From a virus, in IMG/VR virus record IMGVR_UViG_3300015199_000006, positions 1 to 40,795 of that record: 40,795 nt of DNA; one strand, 5' to 3'. Within the stretch, counting starts at the first letter, position 1. Every line of letters starts with the position of its first letter. Made by a program: the position numbers and the translations under genes. Shown piece after piece: positions 1 to 40,795 of the stretch. Under the pieces are notes generated by a model. That model was not told the DNA's origin. It did not search any database and saw only the letters and a list, made by a program, of their open reading frames with translations.

Positions 1-192
1 TCTCCGTCTCCGTCTCCGTCTCCGTCTCCGTCTCCGTCTCCGTATCCGTATCCGTCTCCGTCTCCGTCTCCGTCTCCGTCTCCGTCTCCGTATCCGTCTC
101 CGTATCCGTCTCCGTATCCGTATCCGTATCCGTATCCGTATCCGTCTCCGTATCCGTCTCCGTCTCCGTATCCGTATCCGTATCCGTATCCG
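1..192. repeat. Hexanucleotide array, left part
   Basis: Thirty-two uninterrupted 6-bp units, each either TCTCCG or TATCCG, occupy the left edge. I count 18 TCTCCG and 14 TATCCG. On the minus strand the units read GGA-GAC (Gly-Asp) and GGA-TAC (Gly-Tyr), in frame with the gene that starts at 359. The same array fills the right edge of the window, so it probably continues across the ends. Confidence 0.97.
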
Positions 193-359
193 TAAGCGCA
201 CGCTGCGCGCGCGATATACGCATTTTTCAAATGGTCGGCGGTCGCTCCGGCAATCTGGCCGCGGTTCGCGAGGATCCATTTTCCGACGCCATCTGGACAG
301 GCGCCGGTTTCGAGCACGTCCATCACGGTCACGCGCTCGAGGTAGTGCGGCCAGGCCAT
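1..359 (-). CDS. Gly-Tyr/Gly-Asp repeat protein, N-terminal part (runs off left edge)
   Basis: The start ATG (359-357) overlaps the TAA of the upstream gene in a TAATG junction, suggesting translational coupling. About 55 residues of ordinary sequence come first, beginning MAWPHYLERVTV, with a GACPDGV motif near residues 19-25 and an alanine-rich stretch ending AYIARAACA. The protein then becomes a pure alternation of Gly with Tyr or Asp encoded by the hexamer array. The frame stays open to base 1. The matching C-terminal end, in the same array and in a compatible frame, is at 40483-40795. Joined, the protein is about 220 residues, or longer if repeat units were lost in assembly. I recall similar GYG/GDG-tailed small proteins in phage-like regions, but none with a known function. 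Confidence 0.8.
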   Translation of the reverse strand, partial: MAWPHYLERVTVMDVLETGACPDGVGKWILANRGQIAGATADHLKNAYIARAACAYGYGYGYGYGDGDGYGDGYGYGYGYGYGDGYGDGYGDGDGDGDGDGDGYGYGDGDGDGDGDGDG

Positions 360-631
360 TAGGCAGCCTCCCACTTCTCGGCCGCCTCGGGGCTAACCTC
401 AAAGACGGCCGTCACCTTGCGCACTTCCATGTCAGCTCTGGCCGAAATTTTGCTCGCGGGCGTGGGCCCTGTTTCGGCGAGCTGCATGAGCCCTTTCGTC
501 GTCCCAAATCGAATTGCCATCCGTGCTCGCTTGAGTTCGATCACGGGGCCTTTCGTGTCGTCGGCATAACCGAAAAACACTCCGCGGTGTTCTGTCGTCA
601 CGATTACCGGACGCTCTTTTGACTTCGCCAT
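359..631 (-). CDS. Small conserved phage-type protein (90 aa)
   Basis: A perfect AGGAGG Shine-Dalgarno sits five bases before the ATG at 631, the strongest ribosome site in this operon. The protein begins MAKSKERPVIVTTEHRGVFF and has the pattern RGVFFGYA, then an AR-rich strand and a LAETGP motif. This resembles a family of small uncharacterised phage proteins that I associate with the DUF6948 group; that link is from memory. It lies between the initiator-like gene (ends at 663) and the repeat protein (starts at 359) in one operon. Function is unknown. Confidence 0.8.
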   Translation of the reverse strand: MAKSKERPVIVTTEHRGVFFGYADDTKGPVIELKRARMAIRFGTTKGLMQLAETGPTPASKISARADMEVRKVTAVFEVSPEAAEKWEAA

Positions 632-662
632 GTGGACCTCCTGGAAAAATGAAACGAAACGC

Positions 663-1733
663 TTAATGACCCGCCGTCATTCGCTGGCTGTCGAGCCAGC
701 GGATTGCTTTTTGGCCCCAGTCCTCGTCGGACAGGTCGGCCACGTCCCAGCGCTGCCGCTTGACGATCCGCACGAACGAGCCGCATGGGTCGTCGATGCT
801 GCCTTTGGGCCTGGTCCGACGAGTGACGCTGCGCGCGGCGGTGAAAACGCGCAGCCGATCGATCTCGCGAACCCATTCGCGCCCCAGGGCAAACTCGAAC
901 CATTTCTGAATGCCGCCCGGGGACTTGAGCAGTTCCGGCGTCAGTTCGCACCGGTCCACCGGCGCCGCAGTTCGGCGAAAATGCCCCCCCAATGGTAAAT
1001 GGGTTGAATGGTCCGGAATGGGATTTTTGCTGAGGCAAAAAATGGGGTCTATGGGGTTCTTTGTTTGAACGTCTTCTCTGAGATTTAACCCATTAACCAT
1101 TGGGGTGGCATTTTGCTGTTTTGCACCCCCTCGATCGGTCGAAAATGCACCCCCTGGGGATGCAAATGCACCCCCTGGGGATGCAAAAGTAGGCCGCGCG
1201 CCGAGATCCTTCTCGACGCACGGCGGGATCATTGGAGCTGTTGAGCCGTGGACGCTTACCGTATCGCCGTGGGCGTCTGCCGCCTCGCCGTGTACGTTCG
1301 TCTCGCCGTCTTCGTCCCAAGCGTGGACGTCAAAAAGCGTCTCGCCGCTTGGGGGCGACGGCTCTCCTACAAGCCGCCGCACACAGTACCAATCGATCCG
1401 AATCAGGTTCTCGGCCTGCCGTCCTTTGCCGCCGTTCAGATAACGCGGGGCCTTCGCAATGAGCCCCAATTCCTCGCCGCACTTGAGCCAGCGATTGAGA
1501 GTCGTCACGTTGATCGTGCCGAGCTCGGCTGCCAACGCCGATCGTGAGACGCGGCAGCCATCGTCTCCCGAGTTGAGTTCGACGACCTCCAGCAGCTCGG
1601 CCAGGTTGGTCCGCATCTTGCCGCCGATGATCGATAATTTGTAGCGCCGAAATGCGGCGATCAGTCGCAAGCGTTCGTCGCGAGTGAAGGGAAAAGCGAG
1701 CTGCTTTTCCGCAACTTGAGTGACAGCCCCCAT
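663..1733 (-). CDS. Replication-initiator-like winged-helix protein with embedded iterons
   Basis: Starting at MGAVTQVAEKQLAF the protein has 356 residues. The N-terminal ~115 residues look like a helix-turn-helix/winged-helix module (SRSALAAELGTINVTTLNRW, then a basic wing). The middle is a low-complexity, proline- and glycine-rich linker, partly encoded by tandem 21-bp repeats (FASPGGA twice). The C-terminal part (about residues 260-356) is basic and Trp-rich and ends RWLDSQRMTAGH. N-terminal DNA binder, iteron-encoded linker and C-terminal domain is the plan of lambda O, whose origin lies inside its own gene; the analogy is inference. ATG 1733 is preferred because AGGG sits nine bases upstream. 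ATG 1742 has that AGGG directly against it, and a still earlier start would overlap csrA. No helicase loader was recognised nearby. Confidence 0.7.
   Translation of the reverse strand: MGAVTQVAEKQLAFPFTRDERLRLIAAFRRYKLSIIGGKMRTNLAELLEVVELNSGDDGCRVSRSALAAELGTINVTTLNRWLKCGEELGLIAKAPRYLNGGKGRQAENLIRIDWYCVRRLVGEPSPPSGETLFDVHAWDEDGETNVHGEAADAHGDTVSVHGSTAPMIPPCVEKDLGARPTFASPGGAFASPGGAFSTDRGGAKQQNATPMVNGLNLREDVQTKNPIDPIFCLSKNPIPDHSTHLPLGGHFRRTAAPVDRCELTPELLKSPGGIQKWFEFALGREWVREIDRLRVFTAARSVTRRTRPKGSIDDPCGSFVRIVKRQRWDVADLSDEDWGQKAIRWLDSQRMTAGH
978..1184. other. Candidate replication origin: iterons plus inverted repeat inside the initiator gene
   Basis: Five copies of a core close to AAATGCACCCCC occur here: 978-990, 1102-1114 (inverted), 1120-1131, 1143-1154 and 1164-1175. 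The first two belong to a 32-bp inverted repeat with three mismatches (978-1009 and 1083-1114). It flanks a 73-bp spacer that is AT-richer than its surroundings and has runs such as GGGATTTTTG and CAAAAAATGG. The two 21-bp units at 1143-1184 are themselves imperfect palindromes (TGCACCCCC facing GGGGATGCA). Iterons next to an AT-rich stretch inside a DNA-binding initiator gene is the classical arrangement of lambdoid origins. The role is inferred. Confidence 0.55.
1143..1184. repeat. Two perfect tandem 21-bp repeats
   Basis: The 21-bp unit begins AAATGCACCCCC and ends TGGGGATGC. It occurs twice without mismatch (1143-1163 and 1164-1184). Being 7 codons long it keeps frame and encodes a repeated Ala-Ser-Pro-Gly-Gly linker in the minus-strand initiator protein. 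Confidence 0.95.
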
Positions 1734-1749
1734 GATTCGCATCCCTGCG

Positions 1750-1965
1750 TTAGTGGTGCTCGATGTCGAGAACGCTTCCGGCATACTCCAACGCCGCGGC
1801 CTTCAGGTCGCGGCCGTCGACGACCAGTTCTTCGCGCACGATGTTGAGATGCCCCGGCGCGTCGATGCCGATGCGTACGCTGTTAGGCCCGATCCGAATG
1901 ACGGTGATTTTGATCTCGGACCCGATCAGGATCCGCTCGTTCGGTTTACGCGACAGTACCAACAT
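1750..1965 (-). CDS. csrA: CsrA-type carbon storage/translational regulator
   Basis: The 71-residue product starts MLVLSRKPNERILIGSEIKI, followed by ITVIRIGPNSVRIGIDAP and IVREEL, the full CsrA signature including the conserved LVL(S/T)RK start and the VREE(L) RNA-contact region. CsrA homodimers bind GGA motifs in mRNA leaders and block or stabilise translation; in hosts they govern motility, carbon storage and flagellin synthesis. The usual length is about 61-70 residues, so the gene looks intact. A strong GGGAGGAAA site lies eight bases before the ATG. It is followed within 20 bases by the initiator-like gene, so it is expressed early with replication functions. Whether it targets phage or host transcripts cannot be told from sequence. 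Confidence 0.96.
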   Translation of the reverse strand: MLVLSRKPNERILIGSEIKITVIRIGPNSVRIGIDAPGHLNIVREELVVDGRDLKAAALEYAGSVLDIEHH

Positions 1966-2008
1966 GCCGATTTCCTCCCTGAAAAAATGTGGCTAAAAAA
2001 AGACTACG

Positions 2009-2299
2009 TCAATCGCCCAGGGCCAGCAGGCGGCCGATGATCAGGCCGTCCTCGGGCGTCCCGATTGTGACGACGATCCAAGCGAACCAATTGGCTGGGC
2101 CTTCGATCTTCAGCGGGCCGCCGCCCGGCTGCTTATCCAGCTCCTGGCGTAACCGCCGCGACAGGATCGTCAGCCGATCGCGCTTGTCGCCGCCCGAATA
2201 GCGCACGCCGCGGGCGGCAGCACCTTGCCAGCGTTCTACCATCCGCCTCGGCAGATCGCTCAAATGATGGATGCGGCTTTCTTGTTCGAGCACGATCAT
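2009..2299 (-). CDS. Small hypothetical protein (96 aa)
   Basis: The ATG at 2299 overlaps the stop of the upstream 76-residue gene in an ATGA junction, which fixes this start. The product begins MIVLEQESRIHHLSDLPRRM, has a basic middle (GDKRDRLTILSRRLRQEL) and ends with a hydrophobic strand-rich part (WFAWIVVTIGTPEDGLIIG). I do not recognise a family. Coupling to the gene before it, and position just ahead of csrA, suggest an early or regulatory role. Confidence 0.75.
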   Translation of the reverse strand: MIVLEQESRIHHLSDLPRRMVERWQGAAARGVRYSGGDKRDRLTILSRRLRQELDKQPGGGPLKIEGPANWFAWIVVTIGTPEDGLIIGRLLALGD

Positions 2300-2526
2300 G
2301 ACAGCAGCTCCCGGCCGCGGAGGCCCGTCATGAATCCGGCCTGGAACGCGGCGCCGGCGAACTCCATCATGTCCGGGCTCATCTCGGCCCCATGCTCGAC
2401 TTCCCAGCTCTCGATCCACACGGAGGCCGCCATGGCGCTGGCCAGGGCCACCTGGGCGACGTCGATGTCCCGCGGGCGTTCGGATTCGATCACTATCGTA
2501 CGGCCCTCTAAACTGACGGTTGCCAT
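2296..2526 (-). CDS. Small hypothetical protein (76 aa), first gene of the csrA operon
   Basis: The start chosen is MATVSLEGRTIVIESERPRD at 2526, because the sequence upstream of it in frame looks non-coding. The product continues with an alanine-rich segment (VAQVALASAMAASVWIESWE) and a C-terminal FQAGFMTGLRGREL. It overlaps the next gene by four bases. No family was recognised. It appears to be the first gene of the operon that leads through csrA to the initiator. Confidence 0.7.
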   Translation of the reverse strand: MATVSLEGRTIVIESERPRDIDVAQVALASAMAASVWIESWEVEHGAEMSPDMMEFAGAAFQAGFMTGLRGRELLS

Positions 2527-3154
2527 GTTGCCCCAAATGAAACAAAGGCGGCTGCCGGGCTGGAACGCAGGGCGGGGCGAAGATCGGCTGTTCTTCCGAT
2601 CCGACAAGGGGATTCGTGTGAGCACGGATCGCCCGGCCTGTGCATCGCGGCAAAATCCTTCTCGGCAGCCGCGGTGAGAAAAACTGCGCTCGCGTCATGC
2701 GGGCGCTGACAACGAAAGGCATGGTCGACCGCCGAGTGAGTGACATTGCGGCCGACCATGGAACGCGGCGCGGTTGCAAGCGCCGTACAAATGGGCTGCC
2801 GGCACGTGACCAGACGGCCGGCAGCCGCGGGCAGAGGCCCGCTAAGGAGAACGGAAGGGCCCCGGCCGGCGGACGCGTCCGTCGACGCCGGCACGGGGGC
2901 AGGCAGCTCGCGACAAAGTACAGATGACTCGCGGTCATTTTTTCGTACTGACAAAAAAATACGACCGTGCGCGGAGCGGAGAGCTGCCTGGATGGCTGAT
3001 CGAGCGGCGACAAGCCGTCGATCGCCAGACAGCCCGCCGGCCCCGAGCACGGCCGGGGCGGGGCTGGAAAAAACGAAACCAGGGCGAACCTCCAACGACG
3101 AGTTGGACGGCTGCGACACAATAGCCGGTCTTGAGCCCGCCCCGGTTCCGTGTT
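2527..3154. other. Gene-poor, hairpin-rich region between integrase and csrA operon
   Basis: No convincing gene is seen in about 630 bases. Notable elements are an 8-bp inverted pair CATGGTCG (2720-2727) / CGACCATG (2753-2760), a perfect 10-bp hairpin at 2794-2826, an AT-rich island around 2935-2965 with TCGTA facing TACGA, and an imperfect GC-rich inverted repeat near 3029-3066. A 66-codon plus-strand frame at 2924-3124 is possible but has no ribosome site or recognisable product. The region probably holds the promoter/operator of the csrA operon. Confidence 0.5.
2794..2826. other. Perfect 10-bp inverted repeat
   Basis: GGCTGCCGGC (2794-2803) pairs exactly with GCCGGCAGCC (2817-2826) across a 13-base loop. 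There is no T-run on either side, so it is more likely a protein-binding site or leader structure than an intrinsic terminator. Confidence 0.75.
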
Positions 3155-4168
3155 TCAGAACAAGCGCTTCTGCTTGGGCCCGATCAGGCTGGGCAGCAGG
3201 TCGGACGTGGAAGTCTTCTTGCGCAATTTGGCTCGCGAGATATACTTCTTCGTCATCTTGGGAGTCGTGTGCCGCGCATGCGTCTGCCCGGCTTTCTCGT
3301 CGACCAGGTTGACGACCTCGGTGACTGACGTACGGCGAATGCAGTGGAACAAATGATCGCCGTCGTGCGGCAGTTTTGCAGGAACCAGAATGTCCTGCCG
3401 GTACCGATTCCGCATCGTCTTGAGCAGCCCCTTCGTCGTATCGGCGTTGCTCGGAAAGTCCCAGATCAACTCGCACCCATCGCGCCGCGCAAGCGTGCGC
3501 ATTTTGTGAGCCAGACCGGCGCCGATCCGCAGCGTCCCCGATTTGCCGTCCTTCGTGTATTCTGCCCGAATGCACAAGACGTCGATTTCCAGATCGGAGA
3601 GCCGACACAGCATCATGGCCTGCACGCGTTCGCCGCTTCGCCAGTAGCAGTCGAGGACCGTTTGCCAATGGTCCGACGTCCACCATTTGTTGGGTTTCGT
3701 CTTGGCCGCATACTCCAAAATCAATTCCATCTCGTGAGGGAACCAGGCCACGGGGTCCTCGTCGTCCACCTTGAGCGGTGCCAGGTCGCGGGTATCGGGC
3801 GTGGGGATCGGCCACAAGCGCTTGCGGAATGCAAAATCCCAGAGCGTCAAAAGCGAAGAGCGGCGGCCGTTGACCGTCGCCAGCGAACGCGGTTTTCCGC
3901 GAAACGGCGTCTTGACCAGCCAGCACACGAATTGCTCGAGCAGCTCTTCTTCGAACAGCTCGGCGACCGAAATCGGATGCCCGATCCATTCGCGCGTCAG
4001 GTTGACGGCCACTTGCAGTTGCTCGATCGCGCCGGCACTCAAACCGGGCCGGGCCGTGCAGTAACGCTTGAGCAAGGCTTCCAGCGACAATTCGGTGGAA
4101 CTGTTCTGCCAGTCCACCAGTCGGAGAATGTGTGGTTTTTCGGGCGCGGAAAAAGAATGAGCAGGCAT
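3155..4168 (-). CDS. Tyrosine recombinase (phage integrase)
   Basis: From MPAHSFSAPEKPHILRL the product has 337 residues, a normal size for a phage integrase. An N-terminal SAM-like core-binding domain spans about residues 25-120. The catalytic domain shows the expected residues in order: Arg181 (SGERVQAM), a Lys at 206 or 209 in YTKDGKSG, His275-x-x-Arg278 (HCIRRTS), His300 (ARHTTPKM) and nucleophile Tyr309 (KKYIS). These enzymes join attP and attB through a 3'-phosphotyrosine intermediate. A possible ACGAGG ribosome site lies about ten bases before this ATG; an in-frame start at 4282 would add 38 residues of low-quality sequence. A tRNA-like attP candidate lies 1.2 kb away at 5395-5419. Confidence 0.93.
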   Translation of the reverse strand: MPAHSFSAPEKPHILRLVDWQNSSTELSLEALLKRYCTARPGLSAGAIEQLQVAVNLTREWIGHPISVAELFEEELLEQFVCWLVKTPFRGKPRSLATVNGRRSSLLTLWDFAFRKRLWPIPTPDTRDLAPLKVDDEDPVAWFPHEMELILEYAAKTKPNKWWTSDHWQTVLDCYWRSGERVQAMMLCRLSDLEIDVLCIRAEYTKDGKSGTLRIGAGLAHKMRTLARRDGCELIWDFPSNADTTKGLLKTMRNRYRQDILVPAKLPHDGDHLFHCIRRTSVTEVVNLVDEKAGQTHARHTTPKMTKKYISRAKLRKKTSTSDLLPSLIGPKQKRLF

Positions 4169-4727
4169 GGCGGTCTGGCCTCGTGGCTGTCGGCAGTAGC
4201 GCTTGTCGCTGATCCATCGTGCACTCCGTTGCGGGCGCTCCCGCGTGACTTCCCTAATAAATCCTGACCAAAGACAGACCACGCCCGCCTTTCGAATTCG
4301 AGAGGCGTTTACCTCCGCCAGCTTATTTCAACACGCGCTGCGCGCACGGCGAACGCATGCACGAGTTTTGGGGCGGGAAAAGCGAGAAGCCGTCTGCGTA
4401 GGCGGAACGCCTACGCAGACGGCTTCAGGTGTCGATCAAGGGAGGCGGTGGGCCAACGCATGACAACCCGCATTAAAACTCGGACCGAGGGGTGCCGGTC
4501 AAACCCAGAGGCTGGGCCGGCGTCAACAAAAACCACAACAAGCGTTTGGCATTTGTGACGACCGCGGAAACCTTCAGCCGAGATAAGAGGGCGAAAGAAA
4601 GCGTGATCTACACATCTGCCTCTATTTGACGAGGGCGAGACTACCGTGCGAATTGGGAGTTGTCAAATGATTTCTAGGAATTTTTTTCGAAGTCGTGTAC
4701 AACATCGCGCGAAAGGCACGTGCAAAA
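4169..4727. other. Intergenic region between integrase and plus-strand genes
   Basis: About 560 bases with no credible gene on either strand. The only strong structure is the perfect hairpin at 4386-4426, listed separately. The stretch 4625-4700 is AT-rich, with TTGACG at 4626-4631 and a T-run near 4680, and probably holds the promoter for the plus-strand gene at 4728. No clear -10 box at the right distance was seen. Confidence 0.5.
4386..4426. other. Perfect 19-bp hairpin with GAA triloop
   Basis: GAAGCCGTCTGCGTAGGCG (4386-4404) is followed by the loop GAA and then its exact reverse complement (4408-4426). Reading minus, the hairpin is followed by a short TTTT, so it could stop transcription running from the integrase side. 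The length and perfection of the stem are greater than a terminator needs. It could also be a processed RNA structure or a REP-like palindrome. Confidence 0.85.
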
Positions 4728-4922
4728 ATGGCGACGAAGAAACGAAAGCGGGCGACGGCGCGGCGGCTGGATCGCGGGATTGAGCCCGAGTTCTTCATGA
4801 TGGACCGCGCGCAAGTATTGCGCGTACGCGCGTCGATCATCGACCTCTTTCGGGTAACGCAGAACCTGGAACATCAGTTGCGGAAAATCTTCGGCGGCAA
4901 TGAGCCGCGTCGCCGGCGCTAG
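4728..4922 (+). CDS. Small basic hypothetical protein (64 aa)
   Basis: The product begins MATKKRKRATARRLDRGIEP, a strongly basic N-terminus, followed by a helical segment (VLRVRASIIDLFRVTQNLEH) and a basic tail. An AAAGG site lies about ten bases upstream. It is on the plus strand, divergent from the integrase and convergent with 4919-5161; the two stop codons share the palindrome CTAG at 4919-4922. A small basic helical protein beside an integrase could be an excisionase or regulator, but no known family was recognised. Confidence 0.6.
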   Translation: MATKKRKRATARRLDRGIEPEFFMMDRAQVLRVRASIIDLFRVTQNLEHQLRKIFGGNEPRRRR

Positions 4923-5161
4923 TCTTTTGCGGCGGTTGTCCGCGTCAACGTCAGATCGCTGGACTGGAACCAAAGGGTTCCGTTCTTTCGCATGTTCGCG
5001 TTCGTGCGGAGCGCGGGCACATAGAACTGATGCAGGCCATGCGTCGGGCGACTTCCTCCACGGGCGTCAATCTGGCCGCGCGGTTCTAATTCGACGACTT
5101 CGTATTCCTGGCCGTCGCTTCCAAGCCAAGTCGATTTGTCGACCTCGTGAAGTTCGCCCAT
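4919..5161 (-). CDS. Hypothetical protein (80 aa)
   Basis: Starting at MGELHEVDKSTWLGSDGQEY, the product has a strand-rich character (YEVVELEPRGQIDARGG) and ends NGTLWFQSSDLTLTRTTAAKD. The frame continues upstream, but there it is encoded by the direct-repeat DNA at 5184-5290, so the internal ATG at 5161 is preferred; GGGGCGAGAG precedes it. It may be a tail-fold or carbohydrate-binding-like fragment, but no family was recognised. It ends tail to tail with the plus-strand gene. Confidence 0.55.
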   Translation of the reverse strand: MGELHEVDKSTWLGSDGQEYEVVELEPRGQIDARGGSRPTHGLHQFYVPALRTNANMRKNGTLWFQSSDLTLTRTTAAKD

Positions 5162-5183
5162 CTCTCTCGCCCCGTCCCAAAAA

Positions 5184-5394
5184 AATTGAAGCAAGGAAGA
5201 GTTGTCAGGCTCAGGGACGAAGGAACGCCTGGGCGCTCTACGTTGGGCCTCGGGGGCCTTGCGGTCACCCCACTCTTCCCGCTTCAAAAAATTTGAAGCA
5301 GGGAAGAGTTGTCAGGCTAGAGGCGATGGAGCGCTTGCGCGCTCTGCTTGGGCCTTGGGGGCCTTACGGCTACCCCACTCTTCCCGCTTCAAAA
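5184..5394. repeat. Tandem direct repeat, two ~106-107-bp units
   Basis: Unit 1 (about 5184-5290) and unit 2 (about 5291-5394) both run from an A-rich start through TTGAAGC and GGAAGAGTTGTCAGGCT to CCCCACTCTTCCCGCTTC. Identity is high at the unit ends and lower in the middle. At the join, ACTCTTCCCGCTTCAAA faces its near-complement to form a 17-bp inverted repeat around AAA. The block directly abuts the tRNA-like sequence at 5395. Confidence 0.85.
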
Positions 5395-5419
5395 CTCCCC
5401 GACTAGGACTCGAACTTAG
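5395..5419 (-). other. tRNA 3'-end-like sequence, candidate attP core
   Basis: Read on the minus strand this is CTAAG-TTCGAGT-CCTAG, a T-arm with four of five stem pairs and a canonical TTCGAGT loop, followed by TCGGGGA (the 3' acceptor strand) and a discriminator G. No D-arm, anticodon arm or matching 5' acceptor strand is found, so it is not a tRNA gene. Phages that integrate into tRNA genes carry exactly such a 3'-end copy in attP so that the target stays functional, and a tyrosine integrase is encoded nearby. The attP role is inference. Confidence 0.6.
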
Positions 5420-5470
5420 GGAAAATTCGGGGCGCCGGGGAACACGCATTATTTCGGCCGAAAATGCACG

Positions 5471-5515
5471 ACGGGCACTAGGAGCCGTACCTAGTACCCG
5501 TTTCCATTTTACGGG
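5471..5515. promoter_or_regulatory. Mutually exclusive hairpins (attenuator-like)
   Basis: ACGGGCACTAGG (5471-5482) pairs with CCTAGTACCCGT (5490-5501) with one mismatch across a 7-base loop. The ACCCGT of the second arm can instead pair with ACGGGT at 5510-5515. The two structures compete for the same bases, as in attenuators. The site lies between the attP candidate and the plus-strand gene at 5697. Confidence 0.4.
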
Positions 5516-5637
5516 TCGAGAGGGGTATAGTTGATTTCAGTCAGGGCGTTGGGTTGAACCGGCCCGGTTGCTGCATTAGGCTGGACACGTCGAGCCGGGT
5601 TCCCATTTGATTCAATCTGCCGATGGCAGATCACTGA

Positions 5638-5674
5638 GGCCGCCCTGGACCGGCTCGACACCACCAGGGCGGCC
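5638..5674. other. 11-bp perfect hairpin upstream of the secreted-protein gene
   Basis: GGCCGCCCTGG (5638-5648) and CCAGGGCGGCC (5664-5674) form a perfect stem with a 15-base loop, 22 bases before the ATG at 5697. On the plus strand it is followed by GTTTCATT, which is not a real T-run. It may be a leader structure affecting translation of the next gene or a weak terminator. Confidence 0.7.
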
Positions 5675-5696
5675 GTTTCATTGGGAGGGTCGAGCC

Positions 5697-6500
5697 ATGC
5701 AGCGGGCTGTTGTCATTCTGCTTCTGGTTTCAGCCGTCGCGCGCGCCGAAGATAAGGCGGCCGACGATGACAAATGGAAAGACGCCGCGCCTGAGGCCAT
5801 TATCGGCGACCTGACAATCTTCGTGGGGACGGTGCGAGGCGGCAAGGCTCCGATCCGTTCCTCTGGCCGGTTGACCGAGTCGAACGATGACCTGCTAACC
5901 GTGTATCTCGGCATCCGGAATACGAACGACACCACGAAGCTCAACTACCGGGGCTGGTCGACCAAGACGTTCGACCTGGAACGGGCGATGGCCGCCAGGG
6001 CGTCGGACGAATTCGGGAATGCTTACAAGCGCATCGACTTCGGCTTGCTGGTCGAGGTCGAAGGACAGCTCCAGCGAGGCGAGTCGATCTATCCGGGAAA
6101 AACGCTCGTCGATGTGCTGGTCTTTGAACGACCGATCGACAAGGCGAAAGAGCTGCGTTTTCTGCTTCCGGGAGAAGCCGTCGACCGGAAAGAGCCAATC
6201 CGACTGAAAGTCCCGATTCGGTCCCAATATGGCGTGGTCTTCGATTATGCGACCGAGCAGAAGCTGAGAGAGATAGACGAAAAGAAGGCGGTCGCTGCCG
6301 AGAAGAAGAAGGCCGACGCGGAAGACCGGGCAAAGACTAAGCCCGAACGGGACGTGAAGCTGGCCGCTGGCAAACTCAAAGCGGCTAAGGATCTCGCCAA
6401 ACAGGGCAAAGGCGACGCGTCGAAACGCATGCTCAAAGAGATCCTCGAAAAATACCCGGACACTGAAGCGGCCAAAGAGGCGGAGAAGCTACTCAAATGA
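5697..6500 (+). CDS. Secreted protein with C-terminal TPR-like helices (cargo gene)
   Basis: The chosen ATG at 5697 has GGGAGGG eight bases upstream. The 267-residue product begins with a clear signal peptide (MQRAVVILLLVSAVARAEDK, predicted cut after ARA). A beta-rich domain follows, about residues 30-180 (IIGDLTIFVGTVRGG; LTVYLGIRNTND; LVDVLVFERP). Next comes a charged Lys/Glu/Ala-rich helical linker and a C-terminal TPR-like hairpin (GKGDASKRMLKEILEKYPDT). It should act outside the cytoplasmic membrane. It is on the plus strand, opposite to the structural operon and beside the attP candidate, typical of a lysogenic-conversion gene. No specific function was recognised. Confidence 0.85.
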   Translation: MQRAVVILLLVSAVARAEDKAADDDKWKDAAPEAIIGDLTIFVGTVRGGKAPIRSSGRLTESNDDLLTVYLGIRNTNDTTKLNYRGWSTKTFDLERAMAARASDEFGNAYKRIDFGLLVEVEGQLQRGESIYPGKTLVDVLVFERPIDKAKELRFLLPGEAVDRKEPIRLKVPIRSQYGVVFDYATEQKLREIDEKKAVAAEKKKADAEDRAKTKPERDVKLAAGKLKAAKDLAKQGKGDASKRMLKEILEKYPDTEAAKEAEKLLK

Positions 6501-6592
6501 GCAACGAACCAAACGACAAGCAAACCATTGAGATCGTCGGCGCGCCCACGGGCGACGCGGCTGCCCTTCCTTATCGCACAGGCGGCCAGTAG
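6497..6592 (+). CDS. Very short ORF coupled to the secreted-protein gene (31 aa)
   Basis: The ATG overlaps the TGA of the preceding gene in an ATGA junction. The 31-residue product starts MSNEPNDKQTIEIVGAPTGD and ends at TAG 6590-6592. Nothing but the coupling supports it, and it may be a chance frame. It lies in the short gap before 6603. Confidence 0.3.
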   Translation: MSNEPNDKQTIEIVGAPTGDAAALPYRTGGQ

Positions 6593-6602
6593 AATCCCGC
6601 GC

Positions 6603-6929
6603 ATGTCCGAAGCCTTCGAGAATTACGCCGCTGCTGCTTCCGCCTTCCGTCAGGCCGTTCGCACAATGCAGAGCATGGTCGACGTCGTCAGCAGCGGCGC
6701 TCCCAAGCTCGCCAAATGGCGCGAGATCGACCTGGGGACTCTCAAGGGTGACGCCGGTGCCGAACCGCGATTGAGTGTTTGGCCCAGCGGCGACCAACTC
6801 AAAGACGGAATCGAAGCCGTGCGCGTCGCGCGGCAAAAGCTGCAACAGGCCTTGGCGGCGATGCCCCAGGCGCAACTCTCCGTGATCAAGACCCCGGAGA
6901 CGATTGAAACTGAAGCGCTCGCGCGGTGA
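6603..6929 (+). CDS. Hypothetical helical protein (108 aa)
   Basis: The product begins MSEAFENYAAAASAFRQAVR and is largely alpha-helical, with a Trp-containing centre (LAKWREIDLG) and a C-terminal helix (VRVARQKLQQALAAMPQAQL). Codon use has high GC at third positions, as in its neighbours. Its last 44 bases overlap the 3' end of the convergent glycosyltransferase gene. No clear ribosome site was seen and no family was recognised; it belongs to the plus-strand cargo group. Confidence 0.6.
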   Translation: MSEAFENYAAAASAFRQAVRTMQSMVDVVSSGAPKLAKWREIDLGTLKGDAGAEPRLSVWPSGDQLKDGIEAVRVARQKLQQALAAMPQAQLSVIKTPETIETEALAR

Positions 6930-8658
6930 GAGTTGTCGTCTCGTCGACCATGTGACCGCAGGGAACTTCCGGCAAGAGCCAGACGCGGCCCCCGCGGCGT
7001 TTGATTTCCATACTCCAGGCCCAATCGTGCGCGGGGATCTTTTCGAAGTGGCTTTCCCATTCGGGAACCCGATCGCGCCAGTACATCAGGCAGCCTGTGC
7101 CGCACAGGTCGACGATCAACAGTGGATGCTGCGAATTCGTCGCCTGATTGAACGTCGGCTCGTGGGCCTCTTTGTCGCGCCACCAGCCGCCGACGATCCG
7201 GTCAGGAACGTGCCGATTGCGATACAGGCCGCTGACTGCCTCGGGAGGGCAGGCCGTCGAGGTGATGGCCGTAAACAGTTTTTCCGCCCCGTCGAGGGGG
7301 ACGAGGATGTCATCCTCGACGATCCAATGCAGGTCTCCCCGGAGCTCGCGCCGCAGGCGGTTGCAGCTCGCGGCCAGGAACTCGGCCACGCGATCGCGGC
7401 GCCCTTGTTCGGTCGCATAAATGAGCGCGTGACCGTGCGGCAGCACACGGATCGTGTCGAACGTTCCGGCGTGGCGTGCGCATTCGCGGGCGATGACGTC
7501 GCGAAACGTCAGGCTCTGGACGGCCGCCTGGTGATAGAGCAACACCAGGTCGACGGGCCACGGCGAGCGCAATTGCCGCACGCTACGGGCGAGCGCGTCG
7601 AGCCATTCCGCGAATTTGCCCGGTAAGCGGCCGCTCAAGATGCTGCCGACGCTGAGACGGGCCAGCCGGCGACGGACTTTTTCACGCGCGCATGCAGCCA
7701 CGGATTCGTCGTGCTCGTGATACAGATGCGAAAAGGAGGCCGCGTGCTGACGATACAGGAGCGGGACTTTCTGCTGTCGCTGCGGCCGGCCGAAACGCAG
7801 CGCGCGTAAGGCCAGGTCCCAGTCCCACATCGTGCCGATTCCGTCCTGCCAGCCCCCGGCCGCGTGGTAAGCCGCGCGCGAATACATGGCCGACGTGTGC
7901 ACGTAGTTGCACACCCACAGGCTGGTCTGCGGATCGTCCCACCAGGCTGCCGCCCAGAGGTGAGACGATTCACCGAAGGCCTGTGCGTCGCCGTAGACGT
8001 AGGGCGTGTCGGGGTCGGCGACGGCCAGCATGGCGGTCACGTAGTGCGGCGGCAGCACGTCGTCGGCATCGAGTGTGATGAACCAGTCACCGCGGGCGAC
8101 GGCAATCCCCCGCGCACGGGCGGCTGCCGGGCCCTGATGCACGGCGTGCTCGAGCACGATCAGACCGCGGTCGGCGTAGCGGCGCGCCACCGCGAGGGAA
8201 TCGTCCTGGCTGGCATCGTCGCTGTAGATTACTTCGCACGGCGGGGATTGCTTGAGTGCCGATTCGATTGCCTCGTGCAGAAAGCGGCCATAGTTTCTGC
8301 CGGCGATCACGATCGACACGGACGTCGAGCGTTTGGCCCACACGCGGTCGCGTGCGGCCTCGGTGGGCTGGGGGCGACGGAACTTCGATCGCAGGCGGGA
8401 CAGCCAGCCCGGCGATTCGAGGGGGATCCTGATGTCGATCCGCGGCGGGTCTCCCGGCCAGCGTCGTTCGGGGCAACGCATGTCGGGCGAGCGGGCGAGC
8501 ACCGTGCAGACCGGCGATGGGAAGGTCGAGCGCAGGCAGCTCTGGCCCTGTCGGGATGGGCACGTCTCGCAGATTTGCAGGCGGGTTTCGAAAAGTGCTT
8601 TCGGCGTGTCCGTGGGGCGCGGCTCGTAGCGCGCGGCGGCTTCTGCGGCATTCAGCAT
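6886..8658 (-). CDS. Double-domain glycosyltransferase with N-terminal Cys cluster
   Basis: The 590-residue product opens with a small Cys-rich segment (ICETCPSRQGQSC near residues 29-41, further Cys near 50 and 60). A family-2 glycosyltransferase domain follows at about 110-290, with SIVIAGRNYGRFLHEAIESA, SDDASQDDS and the metal/nucleotide DADD motif (FITLDADDVLP). A second transferase-like domain lies at about 370-590, with IVEDDILVP and a late HDWAWSMEIKRRGG segment like the acceptor-side motifs of GT-A enzymes. It probably transfers sugars from nucleotide donors to a surface glycan or virion protein. It lies beyond the last tail gene and convergent with the cargo genes, which fits receptor modification. 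Target unknown. Confidence 0.85.
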   Translation of the reverse strand: MLNAAEAAARYEPRPTDTPKALFETRLQICETCPSRQGQSCLRSTFPSPVCTVLARSPDMRCPERRWPGDPPRIDIRIPLESPGWLSRLRSKFRRPQPTEAARDRVWAKRSTSVSIVIAGRNYGRFLHEAIESALKQSPPCEVIYSDDASQDDSLAVARRYADRGLIVLEHAVHQGPAAARARGIAVARGDWFITLDADDVLPPHYVTAMLAVADPDTPYVYGDAQAFGESSHLWAAAWWDDPQTSLWVCNYVHTSAMYSRAAYHAAGGWQDGIGTMWDWDLALRALRFGRPQRQQKVPLLYRQHAASFSHLYHEHDESVAACAREKVRRRLARLSVGSILSGRLPGKFAEWLDALARSVRQLRSPWPVDLVLLYHQAAVQSLTFRDVIARECARHAGTFDTIRVLPHGHALIYATEQGRRDRVAEFLAASCNRLRRELRGDLHWIVEDDILVPLDGAEKLFTAITSTACPPEAVSGLYRNRHVPDRIVGGWWRDKEAHEPTFNQATNSQHPLLIVDLCGTGCLMYWRDRVPEWESHFEKIPAHDWAWSMEIKRRGGRVWLLPEVPCGHMVDETTTLTARALQFQSSPGS

Positions 8659-8663
8659 GGAAC

Positions 8664-8745
8664 GTATTTCGGATTTGGGATTTGGGATTTAACAGGCCGG
8701 CGTTCTTACCCGTAATATCCGAAATCCGAAATCCCAATTCCCCAA
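8664..8745. repeat. Heptamer-based inverted repeat
   Basis: The left arm (about 8666-8690) is built of 7-mers ATTTCGG, ATTTGGG, ATTTGGG. The right arm (about 8714-8745) is built of GAAATCC-type 7-mers, giving an imperfect ~25-bp stem. It fills the gap between the glycosyltransferase gene and the tail gene ending at 8753 and may act as a terminator for the tail operon. Confidence 0.75.
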
Positions 8746-8752
8746 TCGTCCT

Positions 8753-9313
8753 TCAGGCCCACAACGGCCGCACGTCGATGGTGTGCGGGAATCCCAGGCC
8801 CCCGGTCCCGTTGCTGTCCGTGAACGTGTTCGGGCCCAGGCAATTGAAATTCGGTTGCGTCCAATGCCCGCCGGCGAGCGGCGCGGCGGGGTTCATGGCG
8901 TTCGGGCCCCAGGCGGCCACGTCGTTGGGCGTGTTGAAGCTGCGGACGTCGGCTTCGATATACCAGGCCAGCAGCTTGCTGTTTCCCAGTTGTGCGGGGA
9001 GTGTGCCGTAGTACAAATACCAGTGTCCGAAATCACCCTGCACGTAAGGTCCAGGGTTGTTGGGGTTCAACAGGACGTCGGCAGACCAGGTGCAGAGTTG
9101 TTGCGGATCCGTTTTGAAAAATGAGAGCACGCGCTTGAGGCGGAACTTCCCCACCATTTGCGCGAATTGCAGCAAGCTGTTGGAGGTGCAGGTCAAGAGC
9201 CAGTCGCGGGGGCAGGACAGGCAGAGACCGCAGCGCTGGCCTGCGGCCTGGTCGATGTATCCGATCACGGGATCCGCGTGCGGTGCGGGAGGATTGTAGA
9301 TGTGGAGGGACAT
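8753..9313 (-). CDS. Putative virion/tail-tip protein (186 aa)
   Basis: The product begins MSLHIYNPPAPHADPVIGYI and has an early Cys group (GQRCGLCLSCPRDWLLTC, about residues 26-42). Aromatic, glycine- and asparagine-rich segments follow (WYLYYGTLPAQLGNSKLLAW; GGHWTQPNFNCLGPNTF). It ends in PLWA. It is the last minus-strand gene of the structural operon, 12 bases after the preceding gene. Composition and position suggest a surface-exposed receptor-binding or fibre-tip protein, but no family was recognised. Confidence 0.7.
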   Translation of the reverse strand: MSLHIYNPPAPHADPVIGYIDQAAGQRCGLCLSCPRDWLLTCTSNSLLQFAQMVGKFRLKRVLSFFKTDPQQLCTWSADVLLNPNNPGPYVQGDFGHWYLYYGTLPAQLGNSKLLAWYIEADVRSFNTPNDVAAWGPNAMNPAAPLAGGHWTQPNFNCLGPNTFTDSNGTGGLGFPHTIDVRPLWA

Positions 9314-9317
9314 TGTT

Positions 9318-9330
9318 GTCAGTGGTCAGG
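9318..9330. repeat. Short GTCAGTG heptamer repeat
   Basis: GTCAGTG followed by GTCAGG lies five bases upstream of the start codon at 9313 (minus). It matches the GTCAGTG heptamers at 17784-17804. Confidence 0.5.
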
Positions 9331-10480
9331 TCGAGGCATTCGGCTGCAGGTTCAGCAGGCCAGTCTGCAGGCTGACCGTGTTGCCGTCTGAGAGCACGGC
9401 GACGACTTCGTAGGAATAGGGAAACACGTTCCCCGTGGCGGGGATCGCGGCCGTCGTCGCGGCGGCGACTTCGAACCGCACCGACTGGTTGGCCCCGGTG
9501 GGCACCGGCGATGTGCCGGCAACGCTGAAGGCCACCAACCCGGTCTGCGTGCTCTTGGCGTAGAGCGTGATCGATGTGGCGCCCGTCAGGTTGGGCCATG
9601 TGCCGGCGACGTTGACCAGGCTGAGGGCCAGGCCGTCGGCGGCTTTGTAGTCGCGGCCGCGGATGAGCGTGATGCTGCCATTTGTCCCCACGGGATTGAG
9701 AACCGTGATGTTGCTGCCTGCTGTGCGCGCCAGCAGCGTCGTGATGCCCGGCGAATCCCCCCCGGAGGCGGCTTTGACGTTGTTCGATCCGTCGAATTGC
9801 AGCTTGTCCGTCTGGGCTTTGATTAGTGACGCCTTGTTATCCGCACTGAGGGCCGACGCCGCGGCGTTCGTCGATTGCGTTACGGCCGTTGCGGTATCCG
9901 ATTTGACAGCGGCAATGCCTGAGGAACCGTTCGAAACGATCGGGTACGAGTCGCCCGTCTGCGGCGTGTTGCCGGTGTAGTTTGTCAGCGTGTCAACCAG
10001 CGTAACGCGGGCCTGCGTGTCGGCTGGTTTTGTACGGCTCGAAACAGTGGCGTCAAGCCGAGTCATACCGCCGGCTGCCGCATCCTGGGAATCAACCGCC
10101 AGCAATTGCACTTCAAACGGCGACTGTGCCCCGCCTGTGACCTGCACCATGCCGATCAGCTTGCGGGATGTGTCGGCCGTTCCGAATCGCACATCCTCGA
10201 AGTGCATTTCGTACAGCCCCGGTGCGTTCGTGGAATCACATTCCCTGAAGTTGACCTTGCCCGTTGTCGGATCAACCCACGTCCCGAGCGTTGCAATCGT
10301 GCCGACGTTCGCCCCGGTGTAGCTGGTGAACGCGGCCGACTTCTCACGTCGCACGGCGATATTGAGCCCGGCCGAAGCATTCGTAAGCCCGGTCTTGCCG
10401 GCCCCTGTCGTGCTCGTCGTATCGGGGATGAAAACGAAACCGATGTTCGATGTTTGGCCGCGTACAGGTGTGTCTCTCAT
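9326..10480 (-). CDS. Putative tail fibre/baseplate protein (384 aa)
   Basis: The start MRDTPVRGQTSNIGFVFIPD at 10480 has GGGGAGG nine bases upstream and overlaps the previous stop in an ATGA junction. The N-terminal part (about residues 1-130) resembles phage proteins describing a projected surface (FRECDSTNAPGLYEMHFEDV). A middle Ala/Thr/Ser-rich helical stretch (about 195-235, SDTATAVTQSTNAAASALSA) looks like a trimeric coiled-coil shaft. The C-terminus is an Ig-like beta domain (about 270-384). Such an order, head domain, shaft and beta tip, fits a tail-fibre or baseplate wing protein. This is inference from composition and position. Confidence 0.65.
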   Translation of the reverse strand: MRDTPVRGQTSNIGFVFIPDTTSTTGAGKTGLTNASAGLNIAVRREKSAAFTSYTGANVGTIATLGTWVDPTTGKVNFRECDSTNAPGLYEMHFEDVRFGTADTSRKLIGMVQVTGGAQSPFEVQLLAVDSQDAAAGGMTRLDATVSSRTKPADTQARVTLVDTLTNYTGNTPQTGDSYPIVSNGSSGIAAVKSDTATAVTQSTNAAASALSADNKASLIKAQTDKLQFDGSNNVKAASGGDSPGITTLLARTAGSNITVLNPVGTNGSITLIRGRDYKAADGLALSLVNVAGTWPNLTGATSITLYAKSTQTGLVAFSVAGTSPVPTGANQSVRFEVAAATTAAIPATGNVFPYSYEVVAVLSDGNTVSLQTGLLNLQPNAST

Positions 10481-11151
10481 GCCGAAATCCTCCCCAGCAT
10501 TCCGGGATGAGTGAGTAAGCCGCCGCTGGCCGCAGCCGGCGCAACTCCAAACGCCATCGCGACGACTGCGCAAGCCTGCGAATTGCCCGATGTAAAATCG
10601 ACGGTACGCAGCGTCTGCGCGCCCACTAAAATTCCGTACTGGTAGCGCGTGAAAGAACCCGCGCTAGAGACCTGCGTGTAGCCCGCGCCCGGCGTGTAGA
10701 CTCCCGGTCCGTTGGAGAATTCCGCGACGCAAAAGATGATGCAATCGCTTTGTGATACTATTCCGTCAGTAGTCGCGTGACTCGTCGTGCCAACCGTTTC
10801 GACGATCGAGTCGACAGACTGGAGCGGCGTGGCTGTAGTGGTGCCGGACACTTCAAAAACCCTCGCGCGAAACGTGGCCGCGCCTGAGCAAGTGACAGTG
10901 ATCGTCGTATTTCCGCCAGCGACATTTTTCGCATAACCGGCAGCAGCGATTCCGATGCTGACGGTGCCACGGTTGATCGCGCTGCTCCAGGTGTTCACCC
11001 CGTCGCTAAACGAAAGCGTACTGGCGTTCGTCTCTTGGCCCGCGAGCGCTACCAGCAGATTTCCGGCAGCGACTCCGTTGAGCGTGACGCTACCCGTCGT
11101 GCCGCTCGATACGAGCAGTTCCGCCGAAGTCTGTACTAGAGCAATTGCCAT
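10477..11151 (-). CDS. Putative virion surface protein (224 aa)
   Basis: The product begins MAIALVQTSAELLVSSGTTG and is all-beta and low in charge, with jelly-roll or lectin-like strands (ITVTCSGAATFRARVFEVSG) and a glycine-rich late segment (GPGVYTPGAGYTQVSSAGSF). It overlaps its downstream neighbour by four bases and shares a TAATG junction with the gene upstream, so it is co-translated with tail-tip proteins. It may be a decoration or receptor-binding module. No family was named. Confidence 0.65.
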   Translation of the reverse strand: MAIALVQTSAELLVSSGTTGSVTLNGVAAGNLLVALAGQETNASTLSFSDGVNTWSSAINRGTVSIGIAAAGYAKNVAGGNTTITVTCSGAATFRARVFEVSGTTTATPLQSVDSIVETVGTTSHATTDGIVSQSDCIIFCVAEFSNGPGVYTPGAGYTQVSSAGSFTRYQYGILVGAQTLRTVDFTSGNSQACAVVAMAFGVAPAAASGGLLTHPGMLGRISA

Positions 11152-11537
11152 TACGGCCTCACTTTCGCGGGCCGCAGAGTCGCCGGCAGGTTAGAGGCGA
11201 TGTCTCCGAAGCTGAGCACGCCGGCCAATACGCAGGCCGGGTCGTCGCAGACGAGGACGATCTGGACAGCGTCGGCCGCGAACGGTGTTTCCTGATTGAG
11301 CATCGCAAATGGCGGATTTCCGTCCCCGCGTGGCCCCGTCTTGAGATTGAACTCGTAGCTCTGCGCAATCTGCCCCGCGACGATGACAGCGGCCGTCCCG
11401 TTGATCGTTTTGCCGGCCGCATAATCGACATCCGACAGCGACGGCTCGATGCGAGCGCAGCACGATCCGGCAGGGATGGTGATCACAGCGCTGCTGATTT
11501 GGCCGGCCGAGGCGGGAATGAAAACCTGGCTGTTCAC
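11151..11537 (-). CDS. Small putative tail protein (128 aa)
   Basis: The frame opens with a TTG at 11552, but the GTG at 11537 (VNSQVFIPASAGQISSAVIT) has GAGAG eight bases upstream and is preferred. The product is beta-rich, with a Cys pair (GSCCARIEPS), a KTINGTAAVIVAGQIAQSYE strand pair and a VCDDPACVLAGVLSFGD segment. It sits in the tail-fibre operon and shares a TAATG junction with the next gene. Function is unknown, probably a tail-tip component. Confidence 0.6.
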   Translation of the reverse strand: MNSQVFIPASAGQISSAVITIPAGSCCARIEPSLSDVDYAAGKTINGTAAVIVAGQIAQSYEFNLKTGPRGDGNPPFAMLNQETPFAADAVQIVLVCDDPACVLAGVLSFGDIASNLPATLRPAKVRP

Positions 11538-11606
11538 TGCGGATACTCTCAAAAGCGTACTGACGGTCAGTTCTCTGTTATCGGTTTATTTCATTGGAAA
11601 TGATGC

Positions 11607-12350
11607 TCAGTAGGGGGGCCCGAACTGCCGCGGTTCGACGGAACCGAGGATGTAGCCTGAACCGGGGACGAAATGAGCCAGGCACGTTGCCCCGGCCCGG
11701 AGCGGCGTGGGAGTCCCGACCGGGATCGCGGCCTTGACGGTCTCGACGCGGCCGCTGTCGCCCCAGTAAGTCAGCTCGCTGATCGACAGCGTGGGCCCCT
11801 GGACCCCCGTCAGGCTCGAGGTGACAGTCAACAGCGGGAAGGTGGTCGTCTTGTCGAACTGTTTCCCCGTGAAACTCACCAGCCACAGGCCGGGGTTCTC
11901 GGCGGTCTGGACCTGGCTGAAGCTGTGCGTGTATTTCTGACTGCCGAGCGTGACGGTCACCCCCTTGGTCCCGATCGTGGAGAGCTTGTTGAGCGCGGTC
12001 TGCAGATCGGCGGCGGAAATGTTCCAGGCCAGCGCCGGTGTCTTCTGGATGCTCTGTCCGGGCGGGGCCCAGCCGATCGTGAACGTGCCTCCCGTAACGC
12101 TGCCGAGCTGCTCGACTTTCTGGATCTGGTTCTGCACCTGGCCGGCCGAAAACTCGATCAGCGCTGCGCAATCGACTTTCCCCCCACTGGGGAGATCGGC
12201 GAGCAGGATCCCGACCAGGGGGGGCCGCTGGCCGGCGTCGCGGTAGGGGCGCTGGGGCGTGGGCCGAAAAGCCCCGCTTCGCCATTCGGCGACCAGGTCC
12301 TGGATGTCGGCGGCCAGTTCGGCCGAGATGAGCACGCCGGCTTCGCTCAC
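11607..12350 (-). CDS. Tail protein with one copy of the GGTFT repeat module (247 aa)
   Basis: Translation starts at GTG 12350, which overlaps the stop of the large repeat protein in a GTGA junction. The N-terminus (about 1-75) is helical and ends in a hydrophobic VGILLADLP segment. Residues about 80-170 form one copy of the module repeated in the neighbouring 935-residue protein: SVTGGTFTIGW, then ISAADLQTALNKLS, then GVTVTLGSQ. The C-terminal ~75 residues are beta-rich and end FGPPY. It is a probable tail-tip or fibre subunit that binds or extends its neighbour. Confidence 0.7.
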   Translation of the reverse strand: MSEAGVLISAELAADIQDLVAEWRSGAFRPTPQRPYRDAGQRPPLVGILLADLPSGGKVDCAALIEFSAGQVQNQIQKVEQLGSVTGGTFTIGWAPPGQSIQKTPALAWNISAADLQTALNKLSTIGTKGVTVTLGSQKYTHSFSQVQTAENPGLWLVSFTGKQFDKTTTFPLLTVTSSLTGVQGPTLSISELTYWGDSGRVETVKAAIPVGTPTPLRAGATCLAHFVPGSGYILGSVEPRQFGPPY

Positions 12351-15154
12351 AATGTCAGCACTCCGTTCAACGTACAGCCGTCAGAGATCAGCGTGCCGCC
12401 GGTGCGCGTCACTGGACCGGTGATGGTGAGCCCCGGCCCGAGCTCCAACGTGCCCCCGCGCAGCTTGATGCTCGCCAGAGTCGACGTCTCGCCTTCGAAC
12501 AGGGACACGGCCGCATCGCCGGCCAGCATTTCCAGCGTGTTGCTGGCGTTGGTCCCTTTGAGCAGCACATCGCGGGACTCGCTGTCGATCGAGCCTCCGG
12601 TCTGGATGATCAGCCAGACCGCCTGGTCGACGTCGTTATCGATCTGCGTCTTCCCCGCGCCGCTGCCGGCGTCGGGGCCGATCGTCACGGTTTGCAGTCC
12701 TCCCTGGCCCGTCGTGGCCAGGCCGACGTGCAGGTAACGCGGGCGATATTCCTGGTAGCCGGCACTGTTGCGCCGCGGCAGGCCGATCGCGCCCCCGAAC
12801 CGCTCCGTCTCTTCAATCGATGCCAGCCGGGTCCCCATCGTGTGCGTGCCCGTTCCGGCGCCGCTGATCGTGATCGGCGCGCCGCCCAGCGTAGTGGCGA
12901 GCTGGGCCGTGCCGGCGTCGCGGTTGACGTTCACCAGATAATACAGCGTGCCCGCCGTGATTCCGGTCGGGAGGGCCCCGCCGGCGTTCGTGAAATAGAC
13001 TGCCTGGTTGGACTGGAACGATCCCGCGGCAAAGCCGTTGCCGGCCGATCCGCCGGCCCCCAGGGCCCAGGTGACATTGTTGTTCGACACGCTGGCAGTG
13101 ACGACGGCCATCTGATTGAGGCCGTACAGGCAGTTGCTCGATCCCAGGTCGAAGACGAGCGCTTCCAGCGTGTTGGGAACGTGTCCCAGCGACCAGTTGG
13201 TGGGATCGTCATAATGGTTCGGCCCGGCGGACCAGGTGGCCGTGACGAGCGTGATCAGATTGGCCGTCGCGCCGGTCAATTGCGACCCGTCGGCGAAGAG
13301 CAGCGGCTGCTGAGCGCTCCCCTGGGCTCCCGACCAGGTGACGGTGAAGGGACCTCCGGCGCCGCCGGTGACTGTCACGGTGTTGATCGTGCTGAGCGCC
13401 CGCAGCGCGGCCTGGACTTGGGGCGCCGTGGCGTTGTAGGGCAACGGCGGCGTGGCCGGGCCCATGAAACCGAGGGTGAATGTGCCACCGTTCGTACCGG
13501 CGGCTTCTGTGATCGTCTGGACTTCGTTCGTGCCGGCCTGGCCGCGGGTGACTTCGGTGATCGACCCGCCTCCCGAGAGGCCGGCGGGATTTCCAGTCAT
13601 TTGCGCAACGGCCGTGTTGGCGGGGTTGGTGACGGTGATCACCCAGGGGCTGGCCTGTGTGCCCGTGCCGGTCACTGTGCAAGCGATAATCGTGGCGGCG
13701 AGGTCGGTCTGCAGGCGCGTCTGGACCGTTGCGGCCACTGCGTTGTACGCAATCGCGGCCGTCGTCTGCGCGCCGAGCGTGAGGGTGAATGTGCCGCCGC
13801 TGGCGGCGACCCACACCTGTTGAATGCAGTTCTGCGACGCGAGTCCGTTCGACAGGACCGTGATCGTGGGGGCGTAACTGGCGATCGTGGCGGTCAGGAC
13901 CGGGGCGGCCGCGGGCGCGGAGCTCGTGATCTTGACGGCGAACGTCGTGGAGGCGACACCGGTCAAGCTGTCGGATCCGATTACTGACACGACCGGGCAG
14001 CCGATGGCTTGCAGGGCGGACTTGACCGCGCTGGAGACATATCCCGGACCCCCGGGCATCGTGGAGATCGATCCGGTGGTCTGGCCGTTGAAAGTCAGCG
14101 TGAATGTCGAGTTGACCGCGACTCCGTTCGTCAAATCGACGAACTGGTATGCGGCCTGGCTGGCGGCGGCCCCCTGCTGGACGATCTGGCTGCTGGCGCT
14201 GCCGGTGAGTCCGGCCGTGTTGACCGTGATCACGGGCAGGCTGGTGGCGGCCAGCGAATTGGTGAATCTGACGAAAAACAGGTTCGCGTTATTGCTCCCC
14301 GTGGCTCCCTCTCCGTAGACCAGCGCATTTCCCGCGCCGACGCTGGAGAGGCCCTGCAGAGCGGTCTGGATCGTGGCGGCGGAACTTCCCAGCGTGATGT
14401 TTCCGGTCGTCTGACCCAGAAACGTCAGGGTGAACGTGCCGCCGCTGGCGAAGAGCTGAATCTGTTGCAGGCAGTCGGTCGGCGCGGCGCCCGGCTGCTG
14501 TGTGGAGATGTTGACGCTGCCTGAGCCGGTGAGGCCCGCGCCGTTGACGGTGCCTGGCGTGACGGCGGTTCCCGCCAGCGCTCCGATCCAGCTCACGAAC
14601 CAGGGGCTGGAGGGTCCCGGGCCCCCGGTGACCTGCACGTTGCCGGCGCCGGCACCGACCAGGGCGGCGATCGCGGTCTGCACGGCGGCGGCTGTGGCGT
14701 TGTAAGCGATGTTACCTGTGGTGACGTTGCCTGCGCCGAAATTGTAGGTGAGTGTGTAATTTCCAGCCGTGTAGGTTCCCAGCAATTGAATCTGATGGAC
14801 TTCGTTGGTCGGTCCCACTCCCACCGTGGTTTCGGCGACTGTGACATTCCCTGAGCTCGTGACGGCGACGTCGAACGGGACTCCCGGCGTGGCGGCCGTC
14901 AGCACCAGCACGATTCCGGCCTGGCTGGCGGTGAATTCGGCGAACTCGGGAATCGTCGTCGACTGCACGGCGGCGACCAGGCCGGCCACGACACCGGCGA
15001 CGCCGTCGGCGGCGAGCGCGGTGTAGGAAACCCCCTTACCGTTGCACCAGAGCGTGAAAATCTGCCCGACTGCGACGGGGGCGATAGGCGTGATGTTGAC
15101 GACTTTCGCGCGCGGCACGCTGTCGCCGCGGTAGGTATTGATCGTGGCGGGCAT
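12347..15154 (-). CDS. Large modular tail/fibre protein with ~106-residue repeats (935 aa)
   Basis: Six successive modules start near residues 12, 118, 228, 336, 443 and 545. Each has a Q-Q-I-Q strand, a GGTFTLTFxGQTTGxI hairpin, a helix AATVQTALxAL, a GAGNVxVTGG strand and a short linker; the first copy is diverged. Residues about 640-935 form a different, parallel-beta-helix-like C-terminus (SIKLRGGTLELGPGLTITGP). This is the largest tail gene after the tape measure region, and it is followed by a gene carrying a seventh copy of the module. Tandem beta modules ending in a beta-helix suggest a long fibre or tail spike. The module is known to me from planctomycete and phage proteins without assigned function. 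Confidence 0.75.
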   Translation of the reverse strand: MPATINTYRGDSVPRAKVVNITPIAPVAVGQIFTLWCNGKGVSYTALAADGVAGVVAGLVAAVQSTTIPEFAEFTASQAGIVLVLTAATPGVPFDVAVTSSGNVTVAETTVGVGPTNEVHQIQLLGTYTAGNYTLTYNFGAGNVTTGNIAYNATAAAVQTAIAALVGAGAGNVQVTGGPGPSSPWFVSWIGALAGTAVTPGTVNGAGLTGSGSVNISTQQPGAAPTDCLQQIQLFASGGTFTLTFLGQTTGNITLGSSAATIQTALQGLSSVGAGNALVYGEGATGSNNANLFFVRFTNSLAATSLPVITVNTAGLTGSASSQIVQQGAAASQAAYQFVDLTNGVAVNSTFTLTFNGQTTGSISTMPGGPGYVSSAVKSALQAIGCPVVSVIGSDSLTGVASTTFAVKITSSAPAAAPVLTATIASYAPTITVLSNGLASQNCIQQVWVAASGGTFTLTLGAQTTAAIAYNAVAATVQTRLQTDLAATIIACTVTGTGTQASPWVITVTNPANTAVAQMTGNPAGLSGGGSITEVTRGQAGTNEVQTITEAAGTNGGTFTLGFMGPATPPLPYNATAPQVQAALRALSTINTVTVTGGAGGPFTVTWSGAQGSAQQPLLFADGSQLTGATANLITLVTATWSAGPNHYDDPTNWSLGHVPNTLEALVFDLGSSNCLYGLNQMAVVTASVSNNNVTWALGAGGSAGNGFAAGSFQSNQAVYFTNAGGALPTGITAGTLYYLVNVNRDAGTAQLATTLGGAPITISGAGTGTHTMGTRLASIEETERFGGAIGLPRRNSAGYQEYRPRYLHVGLATTGQGGLQTVTIGPDAGSGAGKTQIDNDVDQAVWLIIQTGGSIDSESRDVLLKGTNASNTLEMLAGDAAVSLFEGETSTLASIKLRGGTLELGPGLTITGPVTRTGGTLISDGCTLNGVLTL

Positions 15155-15157
15155 GAG

Positions 15158-16132
15158 TCACCGAAGGGGTAAATCGTTGAACGCGGCTTTTTTGTAGCCG
15201 TCGTACGCGAGCAAAATGATGTTGTCGAACGTCGGTTGCTGGATCATCTGGCCGTTGGAGTCCAGAAAACTTGGCTCCTGGGGCTTGTCTCCGAAATTGG
15301 CGTACAGGCAGGGCCAGACCTGGTAATCGGCGCTCTTGCGGAACTGCGCGCGCATCTGCTGCAGCGTCCGCTTGCCCCCCTGGATCTCGGCGCCCTTGGC
15401 CGTCTTGAGGCTTTTGTTGACCGGCACGAGCTGATACCAGCCGCGGTTGGGGTAGTATTCGATCCAGCCATCCTGGCGATACATCAGTGTCCCGCTGACG
15501 GCCGTGAAGGGGGTGCCGCGCAACGTGGAGATCGAGTCGGTCGCGCCGGGAACATTTTCCTCTCTGCCGACCTGGCGGCTGGCGAACCAGAGCGTGCCGG
15601 GTGGATAGGCCTGGCTGCGGATCGTGACGCTGTCGGAATTGACGCAGCCGGGGTGCGTCCGCACCCAGTCGGGAAGCCGCAGCGACACGTTCTTGGTGAA
15701 GTGCAGCGTCTCATCGACGATCTTGCGGGTGGCCGGCGGATCGGTCATGAGCGCGCCGGCCGTGTTCAGCAGGGCGTTGCCGTTGGCATCGAAGATGGCC
15801 GGGATTTCGCGCATTTCGGTGTCGAGCGTCCATTCGGCCGGCATGGCGAGCGGGTTGCCGGTGACGTCGACGTCGGTCGACCAGGTGACCTCGATGTCCC
15901 ACCAGTTGCTGCCCGCTGTTTTCCGCTTGGGATAGAACAGATTGACCAAGGCGGCGCCATCTTTGGGATGTTTCGAATAGGGGGCAAACTTGGGGAGCGC
16001 GATCGACAGCTCGCGCGGCCCATCGTCGACCTGGCTGCATTCGACCTGGATCCAGGCGCGCCATTCCCGCGCGGTCTGCATGATGCGGGCTTCTTCTTCC
16101 CATTTGACGTCGTAAGGGAGTTTGACCGCCAC
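15158..16132 (-). CDS. Putative distal tail/baseplate protein (324 aa)
   Basis: GTG start at 16132, three bases after the tape-measure stop. The protein begins MAVKLPYDVKWEEEARIMQT. The middle is beta-rich (ALVNLFYPKRKTAGSNWWDI, WSTDVDVTGNPLAMP), and later segments are aromatic (GWIEYYPNRGWYQLVPVNKS). It lies immediately after the tape measure, where distal tail or tail-hub proteins normally are. The specific call rests on position only; no family signature was recognised. Confidence 0.65.
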   Translation of the reverse strand: MAVKLPYDVKWEEEARIMQTAREWRAWIQVECSQVDDGPRELSIALPKFAPYSKHPKDGAALVNLFYPKRKTAGSNWWDIEVTWSTDVDVTGNPLAMPAEWTLDTEMREIPAIFDANGNALLNTAGALMTDPPATRKIVDETLHFTKNVSLRLPDWVRTHPGCVNSDSVTIRSQAYPPGTLWFASRQVGREENVPGATDSISTLRGTPFTAVSGTLMYRQDGWIEYYPNRGWYQLVPVNKSLKTAKGAEIQGGKRTLQQMRAQFRKSADYQVWPCLYANFGDKPQEPSFLDSNGQMIQQPTFDNIILLAYDGYKKAAFNDLPLR

Positions 16133-16135
16133 GTG

Positions 16136-17779
16136 TCATTTCCTCCCCACGACGGTAATCTTCGTGATCCGGTCGCGCGTGTCGCGCTCCACCTGATATT
16201 GCCGCTGCTGCAGCGTGTAGGCCTGTTGCGCGAGCTGCGACTCTCGCAGCGACGCGGCCACGCTGGCGAACCCCTCTTTGCTGCGCACGTCGTGGGCGCC
16301 GAGCCCCTCTACGTGCATCCTGGCCGTGTCAAATCCGGGCTGGTGATTGCCCCCCATGCCGCGGCCGTGGCCGCCGGCTTCCCCTTCTCCGGGCGGTTTC
16401 GGGGCATTGGCCTTGGCTTTCGCCACGGCGTCGTCATAGTCCTTCTGGAGTTGCGCGATTTGCGCGCCTCGGTTGGGGCCGCCCTGGGCGTTGATGGCGG
16501 CCTGCTTTTTTTGGCGCTCGGCTTCGATCGCGGCCAATTTCTTCTGCAGCTCGGGGTTGTCCTGGTCGAGCAGCTTGGCGGCGAGCGCTCCCGCGCCGCG
16601 GCCAATCTCTGCCAGGTTGGCTTTTTTCAAAAGCCGGGCCAGGTCGTTGGCCGCCTTATTCAGCGCGGCGGACATTTCATCCGACACGTAGGCGAATGCG
16701 GTGGAGAGAGCGCCGACGGTCTTGAGCGCGAGCTCGGCGACCATTTTGAACACGTCCTTGGCCGTGTTCCAGACCGACCCGAACGCGTGTTCCGCGCCGT
16801 GCTTGAAGCGTTCCCAGCCCGATTCCAGGGCGGCCTGCGTGTCGACCCAGACGCCCTGCACGCCCTGGTTGGCGTCCGCGAACTTGCTCAGGATGTAGTC
16901 GCTCCCCTTGGCCCATTGCAGTTTGATAAATGCCCATAGCGACTCGGCCGACCCGAACATCTGCGTGTTGTTCGCGATCCAGGCGCGCGTGTGCCCGCTC
17001 ATCTCGACCCATTTGTCGATGAGTTCGGAAATCGCGGGTGAAATCTTGGCACCGATCACGGAGACCGTGGCCATCATGTTGGCGTGCAGGTCTTCGAACG
17101 AATTTCTCAACTTATTCCCGGCAGAAATGACGTCGGTTCCCAACACCAGGCCCAGCCGCTTGTACCGGGCCTCGGCCTTGTCGAGGTCCTGCAGCATGGG
17201 CAACAGGTCGGTCGATCCGAGCAGCTCGGTGGCCATCGCGGCCCGGATCGCCGGGTGGGGGATGGCATTCAGGGCCGCGGCGATCTTGCGCAACTGGTCC
17301 TGGGGGGACATTTTCGACAGTTGCAGGAAGTTGAGCCCCAGCCGGCGGAACGTGAGCTGGGCCTCTTCGCTGCCCCGGACGGCGTCGATGATCTTGTCGC
17401 GGACCGTGGTCAGGGCGCCTTCCACGGCCCCCAGGTCCTGACCGGTGCGCTTGGCCGCATAGCCCAGGGTTTGCAGCGCCTCGACCGAAGCCCCCGTGCG
17501 GCGGCTGATGTCGGTCAGTTCGGCGCCCATGCTGGCGAACAGGTGGCCGGCGGCCAATGGGGCCACGGCCGCGGCCAGCGCCGTGACGGGCGAGGTCAGC
17601 AGCTTCGACAGCGACCCGGCGATGCTGGTCATGCCGGCGGCGGCTGATTTGGCCGCCTTTCCGAGGCTGGCTTTGACGGCCCCCTCGGCGGCCTGCAGGC
17701 CGGCCACGAGCGGATTGTTCTTGGTGAACAGCTCGTAAAAAGCTCCCCCCGCTCGAATTGCACCCGATTTTCCGCTCAT
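16136..17779 (-). CDS. Tail tape measure protein (547 aa)
   Basis: The product begins MSGKSGAIRAGGAFYELFTK. It has a long helical N-terminal half with a hydrophobic Ala-rich segment (TSPVTALAAAVAPLAAGHLF, about residues 62-81). A region typical of tape-measure proteins follows (ISRRTGASVEALQTLGYAAK), and after it long amphipathic helices, a Lys/Ala/Gln coiled coil (about 410-450) and a Gly-rich hinge before the C-terminus. Tape measures set tail length, and a protein of about 550 residues predicts a rather short siphovirus tail. The order tail tube, two chaperone frames, tape measure, distal tail protein is the conserved siphovirus order. Confidence 0.9.
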   Translation of the reverse strand: MSGKSGAIRAGGAFYELFTKNNPLVAGLQAAEGAVKASLGKAAKSAAAGMTSIAGSLSKLLTSPVTALAAAVAPLAAGHLFASMGAELTDISRRTGASVEALQTLGYAAKRTGQDLGAVEGALTTVRDKIIDAVRGSEEAQLTFRRLGLNFLQLSKMSPQDQLRKIAAALNAIPHPAIRAAMATELLGSTDLLPMLQDLDKAEARYKRLGLVLGTDVISAGNKLRNSFEDLHANMMATVSVIGAKISPAISELIDKWVEMSGHTRAWIANNTQMFGSAESLWAFIKLQWAKGSDYILSKFADANQGVQGVWVDTQAALESGWERFKHGAEHAFGSVWNTAKDVFKMVAELALKTVGALSTAFAYVSDEMSAALNKAANDLARLLKKANLAEIGRGAGALAAKLLDQDNPELQKKLAAIEAERQKKQAAINAQGGPNRGAQIAQLQKDYDDAVAKAKANAPKPPGEGEAGGHGRGMGGNHQPGFDTARMHVEGLGAHDVRSKEGFASVAASLRESQLAQQAYTLQQRQYQVERDTRDRITKITVVGRK

Positions 17780-17783
17780 GATT

Positions 17784-17804
17784 GTCAGTCGTCAGTGGTC
17801 AGTG
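17784..17804. repeat. Three tandem heptamers (GTCAGTS)
   Basis: GTCAGTC, GTCAGTG and GTCAGTG occur in succession in the 19-base gap between the tape-measure start (17779) and the chaperone frame ending at 17799. One of several 7-bp repeat tracts at gene edges in this window. Confidence 0.8.
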
Positions 17805-18014
17805 GACTTTTCCGAGCGTGCCCCCGATCAGCGCGACCAGATCGGCCGGGCTGGAAATGGTGCACGCGGCCGCATGGTCGGCCGCGGCCGCCGTCAGGAA
17901 CGGATTGAAACTTTCGGGCGAGCGGAAGGGGCGGCCCGACAGGGGAGCGTTGTGCAGCAGCGACATGATCAAGCTGGCCCGGTCCCATTCGTCGAACCGT
18001 TTGCCGTAGGCCAT
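17799..18014 (-). CDS. Tail assembly chaperone, second frame (GT-type extension)
   Basis: The first ATG in this frame (18014, MAYGKRFDEWDRASLIMSLL) gives 71 residues. Protein-like sequence continues upstream in the same frame without any ATG, GTG or TTG: PERLDPWELVYRLAGLLGLD and then PAPFTLRELER directly before the Met. This stretch overlaps the low-complexity tail of the first frame (18029-18589). It therefore looks like the T part of a G/GT tail chaperone made by -1 ribosomal frameshifting between about 18160 and 18124. Chaperones of this type bind the tape measure while the tail tube polymerises around it, and the gene sits directly ahead of the tape measure. Independent initiation at 18014 is the alternative. 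Confidence 0.75.
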   Translation of the reverse strand: MAYGKRFDEWDRASLIMSLLHNAPLSGRPFRSPESFNPFLTAAAADHAAACTISSPADLVALIGGTLGKVH

Positions 18015-18028
18015 GCGTTCGAGTTCTC

Positions 18029-18589
18029 TCAGGGTGAAGGGGGCGGGGTCGAGGCCGAGGAGGCCGGCGAGTCGGTAGACGAGTTCCCAGGGGTCGAGCC
18101 GTTCTGGGACGGGCTGTTCGTCCGGCTTTGGTCCCAGGCCTCGATCGCGGATCTGTTTCCGGACACGATCTCGGCGAGCAGCTTGCGTTGGGCTTTCGCT
18201 AACGCACTGAGGTCGCTGCGGCCGAGCGATTGGAAAAAATCGTCCAGGTCCTCCCAGAACGCGGCCAGGCCGTCGCGCAGGCCGGCGCCGGCCATCCGCT
18301 CGTAGAAGTCGTCAGGGCCCAGCCCCTGCGTGTCGAGCGTCGGCTTGAGCACGCAGCAGATGCACTCACAGACCAGCACCGGCTCCATCGTCAAGCGCAG
18401 GTTGAGTGGCGGCGCTTCCCATTTCTTCCGCTCGTCCTCACTGAGCCCCTCGGGAGGCCTGGCTGCGGGATCGGGCTCGTCGATCTTCAAGAGGTCGATG
18501 CCGGGGAGATAGGCCTTCACGCGGCGCAACGCGCCCACCGTGATCGCCAGCTCCCAGGCTTCGCCTGTGTCGTCTTTGAATACATGCAT
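18029..18589 (-). CDS. Tail assembly chaperone, first frame (G-type)
   Basis: The start MHVFKDDTGEAWELAITVGA at 18589 has AGAGG seven bases upstream. About 150 residues look folded and mostly helical (GALRRVKAYLPGIDLLKIDE; DDFYERMAGAGLRDGLAAFW). The last ~35 residues are a Ser/Pro/Asn/Thr tail (SPASSASTPPPSP) that looks like a translated wrong frame. The -1 frame over the same DNA gives a much more protein-like sequence. It lies between the tail tube and tape-measure genes, as gpG does in lambda. Confidence 0.8.
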   Translation of the reverse strand: MHVFKDDTGEAWELAITVGALRRVKAYLPGIDLLKIDEPDPAARPPEGLSEDERKKWEAPPLNLRLTMEPVLVCECICCVLKPTLDTQGLGPDDFYERMAGAGLRDGLAAFWEDLDDFFQSLGRSDLSALAKAQRKLLAEIVSGNRSAIEAWDQSRTNSPSQNGSTPGNSSTDSPASSASTPPPSP

Positions 18590-18609
18590 GCGATTGCCTC
18601 TTCCGCGTG

Positions 18610-19098
18610 TTACGCAACGAGCGCATTGTCGGTCGGCGCTTGTCCGCCCGTCTGGTTGGCTTTGCAGGGCTTGAGCGTGAACGTGATTGTCGGCGCGCCT
18701 TCGAAGGGTTCGCCGCGCTTGAAAGCAAACACCTTCCACTGGCAGCGGTTGTAAACGACGTTGACAGTGCCCCCGCTGGCCACTGTGCCGGCGGTGCCGA
18801 TCGGCCCGTTGGCCATCCACAGCTCGACGATGCCGCGGATCAGGGCCTTATTACGGATCGCGGTGTAATTGATGTCCGTCTCGTCGACGATCATGTCAAA
18901 TTCCAGTTCACGCACTTGCAGCGTAGGCTCGAACAGGGCCAGGTTGATTCCCCGGTTGGCGACGTCCGCTTCGCCCCAGTTGAGGCCCAGGTTGACGTCG
19001 CGGCAGTTGACGACCGCCAGCGTGGGGGCCCCGTACGTTCCCGAGTTGTAACTCAGGTTCATATCGATTGAGACGAACGACGGGTTGACGGGAGGCAT
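18610..19098 (-). CDS. Major tail tube protein (162 aa)
   Basis: AAGGAG lies nine bases before the ATG at 19098. The product begins MPPVNPSFVSIDMNLSYNSG and is all-beta, with strands such as LQVRELEFDMIVDETDINYT and a helix AIRNKALIRGIVELWMANGP. Late strands WKVFAFKRGEPFEGAPTITF and TLKPCKANQTGG fit the tail-tube beta-sandwich with a long loop. Size and position, between connector genes and the tail chaperone, agree with a siphovirus tail tube subunit. Assignment by fold impression and gene order. Confidence 0.75.
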   Translation of the reverse strand: MPPVNPSFVSIDMNLSYNSGTYGAPTLAVVNCRDVNLGLNWGEADVANRGINLALFEPTLQVRELEFDMIVDETDINYTAIRNKALIRGIVELWMANGPIGTAGTVASGGTVNVVYNRCQWKVFAFKRGEPFEGAPTITFTLKPCKANQTGGQAPTDNALVA

Positions 19099-19110
19099 GG
19101 CTGGGGCTCC

Positions 19111-19572
19111 TTAGCGTTGGACGGAATTGGCCCACAGGCTGGGCAGTTGTTTGATTTCTTTGGAGACGGCGGGGCCCATGTAGGGGCGCGCCTCGACGTG
19201 CACCTTCTTGACGACCTTTTGATGGTTCTGCCAGACGCGGACTTTCGTCGTGCCCCCCTTCTCCAGCACGGCGGGGCAGTTGTCGCTGATCGTCCCGTTC
19301 AACTTGGCCGGGCCGATGATCACGCTCTGGCGCGCGGGGTCGAACACGAAGAACAGAAATTTCTTGAGCATCCCGTTGTGCGATTTCGGGGGCTGGCCCG
19401 GTCGCGACGAAGCCCCCTTTTTGCCGGCATTGCGAATCAGTCCTTTGGCCGTGCGGCGGACGAAGCTGCCGAATTTCGAGAGCACGGCGCGCGTCTGTTT
19501 GTCGGCCGCTTTGATGACCGCCTGGCGATCGAAGAAAAACGACTTGGATTTGTTGACGTTTCCCAGACTCAT
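19111..19572 (-). CDS. HK97 gp10-like tail completion protein (153 aa)
   Basis: The start MSLGNVNKSKSFFFDRQAVI at 19572 overlaps the preceding stop in an ATGA junction. The order of features is typical of the gp10/tail-component family: a basic helix (ADKQTRAVLSKFGSFVRRTA), a flexible SSRPGQPPKSHNGML loop, a strand pair (KFLFFVFDPARQSVIIGPAK) and a late RPYMGPAVSKEIKQLP. Such proteins join the tail to the head connector. It is co-translated with the neighbouring connector genes. Confidence 0.75.
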   Translation of the reverse strand: MSLGNVNKSKSFFFDRQAVIKAADKQTRAVLSKFGSFVRRTAKGLIRNAGKKGASSRPGQPPKSHNGMLKKFLFFVFDPARQSVIIGPAKLNGTISDNCPAVLEKGGTTKVRVWQNHQKVVKKVHVEARPYMGPAVSKEIKQLPSLWANSVQR

Positions 19573-20033
19573 CGGGGCCTCCGCACCTGGTAGGTAAACC
19601 GGGGAACCGAGGTGAAGACGCCGTAGATTTTCAAATGATCGGGGTCGTAAATCGGGTCGTTCTCGGTCTCGACCCAACCGCAGTCGAGGGGGAACTCGGG
19701 GAGGGTGAGACCTTTCTCCAGCACGGTTTTGATCTCTTCGACGAGGAGCATCAGGCCGTCTTTGTCGGCGAGAGTCTGCACGTAGTTTTGCACTCCTACG
19801 TCGATGCCCACCTGGCCCCCGATCGTGAGCCGCGCCATGGGGGATTCGTTGAGCGCGGCGGGAATGACCGTCACGATCAGGCCGGAGACGTGCTGCTCGA
19901 GGTCGTATAGCGGGACGTAGTCACGCACGGCCGTGAACGGCGCGAAGGAGCCAAACGTAGCCTGGGCCGCGGCGCTATTGAGTAGCGTCACGGCCGCGTT
20001 GGCCACGTCGATCGGTCGGGCTTGTGTGCTCAT
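19569..20033 (-). CDS. Putative tail terminator / head-tail joining protein (154 aa)
   Basis: The product begins MSTQARPIDVANAAVTLLNS and combines an N-terminal helix, strands (HVSGLIVTVIPAALNESPMA; GGQVGIDVGVQNYV) and a helix (LMLLVEEIKTVLEKGLTLPE), ending in a strand with basic residues. This alpha/beta pattern, and the place between the gp10-like gene and the head-completion gene, fit the tail terminator (gpU-like) that caps the tail tube. It overlaps both neighbours by four bases. Confidence 0.65.
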   Translation of the reverse strand: MSTQARPIDVANAAVTLLNSAAAQATFGSFAPFTAVRDYVPLYDLEQHVSGLIVTVIPAALNESPMARLTIGGQVGIDVGVQNYVQTLADKDGLMLLVEEIKTVLEKGLTLPEFPLDCGWVETENDPIYDPDHLKIYGVFTSVPRFTYQVRRPR

Positions 20034-20407
20034 GCGGAAATGCGCTTCGTGTGGATCCGAATCTGTTGATCGGTGCTGTCGGGTTTGTAGGGCTGATCGG
20101 TGCCGTCTGGGATCTGCACTTCCCAGGTGCCGGCGAACGCGCCGGACGTGGCCGTGATGCGGTCCCCCTTCAATGGCCAGACGACCTTCCCACCGAGGAC
20201 CAGGTCGGAGGCCGTAATCACCCAGTCCCGTTCCTTGGCTGCCAGGCGGACCGAGTCACCCTCGTCGATGGCGAAGTTGGTCTGGCCTGGCGTGGCCGAC
20301 AAGTTCGTGAGGGGCGCGAATCCCGGCCGGGTGTAGGTCACCAGGTCGCTCATCGATGACTTACGGACCGTCTGGAGCCAGGTGACAGCGTTACGTAGCG
20401 AGTTCAT
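20030..20407 (-). CDS. Putative head completion/connector protein (125 aa)
   Basis: The product begins MNSLRNAVTWLQTVRKSSMS and is then beta-rich (FAIDEGDSVRLAAKERDWVI; DLVLGGKVVWPLKGDRITAT; GTWEVQIPDG). Such a small beta-barrel, located between head and tail genes, resembles stopper or head-closure proteins. It overlaps the zinc-ribbon gene upstream by 17 bases and the terminator-like gene downstream by four. The call is based on position. Confidence 0.6.
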   Translation of the reverse strand: MNSLRNAVTWLQTVRKSSMSDLVTYTRPGFAPLTNLSATPGQTNFAIDEGDSVRLAAKERDWVITASDLVLGGKVVWPLKGDRITATSGAFAGTWEVQIPDGTDQPYKPDSTDQQIRIHTKRISA

Positions 20408-20612
20408 GGTCGGGTTTCGGAACCGGTTCTGCTGGGGTCAGTGCCAGGAGCTGCTCGCACACGGTCTGGAGCTCGCCGGCGGGAACGTACACGTGGGCGC
20501 GCGCCGGATCGGTCTCGCCGTCGAGCACGGTCTGGGCGCTGGTGAGCAGTTTGCGGGCGACGTCCGGCGTCGATTTCGTCGCGCCGCAGGCCGGGCATTT
20601 CGGTTCGTGCAT
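20391..20612 (-). CDS. Small single-CxxC protein (73 aa)
   Basis: The product begins MHEPKCPACGATKSTPDVAR with one CxxC pair, followed by a helix (KLLTSAQTVLDGETDPARAH) and a second part with one more Cys. One CxxC pair is half a zinc ribbon, so metal binding may need a dimer. It lies in the head-tail connector block, overlapping the gene that follows. No specific family was recognised. Confidence 0.65.
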   Translation of the reverse strand: MHEPKCPACGATKSTPDVARKLLTSAQTVLDGETDPARAHVYVPAGELQTVCEQLLALTPAEPVPKPDHELAT

Positions 20613-20716
20613 GATTGCGGTCCTGGTATTTCCTCGGAAATAATGCGAACCGGCCGGGGGCTCGCCTCTGGGCGCGTCTCAGATTGCTCTGCGCGGTTCC
20701 TCGTCGATCATCCCCC

Positions 20717-20760
20717 GGTCGGTTTGTTCGGTCGGTTTGTTCGGTCGGTTTGTTCGGTCG
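20717..20760. repeat. Tandem 13-bp repeat (3.4 copies)
   Basis: GGTCGGTTTGTTC occurs three times without mismatch (20717-20729, 20730-20742, 20743-20755), followed by GGTCG. It lies in the 160-base gap upstream of the gene that starts at 20612 (minus) and directly after the spike-type gene stop at 20773. It could be an operator array; otherwise the gap holds nothing recognisable. Confidence 0.9.
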
Positions 20761-20772
20761 TTCGGTTGCTGG

Positions 20773-21045
20773 TCACCACAGGGCCACGATGTTGGTCGCC
20801 GTCGTGCCCGTCGCTTTGACCTGGCTGACACGGATCGGCAGGATCTGTCCGGCCAGGACTCCGGTGAAGGTCACCGCAGCCCCCCCCTGCATGATCACGG
20901 CCACGTTGCCGGCCCCGCCGACGAACAGGGCCTTCGTCACGAAAGTGAGCGGCGTGGCGTCGCTGGGGGCCACCACGGCCGCATCCGAGCTCGGGGCGTC
21001 CGGATAGACCGGGTGTTTCGGGAGTTTGTCGGCGGCGGGTGGCAT
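20773..21045 (-). CDS. Spike-base-like small phage protein (90 aa)
   Basis: The start MPPAADKLPKHPVYPDAPSS at 21045 is preferred over a Met six codons earlier. The second half reads as four beta strands: TFVTKALFVGGAGNVAVIMQ, AAVTFTGVLAGQILPIRVSQ, VKATGTTATNIVALW. This ALxVGGAGxVxVxM / VLPIRVxxVxATGTTATxIVALW pattern is that of small phage spike-base or decoration proteins (Rcc01079-like). It sits between the decoration-type gene and the connector genes, so it is probably a head-surface or neck ornament. Confidence 0.65.
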   Translation of the reverse strand: MPPAADKLPKHPVYPDAPSSDAAVVAPSDATPLTFVTKALFVGGAGNVAVIMQGGAAVTFTGVLAGQILPIRVSQVKATGTTATNIVALW

Positions 21046-21050
21046 GAAAT

Positions 21051-21078
21051 CAGTACCCAGCACTCAGGATTCAGGGTT
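21051..21078. repeat. Four degenerate CAG-heptamers
   Basis: CAGTACC, CAGCACT, CAGGATT and CAGGGTT follow each other with 7-bp spacing just upstream of the start codon at 21045 (minus). They belong to the same class of gene-edge heptamer tracts seen at 8664, 17784 and 34437. Confidence 0.6.
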
Positions 21079-21096
21079 GCCGTTACAGCGTTGTCG

Positions 21097-22071
21097 TTAC
21101 TGCTGACGCAAGAGCTGCATGTCGAGCATGTCCAGGCGGGCGCTGTCGCCGGGGCTGGCGTTGTTCCACTTGCCGGTGATTTTGAACAGCTCGGCGATCG
21201 TCGTGTCGAGGTTCGTCGCGCCGATGTACCAGGGCTTGCTGGTGGCGGCTCCTGCCGTCCCCCAGCCTTGTGTCCCCGAGGAGACGATCAACCCCGCGCC
21301 GGCGTTCCCCAGCGCTCGCACGACGATGTCGCCGTCGAACTGGAAAATGTCATTGATGGTCGGGTTCTGCACGGCCGAGGCGAACAGGTTCACGCCCCCC
21401 ATGTAGCCCTTGATCTGGAATGTGTCGGCCCCGTTGACTGCCGTCACGATCCCCTGGCAGAAGAAGTGAATCACGTCGCCCACTTGCAGCCGGTTGGCCG
21501 GGAAGTTGGCGCTGCCCAGCGTCGTCTCGACGACGGTGTTGGTGAGGGCGGCGCTGGCGGCCGGCAGCACGTAATACGTGTCGGCCGTGGTCTGCGAATC
21601 GAGAATCACATAGACCGTCGCGTCGCCGGTCAACTGGGCGAACAGGGCCTTCCCCATGAAGGGCCCCTTGGTGGGATCGCTGGTGGCCACCAGGGCGACC
21701 AGGTCCCAATACACGCGCTGGAACGCGAAAAACGTGGAGGCGTCTTTGGTGGTCTGAAAGATGCCGCGCGCGGCCAGCGCCCCTTTGCGCAGCGGAGCAA
21801 TGTCAGCGGGGTTGACCATCGGCGTGTCGTTCTGCACGACGACCTGGCCGGCATTGACCGTGTTCACGGCGCTGGGATTGGTGTAATCGATCTGGTCGCC
21901 GAAGGCGAAGAAATTCGCGGGGCCGGTGACTATTCCGAACGCGGCGAACCCGGCCAGGTGGCCCCAGTTCTGCAGATCTGTCAACAGCGGCACATCGTGC
22001 ACGCAGGCATGGATCACGATCGCGACGAACGCGACGGCCAACAGCGTCGCCAATTTGATACAGGCTTTCAT
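21097..22071 (-). CDS. Capsid decoration (DUF2190-like) protein with hydrophobic N-terminus (324 aa)
   Basis: AAAGGAAC precedes the ATG at 22071. Residues 1-25 form a hydrophobic, signal- or lipoprotein-like segment (MKACIKLATLLAVAFVAIVI, then a Cys at 23), unusual beside a capsid gene. Residues about 75-160 show the DUF2190 cement-protein pattern: VVVQNDTPMVNPADIAPLRK, then GIFQTTKDAS, VYWDLVAL, then GKALFAQLTGDATVYVIL. The C-terminal ~165 residues are further beta strands. It directly follows the major capsid domain. The decoration role is likely; the purpose of the N-terminal hydrophobic segment is unknown. Confidence 0.6.
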   Translation of the reverse strand: MKACIKLATLLAVAFVAIVIHACVHDVPLLTDLQNWGHLAGFAAFGIVTGPANFFAFGDQIDYTNPSAVNTVNAGQVVVQNDTPMVNPADIAPLRKGALAARGIFQTTKDASTFFAFQRVYWDLVALVATSDPTKGPFMGKALFAQLTGDATVYVILDSQTTADTYYVLPAASAALTNTVVETTLGSANFPANRLQVGDVIHFFCQGIVTAVNGADTFQIKGYMGGVNLFASAVQNPTINDIFQFDGDIVVRALGNAGAGLIVSSGTQGWGTAGAATSKPWYIGATNLDTTIAELFKITGKWNNASPGDSARLDMLDMQLLRQQ

Positions 22072-22168
22072 TTTTCGTTCCTTTGCAGTTTTGCTGGATG
22101 TCCCGTCGCGGCGTAGCGGCGTGCGGTTTGGTCAGTTCATTCATCAATCGCCAATGGCCAGACCTGGC

Positions 22169-25100
22169 TCAGGTCCCGACGGCGAAGACGCCGGCGCGCC
22201 AGTCGACGGCACCGACGCCGAAGTCGAAGAAGCAGCGCCAACGGAAGCCCAGGATGTCCATGTCGGTTTGCCCCTGGTCGATCGTGGGGGTGCGTTGGCC
22301 GCGCAGGTAACCGACCGAAATCATGGGGACGTCGGCCGGGTCGGCGAGCAGGTACCAACCGGTGGCGCTGTTGTTGGCCAGGATGCCGTTCGACAGGTAG
22401 GGCGACTGCACGGGTCGGTATTTACCGCCGTGGGGGTTCGACTGGGGCACGACTTTTCCGGCCGCCGTCGATGTCCCCAGCAAGGTGATGATGTTCGTAT
22501 CCTTGAAGAGCTGGTCGGCCAGGATCTTGTTCTCGGGGCTGACGAGCAGCGCGGCCGGCGAGAGGACGATCGGCTTGCCCTGGGCGTCGGTCTGTTTGAG
22601 AAACAAAACCAAGGCGTTCGTCAGGGCGGGGATCGAGAGGGCGTTGCCCGACCCGGCCGCCAGGTAGTTATTGTGCGGCGCGCTGAAGAAGGCGTTGCCG
22701 TCCGGCTGGTTGGCATTGGCCAACAGCAGCGTAAAGACCGCTTCCTCGACCGCCAGGGCCGATTGGCGACCCAACAGCCGCGGCAATTGCAGCAGCGCGT
22801 CGAGATCGTCGTTGATCAGCATCTGGCGATTGAGCGTGATCAGCGTGCCATACGTGTCGAGCTGGTTCGTCCAGCTTTCGTCGTTGAACGTGGTCGACTT
22901 CAGCTCGCCCGTCGCGCCCACTTTCTGGATCGTGCCGGCCATCGACAAGCGGTAGCGGGTCGCCACCTTGAAGTCGTTGAGGTCCTGCCCGCCGCAGAAG
23001 TCTTCGCTGGCGGTCGGGACCGCCAGGAACGACACGAGCAGCGACTTATTGAGCAGGTTCGACAGGATGCCGCTCAAGCTGGCGGTCGAGAAACCCCCCG
23101 CGCCGTCGGCGGCCTGGATGTCGTTCTGGCTCATCCGCAGGGCCGCGCGAATGGTTTCGTCTCCCAAACGGCCGGGGCTGACGTGGTGGCCCCGGGCCAT
23201 CAGGTATTCCTGGGTGAGGCGCGTCAGCGTGTACGAGCGGTTGTCACGTTCGCAGGCGGCGTTGATGATGTCGGGGGTGTACCGCCGCTTGTCGATCTTT
23301 TCGAGCTTGTCCTCGGCGACGCCGGAGGCCATCAGCATCGAGCACTCGACCACGGCCGAGTATTCGGGCGCGCCGCTTTCGCGGCCGCTGGTCAACGGGC
23401 CGGCATAGACTCCGGCCGGCCGGCTGGCGCGCAGCACCTCGAGCTCGACCTTCTCGGCCGACCAGTTCATCTCGATCGCCTTGGCGGCCAGCTCGACGTT
23501 CTTTCCGCAGGCGGCCTGAATGGCATGCACCCGGCGGATCTCCTGGGCCGCGTTCTTGCGGACGAACTGGCGGGCCTGGACGGCCAGCCTCTGGTTGCGG
23601 GCATGGATGGCCACTTTCTTCTCCTTCTTGCGCTGTGCGCGGAGCGACGTGGCCGACTTTGCGGCGGCGGCCTTCGTCTTTCGGGGTGGGTCGGTCTCTT
23701 CGTCGTCTTCTTCCTCTTCTTCCTCGTTGGCCTCGGTGCGCGGGTTTTCTTCGTCGTCGTCACCGGCTTCGGTCCGCGGGTTGTTGTCCTGGTCGTCCTC
23801 CTCCTCGCGCTCGGCGGACTCATCGTTCTCGTCGACGTGGGCCTGCGTGGCGGCCTGCTTGGATTGCCATTCGTTCATCAGCGACTGCTTTTGCTGTTCG
23901 CTGAGCGTCGACACATCGAAACCCATCGAGCGGACCCATTCTTCGTATCCCACGGCAGCGTCTCCTGGTGATTGCGCAGCGCGCAGGCGTTTGCCGGCAG
24001 CGGCCGCTAGTTCGGCCGACGTGGTGCTGTCGGCTCCAAGCGAGAGGATGGAAATTTCACGCAGACGCACGCCATAGGCCGCTTCCACGGGCCCGGCGAA
24101 CGTCTGGCCGTTGAGTGTGACTTCTTCCCCTTCGGGGATGATGTCGATGTGTTCGGCGCGGCCCCCGACGCTGGCCTGCCAGGGGTATTTGCGCTGGGCG
24201 GCCGTTACGACCTTGTCGCGCTCGGGAGAGGCGCCCGAGAAAAAGCCCTGCGGCACAGTGATGCCGCCGGCGTCGATCACGACCTGGTCGGTGTGGCCCA
24301 GCTCACGCTCGGGGTCGTGCTCGTAGAGAATGGGGGTCTTGGGGCTGGCGCAGACGCACGTCGCCAGGTCGATCACGACCGGGTATTCGTGGCCGTCCAG
24401 ACGCATCGCCCCGCCGTTGTAGGCGACCATCCGGAATTTCGGCACCGCGTTGGGCTCGGCTTTGGGGTCGCTGGCAATCAACTTCAAATTGGCGGACGAT
24501 GTGGCGCCCGAGATCTCGAGGGAGTCGGCGCGCGGCGCGGCGGCGGAGATCGTTGTCGAGCGGGCGGCTGAGGCAGTCGCTGCCTTGCCTGGCCGCGGAG
24601 GACCGGGTCGTCGCGGAGCGTCGTCGCGGTTTTCTTCGGTCTGCGGTTGGTCGGGCGCCTGGTCGGGCTGCTTGTCACCCTTGAAAATCTTGTCGAACAT
24701 CGCCTTGCGGACTTCGTCCTCACTGACGCCAAAGTATTCGGCGTTCTCGCGGATGACGTTGCCCCCGGTGTTGGCCTTCTTCTGCGCGTCGGTAATGGAA
24801 ATCAGGCCCGCTTCGACGGCCGAGCTGGCGGCGTCGGTTTCCTTGACCGGGTCGACGCTGATCGGCGGCGGCCAGTGGATTTCGGTTCGGACGCGGGCGA
24901 TCGCCTCGCGCGAGAACTCCAGCACGAGCCGCGCCTCGGCCAGAAAGTCGTTCAGGATTCGTATGAGCACCTTGTGATTGATCCGGTTGCAGCGGTCGAT
25001 GTCGATCGCGGAAAACCAGGTTTGGTGATCCATGCGGCTCGACGAATAGCTGTAGCCCTGGCTCGAGCAGGTGGCGATGTTGAGCGGCATGCTGATGCAG

Positions 25101-26116
25101 CGGCACAGCAGCGTGATCACCATCTCGCAGAACTCTTTGAAGCTCTGCGTGGGTTGCTTGGGGTCGAGCTGCTCGATCGAGTAGCCGTCCGGCAGCATGG
25201 TCACCAGGTTGCGTTGAATCTCCAGCGTGAGCCAGGCGTCGGCCGACGTGCTCGCGCCGGTCGTATCGGCGATCGGCGGGCCGTTGGATTTGATAAAAGC
25301 AGCGAAGGAGGCTGCCACCTCGGCCGCCGAACAGGTGGCCAGGATGTAACGCCGCAACACGGCGAGCAGCTCGAACGCGGCCTGCAGCTCGGGGACGCCG
25401 CGCCCCTGGCCCGGCCGTTCCTGGCGGTAATAGTGAATCACGAATTTCGCGTCGACTTTGTGTTGCTGTGGCCAGACGATGGGCAGCACGTCGTTGGGGC
25501 GCTGAGTCACGATCTGGTAGCTGACGGGGTTCCACTGCGGGTCATACGTGATGCCGTCGACCTGCCAGGGGGTCCACTGCGGGCGCAGCGATGTGACGTA
25601 ATCTCCCTCGAGCAGTTGATAGTCGAGCTGGATCCGCGACTTGAGCGCCGGGTTGCCGATCGTGAGCAGAAAGCACTCCCCGTCGCGGACTTGAGTCTCC
25701 TTCATCGTCCACAGCTTCTGGTCCAGACCGATCGCGGCGGTCCATTCGGTCCAAAGCTCGTCCAGGCGCGCGTTGAGGTGCGGATCGGGGCCCAGCCACT
25801 GCACGCGCGGCCCGCTGCCGATCGTATGATCGGCGACGGTGCGGATGATCCCCTGGTAGAGGGGATTCGAGCCCGCTTCGTAGCGCGAGCGATTCCGCAT
25901 CACGCGGCGGATGCCTTGCGTCTGGCTGGCATTGGGGCTGAGCGCGTCGGCCGCTGCCCAGTGTTTTTGGTTATGCCGGTTCGTCTGCGCGCTGTCGTAA
26001 CTGGCCGCGATTGTCGCGGCGGCTTGCGAGACGTCTGCTCGGGCGCGCCATTCGGGGGCCAGTTTGCCGGCCAGCCAATTGCGCAGTTTCGCCAGGGGTT
26101 TTCCCGTGGTGGCCAT
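22169..26116 (-). CDS. Portal - prohead protease - scaffold - major capsid fusion (1315 aa)
   Basis: One uninterrupted frame holds four head functions. Residues 1-475 are a lambda-family portal (YEAGSNPLYQGIIRTVADHT; KFVIHYYRQERPGQGRGVPE; SYSSSRMDHQTWFSAI). Residues about 555-700 match a herpesvirus-assemblin/HK97-type prohead protease, with likely catalytic His600 in ILYEHDPERELG and Ser649 in YPWQASVGGR. Residues about 715-870 are helical, with a very acidic block (762-808) followed by basic helices, as in scaffolds. Residues about 985-1315 are a Mu gpT-like HK97-fold capsid protein (LDTYGTLITLNRQMLINDDL; LPRLLGRQSALAVEEAVF). The ATG overlaps the previous stop (TGATG). Protease-capsid fusions are known; adding the portal is unusual. 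No convincing internal ribosome site was seen. Confidence 0.88.
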   Translation of the reverse strand: MATTGKPLAKLRNWLAGKLAPEWRARADVSQAAATIAASYDSAQTNRHNQKHWAAADALSPNASQTQGIRRVMRNRSRYEAGSNPLYQGIIRTVADHTIGSGPRVQWLGPDPHLNARLDELWTEWTAAIGLDQKLWTMKETQVRDGECFLLTIGNPALKSRIQLDYQLLEGDYVTSLRPQWTPWQVDGITYDPQWNPVSYQIVTQRPNDVLPIVWPQQHKVDAKFVIHYYRQERPGQGRGVPELQAAFELLAVLRRYILATCSAAEVAASFAAFIKSNGPPIADTTGASTSADAWLTLEIQRNLVTMLPDGYSIEQLDPKQPTQSFKEFCEMVITLLCRCISMPLNIATCSSQGYSYSSSRMDHQTWFSAIDIDRCNRINHKVLIRILNDFLAEARLVLEFSREAIARVRTEIHWPPPISVDPVKETDAASSAVEAGLISITDAQKKANTGGNVIRENAEYFGVSEDEVRKAMFDKIFKGDKQPDQAPDQPQTEENRDDAPRRPGPPRPGKAATASAARSTTISAAAPRADSLEISGATSSANLKLIASDPKAEPNAVPKFRMVAYNGGAMRLDGHEYPVVIDLATCVCASPKTPILYEHDPERELGHTDQVVIDAGGITVPQGFFSGASPERDKVVTAAQRKYPWQASVGGRAEHIDIIPEGEEVTLNGQTFAGPVEAAYGVRLREISILSLGADSTTSAELAAAAGKRLRAAQSPGDAAVGYEEWVRSMGFDVSTLSEQQKQSLMNEWQSKQAATQAHVDENDESAEREEEDDQDNNPRTEAGDDDEENPRTEANEEEEEEDDEETDPPRKTKAAAAKSATSLRAQRKKEKKVAIHARNQRLAVQARQFVRKNAAQEIRRVHAIQAACGKNVELAAKAIEMNWSAEKVELEVLRASRPAGVYAGPLTSGRESGAPEYSAVVECSMLMASGVAEDKLEKIDKRRYTPDIINAACERDNRSYTLTRLTQEYLMARGHHVSPGRLGDETIRAALRMSQNDIQAADGAGGFSTASLSGILSNLLNKSLLVSFLAVPTASEDFCGGQDLNDFKVATRYRLSMAGTIQKVGATGELKSTTFNDESWTNQLDTYGTLITLNRQMLINDDLDALLQLPRLLGRQSALAVEEAVFTLLLANANQPDGNAFFSAPHNNYLAAGSGNALSIPALTNALVLFLKQTDAQGKPIVLSPAALLVSPENKILADQLFKDTNIITLLGTSTAAGKVVPQSNPHGGKYRPVQSPYLSNGILANNSATGWYLLADPADVPMISVGYLRGQRTPTIDQGQTDMDILGFRWRCFFDFGVGAVDWRAGVFAVGT

Positions 26117-26322
26117 CAGGTTTGCGTCCCCGGAGAGACGAACTTGGCGAAGACGACGCCGAAGGGGGGAGCCTGTGTGGCCTGCTTGGCGGCCAGATAG
26201 CGGTCGGCCTCAATGACGTTGGGCAGCGGGTGCTGGTTGGCGGAGACTCCATCCGCAGCGGCGGCGGCGGGATTGATCGCGCCGGTTTGAATGTTGCCGC
26301 TGAGATCGGGCGGTGTGACCAT
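26116..26322 (-). CDS. Small hypothetical head-module protein (68 aa)
   Basis: From MVTPPDLSGNIQTGAINPAA the product is an alanine-rich segment and ends SPGTQT, overlapping the portal start by one base (TGATG). A longer form from GTG 26403 is possible. An ATG at 26423 with a strong AAAGG site opens a different frame (MTGPGHRWPFPADSIGRL), so the true 5' end is uncertain. The place between terminase and portal is where lambda encodes gpW, but the sequence does not look like gpW. Confidence 0.5.
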   Translation of the reverse strand: MVTPPDLSGNIQTGAINPAAAAADGVSANQHPLPNVIEADRYLAAKQATQAPPFGVVFAKFVSPGTQT

Positions 26323-26452
26323 ACCCCGATTCTTCGGCGCAACGCTTCCCCGTTCGGGCCATGATCCTGCAGACGACCTATCGAATCGGCCGGAAATGGC
26401 CACCGGTGGCCGGGCCCGGTCATATGTGGCCCTTTCTGGAATATTTCCTCGG

Positions 26453-26704
26453 TTATAGTCCGAACACGTGCAGCAGCCGGTCGAGCAGGCTTTGTCGCTG
26501 CTTGGGGCTGAGGTCTTCGAGGCTGACCGGGAGCGGGTCGCCGGCGGCCGCTTCGTAGGTCACCACGTGGCGCCCGCAGTGGCGGCACTCGCGGACCCGC
26601 ATCACGCGGCCGCCGGCGGCCTGGCGAGTCTTCACCACGTAGAAATGTCCGCAACCGCAGTTCCGGCAGCGGATTCCTTTCTCGGACTTTTCAGCCATGG
26701 TCAC
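26453..26704 (-). CDS. Zinc-ribbon protein (83 aa)
   Basis: GTG 26704 overlaps the terminase stop (GTGA) and has GGGAGGG at good spacing; ATG 26698 is an alternative. The product has two CxxC pairs, CRNCGCGHFYVV and RECRHCGRHVVTYEAA, spaced like an NrdR/Ogr-type zinc ribbon, then a short helical tail (SPKQRQSLLDRLLHVFGL). It may bind DNA or be a structural zinc protein. Co-translation with the large terminase suggests a packaging-linked or late-regulator role. Confidence 0.75.
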   Translation of the reverse strand: MTMAEKSEKGIRCRNCGCGHFYVVKTRQAAGGRVMRVRECRHCGRHVVTYEAAAGDPLPVSLEDLSPKQRQSLLDRLLHVFGL

Positions 26705-29124
26705 ATCGCCCTCCCGGCAATCATGTGGTCAGGGATCGTGCTTTTCTTCGCCGTCTCTTTGGGACGGTTCTCGCCCAGCCGGCAGCCCTGCAGCGACCCG
26801 GCTGCGTACGAGCCGACCAGGCAGTCGAGCAAATGATTGTCCTGGCCAGGCCGCTGACTCCAGACCCACACGGTACGCCCGCGCCCGAACGTTTTTTCCG
26901 GTGACTCGGCCTTCAGGTGATCGTCGAGCATCTTATGCCGTTCCTTCGATTCGCCAAACGCTGACAGCGAACCAGGACCCAGCGTCGCCAGCCGGCGGGC
27001 GATGAACGTCTTCCAAAAGTAGGGGTCGAATTTTAGCAGGCGTACGGCGCGGCGCGTGGGGTCGGTCGTCACGATCGTGTGGAACCCGGGCCGCTCATGC
27101 GGTTTGATGTCCCATTCGGTCATCGGCCGCTTTTGGCACGCGACCGATTCCCCTTTGGAGGGCATCACGATCGCGCCATATGCCGAGCGCCGGCACCATT
27201 CGTAAATTGTGTCGGTCCACGTTCCCCCCGAGTCGACGAGGAACCGTTCGATCCGCAACAGGGTGTTATCTTCCCGCGGCCAGCTCTTGTTGATGATGCG
27301 TTCCGACAGGAGATCGAGCCCGTGCCAGATGGCCGCTTCCTGGCTCCCTTTCTTCTCGACTCCCTGCTTCTGCGCCGCTTCGAGGTCCTGCTGCAGAGTC
27401 CGGGGCACCTCGCGCAGGGTAAAGTACTCGCGCGGTTGTTCGGGCTGCGTGCCGTAATCGATCACGGCGGCCGTGAAGTCGTCAGCCAGGGCGAGCACGA
27501 GGTAATACAGGACTTTCCCCTGCACGTCGCAGAAGCCCACCAGGCGATTGGCCCAGATCGGCGCCATACCTCGCGCCAGACGGTTGATTCGTTCGGGAAT
27601 CCCGGCCAGGCGCGGGGCGTCTTCGTCGGCCTCGCTGTCGCGCGGTTCCCCCTGACACTCGGCCGCAAACACGTCCGCCCCATCGTCGATCAGCAGGTTG
27701 TACGCGTGCTGGATCCCGGAGATCTCCGATTCCGGGTCGAAGCAATGATCCCACGACACCTGGCAACCGGCGTCCATCGCTTCGCGGTTCGCGCGGTAAT
27801 ACTCGGTCGCCTCGGCATGGGCCCGGGCCTGGTCGTCTGGATCGTCGATGTCGTACGACTGGCGGAGCTTGGCGTAGGGCCCCATCCAATGCGTTTCGTG
27901 CGCGTCGGCCCACTTCCGCACCATTTTGATCCGCACGCGCTGAAACGACCGGTTGCGTTTGCCGTCGGTTAGCTCATCCATCATGTCGTCTTTTTGGATG
28001 ATCGTCCCGTTGACCACGCAGGCCAGCTTCTTCTGGTGGCCGGCCAGCTTGAGAATCACCTTCCGTAGCACAGACAGCCGCTTCTTGACCCGCGCCGGCT
28101 TCTCGGCGCTTTCATCGGTCTGAGGGTCATCGACCAGCACCAGGTCCGGGCGGCTCGCCGTGCCGTCGCTGCGTTTGTGCTTCATGCCGCGGCTGGCCGC
28201 CATCAGGCCGTTGGCCACGATGATCGCGCTGGAGGCCAGCGAACCGGCGATCGTCGGCAGCACGATCTTCTTGGCGGTCCATACAATGTGCGTCAATTCC
28301 CCTTCGCACGTCTGCGACTTGCATCGCTGAGGCTTGCCCTCCAGCGCCCGGATCGCCTGTGTCACCTCGGGGAAGTCTTCATCGAGCAGGTCGTTCGTCT
28401 CCAGCTCGCTCTTGATCGATTCAATGTTCTCTTTCGAAAGCGTGCCCGTAGCCCCGAACAGGGCCACGAAGCCGCGGTGCCCATACAACACGGCATAGAT
28501 GGCCGTATTCTCGGTGATTGTCGTTTTGGCGAATCCCCGGTACACGGCGTCCGCCAGGCGGCCGCCATGCAGCACGATGTTCTGCAGATAAGCGATCAGC
28601 GCCTTGTGATCGTCGGAGAGCGGGTTCTTTCCCGAGCTATGCGGGAAGTAGGTCACCAGGAATTTTTCCAGGTTCAGCCGGCACGCCTCGCGCCGCTTCG
28701 GGTTCGCGACGGGGTGGATCGCGCCGATGTCGGCTGACTCGGCCGTCTTGCCGCGGCTGTAGCGGGCCTGCTTCGAGAGAGGGACATGGCCATGGGCCGG
28801 CGTCGAGGGGGTCGCGGGTTTTGGCAAGTGGCGCTGGTCGAACAACCAGCCGACGTAACGGAAGAAGTCGATCGACTTCCCGTCGCCGATCCGGAAGCCG
28901 GCCAGCTCCCGATGTCGATCGAGCTGGCGCTGTGTGACGACGGGGCCCAGCGGGCTGGAGTTGAGCAACCGGACGATTTCGCCGGGCTTTAATTTTCGCG
29001 GGTCGAATCCCTGCATTAAGGCGTTTGCCTCCCAGGAGGCGACGGCCGCGCTGATCACACTGGCCCCACTTGAAACGCTTGAGGGGGGCGCAGCCGGACG
29101 CCGATCCGTTTTCTTTGCCGGCAT
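26701..29124 (-). CDS. Large terminase subunit (807 aa)
   Basis: The motor ATPase domain carries a Walker-A-like loop (YRGFAKTTITENT, about residues 195-207) and a Walker B with catalytic acids (RPDLVLVDDPQTDES, about 325-339). The nuclease domain starts near residue 540 (NRLVGFCDVQGKVLYYLVLA), with a later GGTWTDTIYEWCRR segment. The protein is longer than usual because of a ~140-residue N-terminal extension containing a helical, DNA-binding-like part (VVTQRQLDRHRELAGFRI). It packages phage DNA into the procapsid through the portal. It follows a small gene that may be the small subunit. Confidence 0.9.
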   Translation of the reverse strand: MPAKKTDRRPAAPPSSVSSGASVISAAVASWEANALMQGFDPRKLKPGEIVRLLNSSPLGPVVTQRQLDRHRELAGFRIGDGKSIDFFRYVGWLFDQRHLPKPATPSTPAHGHVPLSKQARYSRGKTAESADIGAIHPVANPKRREACRLNLEKFLVTYFPHSSGKNPLSDDHKALIAYLQNIVLHGGRLADAVYRGFAKTTITENTAIYAVLYGHRGFVALFGATGTLSKENIESIKSELETNDLLDEDFPEVTQAIRALEGKPQRCKSQTCEGELTHIVWTAKKIVLPTIAGSLASSAIIVANGLMAASRGMKHKRSDGTASRPDLVLVDDPQTDESAEKPARVKKRLSVLRKVILKLAGHQKKLACVVNGTIIQKDDMMDELTDGKRNRSFQRVRIKMVRKWADAHETHWMGPYAKLRQSYDIDDPDDQARAHAEATEYYRANREAMDAGCQVSWDHCFDPESEISGIQHAYNLLIDDGADVFAAECQGEPRDSEADEDAPRLAGIPERINRLARGMAPIWANRLVGFCDVQGKVLYYLVLALADDFTAAVIDYGTQPEQPREYFTLREVPRTLQQDLEAAQKQGVEKKGSQEAAIWHGLDLLSERIINKSWPREDNTLLRIERFLVDSGGTWTDTIYEWCRRSAYGAIVMPSKGESVACQKRPMTEWDIKPHERPGFHTIVTTDPTRRAVRLLKFDPYFWKTFIARRLATLGPGSLSAFGESKERHKMLDDHLKAESPEKTFGRGRTVWVWSQRPGQDNHLLDCLVGSYAAGSLQGCRLGENRPKETAKKSTIPDHMIAGRAM

Positions 29125-29184
29125 GCTGCTAATTCCAGTGTGTCGGTGGGGGCGTCCGTGTTTCTACCACGGGCGCTCCCGATA

Positions 29185-29376
29185 CTATTTCGCTTCACGC
29201 ACGAGCCAGGCCGCGGCCGCGATGAGGTCGACGGTGCCGTCGGCATTTGCCGGCAGGCCCGCGTCGACATCGGCGGCCAGGGCCTCGGCGGTTGCCAGCT
29301 TGGCTCCCGCTTCTGACAACAGGGCGGCCATGTCCTTGCGGGAGAGCGCCCGCAGCGACAGCCGGCCGCCGGTCAC
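29185..29376 (-). CDS. Possible small terminase-like protein (63 aa)
   Basis: The GTG at 29376 overlaps the stop of the methyltransferase (GTGA), which fixes this start. The short product contains LSRKDMAALLSEAGAKLATA, a helix-turn-like segment, and a GLPANADGTVDLIAAAAWLV motif resembling the end of Nu1-type small terminase modules. A small terminase recognises the packaging site and would be expected directly ahead of the large subunit. At 63 residues it is much shorter than full Nu1 (~180), so the call is tentative. Confidence 0.5.
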   Translation of the reverse strand: MTGGRLSLRALSRKDMAALLSEAGAKLATAEALAADVDAGLPANADGTVDLIAAAAWLVREAK

Positions 29377-30833
29377 CTTTTCGCCTCGCGCCTCGCCTTC
29401 TTTCCCGTCAGGTTTTCCCACCGCTGGACGATCACGTCGCAATACAGCGGGTCGAGCTCGAGCAGGTGCGCGCGGCGGTCGTTTTGTTCCGCCCCGATCA
29501 GCGTGCTGCCGCTTCCCCCGAACAGGTCCAGCACGTTTTCCCCGGGCTTGCTGCTGTACCGCATCGCCCGCGCCGCGAGCTCGACCGGCTTTTCGGTCAG
29601 GTGTACCGTCTTTTGATTGCTGACTTTCTTTACCGACCAGACGTCGGTTGTGTTGTTTGCGCCGAATAGTGTCACCCCCCTCTCGTCGATCTTGACCATG
29701 GGCATACCGCCCGAAACCGGCGGCAGGACGTCGACGCGTGAACCGTCGGCTGATTCGAGCCGCACGCCTCGGTCGATCGACTTACCGTCAACGGCGGGTT
29801 TCGCTGGCGAGACGTGCCACGCATCGGTCAGGTTGTGCGGGCCGAAGAAACGATGTGCCGCGCCTTCCTTCCATCCGTAGAAGCACCATTCGTGGTTGCC
29901 CATGAAGTCTTTGCGCGTGAGCACCGGCGCCTCTTTGATCCAGATGATCGCCTGCGAAAAGTACAGACCGGCCGTGGACAATGCCACTGGATAGTTGGCG
30001 CAGTTCGCATAGCCGCCCCACACGTAGAACGCCCCGCCTGGTACCAGCACGCCGGCGGCGTTCTTGAACCAGGCCCCGAGCATTCGCTCGAACTCGGCCG
30101 GCTTGAGGAAATCGTTCATCAACGGCCGGTCTTTGGCGCGCATCTTCGACGTCGTCGCCCTGGCCTCGGGCTTGCGGGCCAGGTCGAGCTGCTGATGATG
30201 AGTCTTCTTCCCCGCGGCCCTGAGCGCGTTGTGCGATCTCGGTTCCACATTGACGTTGTATGGCGGGTCGGTGTTGAACAGATGGATCTTGCGACCCGCC
30301 GTCACCCTGGCGACGTCGGCCGCCTCGGCGCTGTTGCCGCACAGCAACCGGTGCTCGCCGAGGATCCAGAGATCTCCCGGCGTGGTCGTCGCCTTGTCGG
30401 GCGGCGCGGGGACGTCATCCAAACCGGCCGGGGTCTCGATGCGCGCGAGGATCATCATCAGCTCGCGATCGTCGAATCCCAACAGCGCGACATCGAGCCC
30501 GCTCTTTTGCACGCTCGCGATCTCGTCCGACAGCAGCTCGAAATTCCACGTCGCCAGTTCGTGCAGTTTGTTGTCGGCGATGCGGTACGCCTTGACCTGC
30601 GCTGGCGTGAGCTCACGCGCGACGTGCACCGGTATCTTCTCGAGGTCCAGAGACTTGGCCGCCAGCCAACGCACGTGGCCGACGATGATCACGCCCTTCG
30701 CGTCGACGACGACCGGTTGTCGCATGCCGAATTCGCGGATCGACGCCGCCACTGGCGCGATGGCCTTCTCGTTGATGCGCGGGTTGTTGGCGTACGGTTT
30801 GATCGAATCGATTCGCCGTAGTTCAATCTTCAT
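29373..30833 (-). CDS. ParB-like / DNA methyltransferase fusion (486 aa)
   Basis: The start MKIELRRIDSIKPYANNPRI at 30833 begins a ParB/Srx-type domain (about residues 1-105) with VVVDAKGVIIVGHVRWLAAK. The methyltransferase follows, with catalytic DPPY (189-192, NTDPPYNVN) before the SAM-binding FGGSGST (438-444), the motif order of beta-class amino-methyltransferases (N6-adenine or N4-cytosine). ParB-methyltransferase fusions are common in phages and probably protect DNA from host restriction or mark packaging sites. No partner restriction enzyme is encoded nearby. It lies just ahead of the terminase genes. Confidence 0.9.
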   Translation of the reverse strand: MKIELRRIDSIKPYANNPRINEKAIAPVAASIREFGMRQPVVVDAKGVIIVGHVRWLAAKSLDLEKIPVHVARELTPAQVKAYRIADNKLHELATWNFELLSDEIASVQKSGLDVALLGFDDRELMMILARIETPAGLDDVPAPPDKATTTPGDLWILGEHRLLCGNSAEAADVARVTAGRKIHLFNTDPPYNVNVEPRSHNALRAAGKKTHHQQLDLARKPEARATTSKMRAKDRPLMNDFLKPAEFERMLGAWFKNAAGVLVPGGAFYVWGGYANCANYPVALSTAGLYFSQAIIWIKEAPVLTRKDFMGNHEWCFYGWKEGAAHRFFGPHNLTDAWHVSPAKPAVDGKSIDRGVRLESADGSRVDVLPPVSGGMPMVKIDERGVTLFGANNTTDVWSVKKVSNQKTVHLTEKPVELAARAMRYSSKPGENVLDLFGGSGSTLIGAEQNDRRAHLLELDPLYCDVIVQRWENLTGKKARREAKR

Positions 30834-30943
30834 CGGAAATTTCCCACGGCCGGTAAAGAGAGTTGCATAATGTAGCTGTTCCCGCTGGGGCACCGCGAAA
30901 AAAGGCGGCGGAAGGACCCGTGAAAAACCGCGGGGATAGCAAG

Positions 30944-30994
30944 CGGGGCCAGGTGGCCCCGGGTGGGGGCCGCCGCGCGGGGCGCGCGGCGGCC
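30944..30994 (-). terminator. Tandem hairpins between lysis and packaging modules
   Basis: A perfect 12-bp stem GGCCGCCGCGCG (30968-30979) / CGCGCGGCGGCC (30983-30994) with a GGG loop lies nine bases after the stop at 31004 (minus). It is followed by a second 7-bp hairpin (30944-30961) and then, still on the minus strand, GCGGTTTTTC. The T-run is some distance away, so termination may be partial. Confidence 0.6.
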
Positions 30995-31003
30995 TGCGAG
31001 GGA

Positions 31004-31231
31004 TCAAGCAGCGGGGGCGTTTACCTTGAGGCCGAGCGCCGCGCCGGCGGCATTGGCCTGGTCGAGCGCAGTTTGAAGTTCGGCAAGATCGGTGTTGGCC
31101 TGCGTCGCTTTGGTCTCGGCATCATTGGCCGAAGTGACGGCCGCGGCGTTGCTCGCGGCAGCGGTGTCGGCCGAGGCCTTCAGCGCACCAAGGGAATTGT
31201 CGAACGCGGTGAGCTTGCTGGGATCAACCAT
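31004..31231 (-). CDS. Ala-rich coiled-coil protein (75 aa)
   Basis: The start MVDPSKLTAFDNSLGALKAS at 31231 has GGAG eight bases upstream; an earlier in-frame Met at 31267 is less well supported. The product is almost entirely a small-residue helix with heptad-like pattern (AAASNAAAVTSANDAETKAT; QANTDLAELQTALDQANAAG). No signal or membrane segment is seen. It may be a structural coiled coil at the end of the lysis/envelope cassette. Function unknown. Confidence 0.7.
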   Translation of the reverse strand: MVDPSKLTAFDNSLGALKASADTAAASNAAAVTSANDAETKATQANTDLAELQTALDQANAAGAALGLKVNAPAA

Positions 31232-31305
31232 TGGTTGGGCTCCGGGAATGATGTGAATCACGATCATGGGAAACGCGGATTATCGAATTATCGTAATGCG
31301 ACAAT

Positions 31306-31965
31306 TTACGGGTGCTCGATGGTGACCTTGGCCCCCTGCGGGATGGGCATCACGGTCGCGGGCTGAGTCCCTGAAGGATCTGGCGTATCGGGTGCTGCAT
31401 TGGCGGCGGCCGCTTTACCGGCCACAAGCAAACCGGCAAGGAATTTCTGACCGGCGGGCAGGCGGTCGATGTGCGCGGCGAGCTCGGGGTGGGCTGAGCT
31501 GTTGACGATCTGATGAACGGCGTCCTCCAAATCGGCATTGGCCTGGTCGACGTCGGTGAACGGGCTCGATTTCGCGATGTCGTCTGCGTCGGCCTGCAAC
31601 TGCGCGGCGGGCGCACCGGCGGCGACGTCGGCAAAGAATTTCTTGACCTTCGGTCCCAAGATCGGATCGGCCAGGGCGACGGCCAGCATGTTCAGGAATT
31701 CTTTTTCCCAGTTGGCTGAGTGAGACAGGTAGTGGGCGGCCAGCTCTCCACTCCCGATCATGCTGTCGATGTCATCCGCGGCCAGGTCCATCAGCGGTGT
31801 GAAGATTACTTGCGACAGACCGGCTTTGGAGAACGCCGCGGCGACTTTGGAGGCCCACTTGTGCACAGCAATCTTGATCTCTTTGACGTCGCGCTTGGCG
31901 ACTGCGATCATCCCCGCAACGGCAATGGCCAGAGCGGTGAGTAACGTAATGTGCATGATGTCCAT
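31306..31965 (-). CDS. Membrane-anchored helical protein, holin-like candidate (219 aa)
   Basis: The start MDIMHITLLTALAIAVAGMI at 31965 has AAGGGAAA upstream. It gives one N-terminal transmembrane helix followed by a basic segment (AKRDVKEIKIAVHKWASKVA). The rest is a long, soluble Ala/Asp-rich helical region (ADVAAGAPAAQLQADADDIA) and a Pro-rich tail. One membrane span with a large soluble domain, inside a block with two hydrolases, suggests a role in lysis or envelope attachment. No holin family was recognised. Confidence 0.6.
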   Translation of the reverse strand: MDIMHITLLTALAIAVAGMIAVAKRDVKEIKIAVHKWASKVAAAFSKAGLSQVIFTPLMDLAADDIDSMIGSGELAAHYLSHSANWEKEFLNMLAVALADPILGPKVKKFFADVAAGAPAAQLQADADDIAKSSPFTDVDQANADLEDAVHQIVNSSAHPELAAHIDRLPAGQKFLAGLLVAGKAAAANAAPDTPDPSGTQPATVMPIPQGAKVTIEHP

Positions 31966-32017
31966 GTGCGCTTTCCCTTGTGGAGCTGAATGCTGAATTG
32001 GGTGAATGGGCGGATGC

Positions 32018-32740
32018 TTAGCGGCTGGTGCGGCGGGCCTTCTTGATGCGGCGAAAATCACTGGCGAGTGTGAAGCCCAGCAATGCGAGCGCGCCGACTC
32101 CCACGGGAATCGCGAATGCCATTCCGGCTGGAATCTTGTGTTCGACGGGCGCGGGTTCGTCCTGCAAAACGGTCGGGATTTCGTTGGCTGGCGGAGTCTC
32201 GTTGGGCACGGGATGGATGGGCAGGCAATGGCCGTCGGGGCAGTGGCGCTGAATTTCCTTGTGGATGGCGCGCGTGAGATCGCGCGGCTTCTTTCCCAGC
32301 TTCGGGCCTGACTCGCGGTAGACGACTTCACCGTTGGCGCGTTCGATCAGCAAACAGGGGGTGGCGTCGACGATGGGGCGAAATTTTTCAAATTCCTTTG
32401 TGCCCTCCGTGTAACAGTGATAGTGCGTCTGGGATTTGAGCGACATGAAAAAAGGCTCGGAGTGAAACAGCGATTCGGCGCGGCGCTCGGCGCGGCTGTT
32501 GGCCCAGTCCTGTTTGAGCAACAGGACGGTGTGCCACTGGTTCCCGTCTTCGGGGAGGTCGACGACGCGTTGTTCGGCGCGGCATTCTTGAGATTGCTGC
32601 TCTTCGACAATTTTCATGCGCACGGCCAGCGATTGCATGGCCTGGTCGAACGTGCAATCGGCGGGCTGGTTGTTTTGGTCGAAGAGCACCACTTGGCCGG
32701 CGGCCAGCAGGCAGACGGCCACGATCAGGACGTATTTCAT
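32018..32740 (-). CDS. Signal-peptide and C-terminal membrane protein (240 aa)
   Basis: A strong AAAGGAG site precedes the ATG. Residues 1-18 are a signal peptide (MKYVLIVAVCLLAAGQVV). The centre (about 65-165) is a small alpha/beta domain (WHTVLLLKQDWANSRAERRA; PIVDATPCLLIERANGEVVY) with thioredoxin-like rhythm but no CxxC at the expected place. A proline-rich linker follows, then a C-terminal transmembrane helix (AFAIPVGVGALALLGFTLAS) and a basic anchor. It should face the periplasm. It may act as a spanin-like or peptidoglycan-linked factor; this is inference. Confidence 0.65.
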   Translation of the reverse strand: MKYVLIVAVCLLAAGQVVLFDQNNQPADCTFDQAMQSLAVRMKIVEEQQSQECRAEQRVVDLPEDGNQWHTVLLLKQDWANSRAERRAESLFHSEPFFMSLKSQTHYHCYTEGTKEFEKFRPIVDATPCLLIERANGEVVYRESGPKLGKKPRDLTRAIHKEIQRHCPDGHCLPIHPVPNETPPANEIPTVLQDEPAPVEHKIPAGMAFAIPVGVGALALLGFTLASDFRRIKKARRTSR

Positions 32741-32743
32741 CGG

Positions 32744-33388
32744 TCACTCCTTTGTAATGGCATCAGGATTTGACGGTTTTACAATCCACGGATCCGGAGC
32801 GGGCGGTGTTCCCGCGGGTGTTACGGCCCAGCCCCCGCTTTGTTTCCAGTCCCGCAAGAATGTTTCCCGCGGCAACTTTTTGATTTCTGCGGGAGAATTG
32901 CTGTCGAGAATGTGGGCGTGCTGCTGGTCGAGTCCGACCAGGTTCACCATGTGGGCTCCGTCCTGCACGACAACGGCGGCTCCGCGGCGCGTGCGGATGG
33001 CCCAGTCGAGAAACGATTCGTCTCCCGTGCGAGTTTCGGCGAATTGAACACCGGCGCGCTCCAGCTTGACAGCCAGGCCCTCCGCGGTTTCCCCGTTCGC
33101 GTGTTCTCGCTGCCAGCGATCGGCGATCGCGTGCTGGCCCTGCCAGTGAAACAGATGCACCATCGCGGCATGCACGCACGAACCTTGACCCCGGTTCCCA
33201 ACCCAATTCAACCGGCGCCATTCGCGCGGGATGTTGACCAGTCGCAAATTGTGGACGATCGACCAGACGGCGGCGGGCACTTTTAATGGTATGACGGGGG
33301 GCGGCGTCAATGAGACCGCGGCGGGCACGGCCGCGGCGGCGCTCGAGAGCAGTGTCATCAGGATGGCGAGTTGTTGCAGCGGGGTCAT
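32744..33388 (-). CDS. C39-like papain-fold peptidase, secreted (214 aa)
   Basis: The N-terminus is a hydrophobic signal-like segment ([20 protein letters not shown]). The catalytic Cys is in [20 protein letters not shown], the His in [20 protein letters not shown], with the following Asp/Asn as third residue. This is the classical Cys-His order of papain-like C39/C70 peptidases. The protein ends in a Pro-rich tail. It overlaps a SEC-C mini-gene upstream (ATGA) and precedes the membrane protein at 32740. In a lysis cassette it could cleave cell-wall peptides as an exported endolysin. Confidence 0.8.
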
Positions 33389-33507
33389 TTGGGCAGATGG
33401 CAGTCTTTGAATTTCTTACCGCTGCCGCACGGGCAGGGGGCATTGCGTCGAATCTTCGGAGCGCTGCGGATCGTCCGCACGACGCGAGCGAACGGCAGAG
33501 CGCTCAT
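33385..33507 (-). CDS. SEC-C zinc-motif mini-protein (40 aa)
   Basis: The product starts [20 protein letters not shown] and ends with a complete SEC-C motif, [16 protein letters not shown], the zinc-binding tail that in SecA and stand-alone proteins carries the CxC...C-H/C ligands. The TGA overlaps the ATG of the peptidase gene (ATGA). SEC-C tails bind SecB or ribosomes. A 40-residue basic version beside exported lysis proteins might help their translation or export. That link is inference; the motif is directly visible. Confidence 0.75.
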
Positions 33508-33535
33508 GAGCGCCGCGGTTCCGAGATGTCTGGTT

Positions 33536-33628
33536 TTAGTTTCGGCCACGGAAGATCTCTTTCAAGGTGCGCAGGCAATACAGCGCCAGCGCGAGCTCGA
33601 TCAGATGAATGAGGGTCGGATCGAACAT
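33536..33628 (-). CDS. Single-span membrane mini-protein (30 aa)
   Basis: The product [20 protein letters not shown] plus a basic tail ([10 protein letters not shown]) is a short transmembrane helix with positive-inside C-terminus. It starts one base after the stop of the gene upstream, as expected for translational coupling. Tiny membrane proteins in lysis cassettes can be holins or regulators of holins, but the length alone does not show this. Confidence 0.55.
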
Positions 33629-33629
33629 C

Positions 33630-33866
33630 TCAGCCAGCGGGGATCGGCACGTGAGTGGCGTCGAAGTAGTACGAATGGCCCAGCAGCCAATGCTCGTACA
33701 CGTGCGGATTGTCGACGACAATCTCCAAGCGCCCGCTCGGCGACGCCTTGAAGAACCGCTGGTCTTCAGGGATCGTCGAATCGTATTCGGTCGTGAAGAC
33801 GTAGCGGCGGCCGCCATTTCCGAGATGGTGGATTTCACTCAGGCGAAATTTGGAGCGGATTGTCAT
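33630..33866 (-). CDS. Hypothetical small protein (78 aa)
   Basis: The ATG overlaps the stop of the permuted papain-like gene (ATGA). The product begins MTIRSKFRLSEIHHLGNGGR and is strand-rich (RRYVFTTEYDSTIPEDQRFF; GRLEIVVDNPHVYEHWLLGH). It resembles small phage beta proteins found near lysis genes, but no family was recognised. Confidence 0.7.
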   Translation of the reverse strand: MTIRSKFRLSEIHHLGNGGRRYVFTTEYDSTIPEDQRFFKASPSGRLEIVVDNPHVYEHWLLGHSYYFDATHVPIPAG

Positions 33867-34477
33867 GTCCTTTGCCTTTCAAAGAATTCAGGGGGCAAAT
33901 AACTGGCGCAACGCTGGACGGCGCGCATCAGACTGGCGGGGTTGTAAAGGCCAGGGTCGCTCAGCGGGAGTTTCAAAAGCGGCATGAGCATCTCGGCGAC
34001 CAGCTCGCTGCAGAACAGATGGCCGAGGTCGGGATAGGGCATGAACGGCGTCCACTTGAACAGCCGTGTTCCGGATTCAAGGGCCCCCCGCAAGTCGTAC
34101 GGGCGGCCGTGGATTTCGTAGAGGCGGTTTCGCAGCGACCGCGCCTGGTCGCACGTGAGCGGGATCCGCAGGCGCATGCGGGCCACTTTGCCGGGGTAGG
34201 CTTTCACGCGTCCGGCGGGATCGTGTGCCTGCACTCCCTGCACCGGTTCACCGCTGAGGATGTCGGGCTGGTCGCAAAGCGTGGTGGACTCGAACAGCAG
34301 CGGCCATTCGTGTCGCGGGTGAAACCACGTCGTGCAGATCCCGATGTGGCTGGGCCCGCGGGTGACAGCCTCAATGATCCTGCTCTGCCAGGTGCGGCCC
34401 CAGAAGAGCAGGAGGTCGCCCGCCTCGAAATTGGTCGAGGATGGAGGATCGAGGATGGAGGATGACGACGACGGCAT
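33863..34477 (-). CDS. Permuted papain-fold hydrolase (NlpC/P60 or YiiX type, 204 aa)
   Basis: The order of motifs is His first, Cys later. FEAGDLLLFWGRTWQSRIIE and then GPSHIGICTTW give the His, while LGHLFCSELVAEML near residues 150-165 gives the Cys. This circularly permuted order is that of YiiX/YaeF-like hydrolases in the NlpC/P60 superfamily, which cut amide or peptide bonds in cell-wall or lipid substrates. No signal peptide is seen. The first ~15 residues are encoded by a heptamer DNA repeat (34437-34464). With the C39-like enzyme it forms a two-hydrolase lysis block. Confidence 0.75.
   Translation of the reverse strand: MPSSSSSILDPPSSTNFEAGDLLLFWGRTWQSRIIEAVTRGPSHIGICTTWFHPRHEWPLLFESTTLCDQPDILSGEPVQGVQAHDPAGRVKAYPGKVARMRLRIPLTCDQARSLRNRLYEIHGRPYDLRGALESGTRLFKWTPFMPYPDLGHLFCSELVAEMLMPLLKLPLSDPGLYNPASLMRAVQRCASYLPPEFFERQRT
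34437..34464. repeat. Four heptamers (GAGGATS) inside a gene 5' end
   Basis: GAGGATG, GAGGATC, GAGGATG, GAGGATG are arranged head to tail. On the minus strand they encode the Ser/Pro/Leu-rich N-terminus of the permuted papain-like hydrolase. A change of one unit would shift that reading frame. Confidence 0.85.
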
Positions 34478-34486
34478 CGACAGCTC

Positions 34487-34747
34487 TTATGCGGTGACCG
34501 GTTTTCCGCTCGCGCGGCAGATCTGCATGTGCTCGGTCTGGTTCTTTTCGAGCCGTTCCAGGCAGGCGGCCGTCGCAATCCCGGTCTGGGTCTGCTTCGT
34601 GACCTGCGCGTCGGTCGAGTCCAGAAATTTCGTGTGCCGATCGATCAATTTGTCAACGCGTGGCAGCACGACGAAATACAGCAGGCCCAGAATGGCGGCC
34701 CCCCAGATATGGCCCTGCTTAAAGAGCGTCTCGATCAGAGCATCCAT
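34487..34747 (-). CDS. Holin-like protein: one membrane span plus coiled coil (86 aa)
   Basis: From MDALIETLFKQGHIWGAAIL the product has a short amphipathic start and one transmembrane helix (GAAILGLLYFVVLPRVDKLI). A soluble coiled-coil part follows (TKQTQTGIATAACLERLEKN), ending KPVTA. Such small membrane proteins with a helical tail are typical of phage holins or of Bhl/Rz-associated proteins. It is the first gene after the sigma factor and leads the lysis cassette. Confidence 0.6.
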   Translation of the reverse strand: MDALIETLFKQGHIWGAAILGLLYFVVLPRVDKLIDRHTKFLDSTDAQVTKQTQTGIATAACLERLEKNQTEHMQICRASGKPVTA

Positions 34748-34892
34748 GGCATCACATGTTCTGGTACATTTTTCTGGGCCTCGAAAACGGGACGTCAGTC
34801 CCTTTTTTTGCGAGCTCGACGTGCGGCCGTTTGAGGCCAATTTCTTGCTTCGTCGGCGCGAACTGTCTGCCAGAATGGCAAAACGCAATCGG

Positions 34893-35621
34893 TCAGACGG
34901 AAAATTCATCGCGCCGGCCGCGCAACCGCTCCCGCAGGAAATCCAGAATGATGGCGTGCATCTGCGAGATGCGGCTTTCGGACAGGCCGAGCGTCAGACC
35001 GATCTCCTTCATCGACAGCCCTTCGTAGTAATACAGGATGATCAGCAGCCGTTCGTTCTGATTCAGCCCCTGCGTGATCAGGCCCAACAGGTGCGATTTC
35101 TGCAGGCGCGTCTCCGGCGGCCGGCCGGCCTGATCCGGGATCAAATCGCGCAAGACGACCTGCCGCTGGCTCTGGGTGTCATACTGACGCAGCTCGAGGG
35201 GAGTCTTCTGCGCATTCACGACCGCCCGCCAGCTCTTGCGGAATTCGTCGCTGGATAAACCCAGCCGCTCCGCGATCTCTTCGTCCGTCGGCTGCCGGCC
35301 CAGCTCGTCGCACGCCTCGGCGCGGGCCTGACGGTAGTTCTTTTCCCGCGTGCGGTCTTTGCGGCTGAGCGCGTCGTCGGCCCGCAGGCTGTCGAGCATC
35401 TTCCCGCGGATCCGCGGCAGGGCGTAGGTCGCGAGCTGGTTCCCGCGGTCGGGATCGAAGGCGGCGATCGCTTCGACCAGGCCCAGGATTCCCTCCGAGA
35501 TCAGGTCTGCCACCAGCGGCCCGCCCGGCGGCAGCCGCTCGGCGATCCGGTAAGCGCAATGCCTCACCAGCTCGAGGTGCTGTTCGATAAGTGCGTTGCG
35601 TTCGGCAATCGTGCATTCCAT
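34893..35621 (-). CDS. Sigma-70 family factor, FliA/WhiG class (242 aa)
   Basis: Regions 2 to 4 are visible. Region 2 (about residues 37-80) reads DLISEGILGLVEAIAAFDPD and FATYALPRIRG-like text (QLATYALPRIRGKMLDSLRA). A region 3 helix pair follows (DELGRQPTDEEIAERLGLSS), and region 4 has a helix-turn-helix (LSMKEIGLTLGLSESRISQM). Region 1 is absent, as in FliA, WhiG and SigF. Such factors direct RNA polymerase to a separate promoter set. In this phage it probably turns on the lysis and structural operon that follows directly. The ATG is preceded by CCAGG with no clear Shine-Dalgarno. Confidence 0.93.
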   Translation of the reverse strand: MECTIAERNALIEQHLELVRHCAYRIAERLPPGGPLVADLISEGILGLVEAIAAFDPDRGNQLATYALPRIRGKMLDSLRADDALSRKDRTREKNYRQARAEACDELGRQPTDEEIAERLGLSSDEFRKSWRAVVNAQKTPLELRQYDTQSQRQVVLRDLIPDQAGRPPETRLQKSHLLGLITQGLNQNERLLIILYYYEGLSMKEIGLTLGLSESRISQMHAIILDFLRERLRGRRDEFSV

Positions 35622-35638
35622 CCTGGCCCATATGCGGT

Positions 35639-35711
35639 GGCCCCGCGTGGGTCAGTCAATCCCGACTTAAGTCGGGAGAAAAGAGGGATTGACCGAAAGG
35701 GGGCGGGGCCA
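35639..35711 (-). promoter_or_regulatory. Structured leader ahead of the sigma factor gene
   Basis: GGCCCCGC (35639-35646) faces GCGGGGCC (35703-35710), and GTCAATCCC (35655-35663) faces GGGATTGAC (35685-35693), giving one long interrupted hairpin. Inside it, CCCGACTTAAGTCGGG (35661-35676) is a perfect 16-bp palindrome that competes for the CCC bases. The structure ends 18 bases before the sigma ATG, so it can control translation or bind a repressor. Confidence 0.65.
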
Positions 35712-35712
35712 G

Positions 35713-36045
35713 TTACAACGGCCGCTCGGGTCCCAGGGGTGGTTTTCCCGATAGCTTTCTCAAGGCTTCCCCGATGCCTCTTGCCTCAATACATCCGTTC
35801 AATTCGTCCGGCCCGCGCCAACGCGTCTGGATTTCGCGAAAGGCAGCTCGTGCGGTGGCGTGCACGGCTTTGCAAGCCCGCGTCGGCAACCGCAAGTTGC
35901 TCGACGCTGTGCTGGAGGATCCCCGGATACTGCAGCGCGCGGCCCAGGGCCTGGTCCGGCGGCTGTCGAAAGGCTCCCGGGCACAAAACCCGCGGAAAAC
36001 GAGAAAAACGGCCGTTGCGACCTCGTGACGCCAAAACCGACGCAC
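35713..36045 (-). CDS. Unresolved ORF before the sigma factor gene (110 aa)
   Basis: A GTG-started frame (shown as MRRFWRHEVATAVFLVFRGF) runs to TAA at 35713. Its C-terminal half (RAAFREIQTRWRGPDELNGC, then IGEALRKLSGK) looks protein-like, while the first half is Cys/Arg/Ser-rich and doubtful. On the other strand, 35774-36028 (plus, 84 aa) has better third-position GC in its middle and an AAGG site. Only one can be real, and the region may hold a decayed gene. Confidence 0.3.
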   Translation of the reverse strand: MRRFWRHEVATAVFLVFRGFCAREPFDSRRTRPWAARCSIRGSSSTASSNLRLPTRACKAVHATARAAFREIQTRWRGPDELNGCIEARGIGEALRKLSGKPPLGPERPL

Positions 36046-36099
36046 CAGGTTCGCGTCTGACGCGTCCGCAAGGCCTGGCCCGACCCGTGGGACGTCCGG

Positions 36100-36137
36100 T
36101 TTATACCGTTATACGGTAATTCGGAAATTCTCGAATT
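36100..36137 (-). promoter_or_regulatory. Candidate minus-strand promoter with a dyad operator in the spacer
   Basis: On the minus strand TTTCCG (36127-36122) and TATAAA (36105-36100) are 16 bases apart, a fair -35/-10 pair. The spacer contains the perfect dyad TACCGT-TAT-ACGGTA (36104-36118). A second dyad, AATTCG (36118-36123) / CGAATT (36132-36137), lies beside it. The site would drive the sigma factor region and could be held off by a repressor such as the ribbon-helix-helix protein at 37310. Confidence 0.45.
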
Positions 36138-36144
36138 CCCGTTT

Positions 36145-36342
36145 TCAGCCGTCGGCTGTCAGCACGGCCAGGCAGTCCCGCAGATCGCGCTGCTCGAGCC
36201 GGTGCATGACGTGGTCAGCCAGGCGATCGATCTTGGTCTGCGGACGGTGCAGCGTGGCCTCGTGCAGAGCTTGGATGATCGCTCGCTTGACGATCTGACG
36301 CGCCGCGCCGCGGTGACGAGTTACTTCTTCGCTTTCCACCAT
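36145..36342 (-). CDS. Small helical protein (65 aa)
   Basis: The product begins MVESEEVTRHRGAARQIVKR and is wholly helical (AIIQALHEATLHRPQTKIDR; LADHVMHRLEQRDLRDCLAV). Its start lies 22 bases inside the end of the preceding 52-residue gene. No family was recognised. It is the last gene before the putative promoter of the sigma factor, and may be a small regulator. Confidence 0.7.
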   Translation of the reverse strand: MVESEEVTRHRGAARQIVKRAIIQALHEATLHRPQTKIDRLADHVMHRLEQRDLRDCLAVLTADG

Positions 36343-36479
36343 CGGGCCAGCTCCTTGATTGCACGGAGTCGTTCGTCGCGTTCGATCCGCTTACGGCGTG
36401 CGGCTTTGGTCTCCGCGGACAAGGGGGGTTGATCGAACAGGTTGAGCTGCCCTGGCAGGACACGAGGCCGTCGCGCCAT
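36321..36479 (-). CDS. Basic mini-protein with clamp-binding-like motif (52 aa)
   Basis: The product begins MARRPRVLPGQLNLFDQPPL. The QLNLF pentapeptide matches the bacterial sliding-clamp-binding motif QL(S/D)LF. The rest is a Lys/Arg-rich helix (RRKRIERDERLRAIKELARW) ending WWKAKK. It lies 9 bases after the Gam gene. A small basic protein with a clamp motif next to Gam could recruit or block the host DNA polymerase clamp. The motif is directly visible; the role is inference. Confidence 0.65.
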   Translation of the reverse strand: MARRPRVLPGQLNLFDQPPLSAETKAARRKRIERDERLRAIKELARWWKAKK

Positions 36480-36488
36480 GGTCTCCGC

Positions 36489-37130
36489 TCACGATCCGGG
36501 AAGCGATTCGACGTCTCCCGCTTCCGATTTCAAATAGAACTCGTCGACCGATTCCTGCACTTCGAACCCGGCCTTGCGCAGAACCGGCAGTCCGATGTCC
36601 TGATCCTGGTAGGCTTTGAGCAGGTCTTTCTTCCGCCAGCTCAGTTTGACTTCCACGAACCGCGCCCCGCCGGTGACGAAGTCGGCCAGTTTTAGTAACG
36701 ACTGGCGCAACAGCTTGAGCAGCCCGTCGAGGATCTTCGGGTTGCCGGCGTCGGTGAAGTCTTCCAGCGCTTCCAGCAACTCGCCCGATTCCTTCCAGCC
36801 GAACTTGCCGTGATTGAGCTTCCGCGACTTGCGGCCGTCGTCGAGGATTTCCGACCGATGCTTGTCGGCGTACTTTTGGGCGGCCTCTTCCAGCTTGACC
36901 GTCCAGTCGGCGAAAGACAGCGGGCTGGCTTCCCCTTCGAACGTCACGACCAGATCGGCCGCGGCCGCGGTCGTCAGCGTCGCTACTTTGGCTTCGAGCC
37001 AGGCGGCGGTCCGCTTCTGGACGCGTTCCATGCGGCCCAGTTCGGCCAGGACCTGGTCGAGCTCGTCGACCGATTCGACCTTGGGGGGCCAGACGGGAAA
37101 CAGGCATGTGGAATCGACGCGGGGGGCCAT
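36489..37130 (-). CDS. Gam-like host nuclease inhibitor (213 aa)
   Basis: The product begins MAPRVDSTCLFPVWPPKVES. It shows the Mu Gam layout: an N-terminal coiled-coil helix (VDELDQVLAELGRMERVQKR), a central strand-rich part (ADLVVTFEGEASPLSFADWT), a KFGWKESGELLEALEDF segment and a long basic helix, ending with VEVKLSWRKKDLLKAYQDQD. Mu-type Gam proteins bind DNA ends and shield them from exonucleases such as RecBCD. No partner recombinase (Bet, Erf, Exo) was recognised, so Gam may act alone. Confidence 0.75.
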   Translation of the reverse strand: MAPRVDSTCLFPVWPPKVESVDELDQVLAELGRMERVQKRTAAWLEAKVATLTTAAAADLVVTFEGEASPLSFADWTVKLEEAAQKYADKHRSEILDDGRKSRKLNHGKFGWKESGELLEALEDFTDAGNPKILDGLLKLLRQSLLKLADFVTGGARFVEVKLSWRKKDLLKAYQDQDIGLPVLRKAGFEVQESVDEFYLKSEAGDVESLPGS

Positions 37131-37175
37131 CCTTGGCTCGCTTTCATCTTATGCCGCACGTCGTGTGCGGGTATA

Positions 37176-37203
37176 AATAAAAAAACGGGGGCATCCGGCT
37201 CCC
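37176..37203 (-). terminator. Rho-independent terminator (minus strand)
   Basis: On the minus strand GGGAGC (37203-37198) pairs with GCCCCC (37192-37187) with one mismatch around CGGAT, and is followed by GTTTTTTTATTT. It lies between the convergent small-gene operon upstream (ending at 37558) and the Gam gene start at 37130. It would limit transcription reading through toward gam. Confidence 0.55.
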
Positions 37204-37309
37204 TGCCGAAACGTCGGCCAGTCCCTGGCCAATGCACCCCGCTGCTTGAGACTGTTACAACACCCGCCAGCCCAGCGCGTCAAGGCTGGTTGTCGCTCGA
37301 AGGCAATGA

Positions 37310-37498
37310 ATGCCCATCCGCAGGCCACGGATCAACGTCGAACTCGACGAAGCCATGCTGGCGAAACTCGAATGGGTGGCCGGGCGACGCGGGCTGTCGG
37401 CGCCCGCGTTCTTGAAGCGCTTGCTGCTGTCCGAGCTGGAGCAGCATGACGACCCGCCGGCGGGATTTGGCGTGGGGCGAGATCACGACGAGGAATGA
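37310..37498 (+). CDS. Ribbon-helix-helix regulator (62 aa)
   Basis: The product begins MPIRRPRINVELDEAMLAKL. This is the Arc/CopG ribbon-helix-helix pattern: a basic beta strand (RPRINVELD), a first helix (EAMLAKLEWVAGRRG) and a second helix (SAPAFLKRLLLSELEQH). GAAGG lies about seven bases upstream. It is on the plus strand, divergent from gam, and is the only regulator-like gene in this block. RHH dimers bind short dyads such as the ones at 36104-36137 and often autoregulate. Confidence 0.75.
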   Translation: MPIRRPRINVELDEAMLAKLEWVAGRRGLSAPAFLKRLLLSELEQHDDPPAGFGVGRDHDEE

Positions 37499-37557
37499 TT
37501 CCCTGATGAACACGCGAGTATCTAGTTTCTTGATCTCCACGGCGCGCTGAACCTCAT

Positions 37558-37833
37558 TTATTTGTGGTTGGTTGTCGGGTATTTGCGCGACAAGGCTGCG
37601 CGTGCTTCGTCGACCATCCGCTGTCCGCTGACGTCATGCGGCAAAAGCGCGACCATCAGCACCTTGCGCAAAGCCTGCTCTAGCTCGGAAATGCGGCATT
37701 TTCCCGACTGATGGATTGTGTGCGGGCTTGAATATTCCCGACTGCCACAAGCCCACAAATTCAGCAAGACCAGCTTGCTATTGTTCTGCATCCACTCAGC
37801 CCCGCATCTGGGGCATTCGTTTGATTCGGCCAT
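37558..37833 (-). CDS. Small zinc-ribbon-like protein (91 aa)
   Basis: The product begins MAESNECPRCGAEWMQNNSK, a CxxC pair. A later single Cys (WACGSREYSS) and CRISELEQ are possible further ligands. A helical C-terminus follows (QALRKVLMVALLPHDVSGQR). It belongs to the block of small early genes upstream of the terminator. No family was recognised. Confidence 0.7.
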   Translation of the reverse strand: MAESNECPRCGAEWMQNNSKLVLLNLWACGSREYSSPHTIHQSGKCRISELEQALRKVLMVALLPHDVSGQRMVDEARAALSRKYPTTNHK

Positions 37834-37843
37834 TGGTTAATCC

Positions 37844-38017
37844 TCAGTCAGTTGCGCTTGGCTGCTCCACGGCGGCGGCATACGCCTCCAGTCCCGCAAT
37901 CACAGACTCGGCAAAATGCCGTTCGGAGTCGGAAAAATACTTCATCCGACCGATCAGATTGGCCGACTCCCGGACGCCCCTGGCGAATTCGCGACGTTTT
38001 TCTGCGGATGTAAGCAT
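37844..38017 (-). CDS. Small helical protein (57 aa)
   Basis: MLTSAEKRREFARGVRESAN starts at 38017, with GAGGGG eight bases upstream; an earlier ATG at 38032 overlaps the previous stop and is less well supported. The product is helical and charged (LIGRMKYFSDSERHFAESVI, then AGLEAYAAAVEQPS). Unknown function within the small-gene block. Confidence 0.7.
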   Translation of the reverse strand: MLTSAEKRREFARGVRESANLIGRMKYFSDSERHFAESVIAGLEAYAAAVEQPSATD

Positions 38018-38031
38018 CTGATTTCCCCTCA

Positions 38032-38238
38032 TTACAACTTGAACAATTTGCGAACCGGGCCTCGCGCGGCGCGAGACAGCACGTAGCTCGTGCCGGCCAT
38101 TACAAGCCCGCTGAAAATTGGCCTGATGTCCGAACGCGGTACAACCGACCAGAACATCAGGACCGCCCCGAATGCCCCGACAAAGCCGATCCAGAACACA
38201 ATCAGGACCGCGAAAAATGAACGCCTATCTCTGCTCAT
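38032..38238 (-). CDS. Two-span membrane protein (68 aa)
   Basis: The product begins MSRDRRSFFAVLIVFWIGFV, giving a first transmembrane helix to about residue 31. After PRSDIRP a second hydrophobic helix follows (IFSGLVMAGTSYVLSRAARG), with a basic end. AAAGG precedes the ATG. Small phage membrane proteins of this kind can be superinfection-exclusion factors or holins; nothing here decides between them. Confidence 0.7.
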   Translation of the reverse strand: MSRDRRSFFAVLIVFWIGFVGAFGAVLMFWSVVPRSDIRPIFSGLVMAGTSYVLSRAARGPVRKLFKL

Positions 38239-38251
38239 GGCTGACCTTTCG

Positions 38252-38383
38252 TCATTCAGTGATTGCTGGCGCCGGCCCGAAGTTGCGCGCGTCTCCGCAC
38301 GTCAGCCAACAGTGATCGTCCGGCCCGGCGGGAAAACGCCCGAATTGGAAACGGAATTCGTCAACCGGGCAGTAGTGGGTCAT
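38252..38383 (-). CDS. Mini-protein with Cys/Trp core (43 aa)
   Basis: The ATG overlaps the preceding stop (ATGA at 38383-38380), giving good support for this short frame. The product starts MTHYCPVDEFRFQFGRFPAG and continues with a DDHCWLTCGDARN segment. Three Cys and His residues could bind a metal. Unknown function. Confidence 0.55.
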   Translation of the reverse strand: MTHYCPVDEFRFQFGRFPAGPDDHCWLTCGDARNFGPAPAITE

Positions 38384-38664
38384 GATTCCTCCGGTGAAAC
38401 TTGGCAATCGTCCGCTGGTTCATTGACGCATTGCGAGTCGGCGTCGGGCGTCCCGCGGCCGACCGGCAGATAGGCGACCTCATAGCCGGCGTCGTGGTGA
38501 TAGCCGGCGTGCGGTCCCAGCGGGCCGTATTCGATGAAGTCGGCCTGGTCGCGAAGCCGCTCGTCTTTCAGCCTCGCCCACGCGACGTCGCGTTCACGTT
38601 CCAGTCGTTCGACCTGATCGCTGATCTCGCGATATTCGAGTCTCAATTCTTCAAGTTTTCCCAT
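38380..38664 (-). CDS. Coiled-coil protein with acidic tail (94 aa)
   Basis: The product begins MGKLEELRLEYREISDQVER. Residues 1-40 form a charged coiled coil (LERERDVAWARLKDERLRDQ), and the remainder is Gly/Tyr/His- and Asp-rich (HAGYHHDAGYEVAYLP). It overlaps both neighbours and lies in the same block of coupled small genes. No family was recognised. Confidence 0.7.
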   Translation of the reverse strand: MGKLEELRLEYREISDQVERLERERDVAWARLKDERLRDQADFIEYGPLGPHAGYHHDAGYEVAYLPVGRGTPDADSQCVNEPADDCQVSPEES

Positions 38665-38807
38665 ATCATCATGCTCCCAATTGCTGGTTGACTAAACGCC
38701 AGTACGCCGTTTCGCTGCAATGCCATCTTTGCCTCGCGGCTGCGTAAGCCAGCCCTACGCGCCCGCAATTTCCAGGCGAGAATGGCCTCCATCCCCAAGT
38801 CGAGCAT
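38643..38807 (-). CDS. Small basic protein (54 aa)
   Basis: GAGGGG lies a few bases before the ATG at 38807. The product begins MLDLGMEAILAWKLRARRAG and continues as a basic helix (LRSREAKMALQRNGVLAFSQ), ending NLKN. It overlaps the start of the coiled-coil gene by 22 bases. The good ribosome site and tight overlap are the main evidence. Confidence 0.55.
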   Translation of the reverse strand: MLDLGMEAILAWKLRARRAGLRSREAKMALQRNGVLAFSQPAIGSMMIWENLKN

Positions 38808-38845
38808 AAGCCCCTCTAACGCTTAATGAGTCCCGATCAACACGA

Positions 38846-40108
38846 TCACTGCCAGGCTTCGACGAACGTCGTCAGCTCGGCGAGGCGCTTGACGACCAGG
38901 GTCACTTTTCCCGTCCTGACCCGTAGGGCCGGCGTCGCGGCGATCAGCTCGCCGAGCTCGTTTAGCCGTCTGAGCACAGTTTCGCGAAACTCCGTCTCGC
39001 CGATGCCGCGTTCGGTTTCAGGTTTTGCCCGTTTCGTCTCGCGGGCCGCGGCGGGCGCCGGCCGGGCCGATGCGGGCAGCGCCGAGTCGACATTCGTGAC
39101 GCCATTTTTGATCCGCTCGGCGGTCTCGCGCAGTTTCGCGGCGGGCAGTTTGGCGACGGCCTGGGCGGCGCCATTGCTCATTTTCACGGTGCCATCTTTG
39201 AGGGCCCGCTTGAGCGATTCGCCTCCCTCGGCCCCAAGGCGATCGATCGCCTTCGACTTCACTCCGGCGCGGTTGACGCTGGCAGGCGAGACGTTCGACT
39301 CTCTGGCGATTCGGTCGGCCGTCTTGCCCTTGGGGGCCTTCCCGTTTTTCAAGTTATCAACTTGATAACTTGATTTTCGGTCGCCCCCCTGGGTCAGCTT
39401 TTCATTTTCGAGCCGCTTGCCGATCAGGTAAATCTTTTGCTCGTCGCTCACGTTGCGGCGGGCGAGCTGCAGGCCCAGGACGAAGTCGATCGCCTCGGGA
39501 CGCCCGGAGAAAGTCAACCATTCGACGTCATACTTGATTCCGGCCGCGTCGCAGATCTCTTTGCGATTGTGACCGTCGAGTAGAATTCCCGTTTGAGCCC
39601 AGCCCTTCAATCGGTCCAGACAACCCTCGGTCCGCAGACTCTTCTCGAGCTCCTGCCGTTCCTGTTTCGACAGCGGCGGAATGAGGTCACGAATCTCGGG
39701 GTCGATCGTGAGCGGCGGAATCGACTCGGTGTCATTAGCCATAATTCCGCTGGGCGTCACCGTGCTCGTCGTCGACGGATGCGGCGGCACTCGAAGAATT
39801 TTATCTAGGCCATTGTCGTTCTCATGCCACCCGGATTGCCCCTTCGTATAAGGACCAGTCGCTTTCACACATTCGCCATCACGATAGACGTAGTCGTTCA
39901 ACCATGAATCGGGCACTTTCGCTTTTGGCTTGTCGGCATCGCACAGCGCGAAGCTCAGGAGGGTTTCACCATTTCTCTTTTTAGAGAATATCTTAAGTAT
40001 CCGGTAAGGTCCGGTGCCATAGTTCGTCTGCACGATGTCTCCGACCTGGAAAGGTCTGAAGTCGGCAGGATGGACGATCTCCGACAGGCGAGTTTTTGTA
40101 GTACGCAT
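38846..40108 (-). CDS. ParB-like protein with an extra N-terminal domain (420 aa)
   Basis: Residues 1-110 form a beta-rich, SH3/KOW-like unit (FQVGDIVQTNYGTGPYRILK, KVPDSWLNDYVYRDGEC). From about residue 123 (MANDTESIPPL, a possible internal start) a ParB core follows: PLSKQERQELEKSLRTEGCL, LLDGHNRKEICDAAG. Then comes a helix-turn-helix (KGKTADRIARESNVSPASVN) and a C-terminal coiled coil (FRETVLRRLNELGELIAATP). Such proteins bind phage DNA for partition, replication control or transcription. No ParA is present. It shares a TAATG junction with the gene upstream. Confidence 0.8.
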   Translation of the reverse strand: MRTTKTRLSEIVHPADFRPFQVGDIVQTNYGTGPYRILKIFSKKRNGETLLSFALCDADKPKAKVPDSWLNDYVYRDGECVKATGPYTKGQSGWHENDNGLDKILRVPPHPSTTSTVTPSGIMANDTESIPPLTIDPEIRDLIPPLSKQERQELEKSLRTEGCLDRLKGWAQTGILLDGHNRKEICDAAGIKYDVEWLTFSGRPEAIDFVLGLQLARRNVSDEQKIYLIGKRLENEKLTQGGDRKSSYQVDNLKNGKAPKGKTADRIARESNVSPASVNRAGVKSKAIDRLGAEGGESLKRALKDGTVKMSNGAAQAVAKLPAAKLRETAERIKNGVTNVDSALPASARPAPAAARETKRAKPETERGIGETEFRETVLRRLNELGELIAATPALRVRTGKVTLVVKRLAELTTFVEAWQ

Positions 40109-40449
40109 TATTCGTCCTCTTCGGTCGCTTCGTTGGGATCAAGCGGTTGACTGGGTTGGAAGCGCAGGGCCCCTTTGACATTCGCGGCCATGCGATACGG
40201 ACGGACCGGGCGATTCGGCTGCTTCGAAGTTGTCGAACATTCAACAAACACGTCGTCGCACGTGCCGTCCGTCTTTTTGTCCGGAGTGACTTCGATCGTG
40301 AGAATCAATTTGCGGGCCTTTTCGATGCCCGGCCGCTCCATGCAGTCGGTCACCAGGTGTTTCAGTTGCGACTCGAAATCCCGCTCGAGCTCGCCCCCGT
40401 CAATCGCGTGCAGCGCGCGAATCCCGAAAACTTGCAGGTCTTTGGCCAT
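40108..40449 (-). CDS. Hypothetical phage protein (113 aa)
   Basis: GGAGG lies four bases before the ATG at 40449. The product begins MAKDLQVFGIRALHAIDGGE, with an alpha/beta layout (LKHLVTDCMERPGIEKARKL; ILTIEVTPDKKTDGTCDDVF) and a basic strand (NRPVRPYRMAANVKGALRFQ), ending in an acidic tail. I have seen similar proteins beside GYG-repeat genes, without known function. It follows the C-terminal end of the repeat protein by 33 bases. Confidence 0.75.
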   Translation of the reverse strand: MAKDLQVFGIRALHAIDGGELERDFESQLKHLVTDCMERPGIEKARKLILTIEVTPDKKTDGTCDDVFVECSTTSKQPNRPVRPYRMAANVKGALRFQPSQPLDPNEATEEDE

Positions 40450-40482
40450 GTGCCCTCCGTGAAAAGTGCGAATAAATGTTCG

Positions 40483-40795
40483 TCAACGCGAGACCAGGTC
40501 TCCGTATCCGTATCCGTCTCCGTCTCCGTATCCGTATCCGTCTCCGTCTCCGTCTCCGTCTCCGTCTCCGTCTCCGTCTCCGTCTCCGTCTCCGTATCCG
40601 TATCCGTCTCCGTCTCCGTATCCGTATCCGTCTCCGTCTCCGTCTCCGTCTCCGTCTCCGTCTCCGTCTCCGTCTCCGTCTCCGTCTCCGTCTCCGTCTC
40701 CGTATCCGTATCCGTCTCCGTCTCCGTATCCGTATCCGTCTCCGTCTCCGTCTCCGTATCCGTCTCCGTCTCCGTATCCGTCTCCGTATCCGTCT
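40483..40795 (-). CDS. Gly-Tyr/Gly-Asp repeat protein, C-terminal part (enters from right edge)
   Basis: Reading minus, the hexamer array continues as Gly-Tyr/Gly-Asp and ends GYGDLVSR followed by TGA at 40485-40483. Codons fall on the same triplet phase as the left part when the two window ends are joined directly. The gene beyond it (40449) is on the same strand with its own ribosome site. This is the missing C-terminus of the gene that starts at 359. Confidence 0.75.
40499..40795. repeat. Hexanucleotide array, right part
   Basis: About 49 units of TCTCCG or TATCCG run without interruption to the window edge, in the same orientation as the left array. Units occur in uneven runs (long TCTCCG blocks broken by pairs of TATCCG). 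With the left part there are at least 81 units. The array collapses easily in assembly, so the true number may be higher. Confidence 0.97.

Follow-up and report, generated by a model that had tools for sequence, protein, structure and literature searches.

The locus at positions 22169 to 26116 very probably holds two nested genes that share a reading frame, such that a full portal–protease–scaffold–capsid polyprotein and a separately initiated 594-aa scaffold–capsid protein would be made from the same DNA. It lies on a 40,795-base virus record of metagenomic origin (the window, i.e., the whole stretch analyzed), and the relatives of the window phage suggest that phages of its type occur elsewhere mainly in Planctomycetes. 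Strict 1:1 synthesis of portal and capsid would pose a stoichiometry problem, as the first-pass annotation of this DNA had pointed out and as we agree. Given a conserved internal start with a Shine-Dalgarno motif, the synthesis of capsid need not be tied 1:1 to that of portal. From the sequence, the problem is most likely solved by a known type of device, the nested in-frame gene, as in lambda C/Nu3 and herpesvirus UL26/UL26.5.

Four head domains in one frame

A single uninterrupted ORF of 1,315 aa (P0001) runs on the minus strand from an ATG at 26116, which shares bases with the stop of the preceding ORF (TGATG), to a stop ending at 22169. The coordinates previously given for it proved exact; the strand had not been stated. 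Along this frame a λ-type portal, an assemblin-like prohead protease, a helical scaffold, and an HK97-fold capsid follow one another, and the open frame together with Pfam, PHROG, and AlphaFold domain assignments bears out the earlier claim that all four are joined. The lambda-type portal part occupies about residues 1 to 485 (24662 to 26116, minus strand), as judged from PF05136, phrog_21, and alignment with the stand-alone portals of relatives, and its core (aa 57 to 364) matched Phage_portal_2 (PF05136) with an E value of 5.6e-46 and 157.8 bits against a cut-off of 32.9. A Pro/Ala/acidic linker then leads to the protease (about residues 486 to 555; 24452 to 24661, minus strand). In relatives the portal stop and protease start overlap here, and no start codon with a Shine-Dalgarno motif was found within the linker.

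The prohead protease domain (about residues 559 to 706; 23999 to 24442, minus strand) was assigned from phrog_3244, the residues His600, Ser649, and Glu687, and AlphaFold modeling, and is closed by a family motif, G-A-D (aa 694 to 696). Across an alignment of 44 relatives, His600 and Ser649 were invariant and Glu687 near-invariant, and the AlphaFold model based on this alignment reached a pLDDT of 84. Its best PDB matches were herpesvirus assemblins, at modest TM-scores of about 0.4; the modeled assemblin-like fold and the conserved Ser and His together point to an assemblin/S78-type protease. The window protease domain had no Pfam match, and Peptidase_S78 was matched by 13 of the 44 relatives. 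PHROG searches returned a head maturation protease at aa 593 to 836, plus protease/MCP-fusion families, and the NCBIfam prohead protease/MCP fusion model NF045541 scored 257 bits over aa 593 to 1311, below its cut-off of 525 bits.

AlphaFold modeling of the C-terminal 594 aa gave a helical scaffold part followed by an HK97-fold capsid. The scaffold (delta-like) domain covers about residues 722 to 985 (23162 to 23953, minus strand), and the confident helical fold starts at the first residues of the 594-aa product, with a pLDDT of 96 to 97 over the first 30. The major capsid domain (aa 1003 to 1310; 22187 to 23110, minus strand) matched Phage_capsid_4 (PF25209; E 3e-38, 133 bits against a cut-off of 27), and the PDB fold matches of its model were HK97-fold capsids, with E values down to 3e-9.

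The surroundings of the fused ORF, as identified by Pfam and PHROG, are those of a normal head operon. A GpA-type terminase large subunit gene (26701 to 29124, minus strand; PF20454, E 2.6e-22; phrog_38) lies upstream, and a decoration (cement) protein gene (21097 to 22071, minus strand; PF09956, E 9.1e-9; phrog_122), with the Shine-Dalgarno motif AAGGA at its start, and head–tail joining proteins lie downstream. Beside the terminase, a ParB N-terminal domain is fused to an N6/N4 DNA methyltransferase (29373 to 31007, minus strand; PF02195, PF01555; phrog_498). The phage also encodes a complete sigma-70 factor with regions 2, 3, and 4 (34893 to 35621, minus strand) and, within the tail/late region, a family 2 glycosyltransferase (6886 to 8658, minus strand).

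Distribution and origin of the portal fusion

We classified 260 loci with three profiles and report counts after the removal of duplicates. Among the nonredundant loci, 193 carried a portal gene followed by a protease–capsid frame, 7 carried a protease–capsid frame on a contig lacking the portal, 3 were triple fusions (the window, L010, and L200), and a few had split or broken frames; the portal is thus joined to the protease–capsid frame in 3 of about 203 loci. L010, an IMG/VR contig, keeps the domain order within a single frame of 1,264 aa that is 54% identical to the window protein over its whole length, with open junctions, and so supplies, together with L200, the same triple fusion elsewhere that the first-pass annotation had proposed to look for. 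In six more distant relatives, portal and protease–capsid occupy two frames that overlap or adjoin. Of two scans of genome contigs for close relatives, one returned none and the other 80 loci, nearly all of this two-gene form. Among the matches listed from 197 genomes of one planctomycete order, with scoring limited to three candidates in each genome, there was no additional open triple fusion, and no record in the phage and plasmid collections matched at least 80% of the 1,315-aa protein in one place.

An assembly or sequencing error that deleted a stop between portal and protease could in principle have produced the fusion, and an error hiding a stop between 24500 and 24700 had been named beforehand as what would undo it. 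Portal and protease frames are out of phase, and usually overlapping, in 185 of 193 relatives, where a single indel error could fuse them. However, the window and L010 are different contigs that share the open junction at 54% identity, and it is unlikely that both independently acquired an error at this place; the fusion is therefore not a sequencing error in the stretch in question, and an artefact of this kind is extremely improbable overall. In trees the window and L010 were sisters (support 0.997 to 1.0) and L200 was placed elsewhere, hence the portal was fused at least twice. The remaining eight two-gene loci have both frames in the same phase, so that some need only lose a stop to fuse. 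Two loci, L104 and L112, have same-phase frames with a stop codon between them, a possible intermediate to the triple fusion. In L239, L090, and L169 the frame is broken within the capsid domain, likely through frameshifts or in decayed prophages.

An internal start after the protease

The earlier reading that the frame holds no clear internal ribosome site was mistaken. On the minus strand, AGGAG (23962 to 23966) stands 8 nt upstream of a GTG at codon 722 (23951 to 23953), the predicted start of the 594-aa scaffold–capsid protein, and this element (23951 to 23966) falls exactly on the protease/scaffold boundary and is conserved in the family. The start is GTG rather than ATG in the window, and in the protease–capsid alignment Val722 was aligned with an ATG-encoded Met in 7 of the 7 nearest relatives used; in the nearest, L010, only a weak AAGG precedes the internal start. 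Within the window ORF alone the site was not significant: matches of 5 nt or more accompanied 3 in-frame starts, against 3.5 in synonymous shuffles. The argument therefore draws on comparison across the family.

In 191 of 203 nonredundant protease–capsid frames, a Shine-Dalgarno match of 4 nt or more accompanied an in-frame start located 4 to 75 codons after the protease, mostly 16 to 25 codons past the GAD motif, compared with 8 to 35% in windows elsewhere in the same frames; the relatives share ancestry, so these and the following family counts are not independent tests. With starts restricted to ATG, the count was 177 of 203 against 1 to 18% elsewhere, and 12 of the 203 frames had no match of at least 4 nt to the motif assumed for the host. 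When codons were redrawn synonymously, with the protein kept, 141 ± 5 frames had a match of at least 4 nt (maximum 159 in 50 draws, against 191 observed) and 110 ± 5 had one of at least 5 nt (against 159 observed). As the observed counts exceed the redraws, the nucleotides themselves appear to be selected. Choosing the first ATG blind to any Shine-Dalgarno motif likewise gave a sharp GAGGA-like peak at positions −12 to −8, with A in 85% at −11 and G in 83% at −10, and RNA structure at this ATG was weaker than the frame mean in 89%, being 5 kcal/mol weaker than the frame average.

Natural splits fall at the same boundary. In L224, a stop parts the protease from the capsid frame, and the capsid start overlaps the protease stop as ATGA (MTFEEWLQAKGF); in L005 and L009, protease and capsid are separate, with the capsid start behind AGGAGG, and the isolated phage FP_Epona is split in the same way. 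Among the head genes of the window (minus strand), Shine-Dalgarno motifs precede the internal capsid start (23953) and the decoration start (22071) and are absent from the portal (26116) and terminase (29124) starts, a pattern that fits high versus low copy numbers; the motif is missing at the start of many genes of this phage. An in-frame internal start after the protease and a shared 3' end are what the nested genes of lambda C/Nu3 and UL26/UL26.5 have in common, and by sequence the locus would qualify as one on both counts.

Copy number and the portal–protease link

Initiation at ATG 26116, coupled to termination of the preceding ORF, would yield a low-abundance portal–protease–scaffold–capsid polyprotein, while independent initiation at GTG 23953 behind AGGAG would yield an abundant 594-aa scaffold–capsid protein. 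In the procapsid, fused subunits, each with a copy of the protease, would then make up about one portal ring inside a shell of scaffold–capsid subunits, and the protease would subsequently free itself from the portal by cutting and remove the scaffold. Internal initiation had been among the solutions offered at the outset, and the family-conserved start with its Shine-Dalgarno motif after the protease favors it. It is very unlikely that the locus instead encodes a true polyprotein whose four parts all arise 1:1 and are then separated by the internal protease, with surplus portal discarded. The single open frame, with the protease domain between portal and capsid, would suit such a scheme, but dozens of portals would be wasted per head, and neither the conserved start and Shine-Dalgarno motif nor the natural splits at that boundary would be explained.

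How far the portal is bound to the protease depends on the other junction. We sought a separate protease start with a Shine-Dalgarno motif at the portal/protease junction; it was present in L200, as an AGGAG-led ATG just before the protease, and was not convincing in the window or L010. The L200 fusion may thus matter little, and in the window and L010 the protease is probably made attached to the portal. Each completed portal of these two should then carry the protease, plus scaffold and capsid if translation continues and the chain stays whole, and the fused subunits may assemble into the portal ring and deliver the protease to the procapsid. A stronger version, in which the portal of this lineage exists only as a portal–protease(–scaffold–capsid) fusion, each portal subunit brings in about one covalently attached protease, and full-length molecules join the ring to the earliest capsid subunits, is a possibility that we put forward tentatively. 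If true, a single molecule would couple nucleation with maturation and with the dosage of the protease. Less likely than not is the view that portal, protease, and scaffold–capsid each have their own start, such that the long frame merely lacks stops and no fusion protein matters. The L200 start is consistent with it, as is the protease start of relatives, which typically overlaps the portal stop (median 14 nt), and internal starts without a Shine-Dalgarno motif are possible, since many genes of the window phage begin without one. Yet the window and L010 lack a position-conserved Shine-Dalgarno start at this junction, and, with no stop in between, ribosomes making portal must read on into the protease.

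Relation to known head gene arrangements

In lambda, the C/Nu3 protease–scaffold frame contains a nested scaffold start. The product proposed here is similarly in-frame, 3'-coterminal, and begins after the protease; however, the lambda nested product is scaffold only, with capsid protein E and portal B encoded by separate genes, whereas here it comprises scaffold plus capsid. The herpesvirus UL26/UL26.5 pair (PMC4498786) also joins an assemblin-fold protease to an in-frame scaffold and contains a nested, 3'-coterminal scaffold gene, but UL26.5 has its own promoter, where we propose a ribosome start, and the frame includes neither capsid nor portal. HK97 (PMC10275583) has the same gene order, and its scaffold is the N-terminal domain of the capsid protein; unlike in the window, portal, protease gp4, and capsid gp5 are three separate genes.

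Closest in layout are Pseudomonas phage MD8 and its relatives, in which protease, scaffold, and capsid form a single gene (PMC8508860), and the NCBIfam families NF045541 and NF045540, named 'prohead protease/major capsid protein fusion protein'. As in the window, these fusions place all three in one frame right after the portal, with a homologous capsid domain, and hence the protease–scaffold–capsid fusion is not new. In contrast to the window, the MD8-type portal is a separate gene and the MD8 protease was modeled on ClpP rather than being assemblin/S78-like. The MD8 paper is silent on any internal start, with the word 'internal' occurring 0 times in its text. A literature search, mostly of papers outside subscription, retrieved neither a portal–protease–capsid fusion nor a family-wide internal scaffold–capsid start. 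What is new is the joining of the portal to the protease–scaffold–capsid frame and, as far as could be found, the family-conserved internal start for a predicted scaffold–capsid product.

The nested reading gives a testable account of how phages with a 'protease–capsid fusion' could supply capsid protein by the hundreds while avoiding equal numbers of protease. The rarer portal fusion provides a natural case in which to examine whether a portal can act as carrier of the maturation protease, a question that work on head assembly has yet to answer. Outside the planctomycete group, protease–capsid 'fusion proteins' annotated in isolated phages and one plasmid record (L280, L281, L282, L285, L002, and L004) also have an in-frame ATG with a Shine-Dalgarno motif near codons 176 to 226, as is often the case for annotated fusions of isolated phages and plasmid records. 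Internal starts are predicted, for example, at codon 215 in Rhodobacter phage RcKemmy and at codon 207 in Stenotrophomonas phage S1. The nested start may therefore be general for protease–capsid fusions; that such a fusion is probably a nested gene would alter the reading of many proteins annotated in this way.
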